Assembly (NCBI RefSeq): GCF_001693515.2
Contig: NZ_CP042968.1
Span: 186,001-250,000, forward strand
Source: Bradyrhizobium paxllaeri
Lineage (GTDB): Bacteria; Pseudomonadota; Alphaproteobacteria; Rhizobiales; Xanthobacteraceae
DNA: 64,000 nt
Direction: 5' to 3'
How positions within the stretch are numbered: position 1 is the stretch's first letter; each line of letters opens with the position of its first letter. The notes under the pieces were generated by a model, which saw only the letters and a list, made by a program, of their open reading frames with translations, was not told the DNA's origin and did no database searches. Shown here in pieces: positions 1 to 64,000 of the stretch. The translations under genes and the position numbers were made by a program.

Positions 1-383
1 TCGAACGTCGACTTGGCAGTCTTGGCGTCGAACTCGAACAGCGAGCCCTGCGCGATCACGGCGCGGATGGCGCCCTCGACTTCGCCCTGCGAGAGATCGT
101 GGCCTTGCAGCGCCTGCGCATAGAGCGTTTCCAGCACGCGCCGCGCGGCGTCGCAGCCATCGCGGGTGCCAGCGATGGTGATGTGGTTGCCGCGGGAATC
201 GACCACGACGCCGAGCCGCCGCTCGACCAGCGCCAGGTTCTGGCCGTAGGGGCCGACGAGGGCGGAAGCGGCGCGGTTGTCGTCGAAGTCGATGACGACC
301 TGGGTCTCGGGCGGAACTTGCATGTCGCGGTCAAATTTGCGGCTGGGAGCGAGCGAAGGTGAATCCGATGCGCTTTTTGGCAA
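1..383 (-). CDS. phoH: PhoH family protein, N-terminal part (runs off the left edge)
   Basis: The minus-strand frame gives the N-terminal region of a PhoH/YbeZ-like cytoplasmic NTPase: a KH-like segment (PPETQVVIDFDDNRAA, GPYGQNLALVERRLGV, then DSRGNHITIAG). The Walker ATPase part lies beyond the window edge. The likely start is TTG at 383, because an in-frame TGA lies a few codons upstream and the next ATG (323) would remove about 20 residues. The start is only 4 nt after the miaB stop, so the two genes are probably one transcript. The miaB-phoH order, normally followed by ybeY, is the usual one in alphaproteobacteria and supports a role in RNA metabolism or ribosome maturation. The family call is good; the start is less sure. 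Confidence 0.82.
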   Translation of the reverse strand, partial: MPKSASDSPSLAPSRKFDRDMQVPPETQVVIDFDDNRAASALVGPYGQNLALVERRLGVVVDSRGNHITIAGTRDGCDAARRVLETLYAQALQGHDLSQGEVEGAIRAVIAQGSLFEFDAKTAKSTF

Positions 384-387
384 GGGT

Positions 388-1806
<1,419 letters not shown>

Positions 1807-1944
1807 GGAACCTTGGATATCGGGCTTGAATGGGCGCCAATCCGGCGTCAGGGGCTCAAATATAGCCTTGAGGCGTGAAAATCCAGCCGGTTAGGCCGCC
1901 ATTTCGGGGCGCAAAGGCACCCAGAATACCTGCCGCGGTCCAGC

Positions 1945-3930
1945 TCAGTTCGCCTTGCCCCACAGATCGAACAGTTCGGGGGGCGGAACTTCCACCCATT
2001 CGTTGCCGAGGTTGATGCGGTAGGGCGCGCTGCTCGAAGCCCCCGACAGCCGCCACAATTTCGGATCGACAGCGCGACCATGGGCGCGTACCCACCGCGC
2101 AATCGGTTCGAGCGCCGCCGTCTGTTTGGCCGGGGCCAGCGTATATCCGCCCAGCATCACGAAGCGTAGCTGCCGCTCCGACACCAGCCGTTCGATATCC
2201 GAAGGCGTCAGGATCGGATCGTCGCCGAGATAACCGCCCATCGCCATGACCGGCAGGCCGGTTGCGATGATTAGCGGCGCGGCGACATTGGCGTTGGGCA
2301 CTGCGACGAGAAACTTTGCGGCCTCGCGATTGGCGGCCAGGTAGCCCGTGAGCTTCTGGCGGGCGGCGCCCAGCCGCGCTGTCCGTGATGCCAGGCGGTC
2401 AGTGTCGGATGGCGCGAGCAGGGCGGTCATGTTGGCGACCGGCGTGGCGATGTTCGGGCGCCTCAGAACGACGCTCGCGGCAGTCAGGGTCGGTGAAACG
2501 AGTAGCGCGCCGAAGGCCGCGACAGCGAACAGTTTTGCCGGTCTGATGTCCTGTCGCGGAAGGGTGTAAAGGACGGCAGCGCAAATCGCAGCGACTCCAA
2601 TCGACATCAGCCATGTCAGGCTGAGCCAGTCGGATCCGATCGTCTCGGACTGCGCGATGCAGAGATAGGCCTGCCAGGCTGCCGTGGCGACGATGACCAG
2701 CGGCAGGTGCAGCCGCGCGAGCTTGCCCGCTTGCCATCGCGACCACAGCCCGGCTGCGGCGATGCCGGAAAACACCGCGAGCGGCGGACCGAGCACGGCG
2801 ACGTAATAGGTGTGGATCAATCCGCCCGCGAAGCTGAGCACGATCCAGTACATCGCGAGCCAGCCGGTCCAGACAGCGGCGCCGACGCGGCGTGACCTCA
2901 CTGCGCCCGGGCTCCACGCGTCCGACCAGGCGAACGCGAGGCCGAGAAGCGCGAACGGCAGCAGCCAGGCGAACTGCGTCGCGGCCCGCGGCCGAAACAG
3001 GCGGAGAGGGCCGACCGGCGAGTCGTCGGTCATGACGGGCTGCCGGACTGCCGCGCCGGCAGGTGACGTTTCACTCAAGGCAGCGGGCGAGGGGCTTGCC
3101 GGAGTGCCCGCGGGCGCAGCCATCGCAAGGAAGCGGGCCGCGCCATTATGCACCAAAGCAAGCTCCAGCATCGAATTATGCCTGGTGCTGCCCGCATAGG
3201 GCCGGTCCCGCGCCGGCGTGAGATCGAAGAGAACGGCCCATGACAGTGCGACGATGACAAGGACGACGCCCGCGAGTGCCTGTCGCCCGAGATGCCAGGT
3301 TACGGGAGCGCGGGGTCGCGCAAGGCTGAACGCCAGGGCCAGCACGGGCGCCAGCACCAGCGCCGCGCCCATCTTGACGTTGAAGCCGACGCCGATCGCC
3401 GCCATCGCGGCGCACAGCAGCGCGAGCCGGCCGGTTTCGGCGGCGCGCATGCCAAGCCACGCCGCCGTCAGCAGCACCAGGATCAGACAGCTCTCGGTAT
3501 TGTTGGAACGGTCGACCGCAACATTGACCGGGCTGAGCGCGAGCGACAGCGCGGCCACGGCTCCCGCCATCCTGCCCCAGTATTTCTGCACCAGAATGTA
3601 AACGAAGAGGATCGCGGCCAGCCCCGCCATCACCTGGGCGAGCAGGATCGACAACGTGGAAAAGCCGAACAGTTTCGTGCTTGCGACCTGCAGCCAGATC
3701 GCCACCGGCGGCTTGTCGATGGAAACAAAACCCGCAGGGTCGAACGAATTGAACAGAAAATTGTGCCAGCTCTCCAACTGACTGCGCACGCCTGCGGCGT
3801 AATACTGCCTGCTGAATTCGTTCTGCGAAAGCTGCCAGCTTCGCGCGAGCGCCGCCACCGCCACGATCAGCGTGAGCGGCAAGGCGGCCTTCAACATGTC
3901 GGATAATTTCAGGATGCGCCGCCCCCTCAC
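1945..3930 (-). CDS. GT39/ArnT-like membrane glycosyltransferase
   Basis: This is a 661-aa polytopic membrane protein of the dolichyl-phosphate-mannose mannosyltransferase superfamily (GT39/PMT_2, YkcB-like). After the first membrane segment comes a loop with NEFSRQYYAAGVRSQLESWHNFLF and then FVSIDKPPVAIWLQ, typical of lipid-linked sugar transferases that act on the periplasmic side. About ten hydrophobic segments follow, then a soluble C-terminal domain (from about residue 520; VANREAAKFLVAVPNAN, GYLGDDPILTPSDIERLV). Donor and acceptor cannot be read from sequence; lipid A, glycan or protein glycosylation are all possible. The frame opens at GTG 3930; ATG at 3897 (MLKAALPLTL) is an equally plausible start, and neither has a clear ribosome binding site. 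Confidence 0.8.
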   Translation of the reverse strand: MRGRRILKLSDMLKAALPLTLIVAVAALARSWQLSQNEFSRQYYAAGVRSQLESWHNFLFNSFDPAGFVSIDKPPVAIWLQVASTKLFGFSTLSILLAQVMAGLAAILFVYILVQKYWGRMAGAVAALSLALSPVNVAVDRSNNTESCLILVLLTAAWLGMRAAETGRLALLCAAMAAIGVGFNVKMGAALVLAPVLALAFSLARPRAPVTWHLGRQALAGVVLVIVALSWAVLFDLTPARDRPYAGSTRHNSMLELALVHNGAARFLAMAAPAGTPASPSPAALSETSPAGAAVRQPVMTDDSPVGPLRLFRPRAATQFAWLLPFALLGLAFAWSDAWSPGAVRSRRVGAAVWTGWLAMYWIVLSFAGGLIHTYYVAVLGPPLAVFSGIAAAGLWSRWQAGKLARLHLPLVIVATAAWQAYLCIAQSETIGSDWLSLTWLMSIGVAAICAAVLYTLPRQDIRPAKLFAVAAFGALLVSPTLTAASVVLRRPNIATPVANMTALLAPSDTDRLASRTARLGAARQKLTGYLAANREAAKFLVAVPNANVAAPLIIATGLPVMAMGGYLGDDPILTPSDIERLVSERQLRFVMLGGYTLAPAKQTAALEPIARWVRAHGRAVDPKLWRLSGASSSAPYRINLGNEWVEVPPPELFDLWGKAN

Positions 3931-4002
3931 GCAAGTTCGCGTGAGACTATCACCTGCGGCTTCCGCGCCCAGTTAACTCGCGGCAAGGTTGCTCGATTGA
4001 GT

Positions 4003-4683
4003 CTAGCCGCCCGTTCGACCGACGCGTGCAATCAGGTCCGGCAACTGACGCATATCGTCGAACGTCACGGCGGCGCCAGCGGCGAGCAGCATCTCGGCAT
4101 GGCCGGGCTGACAATGGCTGCCGCCGTGAAAACCAAGCACGGTCATTCCGGCGGCGCGCCCGCCGGTGACGCCGGGAACGCTGTCCTCGATCACGACGCA
4201 CTGGGACGGTTGCACCTTCATCTGTTCGGCCGCAAATAGAAACAGATCGGGCGCGGGCTTGCCGCGATCGACCTGCGTAGCGGAGAAAATATGCGGCGCG
4301 AGTTGGTCGTAGAGGCCGGCGCAGGTGAGGCCGTGGCGAATCTTTTCCGGCGTTCCGCTGGAAGCGACGCATTTGGGCAGTCGTATCGCGCCAATCGCCT
4401 CGCCGATATGGGCGATCGCCTGCAGATCGTCCTCGTAAAATTTCAGCGTCGCCGCCTTCACCTGTTGCTCGAAGTCATCGGGCAGTTTGCGGTCGATCTC
4501 ACGCTCGATCGTCTGGCGCGCCTCGCGGTCAGAAACGCCGAGAAAGCGAACGAGCACCTGTTCGGACGTGATCGGATAGCCGTGACGCGTCAGCGTCTCC
4601 GCATGCGCGCGGCACGAAATGACTTCGCTGTCGACCAGCACGCCGTCGCAGTCGAAGATGACCAGATCGAAGTTCTGCTTCAA
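4003..4683 (-). CDS. HAD-superfamily phosphatase (beta-phosphoglucomutase/phosphoglycolate phosphatase-like)
   Basis: This 226-aa protein has the HAD motif I at residues 11-15 (FDCDGVLVDS; Asp11 nucleophile, Asp13 acid/base), motif II around CVASSGTPEKI, a lysine in GKPAPDLFLFAAEQM and motif III in CVVIEDSVPGV. The four-helix cap between motifs I and II resembles beta-phosphoglucomutase or GPH-type phosphatases. The substrate is not predictable. The frame begins with TTG (4683) and no better start exists before motif I. It lies 12 nt after the fur stop, so it is probably cotranscribed with fur. Confidence 0.85.
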   Translation of the reverse strand: MKQNFDLVIFDCDGVLVDSEVISCRAHAETLTRHGYPITSEQVLVRFLGVSDREARQTIEREIDRKLPDDFEQQVKAATLKFYEDDLQAIAHIGEAIGAIRLPKCVASSGTPEKIRHGLTCAGLYDQLAPHIFSATQVDRGKPAPDLFLFAAEQMKVQPSQCVVIEDSVPGVTGGRAAGMTVLGFHGGSHCQPGHAEMLLAAGAAVTFDDMRQLPDLIARVGRTGG

Positions 4684-4695
4684 GGTGGCCCGCGA

Positions 4696-5145
4696 TCAGG
4701 TTTTGTCTTCGTCGAGCGGGACGCAATAAAGCTCCAGCCGATGATCGACCAGCTTGTAGCCGAGTTTCCTGGCGATCTCGGCCTGCAATTTCTCGATCTC
4801 CTCGGAGGTGAACTCGATCACCTTGCCGTCGCGCAGATTGATCAGATGGTCATGGTGGCTGTCGGGCATCTGCTCGTAGCGCGCGCGGCCCTCGCGGAAA
4901 TCGTGCCGCTCGATGATGCCGGCATCCTCGAACAGTTTGACGGTACGATACACCGTTGAAATCGAGATCTTGTCGTCGACCGCGACACAGCGCCGGTAGA
5001 GCTCCTCGACATCGGGATGGTCGACCGAATCGGCCAGCACGCGTGCGATCACCCGGCGCTGTTCGGTCATGCGCATGCCGGTGGCGGCGCAGCGCGCCTC
5101 GATGCCGGTATTTTTCTGCGCAGACGGAGATTTCAATGCGGTCAT
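4696..5145 (-). CDS. fur: Fur-family metalloregulator (Fur/Mur type)
   Basis: This 149-aa Fur-family repressor has a winged helix (MRMTEQRRVIARVL, ISISTVYRTVKLFEDAGIIERHDF) followed by the metal-binding dimerisation domain (HHDHLINLRDGKVIEFTSEEIEKLQ). The C-terminal CxxC pair that binds structural zinc in E. coli Fur is absent; only one Cys (YCVPLDED) remains. In Bradyrhizobium the orthologous Fur responds mainly to manganese (a Mur role) and also acts on irr; that assignment is family knowledge, not read here. It is not Irr, which has a different N-terminus. The ATG at 5145 lies after a weak AGAG site; ATG at residue 24 is a possible alternative. Confidence 0.9.
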   Translation of the reverse strand: MTALKSPSAQKNTGIEARCAATGMRMTEQRRVIARVLADSVDHPDVEELYRRCVAVDDKISISTVYRTVKLFEDAGIIERHDFREGRARYEQMPDSHHDHLINLRDGKVIEFTSEEIEKLQAEIARKLGYKLVDHRLELYCVPLDEDKT

Positions 5146-5198
5146 GGTCTCTAAAGGCCTTGAGGGCGGGTTGGGGGCTTTGTGCCACCGTGTGCATA

Positions 5199-5684
5199 TT
5201 ACGACAAGTCGCGTCGCATCAGAAGCGCATTCAATTGTTCGCCACCGGGCTGCTGATAATAGCGTTCCCGGCGGCCGACGACCTCAAATCCGGCCCATTC
5301 ATACAGACGCCGCGCCGGCTGATTGTTTTCTTCGACCTCGAGGAACACCTTGCGTACGCCATGGCCGGCGAGATGACCGAGATGCGTGAGCAACAGGTTG
5401 CGCGACAGGCCGCGGCCGCGCTGGTTCGCATCGATGGCAATCGACAATAGCTCTGCCTCATCGGCGGCCATGCGCGATACCGCAAAGCCGATGATCTTGC
5501 GCCCAAGCCTGAGGCGGTGCACGAGCGTGTTGCGCTCGGTCAGCATCACCTCGAATTCGCCTTCGCCCCAGCCGCGATGAAACGATGCGCCATGCAGATG
5601 CGCCAGGCGCGCCGCGTCGCGCTGGATAGCCGGTTCGATCACCGCCGCGCCGCCGCCCCACCAATCGGAGAGCCATGCCATCAT
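5199..5684 (-). CDS. rimI: Ribosomal-protein-alanine N-acetyltransferase RimI
   Basis: This 161-aa GNAT acetyltransferase of the RimI group would acetylate the N-terminal alanine of ribosomal protein S18. The acetyl-CoA loop is visible as SIAIDANQRGRGLSRNLLLTHL, followed by VFLEVEENNQPARRLYEWAGFEVVGRRERYY, the typical RimI C-terminal half. The start is placed at 5684 (MMAWLSDWW), where ATG overlaps the tsaB TGA (ATGA); a longer frame to 5801 reads through tsaB and is unlikely. The tsaB-rimI overlap is a conserved arrangement and makes translational coupling likely. Confidence 0.92.
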   Translation of the reverse strand: MMAWLSDWWGGGAAVIEPAIQRDAARLAHLHGASFHRGWGEGEFEVMLTERNTLVHRLRLGRKIIGFAVSRMAADEAELLSIAIDANQRGRGLSRNLLLTHLGHLAGHGVRKVFLEVEENNQPARRLYEWAGFEVVGRRERYYQQPGGEQLNALLMRRDLS

Positions 5685-6379
5685 GATGACTGCGGCTGCG
5701 CTGCGCCGGACAACGGATCCTTCGGCGGCTTGGCGTCGGGCGCGCGCAAATAATAGGGGCGTGCCGGCGAGCTCTCGGGATTGACCGCGGCGCCCAGCCA
5801 CGCCACCCAGGCGATATCGGGCGCGGCCTGCTGGTCCACCTTGAAAGGCGGTGGCGCATCGGCCGGCCAGCGGTCGGCGAGAATATTCGCCGCGTTGCCG
5901 ACCAGATGCGGTGCGCCGAAGCGCACGGCGTCGAGCGCTTCTGCAACCGGCGCGACGTTCGGCTTGATCAACGAACCGCCGTCGCCGTCGAGCACCTGAA
6001 AATAGACGTGATCATGCCGCGCATCGACGGCTGATATGACGGGATGTTCGCTGCTCCCGCTGACGATCGGGGCGGCAAACGCGGTCAGCGTCGTTACGCC
6101 GACGACCGGCTTGCCGGCGGCAAGCGCAATGCCGCGGGCGGCGGAAAGGCCGACGCGCAATCCGGTGAAACTCCCGGGACCCGTCGTTGCGGCGATGCGG
6201 TCGAGCGCGGTAAAGGCGACGCCGGACGCCTTCATCACGCGTGCGATCAGCGGCATCAAGGCTTCGGCGTGGCCGCGCTTCATCGCCTGCGATTCCTGCG
6301 CGATGGTTCCGCCCGAGCTGGTGTCAAGCACGGCCGCGGCGCAAGCGTCGAGCGCGGTATCGATGGAGAGGATGAGCAT
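5681..6379 (-). CDS. tsaB: tRNA threonylcarbamoyladenosine biosynthesis protein TsaB
   Basis: This 232-aa ASKHA-fold protein partners TsaD in forming t6A37 on ANN-decoding tRNAs. It opens with LILSIDTALDACAAAVLD and has the conserved block RIAATTGPGSFTGLRVGLSAARGIALA near residue 65, which identifies TsaB rather than TsaD (the metal-binding HxxxH of TsaD is absent). The length is normal. It is the first gene of the tsaB-rimI pair. A dispersed palindrome (6392-6479) lies directly upstream, so the promoter is either inside that repeat or further upstream. Confidence 0.94.
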   Translation of the reverse strand: MLILSIDTALDACAAAVLDTSSGGTIAQESQAMKRGHAEALMPLIARVMKASGVAFTALDRIAATTGPGSFTGLRVGLSAARGIALAAGKPVVGVTTLTAFAAPIVSGSSEHPVISAVDARHDHVYFQVLDGDGGSLIKPNVAPVAEALDAVRFGAPHLVGNAANILADRWPADAPPPFKVDQQAAPDIAWVAWLGAAVNPESSPARPYYLRAPDAKPPKDPLSGAAQPQSS

Positions 6380-6391
6380 CGGCTATATTCT

Positions 6392-6479
6392 CGTCATGCC
6401 CGGGCTCGTCCCGGGCATCCACGTCTTTTGCTTAGCACAAGATAAGACGTGGATGGCCGGGACAAGCCCGGCCATGACG
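6392..6479. repeat. Dispersed palindrome, type A (CGTCATGCC...GGCCATGACG)
   Basis: An inverted structure: outer arms CGTCATGcCCGGGC / GCCCGGcCATGACG, and inner arms ATCCACGTCTT / AAGACGTGGAT. A second, diverged copy is at 11663-11780. It lies between NifU-like and tsaB and could also act as a transcription end for the upstream gene. Confidence 0.85.
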
Positions 6480-6522
6480 AAATCCTTAATTCCATTGTAT
6501 CGGGTGAGCCCGATCAGCCTTC

Positions 6523-7092
6523 TTACATCGGCCGGACTTCGACCACGTCAGGCACGAAATGCTTCAACAGATTCTGGATGCCGTGCTGCAGCGTCGCCGT
6601 GGATGACGGGCAGCCGGAGCAGGCGCCCTTCATGTTGAGATAGACGACGCCGTCCTTGAAGCCGCGGAAGGTGATGTCGCCGCCGTCATTGGCCACGGCT
6701 GGGCGCACCCGTGTCTCGATCAGGTCCTTGATGGTAGCGACGGTGTCGGCATCGGCCTCGTTGAAGAACTCGCCTTCCTCGTCCGCCGCTTCGTCGCTGC
6801 CGGCGGTTCCGTCCGCGAGCAGCGGCGCGCCGGACATGTAGTGCTCCATGATGGCGCCGAGGATCGCGGGCTTGAGATGCTGCCAGTCGCCATCCGTCTT
6901 GGTCACGGTGACGAAATCATAGCCGTAGAACACGCTTGCAACGCCGGGTACGCCGAACAGTCGTTCGGCCAGCGGGGAGCGGGCGGCGGCGTCGCGATTG
7001 GAAAATTCCATCGTGCCGCTATCGAGCACGGTGCGGCCCGGAATGAATTTCAACGTGGCGGGATTGGGCGTGGCTTCAGTCTGAATGAACAT
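6523..7092 (-). CDS. NifU-like Fe-S cluster scaffold/carrier protein
   Basis: This 189-aa protein has an N-terminal Nfu_N domain (MFIQTEATPNPATLKFIPGR) and a C-terminal NifU domain (DGGDITFRGFKDGVVYLNMKGACSGCPSST) with the cluster-binding CxxC at Cys158 and Cys161. It would carry a [4Fe-4S] cluster to apoproteins. An acidic linker (EAADEEGEFFNEADAD) separates the domains. The ATG at 7092 is preceded by GGAG; the longer frame adds only a basic stretch. It is upstream of tsaB, separated by a palindrome. Confidence 0.93.
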   Translation of the reverse strand: MFIQTEATPNPATLKFIPGRTVLDSGTMEFSNRDAAARSPLAERLFGVPGVASVFYGYDFVTVTKTDGDWQHLKPAILGAIMEHYMSGAPLLADGTAGSDEAADEEGEFFNEADADTVATIKDLIETRVRPAVANDGGDITFRGFKDGVVYLNMKGACSGCPSSTATLQHGIQNLLKHFVPDVVEVRPM

Positions 7093-7202
7093 GGTTTTTC
7101 TCCGGCGTCGCCGGTTCAAGGCCGGCGCGTGGGTGTCCCTTAGCAGATGGCGACCGCGGGCGCACGATCAAGAGGGGAAATCAGTAATTCTGTAGGTACA
7201 TC

Positions 7203-7257
7203 AAAGCGTTTTCAAGCGAAGTGGGGACCGGTTCGCGTGAAGAAAACGCGTCAAAAC
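7203..7257. repeat. Intergenic repeat with AAAGCGTTTTC...GAAAACGCG arms
   Basis: An imperfect palindrome: AGCGTTTTCaagcg and gtgaaGAAAACGCGT flank GTGGGGACCGGTTCGC. This motif is recurrent in rhizobial genomes (established knowledge); only one copy is obvious in this window. It lies between the universal stress protein and the NifU-like gene. Confidence 0.6.
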
Positions 7258-7266
7258 TGAAAATAC

Positions 7267-7761
7267 TTAAGACAGGCCGTCGATCTCGGCATCGGTGAGA
7301 TCGCCGGGCACGATGGTCACCGGAATCGGGAACGAGCCGGCGACCTGCGCCATCATGCTGATCAAGGGCCCCGGCCCTTCGGGACCCGGATTGGCCGCCA
7401 GCACCAGCATCGAAATATCGACGTCCTGGTCGATCACGTCGAGGATCTGGGTGATCGGGTCGCCCTCGCGGATCACCCGTTCCGGCGTGATGGCCGCAAT
7501 GCCGTTCGCGCGGCCGGAGGCGCGATCGAGCGCCTCATTGGCGGCGTCCTCGGCCTCGGCGCGCATCAGGTCGGCGACGCCGAGCCATTGCTGGTTCTGG
7601 TCCTCGATGGCGATGATGCGGAGCATCACCACGCCGCCGCCGACGCGCACCGCCCAGCGGCTGGCGTAATACACCGCACGGTCCCATTCCGCGGTGTCGT
7701 CAACGATGACAAGGCATTTTGGCTTGTGACCCGTTTCGTAGCTTCGTCGCTGGGTGGTCAT
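7267..7761 (-). CDS. Universal stress protein (UspA family)
   Basis: This 164-aa single Usp domain starts KCLVIVDDTAEWDRAVYYASRWAVR and ends MAQVAGSFPIPVTIVPGDLTDAEI. The usual ATP-binding glycine motif (G-2x-G-9x-G-S/T) is only loosely matched by LVLAANPGPEGPGPLISMM, so nucleotide binding is uncertain. The ATG at 7761 gives the family N-terminus; the longer frame to 7839 adds an unrelated basic stretch. It lies downstream of trpS on the same strand with about 90 nt between. Confidence 0.88.
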   Translation of the reverse strand: MTTQRRSYETGHKPKCLVIVDDTAEWDRAVYYASRWAVRVGGGVVMLRIIAIEDQNQQWLGVADLMRAEAEDAANEALDRASGRANGIAAITPERVIREGDPITQILDVIDQDVDISMLVLAANPGPEGPGPLISMMAQVAGSFPIPVTIVPGDLTDAEIDGLS

Positions 7762-7853
7762 GCATGTCCCGGTGCTGCGCCAAACCGCCGCATGCTGCCA
7801 CGGCGCAGCCGCTTTCGACAAGCGGCGTTGCTGTTGCAACGCAGCTAGCGCAA

Positions 7854-8906
7854 CTAACCCTTTCGGATGAAACCGACGATGTCGCGGGCCGCCCGCATGG
7901 TTTCATCGGCGAGGACGCGCGCGCGGTCGGCGCCGTCGACCAGGATGCTGTCGACATGGCCGGGGTCGGCGACCAGCCGCTTCATCTCGGAAGCGATCGG
8001 CGCGAGCTTTGTGACGCAAAGTTCCACCAGCGCGTTCTTGAAGCTGGAGAACTGCCCGCCGCCGAATTCGCGGAGCACGTCGGATTTGCTGCGGTTTGCC
8101 AGCGCCGCATAGATGCCGACGAGATTGTCGGCCTCGGGCCGGTTCTCCAGTCCCTTTTCTTCCGACGGCAACGGTTCCGGGTCGGTCTTGGCTTTACGGA
8201 TCTTTTGCGCGATCAGGTCGGCGTCGTCGGTCAGGTTGATGCGCGAATTATCTGACGCGTCCGACTTCGACATCTTCTTGGTGCCGTCGCGAAGCGACAT
8301 CACCCGCGTCGCGGGGCCGGTGATCAGCGGCTCGGGCTGCGGAAAGAACAGCCCGTCACCGAAGCCGTGGCTGCGAATCGAATCGCCGAAATCGTTGTTG
8401 AACTTCTGCGCGATGTCGCGTGACAGCTCCAGATGCTGCTTCTGGTCCTCGCCGACAGGCACATGGGTGGCGCGGTACAAGAGAATGTCGGCCGCCATCA
8501 GCACCGGATAATCGTACAGCCCAACGGAGGCGTTCTCGCGGTCCTTGCCGGCCTTCTCCTTGAACTGCGTCATGCGGTTGAGCCAGCCGATCCGCGCCAC
8601 GCAATTGAAGATCCAGGTCAGTTCGGCATGGCCGGTGACCTGGCTCTGGTTGAACACGATGTGCTTCTTGGGATCGATACCGGCGGCGATGAACGCCGCG
8701 GTGACCTCGCGGGTGTTGCGCGCGAGCTCGGCCGGGCCGCCCCAGACGTCGACGCCCATCGTGATCGCGTGCATGTCGACGACGCAATAGATGCAGTTAT
8801 GGGTTTCCTGCATCTTCACGAAATTGACGATCGCGCCGAGGTAATTGCCGAGATGCAGATTACCGGTCGGCTGGACGCCCGAAAAAACCCGTTCAACAAA
8901 AGCCAT
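7854..8906 (-). CDS. trpS: Tryptophanyl-tRNA synthetase
   Basis: This class I aminoacyl-tRNA synthetase of 350 aa charges tRNA-Trp. The HIGH-like signature is [11 protein letters not shown] at residues 14-24 and the KMSKS loop is at 211-215 ([10 protein letters not shown]). The tryptophan-pocket region ([28 protein letters not shown]) is intact. The ATG at 8906 follows GGGGAAG and gives the family start ([15 protein letters not shown]); the longer frame is not needed. It is just downstream of murJ. Confidence 0.96.
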
Positions 8907-8986
8907 TGTCAGCTTCCCCAAGGATCCTGTTTCGGATGCCTGTTTCGCGCCGTCGTTTGCCACGCAGGGGCTACAAGCGCAAGCCG

Positions 8987-10531
8987 CTAACCCTTGCCTT
9001 GCCTGACGGCGTTAACCGCCTCGCGCCAGCCAATGACGCCGAAAAGCCGCAAGAACAGGCCGTATGCCGCTATTCCTGCCGAGATCACGGCCAGCAGCAG
9101 GACGGCTTGCACGAGGCCGTGCGCGCTCTCGGCGAGGGCAGGCAGCGCCCGGGCCGCGAGCCACAGCAGCGCGCCCATGCCGAGCGCGGCGAGCGCGATG
9201 CGCGGCAGCCGCCGCTTGGCGTCGGCATCGATCGAAAACCCAAATATCTCGGCGCCGCGGCGGATCAGGCGGAATGCCATGCTCCACGCACCGAGCGCAA
9301 TCGCCGCCGCAATACCGTCCGCGCCGTACCAATGGCCCAGCAGATACGCGAGCGCGACCGCCAGCACCACGCCAAGCAGCGCGGCGATCAGCGGCGTCAT
9401 CGTGTCCTCGCGGGCAAAGAAGGCCGGCGACAATGCCTTCACCAGCACATGCGCCGGCAGCGCCAGCGTCAGCCACATCAGCGCGCGGGCGGTGGCCTGG
9501 GTGTCATCGGCGGTGAACGCACCGCGTTCGAACAGTAGCCGCACGATCGGTTCGCTCAGCACGATCAGCCCCAGCGTTGCCGGCAGCGCCAGGCCAACCG
9601 CGAGTTCGAGGCCGCGCGATTCCGCGTGCGCGATCGCGGCATGGTCATCGCCGCGCACCGCGCGCGTCAGTTCCGGGATCAGCACCGTACCCATGGCGAC
9701 GCCGACAATGCCGAGCGGCAGCTCGACCAGGCGGTTGGCGAAATAGAGCCACGAGACCGCCGAGGGCGAGGCCGAGGCGATGATCGCGCCAGCCACCATC
9801 AGCAATTGCGGCGCGCTCGACGCCATCATGCCGGGTGCGGCCTTGCGGACGAAGCTGCGGATTTCGGTGTCGAAGGAAATCCGCAGGGGTGCAGCGATGT
9901 TCTCGCCACGGCGCAATGTCAGTACCGACAGCTGCAACAGGCCGGCGATGCCGACGGTCGCGGCCACGATCTGCGCTGCCTGTACTGCATCCGGTCGCGC
10001 GACAAGCAGCACGGCCATCACTGCGATCAGCGCAATGTTGAACAACAGCGGCGAGAACGCCGTCAGCGCAAATCGTCGTTGCGCGTTCAGCAGCGCCATC
10101 ATCACCGTCACCGGACCGGCAAAGGCGAGGTAGGGCAGCATCAGCCGTGCGTTGTCTGTGGCGAGCTGCAGCGTTTCGCGTCCCGCAAATCCCGGCGCCA
10201 ACACCTTGATCACCAGCGGCATGACCAGCGCGAGCAACGCGGTGGCGACGATCAGCGCTGCCGTGACGGTCCCGAGCACGCGCCCCGCAAACGCTGCGGC
10301 CGCGACCGCGCCGTCGGTTTCGCGGACCCGCAACCAGGCCGGCACCAGCGCCGCGTTCAGCCCGCCTTCGGTGAGCAGCCGCCGCACCACATTGACCAGT
10401 TGGAATGCCGCCAGGAACGCATCCGCCACCGCGCCTGCGCCGAGCAGCGCCGCGAGCGCCGAATCGCGCACAAATCCGAGGAGCCGCGAGGCCAGCGTTC
10501 CCGAGGATACCGTGAGAAAGGAGCGGATCAT
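8987..10531 (-). CDS. murJ: Lipid II flippase MurJ (MviN)
   Basis: This 514-aa polytopic inner-membrane protein of the MOP superfamily moves lipid II to the periplasm for peptidoglycan synthesis. The N-terminus ([39 protein letters not shown]) is the MurJ signature, with the conserved Arg near residue 18. About 14 hydrophobic segments follow and the length is normal. It ends about 80 nt before trpS and probably shares its transcript. ATG at 10531 has an AGGAGCG-like region overlapping the start. Confidence 0.95.
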
Positions 10532-10642
10532 GGAGCTTCTATAGCAGCCGCTTCCCTTGCTGGCGCTACGCCGATCTGGTAGGCCGCAACCTTCTTAGCC
10601 GCGCTCGGCTTCTTCGCGCAACGCCGTAAACAGGACGGACGA

Positions 10643-11644
10643 ATGACTGACGCAAAATACGACGTTCTCGGGATCGGCAATGCGATTTTCGATGTCTTCG
10701 CGCAAACCGACGAGAAATTCCTGGCCGACCACGGCATGGCCAAGGGCGGCATGGCGCTGATCGACGAGGCCCGCGCCGCGTCGATCTACCGCGACATGGG
10801 ACCGGCCACGGAAGTCTCCGGCGGCTCCGGCGCCAATACCATCGTCGGCGTTGCCGGCTTCGGCGCCCGCGCGGCCTTTATCGGCAAGGTGAAGGCCGAC
10901 CAGATAGGCGGCCTCTATACCCATGACATTCGTGCCGCTGGCGTCGCGTACGAGACCAGGGCAGCCGATGCCGGCCCCGCCACCGGCTGCTCCTACATCC
11001 TGGTGACGCCGGACGGCGAGCGCACCATGAACACCTATCTCGGCGCGGCGCAGGATCTGACCCCCGCCGATATCGACGAAGGCCAGATCGCGGCGTCCCG
11101 CATCGTCTATCTCGAAGGCTATCTCTGGGATCCCCAGAGCGCCAAGGAAGCCTTCGTCAAGGCCGCGACCATCGCACACGGTGCCGGCCGCCAGGTGGCG
11201 CTGACGCTGTCGGATTCGTTCTGCGTCGACCGCTACCGCGACGAGTTTCTCGACCTGATGCGCAAGGGCACCGTCGATCTCGTGTTCGCCAACGAGGCCG
11301 AACTGCATTCGCTGTACCAGACCTCGGATTTCGACACCGCGCTGAAGCAGTTGCGCGCGGATACGAAACTGGGCGTCGTCACCCGCAGCGAGAAGGGCTG
11401 CGTCGTGGCTGCGAAGGACGGCGTCGTCGCAGTGCCGGCGCATCCGATCGAGAAGCTGGTCGACACCACAGGCGCCGGCGATCTCTTCGCCGCCGGTTTT
11501 CTGTTCGGCCTCGTGCGCGATGCCGGTTACGAAAACGCCGGCCGTCTCGGCGCCCTCGCCGCCGCCGAAGTGATTCAGCATATCGGCGCAAGGCCGCAGG
11601 TGTCGCTGAAGGAGCTGGCGCAGCAGAAGGGGCTGCCGGTTTAG
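10643..11644 (+). CDS. Adenosine kinase / PfkB-family sugar kinase
   Basis: This 333-aa ribokinase-fold kinase probably phosphorylates adenosine to AMP (purine salvage). PfkB signature 1 is GGSGANTIVGVAGFGARAAFIGKV (60-83) and signature 2 is DTTGAGDLFAAGFLFG with catalytic Asp280. The N-terminus DVLGIGNAIFDVFAQTDEKFL matches the alphaproteobacterial adenosine kinase group. ATG 10643 follows GGACGG. It is transcribed divergently from murJ across about 110 nt. Confidence 0.88.
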   Translation: MTDAKYDVLGIGNAIFDVFAQTDEKFLADHGMAKGGMALIDEARAASIYRDMGPATEVSGGSGANTIVGVAGFGARAAFIGKVKADQIGGLYTHDIRAAGVAYETRAADAGPATGCSYILVTPDGERTMNTYLGAAQDLTPADIDEGQIAASRIVYLEGYLWDPQSAKEAFVKAATIAHGAGRQVALTLSDSFCVDRYRDEFLDLMRKGTVDLVFANEAELHSLYQTSDFDTALKQLRADTKLGVVTRSEKGCVVAAKDGVVAVPAHPIEKLVDTTGAGDLFAAGFLFGLVRDAGYENAGRLGALAAAEVIQHIGARPQVSLKELAQQKGLPV

Positions 11645-11662
11645 GACGAAGGTTTCTCAATT

Positions 11663-11780
11663 CGTCATGGCAGGGCTTGTCCCGGCCATCCACGTCTTTC
11701 TTGCCGATGGTCCGTCAAGACGTGGATGCCCGGGACATCTAGCGCGAAGACGCGCTTCGCGCTCTTGCCCGGGCATGACA
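11663..11780. repeat. Dispersed palindrome, type A (second copy)
   Basis: The same design as 6392-6479: CGTCATGgcAGGGC at the left, CCGGGCATGAC at the right, and inner ATCCACGTCTTt / AAGACGTGGAT arms. It also contains an extra palindrome GCGCGAAGACGCGCTTCGCGC. It lies between two convergent genes, where it may serve as a bidirectional end. Confidence 0.8.
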
Positions 11781-11795
11781 GCATACCGTTTTCGT

Positions 11796-13490
11796 TCACG
11801 CCGTCTTCGCAGCCTTCAATCCTAGCCGCGCCTCCACCGCCTCCCGCATCAGGAACTTCTGGATCTTCCCCGTCACCGTCATCGGGAATTCGTCGACGAA
11901 TTCGACGTAGCGCGGGATCTTGTTGTGGGCGATCTGGCCCTGGCAGAACGCGCGCACGTCCTCGGCGGTGAGCGTCTCGCCCGGCCGGGTGCGGATCCAG
12001 GCGCAGAGCTCCTCGCCGTAGCGGTCGTCCGCCACGCCGAAGATCTGCACGTCCTGGATCTTGGGATGGCGATAGAGGAATTCCTCGATCTCGCGTGGGT
12101 AAAGGTTCTCGCCGCCGCGAATCACCATGTCCTTGATGCGGCCGACGATGTTGCAATAGCCTTCGGTGTCGATGATCGCGATGTCGCCGGTGTGCATCCA
12201 CCCATTGGCGTCGAGGACGTCGGCGGTCTTTTCGGCCTCGTCCCAATAGCCCAGCATGACACTGTAGCCGCGGGTGCAGAGTTCGCCGCGCTCGCCGCGC
12301 GGCACCACGCGTCCTTCGAGATCGACGACCTTGACCTCGACATGAGGATGGATGCGGCCGACGGTGGAGACGCGCCGTTCCAGCGGATCGTCGGTCGAGC
12401 TCTGGAAACTGACTGGCGACGTCTCGGTCATGCCATAGGCAATCGTCACCTCACCCATGTTCATCTCGTTGTTGACGCGCTTCATCACCTCGATCGGGCA
12501 GGGCGCACCCGCCATGATGCCGGTGCGCAGCGATTTCAGGTCGAAGCGCGCGAATTCGGGATGATCGAGTTCGGCGATGAACATGGTCGGCACGCCGTAA
12601 AGCGCGGTGCATTTCTCCTGCTCAATGGTCTGCAGCGTCGCCAGCGGATCAAAACCTTCGCCCGGATAGACCATGGTGGCGCCGAGTGTGACGGAAGCGA
12701 GGTTGCCCATCACCATGCCAAAGCAGTGATAGAGCGGCACCGGAATGCAGATGCGATCCTTCTCGGTCAGTCGCATCGCGCGGCCGACGAAATAGCCGTT
12801 GTTGAGGATGTTGTGGTGCGTCAGCGTCACGCCTTTGGGCGAGCCCGTGGTGCCGCTGGTGAACTGGATGTTGACGGCGTCGTCGAACTGCAGCGTCTTC
12901 GAAAGCTCGGCTAGCTGCTCATGGTGTCGCACGCCACCCATTTTGCTCACGTCATCGAAGGCAATGGTGCCGGGGGATTTCGGTCCGCCGATCTGGATTA
13001 CCGCGCGCAGTTGCGGCAGCCGCTGCGCCTGCAGTGCGCCCGGCTGCGACGCCGCAAGCTCCGGCAGCAGCGTGTTCAGCATCTCCATATAGTTGGAAGT
13101 CTTGAAGGCGGTCGCGGTGACGACCGCCGCGCAGCCGACTTTGGCAAGCGCGAATTCAAGCTCGCTCAGACGATAGGCGGGATTGATGGTGACGAGAATG
13201 AGCCCCGCCTTGGCGGCGGCGAATTGCGTCAGCGTCCATTCCGGCCGGTTCAGCGACCACACGCCGATCCGCGCGCCACGCTCAAAGCCGAGCGCGAGAA
13301 AACCCGCCGCCAGCGCGTCGACGTGACAGGCGAATTCTTTCCATGTCCAGCGCACGCCATGGCTCGGCGAGACCAGCGCCTCGCGATCGCCCCAGCGCGA
13401 TGCTGCCTGATCGAGGCAGTGCCCGATGGTATCGCCGAGCAGCGGTGCGTCGGAAATGCCGGAGACGTAGCTATCAATGGTGTCGGTCAA
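11796..13490 (-). CDS. Fatty-acyl-CoA synthetase (AMP-binding, FadD-like)
   Basis: This 564-aa ANL-superfamily ligase activates a carboxylic acid to its CoA ester via an acyl-AMP. Visible motifs are the P-loop [11 protein letters not shown] (210-220), AYGMTETSP (351-359), GWMHTGDIA, and the C-terminal [10 protein letters not shown] with the catalytic lysine. Sequence style ([34 protein letters not shown]) fits medium/long-chain acyl-CoA synthetases. The start appears to be TTG 13490, with GGAG at a proper distance and no ATG before the conserved N-terminus. Substrate chain length is unknown. Confidence 0.92.
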
Positions 13491-13508
13491 GTGTTGTTCT
13501 CCATGAGG

Positions 13509-13578
13509 AGCGAAGGCGGAAGCAATCCATCTATCCCCGTGTTGAGGGATGGATTGCTTCGCTTCGCTCGCAATGACG
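13509..13578. repeat. Dispersed palindrome, type B (AAGCAATCCATC...ATGGATTGCTTC...CAATGACGG)
   Basis: Inverted arms AAGCAATCCATC and GATGGATTGCTT are separated by a short spacer and followed by CGCTCGCAATGACGG. Related copies are at 21983-22100, 59830-59905 and 63533-63617. Confidence 0.8.
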
Positions 13579-13583
13579 GTCTC

Positions 13584-14771
13584 TTAGGCCGCCTTCTGTC
13601 CCGCATCGAGCCCGGCGTACACCCCGCGCTCAAAGCCCGCAAACGCTTCCAGCGCCTTGCCGTCGAAGAACGGCAACAGCTGCATCAGGATCACGCCGGC
13701 GACGTTGCGGGTCGGGTCGATCCAGAAATAGGTGTTGGCAAGACCCGCCCAGGCGAGGCTGCCGGCGCTGCGGCCTTCCTGCGTCTTGGCGGTGTTGATC
13801 AGGAAAGAGAGGCCCCACTTCTTGACGATGTCAGGAAAGAGATCGACATCGTTGGTATACATTGGCGCCATCGTGGCTATTTTTCCGAAGGTGAGATCGC
13901 CGATATGGTTCTGGCCCATCAGCGCGACCGTCTCGGGCTTTAGCACCTGGTTGCCGTTGCCGCGGCCCTTGTTGAGGATCATCTGGGTGAACTTGATGTA
14001 GTCGGCCGCCGTGCCGTAGAGGCCGCCGCCGCCCATATGGAATTCCGGCGCCTGTTCCAGTTCGAACGGGATCGGCGCCAGCGCGCCGTCTTCGCCCCGT
14101 GCGTGCATGCCGACCAGCCGCTGCCGCATGCTGTCGCTGATCTTGAAGCCGATGTCGTTCATGCCGAGCGGCGCAAAGATGTCGTCGCGCAGATAGGCAT
14201 CGAGCCGCTTGCCGCTCACAGCTTCCACCGCCTTGCCGACGAAATCGATATTGGTGCCGTATTCCCAGCGCGTGCCGGGATCGGACATGATCGGCGTCTT
14301 CAGCGCGGCGTTCAGGCAGGAAATGATGCCGGGCGTGCCGGTCTTCTCCATGTATTTCCCCATGTCGCCGTTCCACATGTCGTAGCAGAAACCGGCGGTG
14401 TGGGTCATGAGATGGCGCAGCGTGATCGGTTTCGTGGCGGGGCGCAGTTTCGGCTCGCCGCCGGCGTCAAAACCTTCCAGCACCTGCGGGGAGGCGAGAT
14501 CGGGCAGCAGCTTGCCGATCGGCTCATCCAGCGAAAGCTTACCCTGCTCGACGAGCTGCATGCCGGCGGCGCAGGTGATCGCCTTGGTCATGGAGGCGAT
14601 CCAGAACACGCTGTCCGCGGTCATGGCGTCATCCTTGCCGAGGTCGCGCTTGCCGAACGCGCCCTGGTAGATCACCTCGCTTCCGGTAGCGGCCATTGCG
14701 ACCACGCCGGGAATTTCCTTTGCCTCGCACTTCTGACGCAGAACCTGATCGATCGCGGCTTTGCTTTGCAT
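13584..14771 (-). CDS. Serine hydrolase, beta-lactamase/esterase family (class C-like fold)
   Basis: This 395-aa penicillin-binding-protein-like serine hydrolase has the nucleophile motif SMTK (Ser60, Lys63), the tyrosine motif WEYGTN (Tyr171) and a late HMGGGGLYGTAADYIKF segment in place of the KTG box. Such proteins are often esterases or D-amino-acid-type peptidases rather than true beta-lactamases. There is no signal peptide, so a cytoplasmic esterase is likeliest. The gene follows a type B palindrome and lies upstream of the acyl-CoA synthetase gene on the same strand, about 90 nt apart. Confidence 0.88.
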   Translation of the reverse strand: MQSKAAIDQVLRQKCEAKEIPGVVAMAATGSEVIYQGAFGKRDLGKDDAMTADSVFWIASMTKAITCAAGMQLVEQGKLSLDEPIGKLLPDLASPQVLEGFDAGGEPKLRPATKPITLRHLMTHTAGFCYDMWNGDMGKYMEKTGTPGIISCLNAALKTPIMSDPGTRWEYGTNIDFVGKAVEAVSGKRLDAYLRDDIFAPLGMNDIGFKISDSMRQRLVGMHARGEDGALAPIPFELEQAPEFHMGGGGLYGTAADYIKFTQMILNKGRGNGNQVLKPETVALMGQNHIGDLTFGKIATMAPMYTNDVDLFPDIVKKWGLSFLINTAKTQEGRSAGSLAWAGLANTYFWIDPTRNVAGVILMQLLPFFDGKALEAFAGFERGVYAGLDAGQKAA

Positions 14772-15138
14772 GGGTCACCTCCCGAATGGTTTTTATGGAA
14801 GTGGAACGATCTTCCTCCCGGCTGCCTTATCCCGCAAGCGGGAGCGGACGGCCGCGGGCCATGTCGCGATCTCGTGATGGGGCGATGGAAGCTAAAGTTA
14901 GGTTTGGGCAGGTCTCGCGGGGCCATCCGGCACAAAACTGCAACACCCCGCCGCATTCTGCGGCGGAGGGTGGCCAATGGCCGTGACCGGATTCACCATC
15001 CACGATATCGTGATTTCGCCACGATTCCCGCCGCTGATTTTTTGCAGTAAAGCGTTCAAATTCCAGCACAAACGTTGCGCGTTGGCTGGTCCAAATTAAC
15101 CAAAATTGTCTCATTTCTGCCCGTCGCAAAGGTGCGCA
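14772..15138. other. Intergenic region between divergent genes
   Basis: This 367-bp stretch separates the serine hydrolase and a small hypothetical gene. It contains a short hairpin at 14948-14966 (CCGCCGC, 5-nt loop, GCGGCGG) and an AT-richer stretch near 15030-15110 that may hold the plus-strand promoter. No gene or known site was recognised. Confidence 0.5.
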
Positions 15139-15459
15139 ATGATTTCGACTTGGAGTGAATGGAAGCGGTATCCCCGTCCCGGACGGGGCGAGAACATCGA
15201 GGCGCCGATAACACCCGGGCTGTATGAAGTCCGCTACGCCGGCACCGGCGCGCTGCACTCTTTCGAGGCGGTCGACAATGTGGCCCAGGCGCTGGCGCAG
15301 CTTGCGGTCGGCGCCAAATCCTGGTTCGGCCGCCGCGACACCGCCAAACTGCCCGACCTCGAATACCGGACCTGCGCGACTTCCTCGAAGGCCGATGCGA
15401 AAGCGGCGGCGCAACGCATGATCGGCCGCCGCGAGACGTATATGAGCGGCGCGGCGTAA
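15139..15459 (+). CDS. Conserved hypothetical protein, about 106 aa
   Basis: A small basic protein starting MISTWSEWKRYPRPGRGENIEAP, with GLYEVRYAGTGALHSFEAVDNVAQALAQL, a core that recalls the strand pattern of short GIY-YIG-like folds, although the catalytic residues were not identified. Its style is common in Bradyrhizobium genomes as an unannotated protein. ATG at 15139 was preferred over 15106, which adds a cysteine-rich stretch. Codon use matches the neighbours and no operon partner is seen. The function is unknown. Confidence 0.65.
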   Translation: MISTWSEWKRYPRPGRGENIEAPITPGLYEVRYAGTGALHSFEAVDNVAQALAQLAVGAKSWFGRRDTAKLPDLEYRTCATSSKADAKAAAQRMIGRRETYMSGAA

Positions 15460-15466
15460 CACGACT

Positions 15467-15547
15467 GTCATTCCGGGGCGATGCGCAGCATCGAACCCGG
15501 AATCTCGAGATTCCGGGTCTGGTCCTTCGGACCATCCCGGAATGACG
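15467..15547. repeat. Dispersed palindrome, type C (GTCATTCCGGGG...CCCGGAATGACGG)
   Basis: The outer arms are GTCATTCCGGG and CCCGGAATGAC; the inside has CCCGGAATCTCGAGATTCCGGG, a near-perfect palindrome, and GGTCCttcGGACC. Near-identical copies are at 50050-50132 and 56509-56605. Confidence 0.88.
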
Positions 15548-15665
15548 GTGGTCCCCCATAGCCCTCAAAATTCCTTGAAGCAGGGTTGCCTCAGCCAGCG
15601 GTGCATTGCCCGCGATGCAGGCCTATACTCGGATCAATCCTGCAAGAAAATCCGAGGAGTACGCC

Positions 15666-17159
15666 ATGAACCCACCCGTCGCCGCACGCGCTTCAGCTTC
15701 CGCCCCCTCGCTGCATGACCGCCTGAAAGATCCCTCGCTGTTGCGCGACCGCTGTTACATCGACGGCGTCTGGGTCGGCACGCCGTCGCGCCCCGTCACC
15801 AATCCCGTCAATGGCGTCGAACTCGCAAAGGTGCCCGCGCTCAGCACCGCGGAAGCAACGCAAGCTGTTGAAGCCGCCGAGCGCGCGTTCCCGGCCTGGG
15901 CCAAGCACACCGCCAAGCAGCGCTCCAATATCCTGCGCAAATGGTTCGAGCTGATCGCGGCGAACCGCGAGGATCTCGCGCTGATCCTCACCTCCGAGCA
16001 GGGCAAGCCGCTGGCGGAAGCGCTCGGCGAGGTCGATATCGGCGGCGCCTATGTCGAGTTCTTTGCCGAGGAAGCGCGCCGCGTCTATGGCGAAACTATT
16101 CCGACGCAGCGGCCTGATGCGCGCCTGCTTGCGATCAAGCAGCCGATCGGCGTCTGCGGCGCGATCACGCCGTGGAATTTCCCGTGTTCGATGATCACGC
16201 GAAAGGTCTCACCGGCGCTCGCGGCCGGTTGCACCGTCGTGCTCAAGCCCGCCAATGAAACGCCGCTGACCGCGCTGGCGCTGGTCGCGTTGGCCGAGAA
16301 GGCCGGCGTGCCCAAGGGTGTGTTCAACATCCTCACCGGCAATTCGTCCGCGATCGGCAAGGTGTTGTGCGAGCATCCCGCGGTGCGCTTCGTCGGCTTC
16401 ACCGGCTCGACTGAAGTCGGGAAAATCCTCTATCAGCAGGCTTCGGTGGGCGTGAAGAAGCTCGGCCTCGAGCTCGGCGGCAACGCGCCATTCGTGGTGT
16501 TCGACGACGCCGATATCGATGCGGCGGTCGAGGGCGCCATTGTCTCGAAATACCGCAACATGGGTCAGACCTGCGTCTGCGCCAACCGCATCTACGCCCA
16601 GGACAAGATCTACGATCAGTTCGTCGAGAAACTGTCGAAGAAGGTCGCGGCGATGAAGATCGGCGACGGCACGGAGCAGGGCGTAATGCAGGGCCCGCTG
16701 ATCAATATGGAAGCGGTCGACAAGGTCGAGAAGCACATTGCCGATGCGGTCAAGGGCGGCGCGAAAATCGTCACTGGAGGAAAACGCCATTCGCTCGGCG
16801 GCAGTTTCTTCGAGCCGACGGTGCTTTCGAATGTGAAGCCGGATGCGCTGGTGGCGCATGAGGAAACGTTCGGCCCGCTGGCGCCGGTGTTCCGCTTCAA
16901 GGACGAGGCCGACGTGATCGCGATGTGCAACAACTCGCCGTTCGGGCTGGCGTCGTATTTCTATTCCCGCGATCTCGGGAGAGTCTGGCGCGTCGCGGAA
17001 GCGCTGGAATCCGGCATGGTCGGCGTCAACACCGGGCTCATTACCACCGAAGTTGCACCCTTCGGCGGCGTCAAGGAATCGGGTCTCGGCCGCGAAGGCT
17101 CGCATCACGGCATGGAAGAATATGTCGAGATCAAATACGTGATGATGGCCGGGGTGTAG
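15666..17159 (+). CDS. gabD: NAD(P)-dependent succinate-semialdehyde dehydrogenase
   Basis: This 497-aa aldehyde dehydrogenase oxidises succinate semialdehyde to succinate (GABA shunt) by family resemblance. The general base is Glu269 in KLGLELGGNAPF and the nucleophile is Cys303 in NMGQTCVCAN, the second Cys two residues later being typical of the GabD group. The C-terminal GGVKESGLGREGSHHGMEEYVEIKYV is also GabD-like. ATG 15666 follows GAGGAGTACG; the frame extends upstream without support. No other GABA genes are nearby. Confidence 0.92.
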   Translation: MNPPVAARASASAPSLHDRLKDPSLLRDRCYIDGVWVGTPSRPVTNPVNGVELAKVPALSTAEATQAVEAAERAFPAWAKHTAKQRSNILRKWFELIAANREDLALILTSEQGKPLAEALGEVDIGGAYVEFFAEEARRVYGETIPTQRPDARLLAIKQPIGVCGAITPWNFPCSMITRKVSPALAAGCTVVLKPANETPLTALALVALAEKAGVPKGVFNILTGNSSAIGKVLCEHPAVRFVGFTGSTEVGKILYQQASVGVKKLGLELGGNAPFVVFDDADIDAAVEGAIVSKYRNMGQTCVCANRIYAQDKIYDQFVEKLSKKVAAMKIGDGTEQGVMQGPLINMEAVDKVEKHIADAVKGGAKIVTGGKRHSLGGSFFEPTVLSNVKPDALVAHEETFGPLAPVFRFKDEADVIAMCNNSPFGLASYFYSRDLGRVWRVAEALESGMVGVNTGLITTEVAPFGGVKESGLGREGSHHGMEEYVEIKYVMMAGV

Positions 17160-17176
17160 CTTTCACGCGTAGATCC

Positions 17177-17200
17177 TATGGGTGGCAGGTGTTCAGGGGG
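17177..17200 (+). repeat. Left subterminal inverted repeat of the IS1111-type element
   Basis: 24 bp beginning TATGGG and ending CAGGGGG. It pairs with 18843-18866 at 16 of 24 positions, with the best agreement at both edges (TATGGG and TCA.GGGG). Confidence 0.7.
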
Positions 17201-17241
17201 TAAGTTGAGTTTGCGACCCCCACTCACCCAGAGGATCCACG

Positions 17242-18396
17242 ATGTGCACAGATCACGCTGACACACCCGCCGGCTGCGAGTATGCCACGGTTTACGTTGC
17301 TTTCGAACTGAGCAAGGCGAAATGGCAGCTAGGCATAATGATGCCTGGTGCCGAGAAGGTGAGCCGTTACCGGATTGACGGTGGCGACTTGGCGGCGTTG
17401 TCGAGTTTGCTGGTCAAGGCTCGATCGAAGGCGGCGCAGACGGGGAAGCCGGTTCGTATCCTGTCTTGCTATGAAGCAGGTCTCGACGGTCATTGGCTGC
17501 ACCGCTGGCTTGCCGACAACGAGGTGCTCAATTACGAGATCGATGCGTCGAGCATCGAGGTGAACCGGCGGGCACGGCGTGCCAAGACCGATCGGATCGA
17601 CCTGGCGCAGTTGATGCGCTCGTTTCTGGCTTACCTGCGTGGCGAACCGCGGGTTTGCAGCATGGTTCGGGTTCCCACGCCTGAGGAGGAGGACCGCAAA
17701 CGGCGCACGCGCGAGCGCGAGCGGCTGCTGGAGGAGCGCACCGGGCACAGCAATCGGATCAAGGGGCTGCTGCATGGCCAGGGTATCCGCGATGTCATGC
17801 CCCTGAAGCCGGACTTCTTGTCGGGTCTGGAGGAGATGCGTACCGGCGATGGGCGCGCTCTGCCGCCGCGGCTGAAGGACGAGATCCGTCGCGAGCATGA
17901 GCGGCTGGTCTTGGTGCACAAGCAGATCAAGGCGCTCGAGGCAGCGAATGCGGCCGCGCATCGGGCACCGGCCAAGGACTCGGTAGAGGCGAAGGCGGTT
18001 CAGCTTGCCCAACTCAAGGCGATCGGCCCGCACATCGCCCAGCTTCTCGCCAACGAGGTCTTCTACCGCAACTTCAAGAACCGGCGTCAGGTCGGCAGTT
18101 GCTTCGGACTGACCGACATGCCCTACGACAGCGGCGCCAGCCGCAGGCAACAGGGCATCAGCAAGGCTGGCAATCGCCGAGCGCGAACGACCGCCATCGA
18201 GCTCGCCTGGCTATGGCTGAGCCATCAGCCCGACAGCGAGCTGAGCCGCTGGTTCCGCGAGCGGGTTGGCAACCTCAAGGGTCGCATCCGCAAGATCGCC
18301 ATCGTGGCGCTGGCGCGCAAGCTGATGGTGGCGCTCTGGCGCTATCTGGAAACCGGCCTTGTGCCGAGCGGCGCTGTGATGCGTCCAAGTCTCTAA
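17242..18396 (+). CDS. IS110-family transposase (DEDD recombinase)
   Basis: This 384-aa site-specific recombinase has an N-terminal RuvC-like DEDD domain. The first acidic position reads VAFELSKAKW (Glu where many family members have Asp), followed by CYEAGLDG and the conserved KTDRIDLAQL. A charged coiled-coil middle (EEEDRKRRTRERERLLEERTGHSNRIKGLL) leads to the transposase_20 domain, with the serine-containing DSGASRRQQGISKAGNRRAR. It looks intact. ATG 17242 follows GAGGATCC. Like its relatives it probably acts with a non-coding RNA from the element rather than by simple end recognition. Confidence 0.95.
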   Translation: MCTDHADTPAGCEYATVYVAFELSKAKWQLGIMMPGAEKVSRYRIDGGDLAALSSLLVKARSKAAQTGKPVRILSCYEAGLDGHWLHRWLADNEVLNYEIDASSIEVNRRARRAKTDRIDLAQLMRSFLAYLRGEPRVCSMVRVPTPEEEDRKRRTRERERLLEERTGHSNRIKGLLHGQGIRDVMPLKPDFLSGLEEMRTGDGRALPPRLKDEIRREHERLVLVHKQIKALEAANAAAHRAPAKDSVEAKAVQLAQLKAIGPHIAQLLANEVFYRNFKNRRQVGSCFGLTDMPYDSGASRRQQGISKAGNRRARTTAIELAWLWLSHQPDSELSRWFRERVGNLKGRIRKIAIVALARKLMVALWRYLETGLVPSGAVMRPSL

Positions 18397-18842
18397 CCAA
18401 CGCCGGTGTGCCAATGACGGCCGACGTGATCCAGGACAGACGTGTGACCGAACCCGGGCTTGGGTCTTCGGATTCCGCTTTCGTAGATGGGTCCCGTCTC
18501 TTCTGGGCCTTACCTTCACCCGTGCATGAAAGATCAGGGTCCGGGCCACCACACCCGACCGGATACAAGTTGATGCGGTGTTGGCCGCATACGACGTCAC
18601 GGCCCAGTCCAGGACATCACGTCAAGCTGTCAATCGCGCGCCTCGAAACGTCCCGATCCGAAAGCTTCGCACCGGCCTTGCCACCGTCAAGGCCGCTACG
18701 CGCCGCCTCCGGCGGTGGCCTGCGGCCAGCCTTGACCGTGCCGCGTCCGGCGCAGCGGCTATCCATCGGAACGAAACAGCCATCAAGAGCCGTTGCTCTC
18801 CACCGAACATGCCAAGGCAAAGCCATGCCCTAATGAATCAAT
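18397..18842 (+). ncRNA. Candidate bridge/seek RNA region in the right end of the IS1111-type element
   Basis: About 450 bp without a credible gene. IS1111-type elements encode their guide RNA downstream of the recombinase (established knowledge). Within it, 18454-18462 (CCGGGCTTG) is the reverse complement of the right junction at 18867-18875 (CAAGCCCGG), and 18482-18488 (CGTAGAT) equals the left junction at 17168-17174. The first match sits in a loop closed by CCGAA (18448-18452) and TTCGG (18467-18471). RNA ends and structure are not determined; the strand is assumed from the recombinase. Confidence 0.5.
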
Positions 18843-18866
18843 CCCCTTGACAACCACTACCCCATA
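18843..18866 (-). repeat. Right subterminal inverted repeat of the IS1111-type element
   Basis: The partner of 17177-17200, read on the minus strand as TATGGGGTAGTGG...CAAGGGG. The plus-strand copy ends CCCATA just before CAAGCCCGG of the target side. Confidence 0.7.
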
Positions 18867-18950
18867 CAAGCCCGGATGGAGCGAAGCGCAATCCGGGCCA
18901 TATCTGCTTGCGAGAACCCCGGATGGCGCTCCGCTCCATCCGGGCTACGC
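18867..18950. repeat. Dispersed palindromes, type D (CCCGGATGGAGCG...CGCAATCCGGG), interrupted by the IS
   Basis: Two palindromes in tandem: CCCGGATGGAGCGAAGCGCA followed by ATCCGGG, then CCCCGGATGGCGCTCCGC with TCCATCCGGGCTACGC. The first lacks its usual GTAG lead, which is found on the far side of the IS at about 17169-17172. The unit is the apparent insertion target of the IS1111-type element. Confidence 0.75.
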
Positions 18951-18957
18951 AAAATGA

Positions 18958-19761
18958 TCAATCGCTGGCGTCGCTTGCGAACGCACCATGCCGACCCACG
19001 CCGGAGGCGAACCGCGTCGCGCCCGACAGTGTTTCGCCCGAGGCGATCACCTTCAGCCCGCCGCGCATTTCGTTGGCGATGGCGTCTTCCTCCGCAAGGT
19101 CCCATTGCTGCAGCGCCGACAGCCGATCGGCGCACAGGCAGGTCTGCGGGAAGCGGGCGATCTCCCTTGCAAGTGTGATCGCGTGCGCAACGGCCTCGCC
19201 CCTGCCGACGACGCGATTGGCGAGCCCCATCCGCAGCGCCTCCTGCGCGCCGACCGGGCGCCCGGTGAGGATGAGGTCGATCGCCTGCGAATGGCCGATC
19301 AGCCGCGGCAGGCGGATGGTGCCGAGATCGATCAGGGGCACGCCGAAGCGGCGGCAGAAGATGCCGAAGGTGGCGTCCTCCGCCACCACGCGCATATCGG
19401 CCCATAGCGCCAGCTCCATCCCGCCGGCCACCGCAAAGCCTTCGACCGCGGCGATCACCGGTTTCGAGAGCCTCAGGCGGCTCGGCCCCATCGGCGCGAT
19501 CGAGTCGTGGCCGCCGAGTTCGCGCTTTTTGTTCGGATCCCCCACCGCCACCGCCTTCAGATCAGCGCCCGCACAGAAATAGCCGCCCGTGCCGGTGAAC
19601 ACCGCAATGGATGCGTTCTCGTCGGCGTCGAAAGCGAGGAACGCATCGTGAAGTTTCCGCGCGGTCGCGCCGTCGACGGCGTTGCGGCAATGCGGGCGGT
19701 TGATGGAAACGACGGTCACGGGGCCATCGCGTTCGACGAGCACGGAATCCGTCTCGGTCAT
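18958..19761 (-). CDS. Enoyl-CoA hydratase/isomerase family protein (crotonase)
   Basis: This 267-aa crotonase-fold protein has the oxyanion-hole segments AVFTGTGGYFCAGADLKAV and EGFAVAGGMELALWADMRVVAE; the acidic residue after GGMELAL is where the hydratase glutamate is expected, followed by CRRFGVPLIDLGTIRLPRLIG. The last positions resemble crotonases that take varied CoA esters, so a defined beta-oxidation step is not assured. ATG 19761 has GGGAGCG in front; the longer frame to 19839 runs through that site. The 3' end lies just outside the type D repeat. Confidence 0.88.
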   Translation of the reverse strand: MTETDSVLVERDGPVTVVSINRPHCRNAVDGATARKLHDAFLAFDADENASIAVFTGTGGYFCAGADLKAVAVGDPNKKRELGGHDSIAPMGPSRLRLSKPVIAAVEGFAVAGGMELALWADMRVVAEDATFGIFCRRFGVPLIDLGTIRLPRLIGHSQAIDLILTGRPVGAQEALRMGLANRVVGRGEAVAHAITLAREIARFPQTCLCADRLSALQQWDLAEEDAIANEMRGGLKVIASGETLSGATRFASGVGRHGAFASDASD

Positions 19762-19877
19762 GGGGCGCTCCCTGTTGTTGTTATGGGAGCCAGCTTCGCA
19801 CTGGACGGCGGGTACGGGCAATCGAAGTTTGTCCGACACTCTCCGTCATTCCGGGCACGTGTAGCACGAACCAAGCC

Positions 19878-19979
19878 GTCATCACCCGCGAAGGCGGGTG
19901 ATCCAGTATTCCAGAGAAGTCACTGATTAAATCGATGAGCCGCAGCGTACTGGATCGCCCGGTCAAGCCGGGCGACGAC
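19878..19979. repeat. Dispersed palindrome, type E (GTCATCACCCGCG...GGCGACGAC)
   Basis: An internal hairpin CACCCGCgaaGGCGGGTG is followed by an inverted TGGATCGCCCGGTCAAGCC.. block. The GGTCAAGCC core is shared with the perfect inverted repeats around the GIY-YIG gene (41536-41567, 41871-41902), so they are one broad repeat class. Confidence 0.7.
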
Positions 19980-20009
19980 ATCGAGGTATTGGCGCGAGGT
20001 GATTACGAA

Positions 20010-20924
20010 TCAGATCGTCAACTCATCCCCGGTCACCCGCCGGTACGCCTCGAGATACCGCTTGCTGGTCGCATCCACCACGCTGTCGGGCAGCGGGGGC
20101 GGCGGGGCGTCGCCGTTCCAGCGGCCGGCGCGGCGCTCGGCGTCGAGATAGTCGCGCAGCGGCTGCTTGTCGAAGGAGGGCTGCGGTCGGCCGGGCTTGT
20201 AGACGTCGGCGGCCCAGAACCGCGAACTGTCCGGTGTCATCACCTCGTCGATCAGGATGATGCGGCCATCGGCCGCGCGGCCGAATTCGAACTTGGTGTC
20301 GGCGATGATGATGCCCTGGTGACGGGCGATCCGCTCGCCGAAATTATAGACCGTGCGCGCCATGTTCTCGAGCTTCTCGGCGACATCATTGCCCAGGAGT
20401 TCGCGCACCCGCGCCACCGTGATGTTCTCGTCATGGCCGGTCTCGGCCTTGGTCGCCGGGCTGAAGATCGGCGCGCCCAGCTTCTCGCTTTCCACCAGGC
20501 CGGCTTCGAGCTGCTCGCCGGCAAGCGTGCCGGACGCCGCATACTCCTTCCAGGCCGAGCCCGAGATATAGCCGCGGATCACGCATTCGACCGGAAACAC
20601 GGTGGTGCGTCGGCACAGCATCGCGCGCCCGAGGATATCGGCGCGATGGTCCTTCAGCGCAGGCACTTTGCGGATGATCTCGTCGGCATCGGCGCTGATC
20701 ATGTGATGCGGCACCACGCCCTCGAGCTGGCGAAACCACCACGCGCTGATCTGCGTCAGCACCGCGCCCTTCATCGGGATGGTTTCCGCCATCACCACGT
20801 CGAACGCGCTGATGCGGTCGGTGGTGAGCAGCAGCACGCAATCGCCGCCGGTGGCATAGATATCGCGCACCTTGCCGCGGCCGATCCGGGGCAGGGGCAA
20901 ATCGCTGGCGAGCATCGCGTTCAT
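20010..20924 (-). CDS. purC: Phosphoribosylaminoimidazole-succinocarboxamide synthase
   Basis: This ATP-dependent ligase joins CAIR and aspartate to SAICAR in purine synthesis. About 304 aa. The N-terminus [32 protein letters not shown] and SAICAR signature [14 protein letters not shown] are both present, along with [18 protein letters not shown]. It belongs to the longer bacterial/fungal-type PurC with a C-terminal extension ([13 protein letters not shown]). ATG 20924 or 20948 may be used; both are before the conserved block. It stands alone, not in a pur operon. Confidence 0.95.
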
Positions 20925-20993
20925 CAGACCAGGCTTTCGAAGGGGCACGCGCGCCGGGGTGCGCGTGCGGAAACGGGAAAGCGGAGCAATAGC

Positions 20994-21911
20994 TCACTCC
21001 GGTAGCGGAATGAACTCATGTTCTTGCGGAACGGCGGCAAACCGGCCGGTTTTCCAGTCCTGTTTGGCCTGCTCGATCCGCTCCTTGCTGGAGGAGACGA
21101 AATTCCACCAGATATGCCGCGGGCCCTCCAGGGCGTCGCCGCCCAGAAACATCATCCGCGTCGGCCTCACGGCCTTCACGGTGATGCGGTCGCCGGGCCG
21201 GAAGATCAGCAGCCGCGGGCCCTCGTAGCGCTCGTTGGCGATCTCGACCTCGCCGTCGACCAGATAGATCGCGCGCTCCTCATGGTCCGGGTCGAGCGGC
21301 ACGGAGGTAGCCGCCTGCGCCGTCACCTCGGTGTAGAACCACGGCGATACCATGCTGACCGGCGATTTCACGCCAAAGCCGCTTCCTGCGATGATGCGCG
21401 CGGTGAAGCCGTTCTCCTTCACGGTCGGCAGCGCTTCGGCCGCATAGTGCTGGAAGGACGGCGCGATTTCCTCCGATCCGGCCGGCAGCGCGATCCAGCT
21501 CTGTAGGCCCAGCATCTTCTGACCGTCGCGGCGCTGCACGTCGGGCGTACGTTCGGAATGCGCGATGCCGCGCCCCGCCGTCATCAGGTTCATCGCGCCG
21601 GGCTGGATCTCCTGGATATTGCCCTCGCTGTCGCGATGCATGATCGAGCCGTCGAACAGATAGGTGACGGTGGCAAGCCCGATATGCGGATGCGGCCGCA
21701 CGTCCATGCCCTTGCCGGCCATGAACTGTACCGGGCCGAAATGATCGAAGAAGATGAAAGGCCCGACCATCTGCCGCTTGCCATGCGGCAGCGCGCGCCG
21801 CACCGCAAATCCATCGCCGAGATCGCGGGTGCGCGGCACGATGATGAGATCGAGCGCATCGCAGGTTTTGGGATCGCCGAGCACGGGATCGTTGGAGGGT
21901 TGCCAGCTCAT
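20994..21911 (-). CDS. Pirin family protein
   Basis: This 305-aa bicupin has the pirin metal-site pattern in RPHPHIGLATVTYLFDGSIMHRDSEG, with later PGAMNLMTAGRGIAHSERTP and the second cupin near GDRITVKAVRPTRMMFLGGDALEGPRHIWWNF. Bacterial homologues include quercetinase-like enzymes and redox-responsive proteins; the role here is not known. ATG 21911 with AGGAG is preferred; a frame to 22031 merely reads into the type B repeat. It lies 70 nt upstream of purC on the same strand. Confidence 0.92.
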   Translation of the reverse strand: MSWQPSNDPVLGDPKTCDALDLIIVPRTRDLGDGFAVRRALPHGKRQMVGPFIFFDHFGPVQFMAGKGMDVRPHPHIGLATVTYLFDGSIMHRDSEGNIQEIQPGAMNLMTAGRGIAHSERTPDVQRRDGQKMLGLQSWIALPAGSEEIAPSFQHYAAEALPTVKENGFTARIIAGSGFGVKSPVSMVSPWFYTEVTAQAATSVPLDPDHEERAIYLVDGEVEIANERYEGPRLLIFRPGDRITVKAVRPTRMMFLGGDALEGPRHIWWNFVSSSKERIEQAKQDWKTGRFAAVPQEHEFIPLPE

Positions 21912-21982
21912 GTGGGGGCTCCTTGTGTTTGTGCGATTATAGCAGGAAATGCAGGGGCGGACTACGCGCACCAGCCTCACCA

Positions 21983-22100
21983 CGTCATTGCGAGCGTAGC
22001 GAAGCAATCCATTTCGCAACGAAGCAAGCATGTATTGCTTCCGCCTTCGCTCTCAGAGCTACGGCGGACGGGTCGTCGCTTGCGCTCCTCGCAATGACGG
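21983..22100. repeat. Dispersed palindrome, type B
   Basis: CGTCATTGCGAGCGTAGCGA with AGCAATCCAT at the left and GCTCCTCGCAATGACGG at the right, with extra internal CGCTCTCAGAGCTACGGCGG. It lies between the divergent pirin and GNAT genes. Confidence 0.85.
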
Positions 22101-22152
22101 CGGTAAGCAACCATGCAGATAATAATTGCAGAAAAATGGAGGCAGGAAACCC

Positions 22153-22719
22153 ATGATCCCTCCGCTCAAGCCCAGCGCCAAGTTGTTGCGCGTCGACGGC
22201 CCCGTCGTCGAGACCGCGCGCCTGATCCTGCGGCCATGGCGCAGCGACGATATTGCCGCGAATACGGCGATGCTGTCCGATCCCGATACCGCACGCTACA
22301 TCACGCCCGACGGCAGGGCGATCACTACCGAAATCGGCGGCTGGCGTAACGCGGCGGTGATATCGGGGCATTGGGCGCTGCATGGCTTCGGCATGTTCGC
22401 GGTGGAGGAAAAATCGAGCCGCCGCTATATCGGCCGTGTCGGGCCGTGGTGCCCGCCGGGCTGGCCGGGTTTTGAAGTCGGCTGGGGTATCGACAAGGAA
22501 TATCGCGGCAAGGGCTACGGGGTCGAAGCGGCGCGGGCTTCGATAGGCTGGGTGTTTTCGACCTTCGAGATCGACGAAATCATTCACTGTATCGAATCCT
22601 CCAACGCCCCGTCGCAAGCCGTCGCGCGGCGGCTGGGGGCGAGGAGGGATGGCGAAGTCGATCTGTCCGGCAAGATCAATGAGCGCTGGGTGACGTCGCG
22701 GAGCAGCTGGAAAGGCTGA
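22153..22719 (+). CDS. GNAT family N-acetyltransferase (RimJ/RimL-like)
   Basis: An acetyltransferase of about 188 aa beginning with the RimL-type strand ETARLILRPWRSDDIAANTAMLSDPDTARYI. The acetyl-CoA loop is in GWGIDKEYRGKGYGVEAARASIGWVF, followed by IIHCIESSNAPSQAVARRLGA. Members modify protein N-termini, antibiotics or small molecules; the substrate is unknown. ATG 22153 has GGAGGCAGG in front, better than 22126. It precedes an AraC-type regulator by about 80 nt. Confidence 0.88.
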   Translation: MIPPLKPSAKLLRVDGPVVETARLILRPWRSDDIAANTAMLSDPDTARYITPDGRAITTEIGGWRNAAVISGHWALHGFGMFAVEEKSSRRYIGRVGPWCPPGWPGFEVGWGIDKEYRGKGYGVEAARASIGWVFSTFEIDEIIHCIESSNAPSQAVARRLGARRDGEVDLSGKINERWVTSRSSWKG

Positions 22720-22796
22720 TCGGTGCAAATTGAACCGCGGAACGATTCTCACTAGATTGACCGCGCGGGAATGACCCGCCCCAACGGACCACCCGA

Positions 22797-23855
22797 ATGC
22801 TGCTTTCCACCATCGACATCGCCTTGCGCGGCGCCGCCGTGGCGTTGCTGCTGGTGCTGGCTGTGTCGCTGTTCCGCGGTTATGGAACGGTGCTGGCCGG
22901 ACGGCTGGCTGCGGTCTTCGCACTGGGATCGGCGGCGCATGCCGTGACCGCTTCGATCGGCGTGACGTCACTGGTCTCACCGGCGTATGTGCCCCTCATC
23001 GCGCTCTCGACTGGCAATGTCGTGGTGTTCTGGCTGTTCACGCGCGCGCTGTTCGATGAGACATTCCGGCTGCGCTGGTGGCACGCACTGATCTGGGCAG
23101 CGGTTACCGCATTCAGTTTCGTCAATTGCATGTGGCTGGCGCCCACCTCCGGCGTGAGGGCGGCCATCATTGCGATCAATCTGCTGGCGCTGGGATTCAT
23201 TGGGCTCGCGGTCGGGCAAACCATTACGTCATGGTCATCGGACCTCGTCGAGGGCCGCCGGCGCGTCCGCGTCTTCATTGTCAGTGCGGCGGCGCTGTAT
23301 GGCGGTCTGAACGCGGTGCTGCAGATTTCGTTGTCCGGTAGTGGCGCCGCCGAATTCGCCAACACGCTGAATTCAGCGATGCTATCCGCCGTCGTCGGCG
23401 CGATCACGATTGCGATGATGCGCGTCGATGGCGCCGATCTGTTTCCGGCTCCACCCGAGATTCAGGTCGATGCCGGCGAAGCGGCCGCGGTCGAATCCGG
23501 CGCCGATCAAAAGCTGGTCGATGCGTTGATGCGGCTGATGGCCGACGAGCGCATCTATCGCCACGACAACGTCACCATCGGCACACTCGCGACCAAACTC
23601 GCCATTCCCGAATACCGGTTGCGGCGGCTGATCAACCAGCGCCTCGGCTACCGCAATTTCAATGTGTTCCTCAACGAACACCGGATCGCGGAGGCCAAAG
23701 CCGCGCTGGCCGATCCGAGCCAGGCCGAAGTGCCCGTGATTACGATTGCGATGGACGCCGGCTTCCAGTCGCTTGGGCCGTTCAACCGCGCGTTCAAGGC
23801 GATCACCGGTGTCACGCCGACCGAATATCGCCGGCTCAAGGCGATGGCCGCCTAA
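22797..23855 (+). CDS. Membrane-anchored AraC-family transcriptional regulator
   Basis: This 352-aa protein has about six hydrophobic segments in residues 1-210 and a soluble C-terminal AraC helix-turn-helix domain (residues about 245-350: DNVTIGTLATKLAIPEYRLRRLINQRLGYRNFNVFLNEHRIAEAKAAL, then ITIAMDAGFQSLGPFNRAFKAITGVTPTEYRR). The architecture suggests a one-component sensor that reads a membrane or periplasmic cue. The target genes are unknown; the following serine hydrolase gene (24006) is the nearest plus-strand candidate. No HTH residue is obviously missing. Confidence 0.88.
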   Translation: MLLSTIDIALRGAAVALLLVLAVSLFRGYGTVLAGRLAAVFALGSAAHAVTASIGVTSLVSPAYVPLIALSTGNVVVFWLFTRALFDETFRLRWWHALIWAAVTAFSFVNCMWLAPTSGVRAAIIAINLLALGFIGLAVGQTITSWSSDLVEGRRRVRVFIVSAAALYGGLNAVLQISLSGSGAAEFANTLNSAMLSAVVGAITIAMMRVDGADLFPAPPEIQVDAGEAAAVESGADQKLVDALMRLMADERIYRHDNVTIGTLATKLAIPEYRLRRLINQRLGYRNFNVFLNEHRIAEAKAALADPSQAEVPVITIAMDAGFQSLGPFNRAFKAITGVTPTEYRRLKAMAA

Positions 23856-24005
23856 TCTTCATCGTACTGTTATTGCTATTGAATTTCGGAATCGGCGAGC
23901 CGCGTTGAGCTTTCGGCCAGCGCGAATTCCAAATCCGGCGAGCGGCCGGCGGCAGCCTCGCCATTATCCCCGGCACGCGCTGATGCGTCATGCCGGAGAC
24001 CCCTC

Positions 24006-25430
24006 GTGACCAGACGAAATCTCATCCTCGCTGCCTCAACCGCGCTGAGCGCGCTAGCGCTCACGGCCGCCCGCGCCCGCGACGTCCCAAAAGTCGCGAC
24101 CGGCTTCGTCGCCAACGTGCTCTGCACTGAGACCTTCGTCTCCGGCCTCGATCCGGCCCGTGTGTTCACTGAGACGACCTCGGCCATGCCGGGCAGCGGC
24201 CTGATCGCCTGGGCACTCGACTATCGCGTCGATCGCGCGCGCAAGGATGTCACGGTGACGCTGTTCGGCGTTGGCCGGAGCCACGCGGTCTACCGCGGCG
24301 AAGGCCTTGGCTGCTACCTCAATCACGGTGGACCCGTGGCCGATATTGCCTTGCCGCCGCCGGAAGCGAGGCCGGCGCAGCTGCCCGAGATCGCAGGCCG
24401 CGCCATTGTCACGCCGCAGACGCCGCAACTCGCTGCGGCGCTCGATCGCGCCTTCGCCGAGCCTGATAGCTCGACGCCGCGCAACACCCGCGCCATCGTG
24501 GTCCTGAAGGACGGGCGCATCATTGCCGAGCGCTATGCCGACGGCGTCGGCATCGACACGCCGCTGCTCGGATTCTCCGCCACCAAGTCGGTGATCTCGG
24601 CGCTGGCCGGCATCCTCGTGCGCAAGCGCGCGTTGAAGCTGCACGAGCCGGTGCCGATCGCAGCGTGGCAAAAGCCTGATGATCCAAGGCGCGCCATCAC
24701 GCTCGATCATCTGCTGCACCACACCGCGGGGCTCAAGCTCGGCAGTTCACTGCAGGCATCGTTGCTGTCCGCGCTCGAGCCGGTCAACCGCATGAAATTC
24801 ATGGAGTCCGACATGGCCGCGTATGCTGCGAGCATGCCGCCGGAGTCAGCGCCGGGCGCGGCGTGGAACTATCACGACGGCAATACGGTCCTCCTCGCGC
24901 ATCTGATCCGCCAGGCCACCGGCGGCAGCGCGGCCCATCTGATAGGTTTTGCGCGGCAGGAATTGTTCGAGCCGCTTGGCATGCGCAACGTAACCCTCGA
25001 ATTCGACGCCTCGGGCAATGCGGAAGCGTCGAGCCAGTTGCTGGCGAGCGCGCGCGACTGGGCGCGTTTCGGCCAGCTCTATCTCAATGACGGTATGGCC
25101 GGTGGAAAGCGCATCCTCCCCGAAGGCTGGGTGAAATATTCGGCGACGGCGACGCCGAATGCCTGGGTCGGCCAGGGTGCGGGATTCTGGACCAACCTCG
25201 GCGACAGCTTTGGCGCGACCTACCGCACCGAACGCGGCTGGCCGCGCGAAGCATTTTTCGCGAAGGGTACGATCGGGCAATACGTGATCATAATCCCGAG
25301 TGAGAAGCTTGTGATCGTCCGGCTCGGCCGCTCGCCAAACTGGCCGCCGGAAGCCGACGGCGTGTTCGACCTCGTGCGCGATGTCGTGGCGGCGACCGGT
25401 AACAAGGGAAAGCTGGCCGGAGCGAACTGA
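24006..25430 (+). CDS. Exported serine hydrolase, beta-lactamase-related family
   Basis: A 474-aa protein whose GTG start (24006) precedes a signal-peptide-like N-terminus (MTRRNLILAASTALSALALTAARA). Residues about 30-130 are a family-specific domain of unknown role; the hydrolase core has SATK (Ser191, Lys194), WNYHDGN (Tyr289 region) and GQYVIIIPSEKLVIVRLG near the end. It would act in the periplasm on an ester or peptide. It is divergent in organisation from the first serine hydrolase (13584), which lacks a signal. The gene may be under the AraC-type regulator just upstream (inference). Confidence 0.85.
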   Translation: MTRRNLILAASTALSALALTAARARDVPKVATGFVANVLCTETFVSGLDPARVFTETTSAMPGSGLIAWALDYRVDRARKDVTVTLFGVGRSHAVYRGEGLGCYLNHGGPVADIALPPPEARPAQLPEIAGRAIVTPQTPQLAAALDRAFAEPDSSTPRNTRAIVVLKDGRIIAERYADGVGIDTPLLGFSATKSVISALAGILVRKRALKLHEPVPIAAWQKPDDPRRAITLDHLLHHTAGLKLGSSLQASLLSALEPVNRMKFMESDMAAYAASMPPESAPGAAWNYHDGNTVLLAHLIRQATGGSAAHLIGFARQELFEPLGMRNVTLEFDASGNAEASSQLLASARDWARFGQLYLNDGMAGGKRILPEGWVKYSATATPNAWVGQGAGFWTNLGDSFGATYRTERGWPREAFFAKGTIGQYVIIIPSEKLVIVRLGRSPNWPPEADGVFDLVRDVVAATGNKGKLAGAN

Positions 25431-25434
25431 GGTG

Positions 25435-25457
25435 CTTACCCTCCAGGGGAGGGTAAG
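25435..25457. terminator. Stem-loop between convergent genes
   Basis: A perfect 10-bp stem CTTACCCTCC / GGAGGGTAAG with a 3-nt AGG loop lies just after the serine hydrolase stop and before the convergent PrpD gene stop. There is no clear T-tract, so it may be a general 3'-end structure. Confidence 0.5.
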
Positions 25458-25487
25458 AGACGCCGCCGATGTTGATGCCGGTTCGGT

Positions 25488-26861
25488 CTACTGCCGCCCC
25501 AACTGCGTGGCCTTCTCGACGCGATCGAATCTCTCCAGCGACAGGATCGCATCGGCAAGCTGGTCGGCGCGGCCGTTCAGCACGGGACGGGCGAGCGTGA
25601 GGAATTTCTGCTGCATCGCCTGCGCGTCCGGGAACGAATCCGGCTCACCGGAGGGGTCGGCATAGAGCCGTTCATGCACGCCGTCGTCGGTGGTGGTGAT
25701 GGACACGCGCGCGCCGAAGGGGTGGGTGCGGCCGATCTCGAGGCGGTCGTCCTGCACGACGTCGAACTTGTCGGCGAGCGCATTCACCGCGGTATCGCCA
25801 AGCCGGTCGTAATCGTCCCAGCCGAAGCTGCCCTGATCGAGTGCGAGCGCGCCGGTGAAGAACATCGAAAACTGCCCGCCGACGATCGAGGTCGGATGCC
25901 GCTTGGTGGCGGCGTCGCCGGTCAGCGTGATGCCATTGCGATGCAGGCCGATCTCGACGCGCTTGATCTGGTCCGGCGTCAGATTGTGCTCCCGGCGCAT
26001 CGCGATCAACGCATCCAGCGCCGCATGGGTATAACGGCAACTCGGATAAGGCTTCACGCCGATCTTCAGCGTCTCATAGGTCTTGCCGAGGCCGACGGTC
26101 GCCTTGTCCGGGTGCGCGTCGTCGCTGTAGCCGACGAGGAGGCCATGCTTGCCCTCGACCGATTCCGTCGAGCCGATGAAATTGTTGCGCGCCAGCGTGG
26201 CGGCGATCACGCCGTTCATCGCCGACGCTCCGACCTGATAGCGCTTGTTCCAGGCGCCGTTGACGAGGAATTGCAGCGAGCCCGCGGCCTGGCTGCCGGA
26301 AACGCCAAAGGCCGAGATGATCTGATCCTTCGAGAGGCCGAACAGTTTTCCGGCGGCGGCCGCCGCGCCATAGGTTCCTGCCGTCGCGGTCGGATGGAAG
26401 CCACGCGCATAATGCGAGGTGGGATCGAGCGCGTTGCCGAGGCGGCAGCACACCTCATAGCCAGCCACGATCGCAGTCAGCACGTCGCGCCCGGACGCCC
26501 CGACCATTTCGCCGACCGCAAACGCCGCCGGCACCACGGGCGCGCTCGGATGCAGCGAGGAATCCGCATGCGTGTCGTCGAAATCGAGGGAATGGCCGAG
26601 CGCGCCGTTGAGCAGCGCGGCAACCGCCGGCGTCCAGGTCTTGCTATCGCCGAACACGGTCGCCTCACCCTTGCCGTCCAGCGCCAGCGCTTCCAGCATC
26701 TTCAGCAACGACGGGGTGGATTCCGCATCACGCCGCGCCCGGATCGTGCTGCCGAGGAAATCGAGCGTCAGCACCTTGGCACGTTCCAGCACCTGCGGCG
26801 GGATATCTTCGAATTTGAGGCCGGCGACATAGGCTGCGAGCGTTGCGGTTTCGTGGGCCAT
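25488..26861 (-). CDS. MmgE/PrpD family protein
   Basis: A 457-aa member of the MmgE/PrpD (2-methylcitrate dehydratase-related) fold, beginning MAHETATLAAYVAGLKFEDIPPQVLERAKVLTLDFLGS and containing the typical HSLDFDDTHADSSLHPSAPVVPAAFAVGE block and GVGKPYPSCRYTHA-like ...KPYPSCRYTHAALDALIA. Family members include true 2-methylcitrate dehydratase, citrate-decarboxylation enzymes and iminodisuccinate epimerase; without prpB/prpC nearby the substrate is uncertain. ATG 26861 fits; the frame to 26936 is unsupported. Confidence 0.88.
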   Translation of the reverse strand: MAHETATLAAYVAGLKFEDIPPQVLERAKVLTLDFLGSTIRARRDAESTPSLLKMLEALALDGKGEATVFGDSKTWTPAVAALLNGALGHSLDFDDTHADSSLHPSAPVVPAAFAVGEMVGASGRDVLTAIVAGYEVCCRLGNALDPTSHYARGFHPTATAGTYGAAAAAGKLFGLSKDQIISAFGVSGSQAAGSLQFLVNGAWNKRYQVGASAMNGVIAATLARNNFIGSTESVEGKHGLLVGYSDDAHPDKATVGLGKTYETLKIGVKPYPSCRYTHAALDALIAMRREHNLTPDQIKRVEIGLHRNGITLTGDAATKRHPTSIVGGQFSMFFTGALALDQGSFGWDDYDRLGDTAVNALADKFDVVQDDRLEIGRTHPFGARVSITTTDDGVHERLYADPSGEPDSFPDAQAMQQKFLTLARPVLNGRADQLADAILSLERFDRVEKATQLGRQ

Positions 26862-26984
26862 CGTGTTTCCTCGTATTTGCCGGGCAGGGTAGGCGGGCCG
26901 ACTTGACCTTTCAAGCCGCCTCCCTGTCGCGGGCATCGCTATCCCTGATGTCGTCTAGCACAGGCATGGCGTGCAGATTCCGGG

Positions 26985-28100
26985 ATGCAGCGCATGATGG
27001 CCTTCGCAAAACGCATGCTTGAAGCGATCGGAGCGCGGAAGACACAACTGTCGCTGGCGGTCAGGCTCGCGGTTGCCGCGGTTGCGGCCTATGCGACCGC
27101 CAGGGCGTTGCATCTGATGCTGCCGCTATGGGCGGTGCTGACCTCGCTGATCGTCACCCAGATGAGTGTCGGCCGGTCGCTGAAGGCAACCCGCGATTAC
27201 ATGCTTGGCACGATCGGCGGCGCGGCCTATGGCGGCGCCATTGCAATGCTGATCCCGCATTCCGGCGAGGGTGGATTGCTGGCGCTACTGGTGCTCACGG
27301 TCGCGCCGATGGCGTTCATCGGGGCCATCAATCCCAGCCTGAGCGCCGCCACGGTAACGGCCGTGATCGTGTTGCTGGTGCCGGCGATGAACCACGCCAA
27401 TCCGCTGGATTCCACCATTGACCGGCTGTTCGAGGTCGCCGTCGGCGCACTCACCGGGCTCGTGGTCTCATTCCTGGTGTTGCCGTCGCGGGCGATCAGT
27501 CAGATCCGCATCAATGCGGCGCAGCTCTTGGAGCTGCTGGCTGCCGCATTCGCCGAACTGCTCGCGGGGCTGACACGCGGGCTCGATAACGACGCCCTGC
27601 ATCGCATCCAGGATGGCATCGGCACCGCGATGACGAGCCTCCATGCGATCGGACTGGAAGCCGAGCGCGAGCGCGGGGCGCACCTGTCGTCGGGACCGGA
27701 CACCGGCCCCTTGCTGCGCACCATCCAGCGCCTGCGCCACGATGTCGTGATGATCGGCCGCGCCAGTGTTGTTCCGCTGCCGGCCAACGTGCAGGCGAGG
27801 CTGGCGGGCCCGCTGGCCGGCGTCAGCAAGGCGATCGTCGACTATATGCGCGCGGCGGCTGCGTCCTTGCGAAGCGGCAGTGGCGCGGTGGACATCCAGC
27901 CCGTCGATGCGGCGCTGCAGGCCTATGCTGCCGAAGTCGCCGTGCTACGCAGCGACGGCCTGACCCGCGGCGTGCCGGTCGACGTGGCGGAACGCTTCTT
28001 CGCACTGGGATTCTCGTTGGAGCAGATGCGGCAGAACCTCAGAGATCTCGACCGCTGTCATGCCGAGTGGTGCGAGACGGCGTCTGGTGCAAAGGTCTAG
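26985..28100 (+). CDS. FUSC-family inner-membrane protein (aromatic acid exporter-like)
   Basis: A 371-aa protein with about five to six membrane segments in residues 20-170 (LAVRLAVAAVAAYATARALHLMLPLWAVLTSLIV...) and a soluble C-terminal half. The opening region matches the FUSC/aromatic-acid-exporter domain, where the family includes fusaric acid resistance pumps. The protein is about half the length of full FUSC pumps and so is a short, single-domain type. Substrate unknown. ATG 26985 or 26994 are both possible starts. Confidence 0.8.
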   Translation: MQRMMAFAKRMLEAIGARKTQLSLAVRLAVAAVAAYATARALHLMLPLWAVLTSLIVTQMSVGRSLKATRDYMLGTIGGAAYGGAIAMLIPHSGEGGLLALLVLTVAPMAFIGAINPSLSAATVTAVIVLLVPAMNHANPLDSTIDRLFEVAVGALTGLVVSFLVLPSRAISQIRINAAQLLELLAAAFAELLAGLTRGLDNDALHRIQDGIGTAMTSLHAIGLEAERERGAHLSSGPDTGPLLRTIQRLRHDVVMIGRASVVPLPANVQARLAGPLAGVSKAIVDYMRAAAASLRSGSGAVDIQPVDAALQAYAAEVAVLRSDGLTRGVPVDVAERFFALGFSLEQMRQNLRDLDRCHAEWCETASGAKV

Positions 28101-28149
28101 TCGAGATAGATGCCGAGGAGGCCGAGGATTGGCGTATCGCGTTCATGCG

Positions 28150-28800
28150 CTATCGGCGCTTCAGGCCCTTGCCTTCCATGCGCCAGATCAGCAGATCGAT
28201 ACGGTCCTGGCCGAAGAACGGCTCGTTTTCGAACACGAAAGTGGGCACGCCCCAATGGCCCGATGCGGCGTGGGCCTGCTCGTTGCCGGCGATGATCTGT
28301 TCATGACGGTCGGGATCGGCCGCGATCTCCGCATCCATCGCGGCGAGATCGAAGCCGGCTTCCGCCGCAGCCCTGGTCAGATGATCGCCTTCGTTCCAGC
28401 CGGCGACGCTGCCATCCCACAGCACGCGGCTGATCGCGCGCGCGAACGGCAGCGAGCGGCCCTCGGCTTGCGCGGCAGCCCCGAGCCGGGTGAGGCGATG
28501 GATGTAGGGCTGGTGCTCGGCGACATCGAGAGTGGTCATGTCCTGCACGATCGGGTCCGGCCGTGGAAAGCGGAACGGGATGTTCTCGTGCTGGGTGACG
28601 CGGCTGCTGTCGAGCACCACATAGCGCGCAAACTGCGGATTGGCACGCTTGAAGAAGCCGGGAATACGCACGGCGATCGGATAGACCGGACGCAGGTTGA
28701 CCGTCACGTCGTAATCGGCGGCCATCTGCATGGTTTTTGGCAGCGCGAGATAGCTGTAGGGACTGCGGAAGGAAAAGAAGAGGTCGACTGACAATGTCAT
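28150..28800 (-). CDS. 2-hydroxychromene-2-carboxylate isomerase (DsbA-fold, HCCA family)
   Basis: A 216-aa thioredoxin/GST-kappa-type protein. FFSFRSPYSYLALPKTMQMA is the HCCA isomerase signature, with the catalytic Ser in SPYSYLA, and the C-terminal VPTFVFENEPFFGQDRIDLLIWRM follows the family pattern. Known members act with glutathione in naphthalene-type degradation; no other such gene is present here, so the physiological substrate is unclear. ATG 28800 gives the usual start; the longer frame to 28836 is less likely. Confidence 0.87.
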   Translation of the reverse strand: MTLSVDLFFSFRSPYSYLALPKTMQMAADYDVTVNLRPVYPIAVRIPGFFKRANPQFARYVVLDSSRVTQHENIPFRFPRPDPIVQDMTTLDVAEHQPYIHRLTRLGAAAQAEGRSLPFARAISRVLWDGSVAGWNEGDHLTRAAAEAGFDLAAMDAEIAADPDRHEQIIAGNEQAHAASGHWGVPTFVFENEPFFGQDRIDLLIWRMEGKGLKRR

Positions 28801-28887
28801 TGAATGTACCGCGGCTCGCATGGACGATCCGAGCAAATCACTGATATCGCGACACGTCTATCGTTTCGGAAAAGGCTATGCCGGCCG

Positions 28888-29361
28888 TCAGGCCGCAACC
28901 TGGCGCAGCAGGGCCGGCACGATCAGCCGATGGAACGGCATGATGATCGCGAGATAAGTCCGGCCGAGCCAATTGTGCGTCCTGACCAGCGTCGTCGCGG
29001 TGACCCGCCTTGGGCCGCCGGGCGCCGTCACGTCCACAACGACGCGGAAGTCGAGATGGCGGTCGTTGAAGCCGGCGATCAGGCGCTCGGGTGTTTCGCT
29101 CACGACCGGAAAGATTCCGATCATGTCCCGCGGCGCGCTTGGAGTGGCGCCCGACGTTTTCAGCCCGAGCGGTGCGACCAGGAAATTGCGCAGCGACAGC
29201 AGCGCCTCGGCCCATCGCGGCTGCCGCGCCATCATCAATTCGGCCGCGCGGCGGGCATCGAGATTGTGATCGTCGATTTCAATCTGGAACGCGTCGGCGA
29301 ACTGCGCGCCGGCCAGCAGCGCATCGGCATCGACGGCAGGTGCCACTTCGCGGACGGTCAT
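28888..29361 (-). CDS. DUF2867-like small protein
   Basis: A 157-aa protein with ADAFQIEIDDHNLDARRAAELMM, FLVAPLGLKT, FPVVSETPERLIAGFNDRHLDFRVVVDV and LVRTHNWLGRTYLAIIMPFHRLIVPALLRQ, a sequence pattern of the DUF2867 (polyketide cyclase/START-like) group. The final hydrophobic stretch may lie against the membrane. Its ATG (29361) overlaps the MATE transporter stop (ATGA), so translation is coupled and the two products probably work together. Function unknown. Confidence 0.75.
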   Translation of the reverse strand: MTVREVAPAVDADALLAGAQFADAFQIEIDDHNLDARRAAELMMARQPRWAEALLSLRNFLVAPLGLKTSGATPSAPRDMIGIFPVVSETPERLIAGFNDRHLDFRVVVDVTAPGGPRRVTATTLVRTHNWLGRTYLAIIMPFHRLIVPALLRQVAA

Positions 29362-30764
29362 GGTGAGGGCAGCCTGCTCGCCAGTAGCCGGAATCGCAAG
29401 ACGAGCAGAACGGCGAAGACGAAGGTACCGATCGACAATCCGACCCAGACGCCGCTCGCGCCAAGCAATGTCCAGAACCCGAGTGCACAGGCGGAAGTAA
29501 AGCCGATCAGCCAGTAGCTGAAGATGGCGAACAGGAGTGGCACGCGCGTGTCATTCATTCCGCGCAGCGCGCCGGCGGCGATGGTTTGGATACCATCAGC
29601 GACAAAGAAGGTGGAGCCGATCAGGAGCAGCGTTGCCGTCAACGTCGCGGTCGCGTCGACGGCTTCGCCGAGGAATAGCTGGGCGATCTGGAACCGTGCA
29701 AGGATCACGGCGAATGTCATCGTGGCCATGAACGCAGCGCCGAGAAGTATGGCCACATAGCCTGCGCGGCTGACGGCGTCGCGGTCGCGGCGGCCGACCG
29801 CATGGCCGACCCGAACGGTTGCCGCCATGCTGATTCCGAACGGCACCATAAAAAGGATGGCTGCGATCTGCAGTGCAATCTGGTGCGCGGCGAGTGCCGT
29901 GGTGCTGATCAGGCCCATCAGCAGGCCGGCAGCGCCGAACAGCCCGTATTCCAGCAGAAACGCCATCGAGATCGGCGCGCCGACGATCGCGAGCTTCGCC
30001 ATCAACGGCCAGTCGATGCGCCAGATGTTGCCGAGTACGTGATATTTCCGGAACGGCCGGCGCAGCGCGGTGAACCACAGCCCGGCCAGAAACGTGCCGA
30101 GATTGACCATGCTGGTCGCGAGGCCCGCGCCGAACAGCCCGAGTTCGGGCAGGCCCCATTTCCCGTAGAGCAGCAGATAGACCAGCAACGCGTTCGCCGG
30201 GATCGCGGCCAGCGTGATCCAGAGCACCGGCTCGGGCCGGTTCACCGCGCTCATGAAGCCGCGGATCGCAATAAACCACAGCGCCGGCAGGATGCCCCAG
30301 GCAAGGCCGAACAGATATTGCTGCGCGAGTTTGGCTGCCATCGGCGCTTGGCCGAGCGCGATCAGGATCGCCTCGCCGCGGAATGGCAGCACCATCAGTG
30401 GCAGTGCGATCAACAGCGCCGCCCACAGGCCGACGCGCAGCGCACGCCGCACCATGCGCGGATCGCGTGCGCCAAAAGCCTGCGCTGCCAAGGGCGCTAC
30501 GGCCGATACCAGGCCCATGCCGAAAGTGAAGGTGACGAAGAACACCGTATGGGCGAGGGCTGCCGCAGCTACGGTTTCGCTGCCGAGGCGGCCAATGAAC
30601 GCCAGATCGGTCGTCATCATCGCGATCTGCCCGAGCTGTGTCAGCGCGAGCGGCACCGCGAGCTTCAGCGTCTCGGCGAGCTCAATCGCGAGATGGCGGT
30701 CGGGCACGGCCGCTGAGGCAGGCGGCGCGACAGAGGCGCGTTCGATTTTGTCGAGCGAGGTCAT
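29358..30764 (-). CDS. MATE-family multidrug/Na+ efflux transporter
   Basis: A 468-aa inner-membrane protein with two similar MatE halves; VPLALTQLGQIAMMTTDLAFIGRLG in the N-half and SMAATVRVGHAVGRRDRDAVSRAGY in the C-half are NorM-type. Twelve hydrophobic segments are visible. It would export cationic toxins or metabolites using Na+ or H+. It is the upstream gene of a two-gene unit with the DUF2867 protein. Confidence 0.93.
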   Translation of the reverse strand: MTSLDKIERASVAPPASAAVPDRHLAIELAETLKLAVPLALTQLGQIAMMTTDLAFIGRLGSETVAAAALAHTVFFVTFTFGMGLVSAVAPLAAQAFGARDPRMVRRALRVGLWAALLIALPLMVLPFRGEAILIALGQAPMAAKLAQQYLFGLAWGILPALWFIAIRGFMSAVNRPEPVLWITLAAIPANALLVYLLLYGKWGLPELGLFGAGLATSMVNLGTFLAGLWFTALRRPFRKYHVLGNIWRIDWPLMAKLAIVGAPISMAFLLEYGLFGAAGLLMGLISTTALAAHQIALQIAAILFMVPFGISMAATVRVGHAVGRRDRDAVSRAGYVAILLGAAFMATMTFAVILARFQIAQLFLGEAVDATATLTATLLLIGSTFFVADGIQTIAAGALRGMNDTRVPLLFAIFSYWLIGFTSACALGFWTLLGASGVWVGLSIGTFVFAVLLVLRFRLLASRLPSP

Positions 30765-30817
30765 TGCAACAGAATAGTACCGGCGAAGGTCGAAAAGGTG
30801 ACGCCGGCGGCCGCGAC

Positions 30818-32134
30818 CTAATGGCCGTCGCGTGCCGGCACTCGGGTGATTCTCGCGCCCAGCGCGTTGAGCCGTTCCTCGATGCGCTCATAGCCGCGCT
30901 CGATCTGATCGGCGTTGTTGATGGTCGACGTGCCTTCAGCCGCGACGGCCGCGAGCAGCATGGCCATGCCGGCGCGGATATCGGGCGACGTCATCAGCGC
31001 GCCGCGCAGCCGGCTCGGGCCGGCGACGATCGCGCGATGCGGATCGCACAGCACGATACGGGCGCCCATCGAGATCAATTTGTCGACGAAGAACATCCGC
31101 GACTCGAACATCTTCTCGAACATCAGGATCACGCCGTCGCATTGCGTGGCGGTGACGATCGCAATCGACATCAGGTCGGCCGGGAAGGCCGGCCAGGGCT
31201 GATCCTCCAGCTTCGGCACATGCCCGCCGAAATCGTCGTGGATCTTCATGGTCTGCCCGGACGGCACGACGAGATCGTCGCCCTCGACGCCGCAGACAAT
31301 GCCGAGCCGCTCAAAGCCCATCCGGATCGAACGCAGATGCTCGACGCCGGCCTTCGCAATGCGCAGCGGCGAGCGGGTTACGGCGGCGAGCCCGATCAGC
31401 GAGCCGACCTCGATATGGTCGGGCTGGATCGAATAGCTGGCGCCGCCGAGCGTCGCCGGACCGTGCACGATGATGGTGTTGGTGCCGATGCCCTCGATCT
31501 TCGCGCCGAGCGCGACCAGGAAATGCGCGAGATCTTGCACATGCGGCTCGGAGGCCGCGTTGCGCAGATAGGTCGTGCCATGGGCGGCGACCGCTGCGAC
31601 CAGCGCGTTCTCTGTCGCGGTGACGCTGGGCTCGTCGAGGAAGACGTCGGCGCCCTTCAGCCTGACAGCGCGGAACTCCAGCCGGTGCGTGGCGGTGACG
31701 GTGGCGCCCAACTGCTCGAAGGCGAGGAAATGCGTATCGAGGCGGCGGCGGCCGATGACGTCGCCGCCCGGCGGCGGCAGCGCCACCTCGCCGCAGCGCG
31801 CCAATAGCGGCCCCGCCAGCAGGATCGAGGCGCGGATGCGCGCACACAGTTCGGGATCGAGGTCGGCGGCGCGAACTTCCTTGGCTTGGATCACCAGCGT
31901 ATTGCGCGCCTTCCATTCCGCGGATGCACCAACCGAGCGGATCAATTCGACCAGCGTTTCGGTGTCGCGAATGCGCGGCACGTTATCCAGCGTCACCGGG
32001 TGCTCGGTGAGCAGGGCGGCCGCGATGATCGGCAGTGCCGAATTCTTGTTGCCGGACGGCTCGATCGTGCCCGAAAGCCGGTGGCCGCCTTCGACGATGT
32101 ACTGGATGGGCGGCACGGGCGCTGTCCCCGACAT
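30818..32134 (-). CDS. murA: UDP-N-acetylglucosamine 1-carboxyvinyltransferase (MurA), Asp-type active site
   Basis: A 438-aa EPSP-synthase-fold enzyme transferring enolpyruvate to UDP-GlcNAc, the first committed peptidoglycan step. GNKNSALPIIAAALL holds Lys30 (Lys22 of E. coli MurA) and Asn31, and the C-terminal MTSPDIRAGMAMLLAAVAAEG is normal. The catalytic-loop block reads PPGGDVIGRRRLD (Asp125), where E. coli MurA has Cys115 in PGGCTIG. Asp at this position is known to retain activity and to resist fosfomycin. A second, Cys-type MurA elsewhere in the genome is possible. ATG 32134 has a nearby inverted repeat (32184-32214) upstream. Confidence 0.93.
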   Translation of the reverse strand: MSGTAPVPPIQYIVEGGHRLSGTIEPSGNKNSALPIIAAALLTEHPVTLDNVPRIRDTETLVELIRSVGASAEWKARNTLVIQAKEVRAADLDPELCARIRASILLAGPLLARCGEVALPPPGGDVIGRRRLDTHFLAFEQLGATVTATHRLEFRAVRLKGADVFLDEPSVTATENALVAAVAAHGTTYLRNAASEPHVQDLAHFLVALGAKIEGIGTNTIIVHGPATLGGASYSIQPDHIEVGSLIGLAAVTRSPLRIAKAGVEHLRSIRMGFERLGIVCGVEGDDLVVPSGQTMKIHDDFGGHVPKLEDQPWPAFPADLMSIAIVTATQCDGVILMFEKMFESRMFFVDKLISMGARIVLCDPHRAIVAGPSRLRGALMTSPDIRAGMAMLLAAVAAEGTSTINNADQIERGYERIEERLNALGARITRVPARDGH

Positions 32135-32338
32135 GATTTCCAGGCTCCCATTACGAAAAATTCTGCAGCAAAATCAACGATTGGTGCAGGCGCTATAGCA
32201 GATAACACCTGCACAAGTAATGCGTTCATTGACGCTGCGGGGGGTAGTCCAACGAAGATCCCCGACTTACCAGAATTCGCCCGAGCGCGCAGCAGCCGCA
32301 GGCGAATGCCGACCATCCGCATCCTCTCGCGACGGCCG

Positions 32339-33049
32339 TCAAGCCGCAGGACGTCCAAAAGGCAGGTAGTCCCGGCCGAGTTGTCTGTGAAGCTGAAGCC
32401 AGAGTGGTAGCTGTCGCGCCATCTGTCGATCGCCCTCGATCGACAATGTTTTTCCAGCGACCTCATGCCAATGCACGTACCCGAGATAAAGCCGGACAAG
32501 GATGGCAACATCGCCGCGAACGGTCAGGTCGGCGGCGTATCCCGGATCCTTAAAGCAGATGTCAGCGCCCGTCCGTTCGAGAACAAGCCAAATCACGCGC
32601 AATGCCGTTCGGCTTCTGGGAACGCCGGAGAATTCGAAGCGGATCACCACGCGATGCTCCGGCAACGCGCTGATGTCGACGCGCTTGCGCATTCGCCACA
32701 TCAGCAAGCCAGGATTGAGATCGCTTGCGGCGAGGCGATCGCGGGCATGCGCCAGGCCCCAGCGCGACAGGTCGCGCAACACATCGTGAAATGCTTCGCC
32801 TGACGGCGTCAGCCAGTATTCATGGGTTGAGCCGTCAGGCTGAGTTCTTTTTGTGATGATTCCGTCTTGTTCCAGATGCCGCAGGCGCTCGGCCAGGAGC
32901 GTCCGCGACATCAACGGCACGCCGCGGTGAATGTCGTTGAAATTGTGCGCGCCCAACATCAACTCGCGGAGAACGAGCGGCGTCCGACGTGTCGCGAAAA
33001 TTTCGGACGCCTTTGCTATCGGGCAGAACTCGCCGTAGCCGCTTTTCAT
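32339..33049 (-). CDS. HxlR-family winged-helix transcriptional regulator with C-terminal domain
   Basis: A 236-aa regulator. Residues about 9-100 form an HxlR winged helix (CPIAKASEIFATRRTPLVLRELMLGAHNFNDIHRGVP, SRTLLAERLRHLEQDGIITKR). A C-terminal region (RFEFSGVPRSRTALRVIWLVLERTGADICFKDPG...VRGDVAILVRLYLG) resembles a sterol-carrier/ligand-binding domain, a known combination in this family. The gene is divergent from the hydrolase at 33184, with about 130 nt between, so it probably controls that gene. The cue is unknown. Confidence 0.85.
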   Translation of the reverse strand: MKSGYGEFCPIAKASEIFATRRTPLVLRELMLGAHNFNDIHRGVPLMSRTLLAERLRHLEQDGIITKRTQPDGSTHEYWLTPSGEAFHDVLRDLSRWGLAHARDRLAASDLNPGLLMWRMRKRVDISALPEHRVVIRFEFSGVPRSRTALRVIWLVLERTGADICFKDPGYAADLTVRGDVAILVRLYLGYVHWHEVAGKTLSIEGDRQMARQLPLWLQLHRQLGRDYLPFGRPAA

Positions 33050-33183
33050 GGCGAGGATTCAAACACGTTCGGGTAGCCCGAACCAGTCCAGATTTTGGAC
33101 TTGTCGCCGTCGGGCGTTCGGCAAACGATGCTGTCCTTTCTCGCTCCAAACCCGCTGTGCGGCGGCAACTTGTGGAGAGAGCC

Positions 33184-34038
33184 ATGGGCCAGCGCAGCTA
33201 TGCAGGCTTTTCGCGCCGGGACGCCTTGGCCGCGATCGGTGGCGCGGCAATCGCCGCGGTCGCGACCTCAGGCGATTCGAATGCGCAGTCGCAGGAGGGC
33301 CGCAAGATGATCTATGTCCTGATCCATCCAGCCTGGTTCGGCGGCTGGTGCTGGAAAAAGCTGACGCCGCTGCTGCGTGCGCAAGGGCACGAGGTGTTCG
33401 CTCCGACGCTGACCGGGCTTGGCGAACGTGCGCATCTGGCCAAGCCGGAAATCGGGCTCGAAGCCCATATCCGCGACATCGCCAATGTCATCGAATGCGA
33501 GGACCTGCGCAACGTCATCCTCGTCGGCAACAGTTCGGGCGGCATGGTGATGACAGGCGTTGCCGATCACATGCCCGAACGGATCGCACATCTGGTGTTT
33601 CTCGATGCGTTCGTGCCTGACGACGGCCAGAGCATGCTGGACGTGATCGCGCCCGACCGCCGGCCGGCTCTGGAAGCATTGGTGCAGAAAGAGGGCGACG
33701 GCTGGCTCCTGCCGCGTTTCGCTGCCCCGCCATGGAAGAAGCTTGTCGCCGAGACGTGGCTAGTGACCGATGACGCCGATCTCGATTGGATACTGCCGAG
33801 GCTTCGCCCGACGCCATTCGGCCACTTCAAGGAGCCGGTGAAGCGCAGGAATGCTGCCGCCGAAAAATTGCCTCGCACCTATATTCGCACGCAGTGGCCG
33901 CATCCGGGATTCGATCGCTACGCGCGGGCGGCGAACGAGACGGCGGGATGGCGATCACGCCAAATCGCGAGCTCGCACCTGCCGTACATTACGCATCCAA
34001 ATGAGCTGGCGAGCCTGCTGCTGGCAGTGGCGGGCTAA
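33184..34038 (+). CDS. Tat-exported alpha/beta hydrolase
   Basis: A 284-aa alpha/beta hydrolase related to plant methylesterase/salicylate-binding types. A twin-arginine leader is visible (FSRRDALAAIGGAAIAAVA, then AQ). The core starts IYVLIHPAWFGGWCWKKLTPLLRAQGHEVFAPTLTGLGERAH; the nucleophile Ser117 is in VGNSSGG, and the late His is in SHLPYITHPNEL. ATG 33184 follows GGAGAGAG; the frame extends upstream but the Tat leader fixes this start. It is paired with the divergent HxlR gene; regulation by that protein is an inference. Confidence 0.88.
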   Translation: MGQRSYAGFSRRDALAAIGGAAIAAVATSGDSNAQSQEGRKMIYVLIHPAWFGGWCWKKLTPLLRAQGHEVFAPTLTGLGERAHLAKPEIGLEAHIRDIANVIECEDLRNVILVGNSSGGMVMTGVADHMPERIAHLVFLDAFVPDDGQSMLDVIAPDRRPALEALVQKEGDGWLLPRFAAPPWKKLVAETWLVTDDADLDWILPRLRPTPFGHFKEPVKRRNAAAEKLPRTYIRTQWPHPGFDRYARAANETAGWRSRQIASSHLPYITHPNELASLLLAVAG

Positions 34039-34059
34039 GCGGGACAGGCGCCCGCTGCC

Positions 34060-36834
<2,775 letters not shown>

Positions 36835-38991
36835 TCAGTACATCTGCAACGGCAGCACGTCGCCGCCCGGGCCGATCATCACGCCCCAGGTGTCGCCGGC
36901 GCCAATCTCGATCTGGTTGCTGCGCGTCGGCCCGCCTGCGATTTTCAACGCATACTGGTATTTGCCCGGCGGCAGATCGATCATCGGCGGTCTGGCCGAT
37001 TGCGGACCGCCGGCGCCTGCCGCGACCTTGATCGTCTGCTTGTTGATCGAAATCGTGGCGTCGCTCTTGCCGATATTGCCGAACATCAGCTTCGAATGAC
37101 CCGGCTTCGGCACGACGTCGGCTTTGGCGGCTGCGGTGGGATACTTCTGTGCGAGATTGACGGTGGTTTCGCCGTTCCTGCGGCCGAGCTTCAGCGTCGC
37201 CGGTCCGTCGGAAGAGGTGAATGCCAGGTGCGCCTGGTCGGGCTTGACGACGGCGCCTTCGGTCTCCTGCCAGCCGCGCTTGCCGAGTTCGCTGCGGTAG
37301 AAGGCGAGCACGGTGTTGAGCTCGGCGGGGATGCTGGCTTCCAGCTCCTTGCGGAACGGTGCATCGCTGCCGGGCATTTTTCCGGTGCCGATCGAGGTCA
37401 TGGAGCGTTGCTTCGGCACCGGCAGCGCCGAATCCGGATCGAGCTCAAGCGTGTCGACCGTCTTGCTGGACGATCCGCTCGATGCCTTTCGGCTTTCCGA
37501 TGCGGCGCTCGCCACCACCAGCCCCGATCCATCGGCGCTGACGCGGACCTTGGGGCCCATCTGCATGGCGGTGAGCGACAGCGTCTTGCGGGCCTTTGAA
37601 AATTTCATCACGGCCATGTTGGGCTGGTTGATGACCGAGGGCCTCTCCTTCCAGCCCTGCGACTGCAGCGAGCTACGGTAAAAGGCCGAGACCGCCTTCA
37701 CGCTGGAAGCGGAATTGAATTCGAGGTTGCCGTCGGCGCCGTCGAATTTCACGTCTTCCGCGTTCTCCGGCAATGGTAGCGGGGTCGCATTACCGGCAAG
37801 TGCGCGGAGCGGCGCATCCGAGAGATTGGCGGCTTGGGCAACGCGTCGCGCCGCGTCGGCGGCAATCACCTGCTTGGCCAGAGCGGCCGCGTCATTCATG
37901 AATCTCGCGTCCGCTTCCTTCTTTGCCCTGGCGCGCGCTGCCAGCGCCGCTTCCGTCATCTGCGTGACGAGACCGACGACGGTCAGATCGTATTTGCGCG
38001 CGAGCGTCAGCGTTGCAGTCTGCTCGGCGGAGACGAAATTCAGCGTGACGTTATCAGGCGTGACCACCGCGCCCTTCGTCTCTTCGGTCCAGTTGCGGCT
38101 GGCGAGTTCGCGGCGATAGAAGGCAAGCGTTGCGGGCAGTTCGGCGATGACCGCGACCTCGACCTGGCGGCGGACGGAATCCGAGCCGCCCAAACTTTTC
38201 GCCGCCTTGGTCGGCTTCGGCCTGGGCAGGCCGGCCATTTCAGAGTCGGCTTCCAGCGTCTCGGGTAGTGCGAAAGACGCGACCCGGATTTCCACGCCGG
38301 TCTGGCCGTCGCTGCGGCGCTGCAGTGTCAGCATGACCGGCCGCTGCCGGTAGAACCCGTCGCCGTCGGCGTGCGTGTAGTAGATACGGACGCCGTTCTC
38401 CACCGTCTCGTTGAACTCCGCGTTCGGCCATCGCGCGGCCACGTCAGCGGCGGTGAGTTGTTTCCAGCCGATCGCCGCCATCTCCTTGCGGAAGAAATCC
38501 AGCGTCGCGTCGAAGGCGGCAGGCGCGATGCAGCCGAGATAGGGCCGGTGCTGGTCAAACACGATGCCGGTCGCCTGAGGTGGGAACGGCACGTTCGAGG
38601 TGATCCGGTCGGAATTGTAGGACACCACCGATTGGTCGGGACGGCCGAGCCCCTGGGTGAAGTGGATGCTGAGCCCTTGCTGGGCCTTCTTGAAAGTCAG
38701 GGTGGTGCTCTTCTCGTCCAGCGGCCGCAAAAATTGCACCCAGCCGTCGGCGACGAGCAGCTTTTTGGTGGCTTGCGTCGTGATCGCGACAACGCTGCCA
38801 ACGCCATAGCTCAGGCTGTAGGATTGGGTACGAGCGGTATCTTCCACGGCGCCTTCCAGCCGCGGCAGGGTGCGGACGTCGACGGTGCCGCTGTCGGCTC
38901 GGGCTGCAAGCGGTAGGCTGACGCCGATCAGGAAGATCAGCGGCAGCAGGTGTTTTCGGGCCGGGACGATCCCGCGCTTGGTTCTCGACAT
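36835..38991 (-). CDS. Large exported protein with five tandem FYR..GW-type modules, function unknown
   Basis: A 718-aa protein with a signal peptide (SRTKRGIVPARKHLLPLIFLIGVSLPLAARA; cleavage about residue 31). Repeated modules with the pattern F-Y/F-R-x-E/S-L/M-x-x-x-x-G/N-W-x-E/Q followed by V...L.F....TL.L are seen at about 165-230, 288-340, 435-480 and 562-615, plus a degenerate one at 75-115 (LLVADGWVQFLRP). Lys/Ala-rich linkers and a C-terminal domain (625-718; PPGKYQYALKIAGG, DTWGVMIGPGGDVLPL) complete it. It is probably periplasmic. Start ATG 38991 follows GGAGACG; the IS630 element lies directly upstream. Confidence 0.8.
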   Translation of the reverse strand: MSRTKRGIVPARKHLLPLIFLIGVSLPLAARADSGTVDVRTLPRLEGAVEDTARTQSYSLSYGVGSVVAITTQATKKLLVADGWVQFLRPLDEKSTTLTFKKAQQGLSIHFTQGLGRPDQSVVSYNSDRITSNVPFPPQATGIVFDQHRPYLGCIAPAAFDATLDFFRKEMAAIGWKQLTAADVAARWPNAEFNETVENGVRIYYTHADGDGFYRQRPVMLTLQRRSDGQTGVEIRVASFALPETLEADSEMAGLPRPKPTKAAKSLGGSDSVRRQVEVAVIAELPATLAFYRRELASRNWTEETKGAVVTPDNVTLNFVSAEQTATLTLARKYDLTVVGLVTQMTEAALAARARAKKEADARFMNDAAALAKQVIAADAARRVAQAANLSDAPLRALAGNATPLPLPENAEDVKFDGADGNLEFNSASSVKAVSAFYRSSLQSQGWKERPSVINQPNMAVMKFSKARKTLSLTAMQMGPKVRVSADGSGLVVASAASESRKASSGSSSKTVDTLELDPDSALPVPKQRSMTSIGTGKMPGSDAPFRKELEASIPAELNTVLAFYRSELGKRGWQETEGAVVKPDQAHLAFTSSDGPATLKLGRRNGETTVNLAQKYPTAAAKADVVPKPGHSKLMFGNIGKSDATISINKQTIKVAAGAGGPQSARPPMIDLPPGKYQYALKIAGGPTRSNQIEIGAGDTWGVMIGPGGDVLPLQMY

Positions 38992-39077
38992 TCTTCGTCT
39001 CCGGTATCGATTGGCGCGCCATTTTCGCCCGCGCGGCCACGCAGGCTCCGGCGTCGTAACGCCGCTTCCGAAAACTA

Positions 39078-40339
39078 GTCGAGCGTTTCCTTGGTTCGAA
39101 TCATAATCAGGCGGCCTCGGCAAGTTTGTAGGACCAAGTATGGATGACCGGATGGCGGTTGACGTCGTCGATGCCGGCCATGATGCGCTCCTTCAGCTCG
39201 TGTTTTGAGGTCACCCGGATGTGGCGCAACGTCGAGCGGGCAAACTTGGAGAAGAAGCCCTCGATCAGGTTGAGCCAGGAGCCGTGCTTGGGAGTGAAGG
39301 TGAGTTCAAAGCGTCCGACGGGGCGGGCGTTAAGCCACGCTGTGGTTTCTCTCGATATGTGCGCGGAATGATTGTCGAGGATCAGCTTGATTGCAGTGCC
39401 TCTCGGATAAGCGGCATCGAGTAACTTGAGGAATTCAACGAACTCCCGGCTGCGATGGCGGTCTCTCACGAGAGCATGGACCTTGCCGGTCAGCAGATCG
39501 ATCCCGGCCAACAGACTGAGCGTGCCATGACGTTTGTACTCGTGATCCCGCGCAAAGGTGGCGTGAGCCCCAGGCACGGGCGGCAAATCCGGCGCCGTCG
39601 TTGCGATAGCCTGGATTCCTGGCTTTTCGTCGCAGGAGACGATTGCCACCGGCTTGCCTCGCCTCTTCGATCCGGTAGAGGTTTTTTTCAGAACCTCGAC
39701 TTCACGATAGACACACAGGACCTCGGCCATCTTCTGTTCGAATTCGCTGTCGCGGTTCTCCAGATAGTAGTGCACCTTGTGCGGCTTGATTTCCTCTTTG
39801 CCGAGGATCTTGCACACCGTGCCCTGGACCAAATTGGCCAGACACCTGTGCCCTGCCGCTGGTCCATGCACGCGCGCATGGCGTGCCAGCAATCGCGTCG
39901 TCCACAATTCATGCGGATGGCCGTGGTCTTTGGCCTTGTCGCACGCCAGCGACGCCAGCCAAGCTTTGGCCTCCGGCGTGATCGTGGGCTCCCTGCCAGG
40001 CCGCGGCCGATCGTCGAGGGCCCCCAGCGGGCCATGGGCCAGCGCCCGCTCGACACAGCGCTCGACGGTCTGGTGATGGACCCCAAGTCTGCGCCCCACG
40101 GCACAGAACGACGGATTATCCCGGTAGGCCAGCAGCATCTGTGCCCGCGAGACCCGGCTCGCTGGCTCGGTTCTTGACCGCGAAAGAGCCGCCAACGTCT
40201 CAACCTCATCGTCGGTCATCGCCAATTCGATCGCTTGCCGCCATCCTGCCATGATACTGTTCCTCGTCGCGCCAGCCGCAACCGAGGAATCCGCCAACAC
40301 TCAATCAGTTCCAGTGCGGGTTTCTTGGAATCGAACGTC
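39078..40339 (-). mobile_element. IS630-family insertion sequence
   Basis: One transposase gene is enclosed by short imperfect terminal repeats: GTCGAGCGTTTCC after TA at 39076-39077, and GACGTTCGATTCC (minus strand) before TA at 40340-40341, with 9 of 13 positions equal. TA on both sides agrees with the TA-target duplication of IS630/Tc1-type elements. It sits between recF and the modular protein gene. Confidence 0.75.
39107..40252 (-). CDS. IS630-family transposase (DDE)
   Basis: A 381-aa transposase. N-terminal helix-turn-helix (YRDNPSFCAVGRRLGVHHQTVERCVERAL) is followed by the DDE catalytic domain: first Asp in VAIVSCDEKPGIQAI, second in IKLILDNHSAHISRE, and Glu in KHGSWLNLIEGFFSKFARSTL. 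The gene looks intact. ATG 40252 has GAGGAACAG in front; a longer frame to 40300 overlaps the element end. Element and host gene run the same way, so its transcript could affect the modular protein gene. Confidence 0.92.
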   Translation of the reverse strand: MAGWRQAIELAMTDDEVETLAALSRSRTEPASRVSRAQMLLAYRDNPSFCAVGRRLGVHHQTVERCVERALAHGPLGALDDRPRPGREPTITPEAKAWLASLACDKAKDHGHPHELWTTRLLARHARVHGPAAGHRCLANLVQGTVCKILGKEEIKPHKVHYYLENRDSEFEQKMAEVLCVYREVEVLKKTSTGSKRRGKPVAIVSCDEKPGIQAIATTAPDLPPVPGAHATFARDHEYKRHGTLSLLAGIDLLTGKVHALVRDRHRSREFVEFLKLLDAAYPRGTAIKLILDNHSAHISRETTAWLNARPVGRFELTFTPKHGSWLNLIEGFFSKFARSTLRHIRVTSKHELKERIMAGIDDVNRHPVIHTWSYKLAEAA

Positions 40340-40388
40340 TAGTCGGGCCAGTACAGGATTTGGTTCAAGCGGGGCGGGTTCGCAGGCC

Positions 40389-41528
40389 TCAGGTGCGGCG
40401 GCTTACCTGGCCGGCCTCCACGTCGAAAATCTCGCCGCCCGGGCCGATATCGACGAAGGCGGCTGGATCGGCGCCGGTCATCCAGACCTGCGCGCCGAGC
40501 TTTGCGAGCTCATCGAACAGCGCCTTGCGCCTGCTGGGGTCGAGATGGGCGACGACTTCGTCGAGCAGCAACAGCGGGACGATGCCGGTCATCTCGGCGA
40601 CGAGGGTGGCATGGGCCAGCACCAGCCCGATCAAGAGCGCCTTCTGCTCGCCGGTGGAGGCGTCGCGCGCCGGCATGTTTTTCGGCGCATAGACCACCTG
40701 CAGGTCGGTGAGGTGAGGGCCATCCAGCGTGCGGCCGGCGGCGGCGTCGCGGGCGCGGCTGGCGCGCAGGGTCTCGCGGTAACGATCCTCCACAGCGGTG
40801 GCTGATTCGTTGACCAGTGCGTTTTCCATCCAGCCGTCGAGCATGATCTGGGCCGACGGAAAGGCGGAGGCTTGCCCACGTTCGCGCAGCATCGCCGCCA
40901 GCCGCGTCACAGTCTGGCCGCGCGTGGCGGCAACCGCAACCGCAAGCTCGGCGGTTTCGCGCTCGATCGCGTCACACCAATGGTCGTCATAGTTGCGCAC
41001 TTCGAGCAGGCGGTTGCGCGAGCGTAGCGAACGTTCCAGCGCAGACACGCGGCTGGAATGTTCGCTGTCGATCGCCAGCACCAGCCGGTCGAAGAAGCGC
41101 CGCCGTTCCGAAGCCGCGCCGAGAAACAGCCCGTCCATCGTCGGCGTCAGCCAGACCATCCGCAGATGATCGCCGAACGCGGTCGCCGAACTTACGGGCT
41201 CGCGGTCGATCCGGCAGCGCCGGCTCGTGGAGGCGCCTTCCGCAGCCGGCGCATCGATGCCGGTGCCGAGCGTGGCAAGTCCGAGCGCCCCCTCGACTTC
41301 GGCGGACACCGCCCAGGAGCCGTTGCCCTGATTGTCGGCGACATCCTCCAGCGTCGCGCGCCGCAGGCCGCGTCCGGGCGAGAGAAACGAGATTGCCTCC
41401 AGGCAATTGGTCTTGCCGGCGCCGTTCGGCCCCACCAGCACCACCACGTCGCCGCGCGTCTGCACGCTTCCCGCGCGGTAGTTGCGGAAGTGCGTGAGCG
41501 AAAGACGGTGGATGCGAGAGGGGGTCAT
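40389..41528 (-). CDS. recF: DNA replication and repair protein RecF
   Basis: A 379-aa SMC-like ATPase that loads RecA at gaps with RecO and RecR. Walker A is LVGPNGAGKTN (32-41), the signature is STGEQKALLIGLVLAHA and Walker B is PLLLLDEVVAHLDPSRR. The length is normal. The gene is separated from dnaN by the small GIY-YIG unit, and the IS630 element follows its stop after about 50 bp. Confidence 0.96.
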   Translation of the reverse strand: MTPSRIHRLSLTHFRNYRAGSVQTRGDVVVLVGPNGAGKTNCLEAISFLSPGRGLRRATLEDVADNQGNGSWAVSAEVEGALGLATLGTGIDAPAAEGASTSRRCRIDREPVSSATAFGDHLRMVWLTPTMDGLFLGAASERRRFFDRLVLAIDSEHSSRVSALERSLRSRNRLLEVRNYDDHWCDAIERETAELAVAVAATRGQTVTRLAAMLRERGQASAFPSAQIMLDGWMENALVNESATAVEDRYRETLRASRARDAAAGRTLDGPHLTDLQVVYAPKNMPARDASTGEQKALLIGLVLAHATLVAEMTGIVPLLLLDEVVAHLDPSRRKALFDELAKLGAQVWMTGADPAAFVDIGPGGEIFDVEAGQVSRRT

Positions 41529-41535
41529 ATCAGGT

Positions 41536-41567
41536 TGTCATTGCCGGGCTTGACCCGGCAATCCATC
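41536..41567 (+). repeat. Left 32-bp inverted repeat of the GIY-YIG unit
   Basis: Begins TGTCATTGCCGGG and ends CAATCCATC, with the internal stem TTGCCGGG / CCCGGCAA. Identical on the opposite strand to 41871-41902. Confidence 0.9.
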
Positions 41568-41574
41568 GTCCGCG

Positions 41575-41862
41575 CTAGCGGACAATCTCATCGTACAAAT
41601 CCTTCCAATCGGGATTGCCCGCGACGATTAGATCGATTTTCCACTCGCGCGACCAATGCTTGATGTTCTTCTCTCGTTGAAGCGCGGTCGCAATTGCGTC
41701 GTGTGCTTCGAAGTATACCAGTGTTTTGATGCCGTATCGCTTGGTAAATCCGTCAGCCAAGCCTTCGCGGTGCTGGTAGACGCGCCTCACTAGATTGTTC
41801 GTTACACCGACATACAGTGTTCCGCCGGGTTTGCTCGCGAGGATGTACACCCAATAGGTCAT
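41575..41862 (-). CDS. Small GIY-YIG nuclease-domain protein
   Basis: A 95-aa stand-alone GIY-YIG domain (UPF0213/UvrC-like nuclease family). The family motif is split as YWVYILAS (Y-V-Y-I-L) and GTLYVGVTNNLVRRVYQH, with Tyr, Arg and His in their usual spacing; ...KTLVYFEAHDAIATALQREKNIKHW contains the late catalytic Glu-like helix. The frame continues upstream to 41913, but those residues (VIAGLDPAIHQ) are just a translation of the palindrome, so ATG 41862 is chosen. Possibly acts on DNA; host function is not known. Confidence 0.85.
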   Translation of the reverse strand: MTYWVYILASKPGGTLYVGVTNNLVRRVYQHREGLADGFTKRYGIKTLVYFEAHDAIATALQREKNIKHWSREWKIDLIVAGNPDWKDLYDEIVR

Positions 41863-41870
41863 TTTTGTTT

Positions 41871-41902
41871 GATGGATTGCCGGGTCAAGCCCGGCAATGA
41901 CA
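41871..41902 (-). repeat. Right 32-bp inverted repeat of the GIY-YIG unit
   Basis: A perfect reverse complement of 41536-41567. The internal stem is TTGCCGGG / CCCGGCAA with loop TCAAG. Confidence 0.9.
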
Positions 41903-41909
41903 GTGAGGC

Positions 41910-43028
41910 TCACACCCGCATCGGCATCAGCACGTACAGCGCGCCCTTGTTGTCCTTGTCCTGCACCAGCGTCGGCGAGCCGGGATCGGCCAGGCGCAGC
42001 ACGGCGACTTCGCCTTCGATCTGGGCGGCGATGTCGAGCAGATAGCGCGAGTTGAAGCCGATATCGAGCGCGTCGGAGGCGTATTCGACTTCGAGCTCTT
42101 CGGTGGCGCTGCCGGAATCCGGATTGGTCACCGACAGCACCAGCTTGCCCGAAGACAATGCGAGTTTCACGGCACGGCCGCGCTCGCTGGAAATGGTCGA
42201 AACGCGATCTACCGCAGCCTCGAAATCCTTCTTGTCGACGATCAGTTCCTTGTCGTTGTTCTGCGGTATGACGCGGCCGTAATCCGGGAAAGTTCCGTCG
42301 ATCAGTTTCGAGGTCAGCACCACATTGCCGAGCGTGAAGCGGATCTTGCCCTGCGACAGCTCGATTTTGATTTCGGCTTCATTGTCCTCGATCAGCCGCT
42401 GCACCTCGCCCACCGTCTTGCGCGGCACGATCACGCCGGGCATGCCGGTGGCACCGGAGGGCAGCGCCAGATCGATTTGCGCCAGGCGATGCCCGTCGGT
42501 CGCCACCCCGCGCAGGGTTGCGGCCTTGGCGCTGCCGGCGGTGTGCAGATAGATGCCGTTGAGGTAATAGCGGGTCTCTTCGGTTGAGATCGCAAACTGC
42601 GTGCGATCGATCAGCCGCTTGACGTCGGAGGCCGCAAGCGAGAACGAATGCGTCATGTCACCGGCGGCGAGATCGGGGAAGTCGCTTTCAGGCAGTGTCT
42701 GCAGCGTGAAGCGCGAGCGGCCGGCGCGGATCGCCATCACCGAGCGGTCGCCGTCGGCTTCCAGCACGATCTGCGAGCCGTCGGGCAGTTTGCGGACGAT
42801 GTCGTAGAACATATGGGCCGGCACCGTGGTGGAGCCGCCGGTCGCGGTTTCCGCCGCCAGGGTTTCGGTCACCTCGAGGTCGAGGTCGGTCGCCTTCAGC
42901 GACAGCCTGGCGTTTTCGGCGCGGACCAGCACGTTGCCGAGGATCGGGATGGTATTTCGGCGCTCAACCACGCGATGGACGTGACCCAGCGATTTCAGCA
43001 GTTGCGCGCGTTCGACGGTGACCTTCAT
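41910..43028 (-). CDS. dnaN: DNA polymerase III beta subunit (sliding clamp)
   Basis: A 372-aa sliding clamp with three similar domains. N-terminus MKVTVERAQLLKSLGHVHRVVERRNTIPILGNVLV, middle RLIDRTQFAISTEETRYYLNGIYLH, and C-terminal GALYVLMPMRV are canonical; the last residues form part of the clamp-binding pocket. ATG 43028 is the clean start; the longer frame adds a proline-rich piece. It follows dnaA after a terminator-like structure and thus may have its own promoter in 43029-43220. Confidence 0.96.
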   Translation of the reverse strand: MKVTVERAQLLKSLGHVHRVVERRNTIPILGNVLVRAENARLSLKATDLDLEVTETLAAETATGGSTTVPAHMFYDIVRKLPDGSQIVLEADGDRSVMAIRAGRSRFTLQTLPESDFPDLAAGDMTHSFSLAASDVKRLIDRTQFAISTEETRYYLNGIYLHTAGSAKAATLRGVATDGHRLAQIDLALPSGATGMPGVIVPRKTVGEVQRLIEDNEAEIKIELSQGKIRFTLGNVVLTSKLIDGTFPDYGRVIPQNNDKELIVDKKDFEAAVDRVSTISSERGRAVKLALSSGKLVLSVTNPDSGSATEELEVEYASDALDIGFNSRYLLDIAAQIEGEVAVLRLADPGSPTLVQDKDNKGALYVLMPMRV

Positions 43029-43220
43029 TGCAATACCCGCCAGAGATGGAAAAGCCGGGCGGCCCGTCAAGGCAGCGCCGCGGCATTGGAAACCCGAAAA
43101 GCCGGATCAGGATCGGATTTGATCAAACCCCCGGGGGGACCGCAAGGTGGCGCGGATGGCCCTCCGGTGCAAGGGAGGCGGGCCCCCGTTCCCCACTTTT
43201 GCGGCAGGAAAATGGGGCAG

Positions 43221-43255
43221 AAAAAAATTCTCCCGCCCTGGAATCGGGGCGGGAG
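43221..43255 (-). terminator. Rho-independent terminator after dnaA
   Basis: On the minus strand: CTCCCGCCC-loop-GGGCGGGAG (9-bp stem, 43230-43255) followed by AATTTTTTT (43221-43229). It lies about 35 nt beyond the dnaA stop and before dnaN. Confidence 0.85.
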
Positions 43256-43291
43256 AGGTTTGGGAGGAGCCAGGTCCTGTTCCTGCAGCCA

Positions 43292-44722
43292 CTATTCCTG
43301 CAATTGCCGTTTCAGCGACTCGACCTCTTCGGACAGCGCCGTATCCCGGGCCACCAGTGCCTCGATCTTGCGCACGGCGTGCAGCACGGTGGTGTGGTCG
43401 CGTCCGCCGAACCGGCGGCCGATCTCCGGCAGTGAGCGCAGCGTCAGCGTCTTCGCCAGATACATCGCGACCTGGCGCGGGCGGACGACGTTTGCGGTCC
43501 GGCGGGACGACAGCAGGTCCGAACGGCTGACATTGTATTGCCGCGCGACCACCCGCTGGATGTCTTCGATCTTGATCCGCTTCGGTTCCTGCGGACGGAT
43601 CAGGTCCCGCACCTCGCGCTCGGCCATTTCCAGCGTCACCGGCTGGTTGTTGAGCTTGGAGTGGGCGAGCAGGCGGTTGATGGCGCCTTCGAGGTCGCGG
43701 CCATTATGGGTAATGGTGCGCGCCAGATAATCCAGCACCGTTTCCGGCACATCGAAGCTCGCGTGATGCGCGCGGGCCGCAGCCACGCGCGATTTGAGGA
43801 TTCCGAGCCGGAGTTCTTCGCCGAGCGAACCCATTTCGACAACGAGCCCGCCGGCCAGCCGCGAGCGCACGCGATCATCGAGGCTTTCCAGATCGGACGG
43901 CGGTCGGTCGGCGGCGATCACCACCTGGCGGCCGGCATCGATCAGCGCGTTCAGCGTGTGGCAGAACTCGGCCTGGGTCGACTTGCCCTGCAGGAACTGC
44001 AGGTCGTCGATCACGAGCACGTCGATGCCGCGCAGCGCTTCCTTGAAGGCCAGCGCCGTCTGTGTCTTCAGCGCGGCGACGAAGCCGTACATGAATTTCT
44101 CGGCGGTGAGATAGAGCACCTTGCGCTCACTGCCCGAATTGCCGGCCCACGTCACCGCCTGCAGCAGATGGGTTTTGCCGAGGCCGACGCCGGCGTGAAT
44201 GTAGAGCGGGTTGAACATCACGGGATCGCCGCGACGTCCTTCGGCGACCTGACGCGCGGCGGCATGCGCCAGCGTGTTGGAGCGGCCGATCACAAAACTT
44301 GCAAAGGTCAGCCGCGGATCGAGCGGCGAGCCGCCGAGCGCATCATGACTGGCGGATACCGGCGCCGTCGCCGTGGCGCGCAATTCAGGCGCGGGCCGGC
44401 CGTTGACCTGCTCGGTGCGGCGTTGATCGGCCGGCGCGGTTGCTTCCTTGGCGGGTGCGGCGGATCGCATCGCCGTGCGCACGGTGAGGTCGATCCGGTG
44501 CACTTCCGGCATCTCTGCCTGCCAGCAGGTCAGGACACGGTCGGCGTAATGCGCCTGGATCCAGCTCTTGAGAAACCGGGTCGGCACCGACAGATGTACG
44601 GCTTCGTCCTGCACGCTTTCGAGATCCATGCGCGCAAACCAGCTCGTATAGACATCCTCGCCGACGCTCGTCCGCAACCGCCCCTTCACGCGCGACCAGC
44701 GATCCTGTTCCATATTTGTCAT
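43292..44722 (-). CDS. dnaA: Chromosomal replication initiator DnaA
   Basis: A 476-aa AAA+ initiator. Domain I starts [29 protein letters not shown]; a proline/alanine-rich domain II (about 85-135) is followed by the AAA+ module with Walker A AGVGLGKT (177-184), Walker [11 protein letters not shown], and sensor residues. Domain IV ends with [19 protein letters not shown], the DnaA-box recognition signature. ATG 44722 is chosen; the frame to 44827 adds unrelated residues. The long region upstream (44723-46000) carries a DnaA box, so autoregulation is plausible. Confidence 0.97.
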
Positions 44723-44963
44723 TGCCTGAGAACTTTTCTGAATGAGTAATAGTATTTTGCGAAATCGTCTGGCGGCTGCCCTGCAGGTTTCCTGCCAGAC
44801 GTGACCTCGACATGGCGCTTCAGTCACCTCCAGACACAGATCGGGCGTACGGCAGAATCGCCGTTTGCTCAGATCAAGGGCTGGAGGGAGTGAGAGGCTA
44901 CCGCGAGGTCAGCGCGTACTCGACGGTCTACCCGGAGCTCGCGTGGGGCGGCTAAATACGTCG

Positions 44964-44994
44964 TTCAGGGATTCTGCAGCATTCAGGGATTCTG
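44964..44994. repeat. Tandem direct repeat TTCAGGGATTCTG x2 in the dnaA upstream region
   Basis: Copies at 44964-44976 and 44982-44994 (13 bp, 18-bp period), each containing a GATTC (GANTC) site. About 245-275 bp upstream of the dnaA start. Confidence 0.75.
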
Positions 44995-45672
44995 AAGCGG
45001 TCACGATGGAAATGGGCGTGTCGAATGTCGCGTTGATTCCGTAAAGCATAGTACCTCCCCCTCTCACCGCGAGAACGCGCGGCGAGCAATCAGATCACCA
45101 GTGTTTTCAAAGCCAGTCTGCCGCCACCGAACATCCGCTTGTTCGTTGCTGCGCCGCCGCGTACCTCAGTCTGTCGTCTTCAACACGTTCACAAGCTCCG
45201 CGTTCCCCATCGTTGCATCGTCGGTAAGCATCTCATTCCCCTTGTCCGGAGCGCGCTTGCAACGTGAGCGCCACGCCGGGAAATTTAGACACAGAACAGC
45301 CGTTCTCATATTGCTATGAGTTACCAACTCAGCTTCGCTTGGAAAGCGTCGCTAACGCGCACACCGCCGCCGATTTGCACGTCCGCTCTTGGGTCTCATA
45401 CCGCGCTGGTCAGGAGAGCCTTGAACGTCGCGAACGAGTTACAAATACACCAAGCGCGATTTCTGACAATCCGTGATTCGACACGGCTGCCCGACTCTGC
45501 GGCGGTGTTGCAACGCTGCAATTGCGAAACTCCACACCAAGTTTTTGAATCAGCGCAGAGAATCCGGCGGCGCGAGCGCGCGTGACAGTTTTCGCTGCAC
45601 TCGCAAAATTTTTTAAGAAACCGTTACAATCGTGGTTACCGCGACCGGTTTTCAAAACGCTTGTCCTCGCTA

Positions 45673-45681
45673 TGTGGATAA
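45673..45681 (-). promoter_or_regulatory. Consensus DnaA box
   Basis: TGTGGATAA on the plus strand, i.e. TTATCCACA on the minus strand, an exact consensus. About 950 bp upstream of dnaA, flanked on one side by an AT-rich segment. Only this exact copy was seen in the region. Confidence 0.8.
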
Positions 45682-46000
45682 GTGATTAGCGAGACGAAGT
45701 TTTTCGGAATTGCTTTTGAAGGGTAACCCTTCGCGGCAGAGATGCAGGTGGAAGAAGCTCGCGCCAGATTAGCGATCATTGTGGTCGCACCTTTCGCAAC
45801 TGCGCACGACAACGCCGCTGCAATAAGTTGCACCTCGTAAAATTACGGGTGCGAGAAATGTGACACGTAAGCCGGTGTCCAGCAACGAGACAATTCGAAT
45901 TGTCACGGTCGGTCCCGTGCGTGTCCTTCCGTGTGTGCCCGAAAGTCAACAGAATGCACGCGCGCGGCGAAATTGATTTTGCCTTCGTGCGCACCACCAA

Positions 46001-46029
46001 AAAAGAAAAGCCCGGCGAAGCCGGGCTTT
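46001..46029 (-). terminator. Rho-independent terminator of rpsT
   Basis: AAAGCCCGGC-GAA-GCCGGGCTTT (10-bp stem) at 46007-46029 on the plus strand; on the minus strand the stem is followed by CTTTTCTTTTTT. It lies about 25 nt after the rpsT stop. Confidence 0.9.
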
Positions 46030-46052
46030 GACTAATATCGATTTCTGTCAGC

Positions 46053-46319
46053 TCACTTCGCGAGCTTGGCGATCGCGTGAGTCAGGCGCGACACTTTCCG
46101 GCTCGCATTGTTCTTGTGAATGATGTTGCGCTGCGCCGCCTGCATCAGTTCCGGTTCCGCGCGCTTCATCGCTTCCAGGGCTGCATTGTGATCGCCGCTC
46201 TTGATCGCTTCCTCGACGGTGCGGACAGCGCCACGCATCTGGGTGCGGCGCGACTTGTTGACGATGGTGCGGCGGGCAATCTTGCGGGTCGCCTTCTTGG
46301 CGGAAGTGGTATTGGCCAT
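46053..46319 (-). CDS. rpsT: 30S ribosomal protein S20
   Basis: An 88-aa basic protein that binds 16S rRNA. Typical S20 start [38 protein letters not shown] and end [27 protein letters not shown] 46319 gives the normal length; the longer frame to 46487 runs into untranslated sequence. The gene is followed by its own terminator and then the dnaA region, an arrangement common in Bradyrhizobium relatives. Confidence 0.97.
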
Positions 46320-46690
46320 GTTCTCAACTATCCTTCGGCTGTCATCGCTCGGGTGGTCGGCCCTTGAGCGCGCCGGCCGTTCAAATTGCGTGGACGCTGG
46401 TTGTGTTTTCCAGGGTGTTCTGACGTAGCCGTTCTTGAGGATGCCATGGACGGAGGCCAAAATGCTTCCGAAGGCGGCGCTGCTCAAAGAACAGCGGCGG
46501 CGGGATTGCGCCCGCCGCCATTGGGGGTCTTATAGAGGGCGCATTCTGCACCGTCAACGCTTTCCGCCCTCTTTGGGGGGCCGGAAAAGGGGGCGTAAAG
46601 GGTGCGTAAGGTGCTGATGAGGTTGAATTTCCGGGGTACCCCCGGTATTGGCTGACGGCCTTTTTCGGGGCAACAGATATAAGGTGACGC
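46320..46690. other. Divergent intergenic region between rpsT and a small membrane protein
   Basis: This 371-bp stretch holds the rpsT leader and a strong hairpin at 46496-46519 (GGCGGCGGG, 6-nt loop, CCCGCCGCC). The hairpin has no clear T-tract on either strand. A second weaker one (CTTTCCGCCC..GGCCGGAAAG) is near 46560-46590. No gene was recognised. Confidence 0.5.
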
Positions 46691-47008
46691 ATGATCCGCG
46701 GTTTTTTCCGGCTTATTGGCCTCCTGCTCCTGGCCGGCGGATTCATCTTCATGGTCTATGACGGTGCCCGTTTCGTCGCCGACCAGACCCTGCGGTTCAC
46801 CCGGTTCGGCCAGTTCTGGAACGACGTCCATCAGTCCAGCCAGCTCGCGTTCCGGACCTGGCTGGAGGGCATCTCGCCCTGGCTCTGGAACAGCGTCGTC
46901 AAGGTTTTGTTGGATCAGCCGGTGTTCGCCGTGCTGGGCGTGGTCGGCATTCTGCTCATGATCCTGTTCCGGCCTCGCAAGCCGCTGATCGGCTATTCGC
47001 GGGACTGA
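46691..47008 (+). CDS. Small conserved membrane protein of unknown function
   Basis: A 105-aa protein with two membrane segments: residues about 3-24 ([20 protein letters not shown]) and 74-92 ([17 protein letters not shown]), with an aromatic-rich loop ([31 protein letters not shown]) between. This layout is common in alphaproteobacteria next to housekeeping genes but without a known role. ATG 46691 has GGTGACGC before it. msrA follows after 125 nt. Confidence 0.72.
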
Positions 47009-47133
47009 CCGGAGCCCCGTTCCTGCCCTGGGGGCGTAACAGGGCTGCGGCTTCCGACGTAAAGACATATATAGAAGTCCAACCGGCCGACGCGCATCGT
47101 CGCGTCCGCCGATGTCCCGCCTGGAGGTATTCC

Positions 47134-47790
47134 ATGTTGTTCATGCGCAAGACCACCGCGTTGCCAAGTGCAGCCGAAGCGCTGCCGGGCCGTGCCGCCC
47201 CGATACCGACTGCGACCGCGCACTTCGTCAACGGCCGCAAGCTTCAGCCGCCCTATCCCGCCGGCCTCGAGCAGGCTGTGTTTGGCCTCGGCTGCTTCTG
47301 GGGCGCGGAGCGCAAGTTCTGGGAACTCGGGGACGGCATCCATGCCACCGCCGTCGGCTATGCCGGCGGGCATACGCCCAATCCCACCTATGAAGAGGTT
47401 TGCTCGGGCCGCACCGGCCATACCGAAGTGGTGCTGGTCGTGTTCGATCCGAAGAAGATCTCCTACGAGCAACTCCTCAAGACGTTCTGGGAAAATCACA
47501 ACCCGACGCAGGGCATGCGGCAGGGCAATGATGTCGGCACCCAGTATCGTTCGGCGATCTACACGTTTGGCGATGCGCAGCGCCAGGCCGCCGACGCATC
47601 GAAGGCGATGTATCAGAAGGCGCTGGCGTCCAAGGGGCTCGGCGCCATCACCACCGAGATCGCGCCGTCGGGTGAATTCTATTTTGCCGAGGATTATCAT
47701 CAGCAATATCTCGCCAAGAACCCGGCGGGCTATTGTGGATTGGGCGGCACCGGTGTGTCGTGCCCGATCGGCGTCGGTGTGACGGCCTGA
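47134..47790 (+). CDS. msrA: Peptide-methionine (S)-S-oxide reductase MsrA
   Basis: A 218-aa oxidative-damage repair enzyme. Active-site block [16 protein letters not shown] places the catalytic Cys at 54; [27 protein letters not shown] and [14 protein letters not shown] ...[22 protein letters not shown] complete the family signature, with a C-terminal resolving Cys region ([10 protein letters not shown]). N-terminal 40 residues are slightly longer than in short MsrA. ATG 47134 follows GGAGGT. No MsrB fusion. Confidence 0.96.
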
Positions 47791-47804
47791 TCCGGTTGCC
47801 TTTC

Positions 47805-47828
47805 CTCTCCCCGCAAGCGCGGGGAGAG
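47805..47828. terminator. Stem-loop after msrA
   Basis: A perfect 10-bp stem CTCTCCCCGC / GCGGGGAGAG with an AAGC loop, 14 nt after the msrA stop. There is no T-tract directly, so it may be a REP-like 3'-end structure instead. Confidence 0.55.
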
Positions 47829-47914
47829 TGAGGTTCATTTACTCCACCTCCGATCGCAAAAAACCCTTTGTTAACCATACCCGGTGCAAGACTAGAGCTG
47901 TCTCGCTTTGAGGG

Positions 47915-48676
47915 ATGGCTCCGGTGCGGGTTGTACGCGCGTTTCGAATACCGATCACTGCAATCATCACGGCGCTCGCTCTGTCGGGCTGCATGCACAC
48001 GACCGGCCCGGTCGCTGTCGCGCCGCAAGGCGATCTCGATTCCGTGGCTTATGGTTCGCCTGGCGGCCCGCCGCCGCAGGCGGCCGTGGCCGATTCCAGT
48101 GGCGGCGCCGTCGCCGCGCTTCGCACCGCCTTCGCCTCCGCGCCAGGCGCAGCGCCGCCGGCCGTCGTGATGGCCGCGCCGGTCGCCTATGCCGAACCCG
48201 CGCCGGTGCGACACGACGCGGCCTATCATCTCGATGCCGGCGACAAGTTGCGCGTCGTTGTCTACGGTCAGGAAGGTCTCACCAACACCTATGCCGTCAG
48301 CGCCGGCGGTTCGATCACGATGCCGCTGATCGGTTCGGTGCCGGCGCGCGGCCGCACCACCGCGGGGCTGGCGGCAGCGATTGCCGCAAAGCTGCGCGCC
48401 GGCTTCATCAGGGAGCCGTCGGTCGCCGTCGAGATCGAAGCCTATCGTCCCTTCTTCATTCTCGGCGAGGTCGCAGCACCCGGCCAGTATCCGTATGTAC
48501 CGAACATGACGGTCGAGAGCGCGGTGGCGATTGCCGGCGGCTTCTCGCCGCGCGCCCGGCGCGACAGCGTCACGGTCACGCACACCGATGCGTCAGGTAC
48601 GTCGCGTTTCGTCGTTCCGCCCGGCAGTCCGATCAGCCCGGGCGACACCGTGCTCGTCAGCGAACGCTGGTTCTAG
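47915..48676 (+). CDS. Polysaccharide export lipoprotein (Wza/OPX-like)
   Basis: A 253-aa lipoprotein. The lipobox is LSGC at about residues 23-26 (ALALSGCMHTT). An Ala/Pro-rich linker precedes the poly_export domain (YHLDAGDKLRVVVYGQEGLTNTYAVSAGGSITMPLIG) and an SLBB-like section (FFILGEVAAPGQYPYVPNMTVESAVAIAGGFSPRA). Short members like this export capsule or exopolysaccharide in the outer membrane or periplasm. No polysaccharide synthesis genes lie in the window, so the partner is elsewhere. Confidence 0.87.
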   Translation: MAPVRVVRAFRIPITAIITALALSGCMHTTGPVAVAPQGDLDSVAYGSPGGPPPQAAVADSSGGAVAALRTAFASAPGAAPPAVVMAAPVAYAEPAPVRHDAAYHLDAGDKLRVVVYGQEGLTNTYAVSAGGSITMPLIGSVPARGRTTAGLAAAIAAKLRAGFIREPSVAVEIEAYRPFFILGEVAAPGQYPYVPNMTVESAVAIAGGFSPRARRDSVTVTHTDASGTSRFVVPPGSPISPGDTVLVSERWF

Positions 48677-49022
48677 AGCGCAGAGCCATTTCGCCGCATC
48701 GTCATTTTCGATCCGGCTTTTTCCTGAGCATCTGTGTCAGGCAATTGCCTCGCATTTGACCTGGAAAATTCATCATTCATTTTGCGCCGAAATGGATGCT
48801 GCGTTCCGCATCGCGTTGCGGCTTCAATCTGAGCGGAATGGTCTAACTTACAGTGGCAAACGTGCGGCTTCACACGTGTCTGGAAGCTCCAGGTTGCGGT
48901 GAATTGGCGCTATGCGTTGAATACGTTCGAAACCATGTTCCATCTTGCGCTGCAGCGATGTAGAAACTCGTCGTTCAATCGAGGCGCGCCGGTTTGTCGG
49001 TCGAGTGCCTGCAATCCGGAGT
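48677..49022. other. Intergenic region, no recognised feature
   Basis: 346 bp between two plus-strand genes. Nothing gene-like or strongly structured was recognised; the promoter of the following Bug-type gene is presumably here. Confidence 0.4.
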
Positions 49023-50033
49023 ATGACCATGAACTATCACTTGCCGGTCAGCGTGGTGCGCGCGGCGACTGCGGCAGCACTGCTTGCTTCCATCGCCGTG
49101 ACGGCTTTGTGCGCCTCCTCGCATCAGGCCGCGGCGGATACCTATCCGAGCCGGCGCATCACCTTCGTCGTGCCGTATCCCGCGGGCGGCGCGACCGACG
49201 TGCTGGCGCGTTTGCTGGCCAACAAATTGCAGGAAGCGTGGAAGCAGACCGTCGTCGTCGAGAACAAGTCCGGCGGCGGCGGCGTGGTCGGCAATGATTA
49301 CGTCGCCAAGGCACAGCCCGACGGCTACACCGTGCTGGTCGGCATTACGCAGATCATCCAGGCGCCGAGCCTCATGGCGAAGCTGCCCTATGATGTCTTC
49401 AAGGATCTCGCGCCGGTCACCCAGGCCGGGCTTTCGACCATCGTTCTGGTGGTTCCCGAGCAGCAGCCGATCAAGTCCGTCAAGGAGCTGGTCGATTATG
49501 CCAAGGCCAACCCCGGAAAGCCTTACGGCACCTTCGGCAACGCCACGACGTCGCATCTCTATGGCGAACTCCTCAAGAAGGTCGCCAATATCGACATGAC
49601 CCACGTGCCCTATCGCGGCTCGGCGCCTCTCACGAACGACCTGCTTGCTAACACGGTTACCTCGGCGTTCCAGGACCTGACCACGGCGAGCGCGCAAATC
49701 AAGGCGGGCAAGCTCAGGCCGTTGGCCGTTGGCGGCGAAAAGCGCAGGACCGCGCTGCCCGACGTGCCGACGATGGGCGAACTCGGTTACCCCGGTTTTG
49801 AAATCGAAGGCTGGCTCGGCGTGTTCGTGCCCGCCGCAACGCCCAAGGAGATCGTGAAGAAGCTTTCGGACGAGCTCGCCCGCATCATCGCCTCGCCCGA
49901 GGGCGTCGCCGGGCTCGAGACGCTCAGCCTCGTGCCGGTCGGTGGATCGGCGGAAACGTTCGAGAAGGTCTTGCGCCGCGACTACGAGAAATGGGCCGAT
50001 GTCGTGAAGGCAACCGGCGTCAAGGGCGAGTGA
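49023..50033 (+). CDS. Tripartite tricarboxylate transporter (Bug/TctC) substrate-binding protein
   Basis: A 336-aa periplasmic binding protein. Signal peptide (VVRAATAAALLASIAVTALCASSHQAAAD) followed by the Bug-type YPSRRITFVVPYPAGGATDVLARLLANKL and GYTVLVGITQIIQAPSL. The Bug family binds carboxylates and related acids; no TctA or TctB membrane gene is adjacent, so the protein is an orphan. ATG 49023 is preceded by GGAGT; ATG 49029 is also possible. Confidence 0.9.
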   Translation: MTMNYHLPVSVVRAATAAALLASIAVTALCASSHQAAADTYPSRRITFVVPYPAGGATDVLARLLANKLQEAWKQTVVVENKSGGGGVVGNDYVAKAQPDGYTVLVGITQIIQAPSLMAKLPYDVFKDLAPVTQAGLSTIVLVVPEQQPIKSVKELVDYAKANPGKPYGTFGNATTSHLYGELLKKVANIDMTHVPYRGSAPLTNDLLANTVTSAFQDLTTASAQIKAGKLRPLAVGGEKRRTALPDVPTMGELGYPGFEIEGWLGVFVPAATPKEIVKKLSDELARIIASPEGVAGLETLSLVPVGGSAETFEKVLRRDYEKWADVVKATGVKGE

Positions 50034-50049
50034 GGCGTTAGTTGCAGTT

Positions 50050-50132
50050 CGTCATTCCGGGGCGATGCGGCAGCATCGAACCCGGAATCTCGAGATTCCG
50101 GGTCTGGTCCTGCGGACCATCCCGGAATGACG
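50050..50132. repeat. Dispersed palindrome, type C
   Basis: Almost identical to 15467-15547 (CGTCATTCCGGGGCGATGCG, then CCCGGAATCTCGAGATTCCGG, GACCATCCCGGAATGACGG). It lies between two convergent genes. Confidence 0.88.
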
Positions 50133-50148
50133 GCGGAGAGTAGACGCC

Positions 50149-50823
50149 TTACTTCTTCAGGTGCTTCGCAAAAAACGCCAGGCTGCGCGGCCAGGCGATA
50201 TCAGCGCTGGCCTTGTCGTAGCTCGCCCGTTCGTCGCAGTGAAAGCCGTGCTGCGCGCCGGGATAGACGTGGACTTCGACCTCCGGCCGCTTGGCCTTGA
50301 TGGTCTCGACATCCGTCAGCGGGATGCCGGCGTCCTTCTCACCGAAATGCAGTTGCGTCGGCACTTGCGGCCTGTCGTCGGCGAAGCGGACGACGGCGCC
50401 GCCGTAGTAGCCGACCGCGGCCGACAGGCCGGACAACTTGGTCGCCGCGGCATAGGCGATGCTGCCGCCGAGGCAGAAGCCGATGATGCCGACCGGTCCG
50501 ACATCCTTCACCGCATCGATCGCCGCCTGGGTGTCGCGTAGCATCGCCGCCCAGTCGGGATTGGCGATGAATTTTCGCGCGTTCGCAATCTCGTCGGGTG
50601 AATAGCCGCATTGGAAGTTCGGCTGGGTGCGATCGAAGATCGACGGCGCAATCGCGACATAGCCTTCCGCTGCCAGCCGATCGCAGACCGAGCGGATGTG
50701 GTGATTGACGCCAAAGATCTCCTGGATCACCACGATGGCCGCTTTCGGCGCACCGGCGGGATCGGCGCGATAGCCGCCGAGTTTGAAACCATCCGAAGCC
50801 GTCAGTTTGATATCCTGTCCCAC
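50149..50823 (-). CDS. Dienelactone hydrolase family protein
   Basis: A 224-aa alpha/beta hydrolase of the DLH family. The nucleophile is Cys117 in GIIGFCLGGSIAYAAA, and ...YPGAQHGFHCDERASYD carries the catalytic His. Conserved motif IVVIQEIFGVNHHIRSVCDRLAAEGYVAIAP is present. In aromatic degradation DLH opens dienelactones; no other ring-cleavage gene is nearby, so the substrate is uncertain. ATG 50823 gives the standard start. Confidence 0.92.
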   Translation of the reverse strand: MGQDIKLTASDGFKLGGYRADPAGAPKAAIVVIQEIFGVNHHIRSVCDRLAAEGYVAIAPSIFDRTQPNFQCGYSPDEIANARKFIANPDWAAMLRDTQAAIDAVKDVGPVGIIGFCLGGSIAYAAATKLSGLSAAVGYYGGAVVRFADDRPQVPTQLHFGEKDAGIPLTDVETIKAKRPEVEVHVYPGAQHGFHCDERASYDKASADIAWPRSLAFFAKHLKK

Positions 50824-50893
50824 GGGTCATCCCTTTTTGTTTGGGTTGTTTGAGTTGCACGAAGTCGGTTGCGAGGATCTGTTCCCGGGGCGG

Positions 50894-51238
50894 CTACTGC
50901 CACATCCAGTTGTGACCCCAGTCGCCCTTCCAGCCGGCCAGTCGTCCTTTACGGAATTGCAGAAACAGCCGGTCCTTCTTGTAGAACAATCCGCTGCCGC
51001 CGATGTTGCGGAAGGCGAGGAAGATTTCATCGCCTGGACGACCGCGGATGTAGTTGAGCGGGACGCCGAGCGCGTGCGCGGCCTCATTGGCGTCCATGCC
51101 GAACGCCAGCGGAATGTTGTTCGATAGCGTTTCGGTGAAGGGCGGCGGGTAGGGGCCGCCGATCGGCGGCAAGTGCTGCGCGGCAGCTTGCGAGAAGCTG
51201 GCTATGATCAGCACGAAGGCGAGAGCGGTCGTCTTCAT
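50894..51238 (-). CDS. Small secreted protein of unknown function
   Basis: A 114-aa protein with a signal peptide (MKTTALAFVLIIASFSQAAAQ) and a mature part with DANEAAHALGVPLNYIRGRPGDEIFLAFRN, KKDRLFLQFRKGRLAGWKGDWGHNWMW, a pattern of periplasmic beta-rich proteins. ATG 51238 overlaps the preceding hydrolase stop by 4 bp (ATGA), so it is coupled to that gene. Function not known. Confidence 0.78.
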   Translation of the reverse strand: MKTTALAFVLIIASFSQAAAQHLPPIGGPYPPPFTETLSNNIPLAFGMDANEAAHALGVPLNYIRGRPGDEIFLAFRNIGGSGLFYKKDRLFLQFRKGRLAGWKGDWGHNWMWQ

Positions 51239-52023
51239 GAGGCGGCTTTCTGTCCTGCCTTGGCATCGAGGCTGTCGAGGAACGGCAGCACGGCATCGAT
51301 GAAGGCTTGCGGCTGGTCGATGTTGACGGCGTGGCCGGCGGCCGGGATCACCACCTTCTGCGCGCCGGGAATCTTGGCCGCCATGTAGTCGGAGGCGGCG
51401 AGGAACGGCGTGTCGTCGGCGCCGACCACGATCAGCGACGGCACCTTGATATCGGGCAGGGATTCGATCACGCGGGCATCGTGCTGGGTCAGCATGCCGC
51501 GCGCGGCGCGCGCAAGGCCCGTAGCATCGCGATGGGTGACGCTGGAGCGCTCGCGGCTGGCCGTTTTCAACACCGCCAGCCCCTCGCGCTCGAAACGGTC
51601 GCCGGTGTCGTGCGCGCGCTTGTTCCAGACCTCGCGGGCCTCGTCCTTCTTGAAGCCCGGGCCGGTATCGATGATCAAGAGCGCGCGGACGCGATCCGGA
51701 TGGGCGCGGTAGAACGCCAGCGACATGTAGCCGCCGAGCGAAAGCCCGCCGACGATCGCCTTGTCGGCGCCGACGGTATCGAGCAGCGCCGCCATGTCGG
51801 CGACCGTCAGTGCTTCGCTATAGGCCGCGGTATCCTCGGGGTAACCGGACTGACCGTGGCCGCGCATGTCCCATAACACGAGCTTGTGATGCTTCGACAA
51901 GGCCGCGATCTGGCCCTGCCACATCCCACTGGTCGAGGAATAGCCGTGAGTCAGCAGCAGCGGTGGGCCGGAGCCGTGAACCTCGTAATAGATCTTGACT
52001 CCGTCGCGATCGATGGTCGGCAT
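51235..52023 (-). CDS. Alpha/beta hydrolase
   Basis: A 262-aa alpha/beta hydrolase resembling 3-oxoadipate enol-lactonase or haloperoxidase types. GSGPPLLLTHGYSSTSGMW is the oxyanion block, the nucleophile is Ser in VGGLSLGGYMSLAFY, and the His is in AAGHAVNID. No fused partner. The gene is divergent from iorA across about 340 bp and is the upstream member of a pair with the small secreted protein. Confidence 0.88.
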   Translation of the reverse strand: MPTIDRDGVKIYYEVHGSGPPLLLTHGYSSTSGMWQGQIAALSKHHKLVLWDMRGHGQSGYPEDTAAYSEALTVADMAALLDTVGADKAIVGGLSLGGYMSLAFYRAHPDRVRALLIIDTGPGFKKDEAREVWNKRAHDTGDRFEREGLAVLKTASRERSSVTHRDATGLARAARGMLTQHDARVIESLPDIKVPSLIVVGADDTPFLAASDYMAAKIPGAQKVVIPAAGHAVNIDQPQAFIDAVLPFLDSLDAKAGQKAAS

Positions 52024-52361
52024 TGTCGATTTCCCAAAGCAAATCCCGCGAGATTGTCGGCCGGGGCCGTCATTGCCAGCCGCATCCTAGCGCGATCCAT
52101 TCGGGAATAGGAAATGCGGAAACGGAAGATGCGCCTGCTGCCGCGCGCGTGATTGACAAGCCCACGACGAAGCCTTGCCGCAGCGCACAAGCGGGCAGCT
52201 TCAAAGCTTTACTTGCTTCGAACGATTCCAAATTGGATTGCCTCCGGGAAAGTTCGGTATCATTCTTCGCGCCGACTGGCATCGACCCGGTGGATGCCGG
52301 CCAATACCCAAACGTGAGAATGCCGCCGTAAGCGGCTGCCAACACCGGAAGGGGAGACGAG
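52024..52361. other. Divergent intergenic region upstream of iorA
   Basis: 338 bp that should hold the promoters of the hydrolase (minus) and iorA (plus). No operator was identified with confidence; a short palindrome CCAAATTGG is near 52229-52237. An ORF covering part of it on the minus strand (52070-52501) looks spurious. Confidence 0.45.
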
Positions 52362-52853
52362 ATGCCAAATCTCAACATCAATGGACGGAATATGTCCGTC
52401 GAGGCGGCCGGCGATACGCCGTTGCTCTGGGTCATCCGCGAGCAATTGCAGATGACCGGTACGAAGTTCGGCTGCGGCGCAGGTCTCTGCGGCGCCTGCA
52501 CGGTTCACGTCAATGGGGAAGCCGTCCGCTCCTGCCAGACCCTGGTCAGCGAGGCCGTCGGCAAGAAGATCACCACCATCGAAGGCCTGTCCGCCAAGGG
52601 CGATCATCCCTTGCAGAAGGCCTGGATCGCCGAGCAGGTGCCGCAATGCGGCTACTGCCAGTCCGGGCAAATCATGCAAGCGGCGGCACTGCTGTCGAAG
52701 AATTCCAATCCGACCAGGGATGAAGTGGTCGCGCATATGGACGGCAATCTGTGCCGTTGCATGACTTATTCGCGCATTCAAAAGGCGATCATGCGCGCCG
52801 CATCCGAAATGCGTACCGCCTCTAACGCCGGCACCGAGCGGAGGGCCACATGA
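52362..52853 (+). CDS. iorA: Isoquinoline 1-oxidoreductase-like small subunit, (2Fe-2S)x2
   Basis: A 163-aa iron-sulfur subunit of a xanthine-oxidase-family enzyme. The plant-type cluster is [22 protein letters not shown] and the second is [13 protein letters not shown]...CRCMTYSRI. It delivers electrons from the Mo-subunit IorB. The stop overlaps the IorB start (ATGA). RBS GGGGAGACGAG before ATG 52362 is good. No FAD subunit is present, as in the Ior group. Confidence 0.92.
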
Positions 52854-55132
52854 ATACGCATGTAAAAGTCACCGGCAGCGCGCCTGCCGATCTCAGCCGC
52901 CGTTCGTTCCTGGTCGGCTCGGCCGCCACGGGCCTCGTGCTCGGCTATGCCGCCGCCCCCGGCATCGATCAGGCGCTCGCCGCGCCCTCCAGCTTCGAGC
53001 CCTCGGTGTGGTATTCGATCGGGCCCGACGGCATCGTGACCGTCACCTGCGGCAAGGCCGATATGGGCCAGCACATCGCCTCGACCATGGCGCAGATCGT
53101 CTCCGAAGAACTCGGTTCGAACTGGAAGGACATGCGGGTGCAACTCGCGTCCAACGATCCGAAGTTCAACGATCCCGTGCTCGGCGCGCAGATTACCGGC
53201 GGCAGCTGGAGCACGATGATGAACTTCGACGCGATGAGCCGCGCGGGCGCCGCCGGCCGTATCGCGTTGACGGAAGCAGCAAGCAGCATCATGGGCGTGC
53301 CGGCCGGCGAGCTGGTGGTGCGTAATTCCGCCGTCGCGCACACGAAGTCGAAGAAGCAGATGAGTTTTGCCGACATCGTCAAGAGCGGCAAGATCACCAA
53401 GACTTTCACGGCGGATGAATTGAAGGCGATCAAGCTCAAGACGCCCGATCAGTACACCATGATCGGCGTCTCGGTGCCGCAGCTCGATATTCCGCCGAAG
53501 AGCAACGGTACGGCGAAATACGGCATCGACGTCATGCTGCCGGGCATGGCCTATGGCAAGGTCGTCACCCCGCCGGTGCGTTTCGGCGCCACGGTGAAAT
53601 CGGTCGACGACAGTGCGGCCAAGAAGGTGCCGGGCTTCATCAAGGCCGTGACGCTCGACGACAAGACCGGCAGCACGTCCGGATGGGTGGTGGCGGTCGC
53701 CAATACCTATGCCAACGCCCGCAAGGCGGCGGATGCACTGAAGATCACCTACGACAACGGCCCGAATGCCAAGCTGTCGAGCCAGTCGTTGATCGACGAA
53801 GCCAGGCGGCTGCAGGCGCTCGACGATTCCGGACAGTTCTTCGTCAAGGACGGCGATACGGCGGCGGCCTTCGGTACCGCGGCCAAGGTGCTGGAAGCCG
53901 AATACACCACCAGCATCAACATCCACGCGCCGCTGGAGCCGATGAACGCGACCGCCGAGTTCAAGGGCGACATCCTGCACATCTATTCCGGCAACCAGTT
54001 CGCGACACGCTCCGGCGCGATCGCGGCCGGTGCAGCCGGGATTGATCCCAAGTTTGTCGTGATGCACCAGATGTGGCTGGGCGGCGGCTTCGGCCGGCGG
54101 CTCGATGCCGACATGATGGTGCCGGCGGTGCAGGCGGCGAAGGCGGTCGGCAAGCCGGTCAAGGTGATCTACAGCCGCGAAAACGACATGACCATGGACT
54201 ATTCGCGTCCGCTGACCTTCCAGAAGGTGAAGGCGGGTCTCGATGGCGATGGCAAGCTGATCGCGCTCAATCACGACGTGGTCAGTGCGTGGCCGACTGC
54301 GCGGTGGGGAATCCCCGATTTCCTGACGCCTTCGGTCGACAAGAAGGGGCCGCTGGACTCGTTCACCGTGAATGGTGCGGACTTCTTCTATTCCGTGCCC
54401 AACCACAATGTCCGTGCGATCAAGAACGAGATGGCGCACACCGCCACCCCGTCCGGGCAGTTGCGTTCGGTGGCTCCGGGCTGGACCTTCTGGGCGGTCG
54501 AAAGCATGATCGACGAACTCGCGCATGCGGTCGGCCAGGATCCCGCGCAGTACCGCATCGCGATGCTGGACGGCAAAGGCAAGAACGACGGCGGTGCGCA
54601 ACGCCTGCGCAACACGCTGCTGGCGGCGATGGGTATGGCCGGTTACGGCACCACCAAGCTGCCGAAAGGCGAGGGCATGGGCATCGCCTGCGTCTCGTCG
54701 CAGGAGCGCGCGACCGCAAGCTGGACCGCCTGCGTGGCCCACGTTGCGGTGTCGCCGTCCGGCGAGGTCAAGGTCAAGAAACTGACCGTCGCCACCGACG
54801 TCGGCATGCAGGTGCATCCCGACAATATCCGCGCCCAGGTCGAGGGCGCGGCGCTGTGGGGCCTTTCGCTCGCCATGTATGAGAAGGCGACGCTGAAGGA
54901 CGGCGGTATCGAACAGACCAATTTCGATACCTACACGCCGTTGCGGATGAGCCAGACGCCGGAAGTCGCCGTCAACGTCATCGCCAACGGCGACAAGCCG
55001 ACCGGCGTTGGCGAGCCGGCGGTGACGGTGGTGGCTCCCGCGCTCGGCAACGCCATCTTCAACGCCTGCGGCGCGCGCATTCGCGCGTTGCCGATCACGG
55101 CCGAAGCGGTGAAGGCAAGCATGAAGGCGTAA
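52850..55132 (+). CDS. iorB: Isoquinoline 1-oxidoreductase-like molybdenum subunit (aldehyde-oxidase family), Tat exported
   Basis: A 760-aa molybdopterin cytosine-dinucleotide-type catalytic subunit. A twin-arginine leader ([21 protein letters not shown]) is visible. The active-site glutamate region near the end is [23 protein letters not shown], and [15 protein letters not shown] plus [14 protein letters not shown] are typical. It would hydroxylate an N-heterocycle or oxidise an aldehyde in the periplasm with IorA. Overlaps iorA by 4 bp. The substrate is not known. A long antisense frame over this gene is not believed. Confidence 0.92.
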
Positions 55133-55160
55133 CAGGCAGAAAAGTTATCGAACGACACGA

Positions 55161-55192
55161 TCCGCCGAGGGCCATGCTCCCGGCGGATTTGT
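55161..55192 (+). terminator. Terminator-like hairpin after iorB
   Basis: ATCCGCCG (55161-55168) pairs with CGGCGGAT (55182-55189), with GGG/CCC extension inside; TTTGTGTT follows. Located 28 nt after the iorB stop. Confidence 0.65.
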
Positions 55193-55401
55193 GTTGGCGG
55201 TTGTCCCCGGGTCCCCGCGAAGTGCCTCTGAATCATGCGCTTTTCGCAGGAAGATCGTGCTCGGTGCGCCGCACAGCGAACGGAATCGTTCAAATTTTAG
55301 CGTTTGCGGTAGTCCTCTTTCACGATGCCTCTTAAGCCCCGGAGAACTCCTTATCCGCTAGCCTCGGTTGCACGTCATCACCGCTAGGGGTCTGGGGTTT
55401 T

Positions 55402-56499
55402 ATGACAACCGCCACCAACAAGACTTCGACCAGGCGCCGGCTGCTGCTGGCTTCGGATCGGAGCGATCAAAGCAGCGAACTCGCCAGCATTCTGCGATCC
55501 GTCGGCCAGGTCGACACCATCGCGACATCAGATATTCCCGATGCGCCGGAGCGCGATCTGGCGGGAATCGTGGTCGACATCAATCTGCGCTCCGCCGAGA
55601 GCGTGCAACTGGTGCGCAACAAGTTGCGCGCCGAGGCCTATCGCGAGATGCCGCGGCTGTTTGTGCTGGCAGATGCGCTTCACCACGGATCGATGCAGGC
55701 CTGGGCGCTGGGCGCCACCGATACGATCGCGCGTCCGTTCGATGCGCAAGGCATCCTGCAGCGCATCCGCGCCGCGTTTCCGGACAGCGATGGATTTGAC
55801 GAAACCGATCGCGGCAAGGCCCTCAACAGGGGCGTCGAGGCCGCGCATGCCGTGATGGTCAAGATCTTCGAGAAGCTGCCGGCCGGCGTTCCCCTGAAAT
55901 TCACTGACATCGTCGAGGCCGAGAACAAGATTCTCAAGGCGATCAAGCATTCGTCCTTGCGCGAATGGTTGACGACGGTCGGTTGCCATCACGCCGGCAG
56001 CTACCGCCATTGCCTGTTCGTCACCGGCTTTGCGGTCGCCTATGCGCAGCATCTTGGCATGCGCGAGGACGACCAGCGCCGGCTCGCGCGCGCGGCGCTG
56101 CTGCACGACGTCGGCAAGGCGTTCATTCCGGTGGCGATCCTGGACAAGCCGGGACCGCTGACGCTGGAAGAAATGGAAGAGATGCGTCAGCATCCGCGCC
56201 GCGGCTACGAGGCGCTGTTCGAGCAAGGCGGGTTTCCGCCGGAGATGCTCGACGTGGTGCTGCATCACCACGAGTTCCTCGACGGCACCGGGTATCCGAA
56301 CGGCCTCAACGGCAAGCAGATCAGCGACATCGTGCGGCTGACCACGATCGTGGACATCTATGCCGCGCTGGTCGAGAAGCGCGCCTACCGCCTGCAGTTC
56401 ACCCACGCCCGGGCGTTCGGCATGATGGAAGAAATGGGCGACAAGCTCGACCAGCATCTGCTGCACGCCTTCCGCCCGGTGGCGTTCGGGTATTATTGA
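55402..56499 (+). CDS. Response-regulator-like HD-GYP phosphodiesterase
   Basis: A 365-aa protein. Residues 10-125 resemble a receiver domain with a candidate phospho-acceptor Asp59 (GIVVDINLRS). From about 140 a HD-GYP domain follows: LLHDVGKAFIPVAIL (HD at 235-236), and HHHEFLDGTGYPNGLNG with the GYP triad (297-299), required for cleavage of cyclic di-GMP. It probably lowers c-di-GMP and so influences motility or adhesion. No sensor kinase is next to it. Confidence 0.9.
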   Translation: MTTATNKTSTRRRLLLASDRSDQSSELASILRSVGQVDTIATSDIPDAPERDLAGIVVDINLRSAESVQLVRNKLRAEAYREMPRLFVLADALHHGSMQAWALGATDTIARPFDAQGILQRIRAAFPDSDGFDETDRGKALNRGVEAAHAVMVKIFEKLPAGVPLKFTDIVEAENKILKAIKHSSLREWLTTVGCHHAGSYRHCLFVTGFAVAYAQHLGMREDDQRRLARAALLHDVGKAFIPVAILDKPGPLTLEEMEEMRQHPRRGYEALFEQGGFPPEMLDVVLHHHEFLDGTGYPNGLNGKQISDIVRLTTIVDIYAALVEKRAYRLQFTHARAFGMMEEMGDKLDQHLLHAFRPVAFGYY

Positions 56500-56508
56500 G
56501 CGTCCTTC

Positions 56509-56605
56509 CGTCATTCCGGGGCGCGAAGCGAACTATGGTGCGCAATTGCGCACCAGAGAATCTCGAGCTTCCGGGTTCGATGCTTTGCATCACCCCGGAA
56601 TGACG
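56509..56605. repeat. Dispersed palindrome, type C (variant)
   Basis: CGTCATTCCGGGGCGCGAAG at the left and CACCCCGGAATGACG at the right, with GCGCAATTGCGC and ATCTCGAGCTTCCGGG inside. A longer variant of the copies at 15467 and 50050. Confidence 0.8.
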
Positions 56606-56712
56606 AGGGCCTGGTCTCCCAGCCGCTCAACGCAAGCATGCGACTTTTCAGCCCGCTAGTTATCGGCGATCATCGGCACCGCCGATGGCTAACGATCGCT
56701 GGCAGGAAATCC

Positions 56713-58008
56713 ATGGACACGACCGCCGACCCAGCAGCGAACCTCGACATTCCCGCCGACATCGCGGCAACCCTGGTCGATCCGGCCGCCTATGCCGACC
56801 GTCGCATCCATGACAGCTACCGCTGGCTGCGCGCCAACAACCCGCTCGGCATCGCGCGGCCGGAAGGATTCGACCCGTTCTGGGTGGTGACAAAGCACGC
56901 GCATATCCAGGCCATCAGCCGCCAGAACGAGCTGTTCCACAATGCCGACCGGCCGACCACGCTGACGAACCGCGCGGTGGAAGAGCGCGTCCGCAAGATC
57001 ACCGGCGGGCCCAATCTGGTGCGCTCGCTGGTGCAGATGGATGCGCCCGACCACCCGAAATACCGCGCGCTGACGCAGGGCTGGTTCATGCCCGCCAATC
57101 TCGGGAAGTTCGAGGGGCGCGTGCGCGAGATCGCGCGGGCCACCGTGCAGCGCATGCTCGACAAGGGCGGCGCCTGCGATTTCGTCGAGGACGTGGCGCT
57201 CGGCTATCCCCTGCATGTCATCATGGAAATTCTCGGCGTTCCCGAAAAGGACGAGCCGCGCATGCTCAGGCTGACGCAGGAGCTGTTCGGCCCGCAGGAT
57301 CCCGATACGGCGCGGATGAAGGAGAAGCTGACGGCGGAGCAGTTCTCCGGGATGATGCAGGCGGTGGTCGCCGATTTCGGCGCCTATTTCCGTGGCATCA
57401 CCGAGGACCGCCGCAGCAACCCGCGCGAGGATCTCGCCACCGTCATTGCGAATGCGAAGATCGGCGGCGACTACATGCCGGACCATGACGCCACCAGCTA
57501 TTACATGATCGTCGCCACCGCGGGCCACGACACCACGTCGTCCTCCACCGCCGGCGCGATCTGGGCGCTGGCGAAAGATCCCGCGCAGTTCGAGAAGGTG
57601 AAAGCCGATCCCGGGCTGATTCCGGGACTCGTCGACGAGGCGATCCGTTGGATGACCCCGGTCAAGCATTTCATGCGCTCGGCGACGGCGGACACCGAGC
57701 TCGGCGGCCGCAAGATCGCAAAAGGCGATTGGCTGATGCTGTGCTACGCGTCCGGCAATCGCGACGAGGACGTGTTCGAAGAACCATATCAATTCCGCTG
57801 CGACCGCAAGCCCAACCGCCACGTCGCGTTCGGCTACGGGGCGCATCTCTGCCTCGGGCAGTATCTGGCGAAGCTGGAGATGCGGATTCTGTTCGAGGAA
57901 CTGCTGCCGCGGCTGAAATCGATCACGCTGGATGGCGAAGTGAAGATGACGCAGGCTTACTTTGTCAACGGCCCGAAGAAGCTGCCGATCCGTTTCGAGG
58001 TGAACTGA
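56713..58008 (+). CDS. Cytochrome P450
   Basis: A 431-aa soluble bacterial P450. The I-helix oxygen-activation motif is ATAGHDTTSSSTAGAIW, the ExxR is DEAIRWM and the heme-thiolate loop is FGYGAHLCLGQYLAK. It would hydroxylate a lipophilic substrate; sequence style resembles P450s of terpenoid or steroid degradation, but the substrate is not determinable. ATG 56713 (MDTTADPAANLDIP) is preferred over the longer frame. No ferredoxin or reductase is adjacent. Confidence 0.92.
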   Translation: MDTTADPAANLDIPADIAATLVDPAAYADRRIHDSYRWLRANNPLGIARPEGFDPFWVVTKHAHIQAISRQNELFHNADRPTTLTNRAVEERVRKITGGPNLVRSLVQMDAPDHPKYRALTQGWFMPANLGKFEGRVREIARATVQRMLDKGGACDFVEDVALGYPLHVIMEILGVPEKDEPRMLRLTQELFGPQDPDTARMKEKLTAEQFSGMMQAVVADFGAYFRGITEDRRSNPREDLATVIANAKIGGDYMPDHDATSYYMIVATAGHDTTSSSTAGAIWALAKDPAQFEKVKADPGLIPGLVDEAIRWMTPVKHFMRSATADTELGGRKIAKGDWLMLCYASGNRDEDVFEEPYQFRCDRKPNRHVAFGYGAHLCLGQYLAKLEMRILFEELLPRLKSITLDGEVKMTQAYFVNGPKKLPIRFEVN

Positions 58009-58019
58009 TCGAGACAGCG

Positions 58020-58139
58020 TAGGGTGGGCAAAGGAGCGCCAGCGACGTGCCCACCATGAGCTTGCTCCGCTGCCGATGAATGGTGGGCGCGCTTCCGCCT
58101 TCGCTCGTTGAGCTACGGCGGACAAGTCGCTTTGCCCAT
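58020..58139. repeat. Dispersed palindrome, type F (AGGGTGGGCAAAG...CTTTGCCCA)
   Basis: Inverted block with TGGGCAAAGGAGCG and GTCGCTTTGCCCA arms and an inner GTGCCCACCATG / CGAATGGTGGGCGC pair. It contains the GCTCGTTGAGCTACGGCGG segment also found in the type B copy at 21983. Confidence 0.7.
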
Positions 58140-58141
58140 TT

Positions 58142-59722
58142 TCACCCCAGCATCTTCCGCAACTCCGCTTTCGCCACCTTTTCCAGCGTCGAGCGCGGCA
58201 TGTCGTCGACGAAGTGAATCTCGCGCGGCACCTTGAAATCGGCGAGGCCGTTTCTGCAGGCGGCCATCACTGTGTCATGCAGGTCGGCCGGTGCGCCCTT
58301 GACGCCGGCCTGCGGAATGATGAACACGACGGGCACCTCATCCAGCATCGGATGCTTCTTCGCCACCACGGCGGCCTCGCGCACGCCGGGCACGACAGCG
58401 ATCACCTGCTCGATCTCGGACGCCGCGACGTTCTCGCCGCCGACCTTGAGCATGTCCTTGGTGCGGTCGCCGAACTTGATGAAGCCGTCATCGAGTAGCG
58501 TGACGCGGTCGCCGGTGATGAAATAGCCGTGCTCGTCAAAGCTTTCGCGCGTGGCCTTTTCGTTGTGGAGATACTCCGAAAACAGCGACAGGCCGGGGAT
58601 GCCCTTGATCAGGAGGTTGCCGGTGCCACCGACTTCCGTCGGCGTGCCGTCATCCTCGACGATGCGGATCTGATACTCGGGCGCGGCGCGGCCGATCGAC
58701 ATCGGCGTGTTGGGCTGGTCGACCTCGCCGACGATCCCGTGCGTGATGGTTTCCGTCATCCCCCACCAGCCGATGGTTTTGACGCCGAATGCGGCAAATG
58801 GCGGTGGCTCGGATACGGCAGTACCCCAGAGCCGGAACTTGTGGCTCTTCGGAATCTCGTGCTCCAGCAGCGCCTTCATGCAGAAGGGAATCGTCGAGGT
58901 CCAGGTGCAGTCGTGTTCGAGCGCGACGCTCCAGAACCGGCTGGCCGAAAATCGTGGCTGGATCACGCAGGAGGCGCCGACCCACAGCGTTGCCAGCATC
59001 GAATAGGCGAGCGCGTTGGTGTGGAACAGCGGCAGATAGGTCTGGTGTACATCGCCGGCATGCAGGTCTTCATGCGCGGCGTTGATCTTGGCACCCCACA
59101 ATGCGTTGGCATGCGTCCACAGCACCGCCTTCGGCCGTGACGTGGTGCCGGAGGTGTATTGCACGCTGCACGGTGCGAACGGATCGGTTGCGCGGCGCGG
59201 CCGGTCGGCGCTGTTGGCGAACAGGGACTCAAAACTGTCGCCGCGCGGCGCGCCCTGCGCGGGTGTACTGCCGGCATCATGCGAGATCACGGCGATCCAG
59301 CGCAGGCCGCGACAATTGGCCGAGACCAGTTCGGCATAAGCTGGCTGGGTGATCGCGGCAACCGCACCGCAATGGCCGGCGAAATATTCCATCTCGGCTG
59401 CCGCCGAGCGGGTGTTGGTGGTGACGGCGATCGCGCCGAGTTCGACGCAGGCAAACCAGGCCAGCATGGCCTCGATGCAATTGTCGAGATGGATCAGAAC
59501 GTATTCGCCGGGTTTCACGCCGCGCCTGGCGAGGCCCGCGGCAAGCGCGCCGACGCGCTCGTGGAATTCGCCGTAGGACCATTTCCGCGCCGGACCCTCG
59601 AACGGCGCCCAGATCAGGAAGGGATGGTTGCGTCGGCTTTCGGCGCGCATCCGCAACAGCCACGGCACATCCAGCCCTGCGAATGGTCCGATAATGCCCG
59701 GCGCTGGCTGTGAAGCTGGCAT
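58142..59722 (-). CDS. Acyl-CoA synthetase (AMP-binding, CaiC-like)
   Basis: A 526-aa ANL-superfamily ligase. P-loop QYTSGTTSRPKAVLW, the WWGMTETITHG segment, GYFITGDRV and the C-terminal RSTLEKVAKAELRK with the lysine are intact. It resembles the crotonobetaine/carnitine-CoA ligase group rather than FadD, so the substrate may be a short or aromatic acid. ATG 59722 follows GGGAGGA. It lies near the P450 but on the opposite strand; a shared pathway is only a guess. Confidence 0.9.
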   Translation of the reverse strand: MPASQPAPGIIGPFAGLDVPWLLRMRAESRRNHPFLIWAPFEGPARKWSYGEFHERVGALAAGLARRGVKPGEYVLIHLDNCIEAMLAWFACVELGAIAVTTNTRSAAAEMEYFAGHCGAVAAITQPAYAELVSANCRGLRWIAVISHDAGSTPAQGAPRGDSFESLFANSADRPRRATDPFAPCSVQYTSGTTSRPKAVLWTHANALWGAKINAAHEDLHAGDVHQTYLPLFHTNALAYSMLATLWVGASCVIQPRFSASRFWSVALEHDCTWTSTIPFCMKALLEHEIPKSHKFRLWGTAVSEPPPFAAFGVKTIGWWGMTETITHGIVGEVDQPNTPMSIGRAAPEYQIRIVEDDGTPTEVGGTGNLLIKGIPGLSLFSEYLHNEKATRESFDEHGYFITGDRVTLLDDGFIKFGDRTKDMLKVGGENVAASEIEQVIAVVPGVREAAVVAKKHPMLDEVPVVFIIPQAGVKGAPADLHDTVMAACRNGLADFKVPREIHFVDDMPRSTLEKVAKAELRKMLG

Positions 59723-59829
59723 GGAAGTCCTCCCGTGCGGCCTTGCGGCGGCTTTTGATTTTGCTTGGGAGTAGTTCTGCCATTGGACGGCGCGATGGGC
59801 AAATCGGGAGTTTGCCGTGCTCCATCCCC

Positions 59830-59905
59830 GTCATTGCGAGCGAAGCAATCCATACTTCCCGCGGGGACGGTGTGGATTGCTTCGTCGCTACTCCTCGCAA
59901 TGATG
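59830..59905. repeat. Dispersed palindrome, type B
   Basis: CGTCATTGCGAGCGAAGCAA, then TCCAT... and GGATTGCTTCGTCGCTACTC with CGCAATGATGG. Located between the acyl-CoA synthetase and VOC gene. Confidence 0.82.
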
Positions 59906-59919
59906 GGGAGCGAGCGATG

Positions 59920-60339
59920 CTAGCTCGCGCCATCGTCATACGACGAAATCTCGATCAAGCTGCCATCCGGGTCCCGGCAATAGACCGAGCGCAGCGTGCC
60001 GCGGGCGCCTTGCTTCGCCACCGGGCCTTCCTCGATCGCGATGCCATTGGCGTTGAGATGCGCCACGACTTCATCCGGTGTGCTCGAGGTCAGGAAGCAC
60101 AGATCGTCGCTGCCGGCGGTCTCATGGTCGGCCGTGAACCACTCGACCTTGTCGGCATCGCGCGGCCGCACATTGATCTTCTGGTTGCCGAACACCAGCG
60201 AGGTCCGCGGCGTTTTGCCCGGGCCGGGATCGAACACCTTGACCTCCATGCCGAGGATCTTGCGGTACCACTCGGTGGAGCGCGCCACGTCGGAGACATT
60301 GATCACGAGATGGTCGAGCGCGTTAACCCTGACGGACAT
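59920..60339 (-). CDS. VOC-family (glyoxalase/bleomycin-resistance/dioxygenase) protein
   Basis: A 139-aa single-unit VOC protein. Metal-site pattern: ALDHLVINVSDVARSTEWYRKILGMEV with His, and a C-terminal RSVYCRDPDGSLIEISSY with Glu. Short VOC proteins may be lyases, epimerases or resistance factors; the substrate is not known. ATG 60339 gives the typical start. It is not clearly in an operon. Confidence 0.88.
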   Translation of the reverse strand: MSVRVNALDHLVINVSDVARSTEWYRKILGMEVKVFDPGPGKTPRTSLVFGNQKINVRPRDADKVEWFTADHETAGSDDLCFLTSSTPDEVVAHLNANGIAIEEGPVAKQGARGTLRSVYCRDPDGSLIEISSYDDGAS

Positions 60340-60492
60340 GTCTTATCCTTTCGTCGCGGTCTGCGGCGCCTGTGCCGCACTGGCCGCACCTGACTTAGTT
60401 TGTTACAACTCGGGCCGCGTTCGGTTCAATAGAACCTCGCCTCAATAGAAACGGACCGGGCTCTGAATCCCGGCCTTCAAGGAGAATGCTTT

Positions 60493-61470
60493 ATGATTTC
60501 ACGTCGCACCGCGATTTGTCTGGCCGTGATCGGCCTTTCCACGGCCGCTTCGGTCGGCAGCGTTTCGGCGGCGGATTATCCGACCCGGCCGGTGAAATGG
60601 GTCGTCGGATATCCCCCGGGCGGCGCGACCGACATCATCGCGCGGCTGATCGGCCAGCGGCTTTCCGAACGGCTCGGCCAGCAATTCGTGATCGAGAACA
60701 AGCCCGGCGCTGGCAACAACATCGCGACCGAATCCGTCATCAATGCGGAACCGGACGGCTACACGTTGCTGCTGGTGAACCCTGCGAACTACATCAACGC
60801 CACGCTCTACGCGAACCTGAAGTTCAACGTCGTACGTGATATCGCGCCGGTCGCGGCGTTCAATCGCGTGCCGAACGTGATGACGGTCAACAAGGACGTG
60901 CCGGCGAAAACGGTCGCCGAGTTCATCGCCTATGTGAAGGCCAATCCGGGCAAGGTGAACCTGGCCTCGTCAGGCAACGGCACGTCGGTGCATCTGTCGG
61001 GCGAAATGTTCATGGCGATGTCGGGCGCCAAGATGCAGCACGTTCCCTATCGCGGCGCTGCGCCTGCCATCACCGATCTGCTCGGCGGTCAGGTCCAGTT
61101 GATCTTCGATAACATGCCCTCCATCCTTCAGCATGTCCGCGCCGGATCCGCGCGGGCGCTGGCCGTGACCAGCGCGACGAAATCGTCGCTGCTGCCCGAC
61201 GTGCCTGTTCTCGCCGATACCATTCCGGGCTATGAGGCGAGCGCGCTGTTCGGCGTGGGTGCGCCGAAGAACACCCCGAAGGACGTCATCGCCAAGCTGA
61301 ACAAGGAGATCAACGAGATCCTCGCCGAACCCGCGATCAAGGCCAGGCTGGTCGATCTCGGCGGCGAACCGCTGATCGGCACGCCGGAAGCGTTCGGCGC
61401 GATGGTTCAGGCCGAAACCGACAAGTGGAAGAAAGTCATCGAGGAAGCCAAGGTAGAAAAGGTGCAGTGA
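60493..61470 (+). CDS. Tripartite tricarboxylate transporter (Bug/TctC) substrate-binding protein (second copy)
   Basis: A 325-aa periplasmic binding protein with a signal peptide (AICLAVIGLSTAASVGSVSAADY). The start of the mature part is YPTRPVKWVVGYPPGGATDIIARLIGQRLSERLGQQFVIENKPGAG. It is clearly a paralogue of 49023-50033 with a similar length. No TctA/TctB nearby, so it is also an orphan. The substrate is unknown. RBS AAGGAGAATG lies upstream. Confidence 0.92.
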   Translation: MISRRTAICLAVIGLSTAASVGSVSAADYPTRPVKWVVGYPPGGATDIIARLIGQRLSERLGQQFVIENKPGAGNNIATESVINAEPDGYTLLLVNPANYINATLYANLKFNVVRDIAPVAAFNRVPNVMTVNKDVPAKTVAEFIAYVKANPGKVNLASSGNGTSVHLSGEMFMAMSGAKMQHVPYRGAAPAITDLLGGQVQLIFDNMPSILQHVRAGSARALAVTSATKSSLLPDVPVLADTIPGYEASALFGVGAPKNTPKDVIAKLNKEINEILAEPAIKARLVDLGGEPLIGTPEAFGAMVQAETDKWKKVIEEAKVEKVQ

Positions 61471-61562
61471 TCAAGCTGCAGTGATCTAGGTCACGGAACA
61501 ACGGTGCGGTCGTGGTGTTTCATGCAAAAGGGACCGGCTTTAGTAACGTGAGGAGATCTAAG

Positions 61563-61817
61563 ATGCGCAGTGCAATGTTAGCGATCTTGGCGCTGTCGGC
61601 GGCGACAGTTGCCACGGTGGCAGGCAGCTCGCCGGTGGCAGCCTATGATTATCCCTACTGCCTGCAGGGCAGGGGCATCGGCGTCCCCGGTGACTGCTCC
61701 TACGCGACCTATGGGCAATGCATGGCGTCGGCCTCGGGCCGCGCCCTCTATTGCAACATCAATCCGCGCGTAGCCTACGGACAGCAGCGGCGGATGCGGG
61801 TTTATCGGGACTATTGA
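61563..61817 (+). CDS. DUF3551 small secreted protein
   Basis: An 84-aa protein with signal peptide (MRSAMLAILALSAATVATVAGSSPVAA) and a short mature part with YPYCLQGRGIGVPGDCSYATYGQCMASASGRALYCNINP. The four conserved cysteines and this layout define the DUF3551 family, abundant in Bradyrhizobium. ATG 61563 follows GAGGAG. Function unknown. Confidence 0.85.
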   Translation: MRSAMLAILALSAATVATVAGSSPVAAYDYPYCLQGRGIGVPGDCSYATYGQCMASASGRALYCNINPRVAYGQQRRMRVYRDY

Positions 61818-61837
61818 TCGCGCTTCGCTTCCGCAAC

Positions 61838-61884
61838 ATGGCCGGATCATCCAGCTCAAGAAGCCCGGATGATCCGGCCATTTG
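61838..61884 (+). terminator. Perfect 14-bp inverted repeat after the DUF3551 gene
   Basis: ATGGCCGGATCATC (61838-61851) and its exact complement GATGATCCGGCCAT (61868-61881) enclose a 16-nt loop; TTG follows. It probably ends the DUF3551 transcript. Confidence 0.6.
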
Positions 61885-61963
61885 TGCATCTGGTTGCCGC
61901 CTCTCGAATCCGTGATGCAGACGCCGGCTTGACGGCGTTTTGTTTGTGTCTATACTAAACCAT

Positions 61964-62434
61964 ATGGTTAAGTATCAGGAAGACATTCTGGACCGCACCT
62001 TTGCCGCGCTGTCCGATCCGACCCGTCGTGCGCTGCTGGCGCGGCTGGGGGATCGCGAAAGTCTGTCGATCAGCGAACTGGCGCAGCCGTTTTCGATGTC
62101 GCTGCCCGCGATCATGAAGCATCTCGATGTGCTGTCGGACGCCGGCCTGATCGCGCGCGAGAAGACCGGCCGCACGGTCGCGTGCCAGCTGACCGCGCAG
62201 CCGATGGAGCAGGCGATGGAATGGCTCAATCGCTACCAGCGCTTCTGGTCCGACGCTCTCGACCGCCTTGCCGCTTTTGTGGAGGAAGATCCATGGCCAC
62301 CCAGTCAAGCCTTGCCAAGCACGATACCATCAGCGACGCCGAGCTCGCCGCGCGGCCCAGTCTCACGCTCACGCGCCGGCTCAACGCGGCGCCCGAAAAG
62401 GTCTACGCCGCGTGGGCCGACCCGGAAAAGCTAG
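61964..62434 (+). CDS. ArsR-family transcriptional regulator with C-terminal overlap
   Basis: A 156-aa winged-helix repressor (MVKYQEDILDRTFAALSDPTRRALLARL, SISELAQPFSMSLPAIMKHLDVLSDAGLIAREKTGRTVACQL). Metal-binding cysteines are absent, so it may sense something else. Its C-terminus (after about residue 110) lies over the first 142 bp of the SRPBCC gene in another frame and is low-complexity. Usual members are about 110 aa, so the long tail may be an accident of overlap. It probably controls the genes downstream. Confidence 0.85.
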   Translation: MVKYQEDILDRTFAALSDPTRRALLARLGDRESLSISELAQPFSMSLPAIMKHLDVLSDAGLIAREKTGRTVACQLTAQPMEQAMEWLNRYQRFWSDALDRLAAFVEEDPWPPSQALPSTIPSATPSSPRGPVSRSRAGSTRRPKRSTPRGPTRKS

Positions 62435-62775
62435 TGCAATGGTTCGGGCCGGCCTCGGTAGAGGAGGGCTCCGTGAAGGCCGACAGCGACCTGCGCGTCG
62501 GCGGCCGCTACCGCATCAGCTTCAATGCCAACGGCAATTATAACGAAGTCGGCGGCGTCTATCGCGAGGTCGTGCCGAACCAGCGGCTGGTGTTTAGCTG
62601 GGCGTGGCATTCGACGCCGGAGCGGGAATCGCTGGTGACAATTTCGATCAAGCCGGAAGGCCGCGGCACGCTGCTCGTCTTCAATCATGCGCAGTTCGTC
62701 GATGAGAAAGCGCGCGACAGCCACGAGCGCGGATGGACGGAACTCCTCGCCAAGCTCGAAACGCATCTTGCTTAA
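62293..62775 (+). CDS. SRPBCC / AHSA1-domain protein
   Basis: A 160-aa START-like domain protein (AHSA1 type): LTLTRRLNAAPEKVYAAWADPEKLVQWFGPAS, and SWAWHSTPERESLVTISIKPEGRGTLLVFNHAQF, with HERGWTELLAKLE near the end. ATG 62293 follows GGAGGAAG and overlaps the ArsR frame by 142 bp. Such ArsR-SRPBCC pairs are common and translationally coupled. Ligand unknown. Confidence 0.92.
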   Translation: MATQSSLAKHDTISDAELAARPSLTLTRRLNAAPEKVYAAWADPEKLVQWFGPASVEEGSVKADSDLRVGGRYRISFNANGNYNEVGGVYREVVPNQRLVFSWAWHSTPERESLVTISIKPEGRGTLLVFNHAQFVDEKARDSHERGWTELLAKLETHLA

Positions 62776-62786
62776 GGAGGCCGCCC

Positions 62787-63521
62787 ATGCAGCCGCACAG
62801 CATTGTCTCTCGCGAGGAATGGATCGCCGCCCGTCAAACCCATCTCGCGCATGAGAAGGAATACACCAAGGCGCGCGAGCGCCTGAACGAGGAGCGTCGT
62901 GCGCTGCCCTGGGTCAGGGTCGAGAAGAACTATTCGTTCGACGGCCCCGACGGCAAGGTGTCGTTCGGCGATCTCTTCAAGGGACGCAGTCAGCTCGTGG
63001 TGCAGCACCTGATGTTCGCACCCGACTGGAACGAGGCCTGCAAGAGCTGTTCGTTCTGGGCCGACGGGTTCGAGCGCATGATCCCGCACCTGGCCGCCCG
63101 CGACACCACGATGGTTGCGATCTCGCGCGCGCCGCTGCCAAAGCTCGCCGCATTCAAGCAGCGGATGGGCTGGACCTTCGACTGGCTGTCGTCCGGCGGC
63201 AACGAATTCAATTACGATTACGGCGTGTCGTTCACACAGGAGCAGATCGCGGCGGGCAGCAACTACAATTATGGAACTACGCCGTTCGGAGGCGAGGAAG
63301 CGCCCGGAATCAGCGTGTTCTATCGCGATGAAGCAGGGAACATCTTCCACACCTATTCCTGCTTCGCGCGCGGCCTCGACATGATGAACGCCGCCTACCA
63401 CTATCTCGATCTGACGCCGCTCGGGCGACACGAGGAGGGGCTGCCCTATCCGATGGACTGGGTGCGGCTACGTGACCAATACCAGCCGTCGCAGGTTCAG
63501 GCATCTTGTTGTCATAGCTGA
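62787..63521 (+). CDS. DUF899 family thioredoxin-fold protein
   Basis: A 244-aa protein beginning VSREEWIAARQTHLAHEKEYTKARERLNEERRALPWVRVEK, the DUF899 start. The thioredoxin-like core holds FAPDWNEACKSCSFWADGFERMIPHLAARDTTMVAISRAPLPKLAAFKQRMGW, with a CxxC pattern (CKSC). ATG 62787 follows AAGGAGG, 11 nt after the SRPBCC stop. It is the third gene of the ArsR cluster; a redox or peroxidase-like role is possible. Confidence 0.9.
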   Translation: MQPHSIVSREEWIAARQTHLAHEKEYTKARERLNEERRALPWVRVEKNYSFDGPDGKVSFGDLFKGRSQLVVQHLMFAPDWNEACKSCSFWADGFERMIPHLAARDTTMVAISRAPLPKLAAFKQRMGWTFDWLSSGGNEFNYDYGVSFTQEQIAAGSNYNYGTTPFGGEEAPGISVFYRDEAGNIFHTYSCFARGLDMMNAAYHYLDLTPLGRHEEGLPYPMDWVRLRDQYQPSQVQASCCHS

Positions 63522-63532
63522 TCGCGCCTGAC

Positions 63533-63617
63533 CGTCATTGCGAGCGAAGAGAAGCAATCCATGTCGTGGCAGAGTGGATAGATGGATTGCTTCGTCGCTT
63601 CGCTCCTCGCAATGACG
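63533..63617. repeat. Dispersed palindrome, type B
   Basis: CGTCATTGCGAGCGAAGAGA then AGCAATCCAT at the left; GATGGATTGCTTCGTCGC and GCTCCTCGCAATGACG at the right. It separates DUF899 from DUF1428. Confidence 0.85.
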
Positions 63618-63642
63618 CCGAGAATGTGAAAAGGAATCCCGC

Positions 63643-64000
63643 ATGCCTTACGTGGATGGCTTCATCGTTGCCGTGCCGAAGAAAAATCTCGAGGCCTATA
63701 CCCGCTTGTCGAAGAAGTGCGGCAAGATCTGGCGCGAATACGGTGCGCTGGACTACCGCGAGTGGGTCGCCGATGACGTCAAGGTCGGCAAGCTCACGTC
63801 GTTTCCGCGCAGCGTAAAGCTGAAACCCGGCGAAACCGTCGTGTTCGCCTGGATCACCTACAAGTCGCGCGCCCAGCGCGACAAGATCAACTCCAAGGTG
63901 ATGAAGGATCCGCGGCTCGGCGAGATGATGGATCCCAAATCAAAGCCGCCGTTTGACGGCAAGCGGATGATCTATGGCGGCTTTGAAAGCCTGGTGAAAG
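63643..64000 (+). CDS. DUF1428 family protein (runs off the right edge)
   Basis: A 119-residue visible part of a DUF1428 protein: MPYVDGFIVAVPKKNLEAYTRLSKKCGKIWREYGALDYREWVADDV, then FAWITYKSRAQRDKINSKVMKDPRL and GKRMIYGGFESLV near the window end. The family is an alpha-beta barrel-like dimer of unknown function, often found with ArsR/SRPBCC/DUF899 genes. ATG 63643 follows AAGGAATC. Only a few residues are probably missing. Confidence 0.88.
   Translation, partial: MPYVDGFIVAVPKKNLEAYTRLSKKCGKIWREYGALDYREWVADDVKVGKLTSFPRSVKLKPGETVVFAWITYKSRAQRDKINSKVMKDPRLGEMMDPKSKPPFDGKRMIYGGFESLVK

Follow-up and report, generated by a model that had tools for sequence, protein, structure and literature searches.

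A GIY-YIG nuclease gene between inverted CGTC-type REP palindromes at the dnaN-recF junction of Bradyrhizobium paxllaeri

The stretch of Bradyrhizobium paxllaeri DNA considered here, hereafter the window (64,000 nucleotides, positions 186,001 to 250,000 of contig NZ_CP042968.1), contains a small nuclease gene that stands between two inverted copies of one palindrome. The question raised by this locus is whether gene and palindromes form a single unit and, if so, what the enzyme has to do with the repeats that surround it.

The locus, its protein and its palindromes

The gene lies between dnaN and recF on the minus strand, running from an ATG at 41862 to a stop codon that ends at 41575; its 95-aa product matches PF01541 (E 1.3e-15 in a Pfam search) and its best named relatives are from Bradyrhizobium. 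The features of the locus are as follows:

40389..41528, minus strand, recF, host gene flanking the site
41536..41567, plus strand, REP arm next to recF, 3' of the gene, an exact inverted copy of the dnaN-side arm
41575..41862, minus strand, GIY-YIG nuclease gene, 95 aa, stop codon included (ORF, Pfam match)
41871..41902, minus strand, REP arm next to dnaN, 5' of the gene, with tag TGTC outward, a 9-bp stem, the 5-nt loop CTTGA and tail CCATC inward
41910..43028, minus strand, dnaN, host gene flanking the site

The two arms are perfect inverted 32-mers (TGTCATTGCCGGGCTTGACCCGGCAATCCATC), 303 nt apart, in which the 9-bp stem ATTGCCGGG and loop CTTGA are accompanied by a CCA tail, and each arm is 7 bp from its neighbour (recF start 41528, dnaN stop end 41910). 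A preliminary description of this DNA had claimed as much: exact reverse complementarity of the two ends, here confirmed over 32 nt, a gene wholly between them, as the coordinates and the PF01541 match agree, 7 bp to dnaN and to recF, and a hairpin at either end. A single arm is predicted to fold alone (-10.9 kcal/mol, z -5.1, equalled by 0 of 200 shuffled sequences), and in a 387-nt single strand of the whole unit the arms are predicted to pair with each other (z -7.6). Within 3 mismatches the 32-mer occurs in the window only as the two arms (0 expected) and in the 8.38-Mb genome 11 times, the reversed-pattern control giving 0. Downstream of recF, at 39107-40300, the window also contains a gene encoding a DDE_3 (PF13358) transposase domain, which we take to be IS630-type.

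GIY-YIG nucleases have a catalytic Tyr, Tyr, Arg and Glu, and the window protein shows the superfamily signature, that is the domain together with Y6, Y17, R27 and E64; in an alignment of 42 sequences, a subset of the GIY-YIG sequences at hand, Y6, Y17, R27, H31, E64 and N83 are invariant. For 26 of 33 orthologues, compared in the 263 pairs with dS of 0.1-1.5, the median dN/dS is 0.07, and the window gene is judged active by the invariant residues and this low ratio. The AlphaFold2 model has a mean pLDDT of 93, and Foldseek returns as its best fold match the UPF0213 protein 1zg2 (E 4e-5), also the best sequence match in the PDB (E 2.4e-8), with Slx1 at ranks 2-11 (E 3e-3 to 2e-2), I-TevI at rank 26 (E 1.1) and UvrC further down at rank 47 (E > 1). 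The UPF0213 proteins (PDB 1zg2, 1ywl) are single-domain bacterial GIY-YIG proteins like that of the window, and we know of no repeat association for them. Slx1, a eukaryotic enzyme that works with Slx4 and is to our knowledge not tied to repeats, is a structure-selective nuclease, and of the folds in the PDB search whose function has been characterised it is the nearest. It is described as cutting branched DNA near the branch point (PMC6902002), and the roles of the catalytic residues of GIY-YIG nucleases are set out in part in PMC1564403. Homing endonucleases of the I-TevI type belong to the same superfamily, but the window protein has no DNA-binding tail beyond its 95-aa domain, the gene is intergenic with no intron, and the fold match is weak. 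Genes of GIY-YIG homing endonucleases lie in an intron, an intein or a disrupted recognition site, which the enzyme cuts solely in its uninterrupted form; a REP or a REP pair may be the corresponding target here. PADLOC gave no match for the nuclease at E<=0.01, and no relative of the protein was found in phages.

The palindromes are of a kind that has been named before. CGTC REPs, one of the two REP superfamilies defined in 2013, are recognised by a terminal CGTC tag, often TGTC, that stays unpaired. According to Di Nocera, De Gregorio and Rocco (2013, PMC3733652) they have no transposase genes beside them and 'apparently lack a dedicated transposase'; that paper could name no enzyme, and the term GIY-YIG was not found in it. 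Both window arms carry the tag, as TGTC, on the outside, and the stem (9 bp in the window, 8-9 bp overall, the first pairs AT), the loop of 4-5 nt (5 in the window), the CCA tail and the repetition in the genome (158 matches for the wider class, 11 for the window subtype) all agree with that superfamily, as do the alphaproteobacterial centre of gravity and the frequent inverted pairs. What differs is that a nuclease gene is tied to the REPs here.

This arrangement recalls the RAYT/REPtron and REPIN (TnpA-REP) systems (PMC8266576 and PMC3116915) in that a nuclease gene is flanked by inverted REPs that are dispersed in the genome, also as inverted pairs, and in that enzyme and REP co-vary. It departs from them in its enzyme, GIY-YIG being the only Pfam family matched at E<=0.001, with no HUH endonuclease with catalytic tyrosine (Y1 transposase), and in its tag, which is TGTC/CGTC and not GTAG; the chemistry therefore cannot be that of a RAYT. 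Nor does the unit look like an insertion sequence or MITE, as it has no transposase domain and no target-site duplication is visible by eye in its 7-bp flanks. Full-text searches listed no paper whose title or abstract connects GIY-YIG or DUF559 with REPs, and brought up no enzyme for the CGTC REPs; most subscription papers and preprints lie outside those searches and a prior description is possible.

Recurrence of the enclosure and its relation to the protein

Enclosure was scored as the best ungapped inverted repeat spanning the gene, with a threshold of at least 14 that was set from a first control (612 intervals, maximum 13) and kept afterwards. This score is reached by 71 of the 80 best relatives, by all four copies in the host's own genome, by 20 of 26 phylum-sample copies (newly fetched, best-scoring loci only) and by 34 of the 69 copies of a class-wide sample, the remaining 35 of which have no such repeat. 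As the 80 are top hits, 34 of them of the dnaN-recF type, and the 26 phylum loci are top hits as well, the class-wide sample gives the fairer figure. Two short fragments among the GIY-YIG loci were not fetched, and L242 and L243 are unscored.

Random intervals of the same loci reach the threshold in 22 of 2460 cases and neighbouring ORFs in 2 of 169 when not adjacent (6 of 344 with adjacent ones included), and for uvrC, a housekeeping gene with a GIY-YIG domain, the count is 0 of 30 genes with 400-bp flanks. Weak GIY-YIG matches had been considered as a negative control and were dropped, uvrC being taken in their place because 8 of 18 of them are enclosed too. These matches form a distant subfamily (L224-L241, ~35% identical) whose enclosing palindrome is mostly TCATCCTGAG..CTTG..TCGAAGGATGA. 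Shuffling of arms between loci was useless as a control (median score 20, 99th percentile 33) because the flanks contain similar REPs, and it was replaced by the intervals, the ORFs and comparisons across copies of the same genome. In a scan for tagged hairpins, independent of the inverted-repeat score, both flanks have one with its tag pointing outward in 34 of 34 loci of dnaN-recF type, 33 of 46 other best relatives, 21 of 69 of the class sample and 3 of 4 own copies, against 6 of 2426 intervals; both tags point inward in 0/34, 6/46, 4/69 and 0/4 of the same sets and in 1 of 2426 intervals. By these comparisons the nuclease-palindrome unit is real and recurrent. The preliminary description had asked whether homologues are flanked by inverted palindromes, and many are, the proportion in the class-wide sample being about one half; the analogy with RAYT/REP, with a nuclease of a different family, is supported by the flanking inverted palindromes and by the controls.

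Further afield, an Azospirillum lipoferum copy lies between sufB and sufC with CGTC arms, and in Neisseria gonorrhoeae (L300) the GIY-YIG gene lies in a long inverted repeat that begins CGTCATTCCCGCGCAGGCGGGAATCC, a dRS3-like REP. Neisserial CGTC-1 REPs are equated with dRS3 in PMC3733652, and L300 hints that the neisserial repeat arrays are part of the same nuclease-REP system. GIY-YIG copies were also taken from 13 of 35 records of a plasmid collection. Of the 12 copies that were scored, 6 are enclosed at a score of at least 20 and the other 6 (Planktothrix, Spirosoma, Radiobacillus, Photobacterium and two Rhizobium) have neither a repeat of at least 14 nor an outward-tag REP on either side; the thirteenth copy, L313, has a score of 16 and a palindrome that is not CGTC-tagged. 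In the Planktothrix agardhii plasmid (L301) the GIY-YIG relative, without REP arms, is situated between an MmeI-type restriction enzyme gene and DISARM drmA. Two magnetospirilla (L077 and L083) have a unit that is 91% identical over the gene together with ~175 bp before it and ~60 bp after it. No further similarity was found between their fetched flanks, and here the REP pair appears by eye to be nested in a further inverted repeat, AGCCGTTGGG...

A further question is how far the palindrome changes with the protein. The host genome contains four GIY-YIG homologues, each by eye between palindromes of a different class, with inverted-repeat scores of 32, 44, 17 and 31 (L003 being the weak one); L002, L003 and L004 are 58%, 53% and 50% identical to the window protein, and L002 and L004 have an in-frame stop. 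In a same-genome comparison of 57 copies from 19 genomes with several full copies, a copy's own left and right arms match in 30 of 57 cases, against 13 of 184 pairs when the arms come from different copies. Protein identity is correlated with arm similarity (Mantel rho 0.47 for 79 loci, 1 of 1000, the best of 999 permutations being 0.21) among loci with a score of at least 17, with the dnaN-recF set collapsed to L001 and host relatedness uncorrected, which the rho may partly reflect. The same holds by clade within the genus, the window clade having TTGAC/CCATC arms in 22 of 22 fetched loci, all at dnaN-recF (one arm of L377 reads GTGAC), and the 63-68% clade having TTGTC/CCACGT arms in 7 of the 7 loci fetched, where neither dnaN nor recF lies within reach. 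Furthermore L004 is the sister in the tree of L219, a copy from another family, and by eye both have the GCGAG..CGAAGCAAyCCAG class.

There appears to be a limit to this relationship. Of 18 multi-copy cases, 8 have an arm more like that of the nearest protein in another genome, 8 have one more like that of a same-genome copy and 2 are ties, those nearest proteins being only 55-72% identical. At that level of protein identity the palindromes seem mostly to have changed, and beyond close relatives they do not visibly follow the protein; what the comparisons do support is that palindromes differ between copies in one genome and track close protein relatedness. The number of palindromes also goes with the gene, with a median of 8 copies per genome in the 23 genomes that have it against 2 in the 75 without it (two own arms subtracted, one-sided p 3e-4, phylogeny ignored), gene-less genomes of the genus having up to 29 copies of the window palindrome.

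Dispersed REPs, element edges and the dnaN-recF site

The REPs of the host genome were counted for the classes of the window copy, L002 and L004, that of L003 being left out. Within 3 mismatches there are 158 matches to the wide CCGGGCTTG class, 139 to the L004 class (GCGAGCGAAGC) and 19 to the L002 class, the reversed-pattern control giving 0 for each. Those noted in the window are:

6393..6478, unstranded, gene-less outward REP pair of the TTGTC/CCACGTCTT type, predicted to fold as one long hairpin (z -11.0)
11664..11692, plus strand, single REP of the TTGTC type (pattern match)
13549..13577, minus strand, REP of the GCGAGCGAAGCGAAGC class, which encloses GIY-YIG copy L004 (genome 199549-199577)
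19878..19979, unstranded, outward REP pair with inner tails CCAGTATtCCAGAG like those of the L002 GIY-YIG copy (sequence comparison)
21984..22012, plus strand, REP of the GCGAGCGAAGCGAAGC class (genome 207984-208012)
63534..63562, plus strand, REP of the GCGAGCGAAGCGAAGC class (genome 249534-249562)

The pair at 19878-19979 had been taken for the same class as the window arms; it is related to them but belongs to a different class, with the tail of the L002 arms. The TTGTC/CCACGTCTT type is the commonest counted REP of this genome, and a homologue search found no cognate nuclease for it here, such a nuclease being present in other Bradyrhizobium genomes. The earlier idea that the unit is the source of the dispersed palindromes consequently fits its own subtype and fails for this commoner one.

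Among the first 100 of the 158 matches, adjacent REPs form 27 outward, 0 inward and 0 tandem pairs, and among the first 100 of the 139 they form 9, 0 and 0, the outward pairs being spaced 47-61 bp start to start. Seven of 11 fetched TTGTC pairs read exactly REP-CACGTCTT-[variable]-AAGACGTG-REP, with three having this on one side only and one being altered, and CACGTCTT and AAGACGTG likewise extend the REPs inward in the gene units L057 and L275; in pairs of the window type CCATC..GATGG is kept in 5 of 5 fetched, a sixth place being a single REP. As far as these examples go, the dispersed palindromes form gene-less pairs with the same topology as the gene unit. When the window unit is compared with 37 copies elsewhere, DNA similarity ends no more than 3 bp from the outer palindrome edge on at least one side in 24 and extends past the edge in 2. 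In the gltA-lpxB gap of Sinorhizobium meliloti Ak57 (L307) an internally deleted GIY-YIG copy is found beside an intact unit, both within REPs, and this deleted copy is readily seen as an intermediate on the way from a gene unit to a pair without a gene.

At the dnaN-recF site itself 70 of the 97 recF-bearing genomes of the genus were fetched, mostly those with the recF most like that of the window, and 68 junctions were readable; of the two others L124 contains GIY-YIG and L127 shows none. GIY-YIG is present in 15 of the 68, DUF559 in 29, neither in 24 and both in none, so that the gene does not lie at the same place in all relatives, a point on which the preliminary description had been prepared to be refuted. 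A close form of the protein (at least 84%) is found in 23 of 98 genomes of the genus, one of them with a stop, below which there is a gap down to 70%, and the window and the other 22 fetched loci are all beside dnaN and recF. One site in the genus sample together with purifying selection is as expected of a long-resident gene, and the window gene type looks single-site, mostly vertical and hardly moving now; the suggestion of a small mobile unit is too strong, or not upheld, as regards movement at present.

The search for a clean empty site found none, giving junctions in which REPs or half-REPs remain. An outer half-palindrome (CGGCAATGAC or a near form) stands just before recF in 15 of 53 GIY-less junctions (pattern search), and in L108, L112, L116 and L118 two outer halves look joined; similarly Sinorhizobium sp. 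K101, which is gene-less at the Ak57 site, retains a hybrid REP with two outer halves joined at the loop. We read these hybrid half-REPs as probable scars of loss by cutting at the loop, and they could alternatively be pre-insertion targets. In the left arm of L389 and in the dnaN-recF gap of L136 and L149 a REP is apparently split at its loop by an inserted stretch that begins CATAGCCGTCG or GTAGCCGTC, and from these three cases loops may be cut or insertion points.

The DUF559 genes (PF04480) have palindromes too. Thirty of 36 matches were scored and an inverted repeat of at least 14 was found in 20, a figure compared solely with the intervals of the GIY-YIG loci; the palindromes are mostly CCCTCTCCC..GGGAGAGGG. 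Units with palindromes of this type include L086, L100 and other sister junctions and, in the host genome, L251 and L262, the third own copy, L271, having no such repeat. DUF559 thus appears as a second nuclease family with the same arrangement, another palindrome and the same dnaN-recF gap of sister genomes.

A candidate enzyme for CGTC REPs

The explanation that we regard as probable is that the unit is a REP system in which a structure-selective GIY-YIG nuclease takes the place of a RAYT, and that this nuclease is the missing partner of the CGTC REPs. The sequences give the arrangement, its orientation and recurrence, the copy-specific and close-clade matching, the edges, the gene-less pairs, the internally deleted derivative and the purifying selection; that the REP is recognised and cut, how the cut is repaired and which way the segment moves are what we infer. 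The unit at 41536-41902 would be the autonomous form of a REP system of the CGTC type, the one that encodes the nuclease, and the protein would recognise its own REP by hairpin, loop and tail in single-stranded or cruciform DNA, for example on the lagging strand. The base of a hairpin is a branch, and given that Slx1 cuts near branch points a cut at or beside the hairpin can be proposed. Repair of the cut would then copy or remove the segment between two outward-facing REPs, so that with the gene in that segment the gene would move or be lost and with a short spacer a gene-less REP pair would be spread or lost, each nuclease lineage having co-evolved with one palindrome subtype.

An alternative, which we consider unlikely, is that REP pairs are spread by something else and that the GIY-YIG gene is a homing-type gene invading them as landing sites. 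The gene does occupy the spacer place of a REP pair, and GIY-YIG is described as a classic homing-endonuclease fold (PMC1564403), yet the fold search places Slx1 (E 3e-3) above I-TevI (E 1.1). That the commonest counted REP subtype is without a resident cognate gene would suit such an invader, but it would be expected in whatever REP is common in its host, and instead the four own copies are in four palindromes. The arm not following the protein beyond close relatives (8 of 18 cases for, 8 against and 2 ties) speaks for it as well, and is set against sister proteins of different families, such as L004 and L219, that have one class in common.

It seems rather more doubtful still that the gene has a host function, as a resident DNA-processing enzyme for hairpin or branch removal, say, with the palindromes as binding or autoregulatory sites kept with it. 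The long purifying selection (median dN/dS 0.07, 263 pairs) and the one site in the genus sample are what such an enzyme would show, whereas its patchy presence (the close form in 23 of 98 genomes), the in-frame stops of L002 and L004 and a similarity to copies elsewhere that for the most part goes no further than the palindrome edges, as in a mobile unit, argue against it. Coincidence, by which REPs gather between genes and a gene comes by chance to lie between two of them in a dnaN-recF hot spot, is hardly credible even with gene-less REP pairs and DUF559 units in the same gap of relatives, as the arm match is copy-specific and, within the genus, clade-specific, and as a general explanation it is refuted by the interval, ORF, cross-copy and uvrC controls.

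If a REP system run by a GIY-YIG nuclease is the right reading, a wider one suggests itself, which is possible and offered tentatively: a bacterial class of palindrome elements that depend on small stand-alone nucleases rather than on transposases, an arrangement that would have arisen independently in at least two unrelated families, GIY-YIG for the CGTC REPs (the neisserial dRS3-like and the rhizobial ones) and DUF559 for CCCTCTCCC..GGGAGAGGG, each self-enclosed, cutting hairpins by shape and tail sequence and spreading gene-less pairs. The window locus provides a candidate enzyme for the CGTC REPs, with a predicted recognition code of loop base and tail. Should it be confirmed, there would be a second chemistry for the mobility of short palindromes beside that of the RAYTs and a role for a widespread family of small nucleases, with the suggestion that DUF559 does the same for another repeat.
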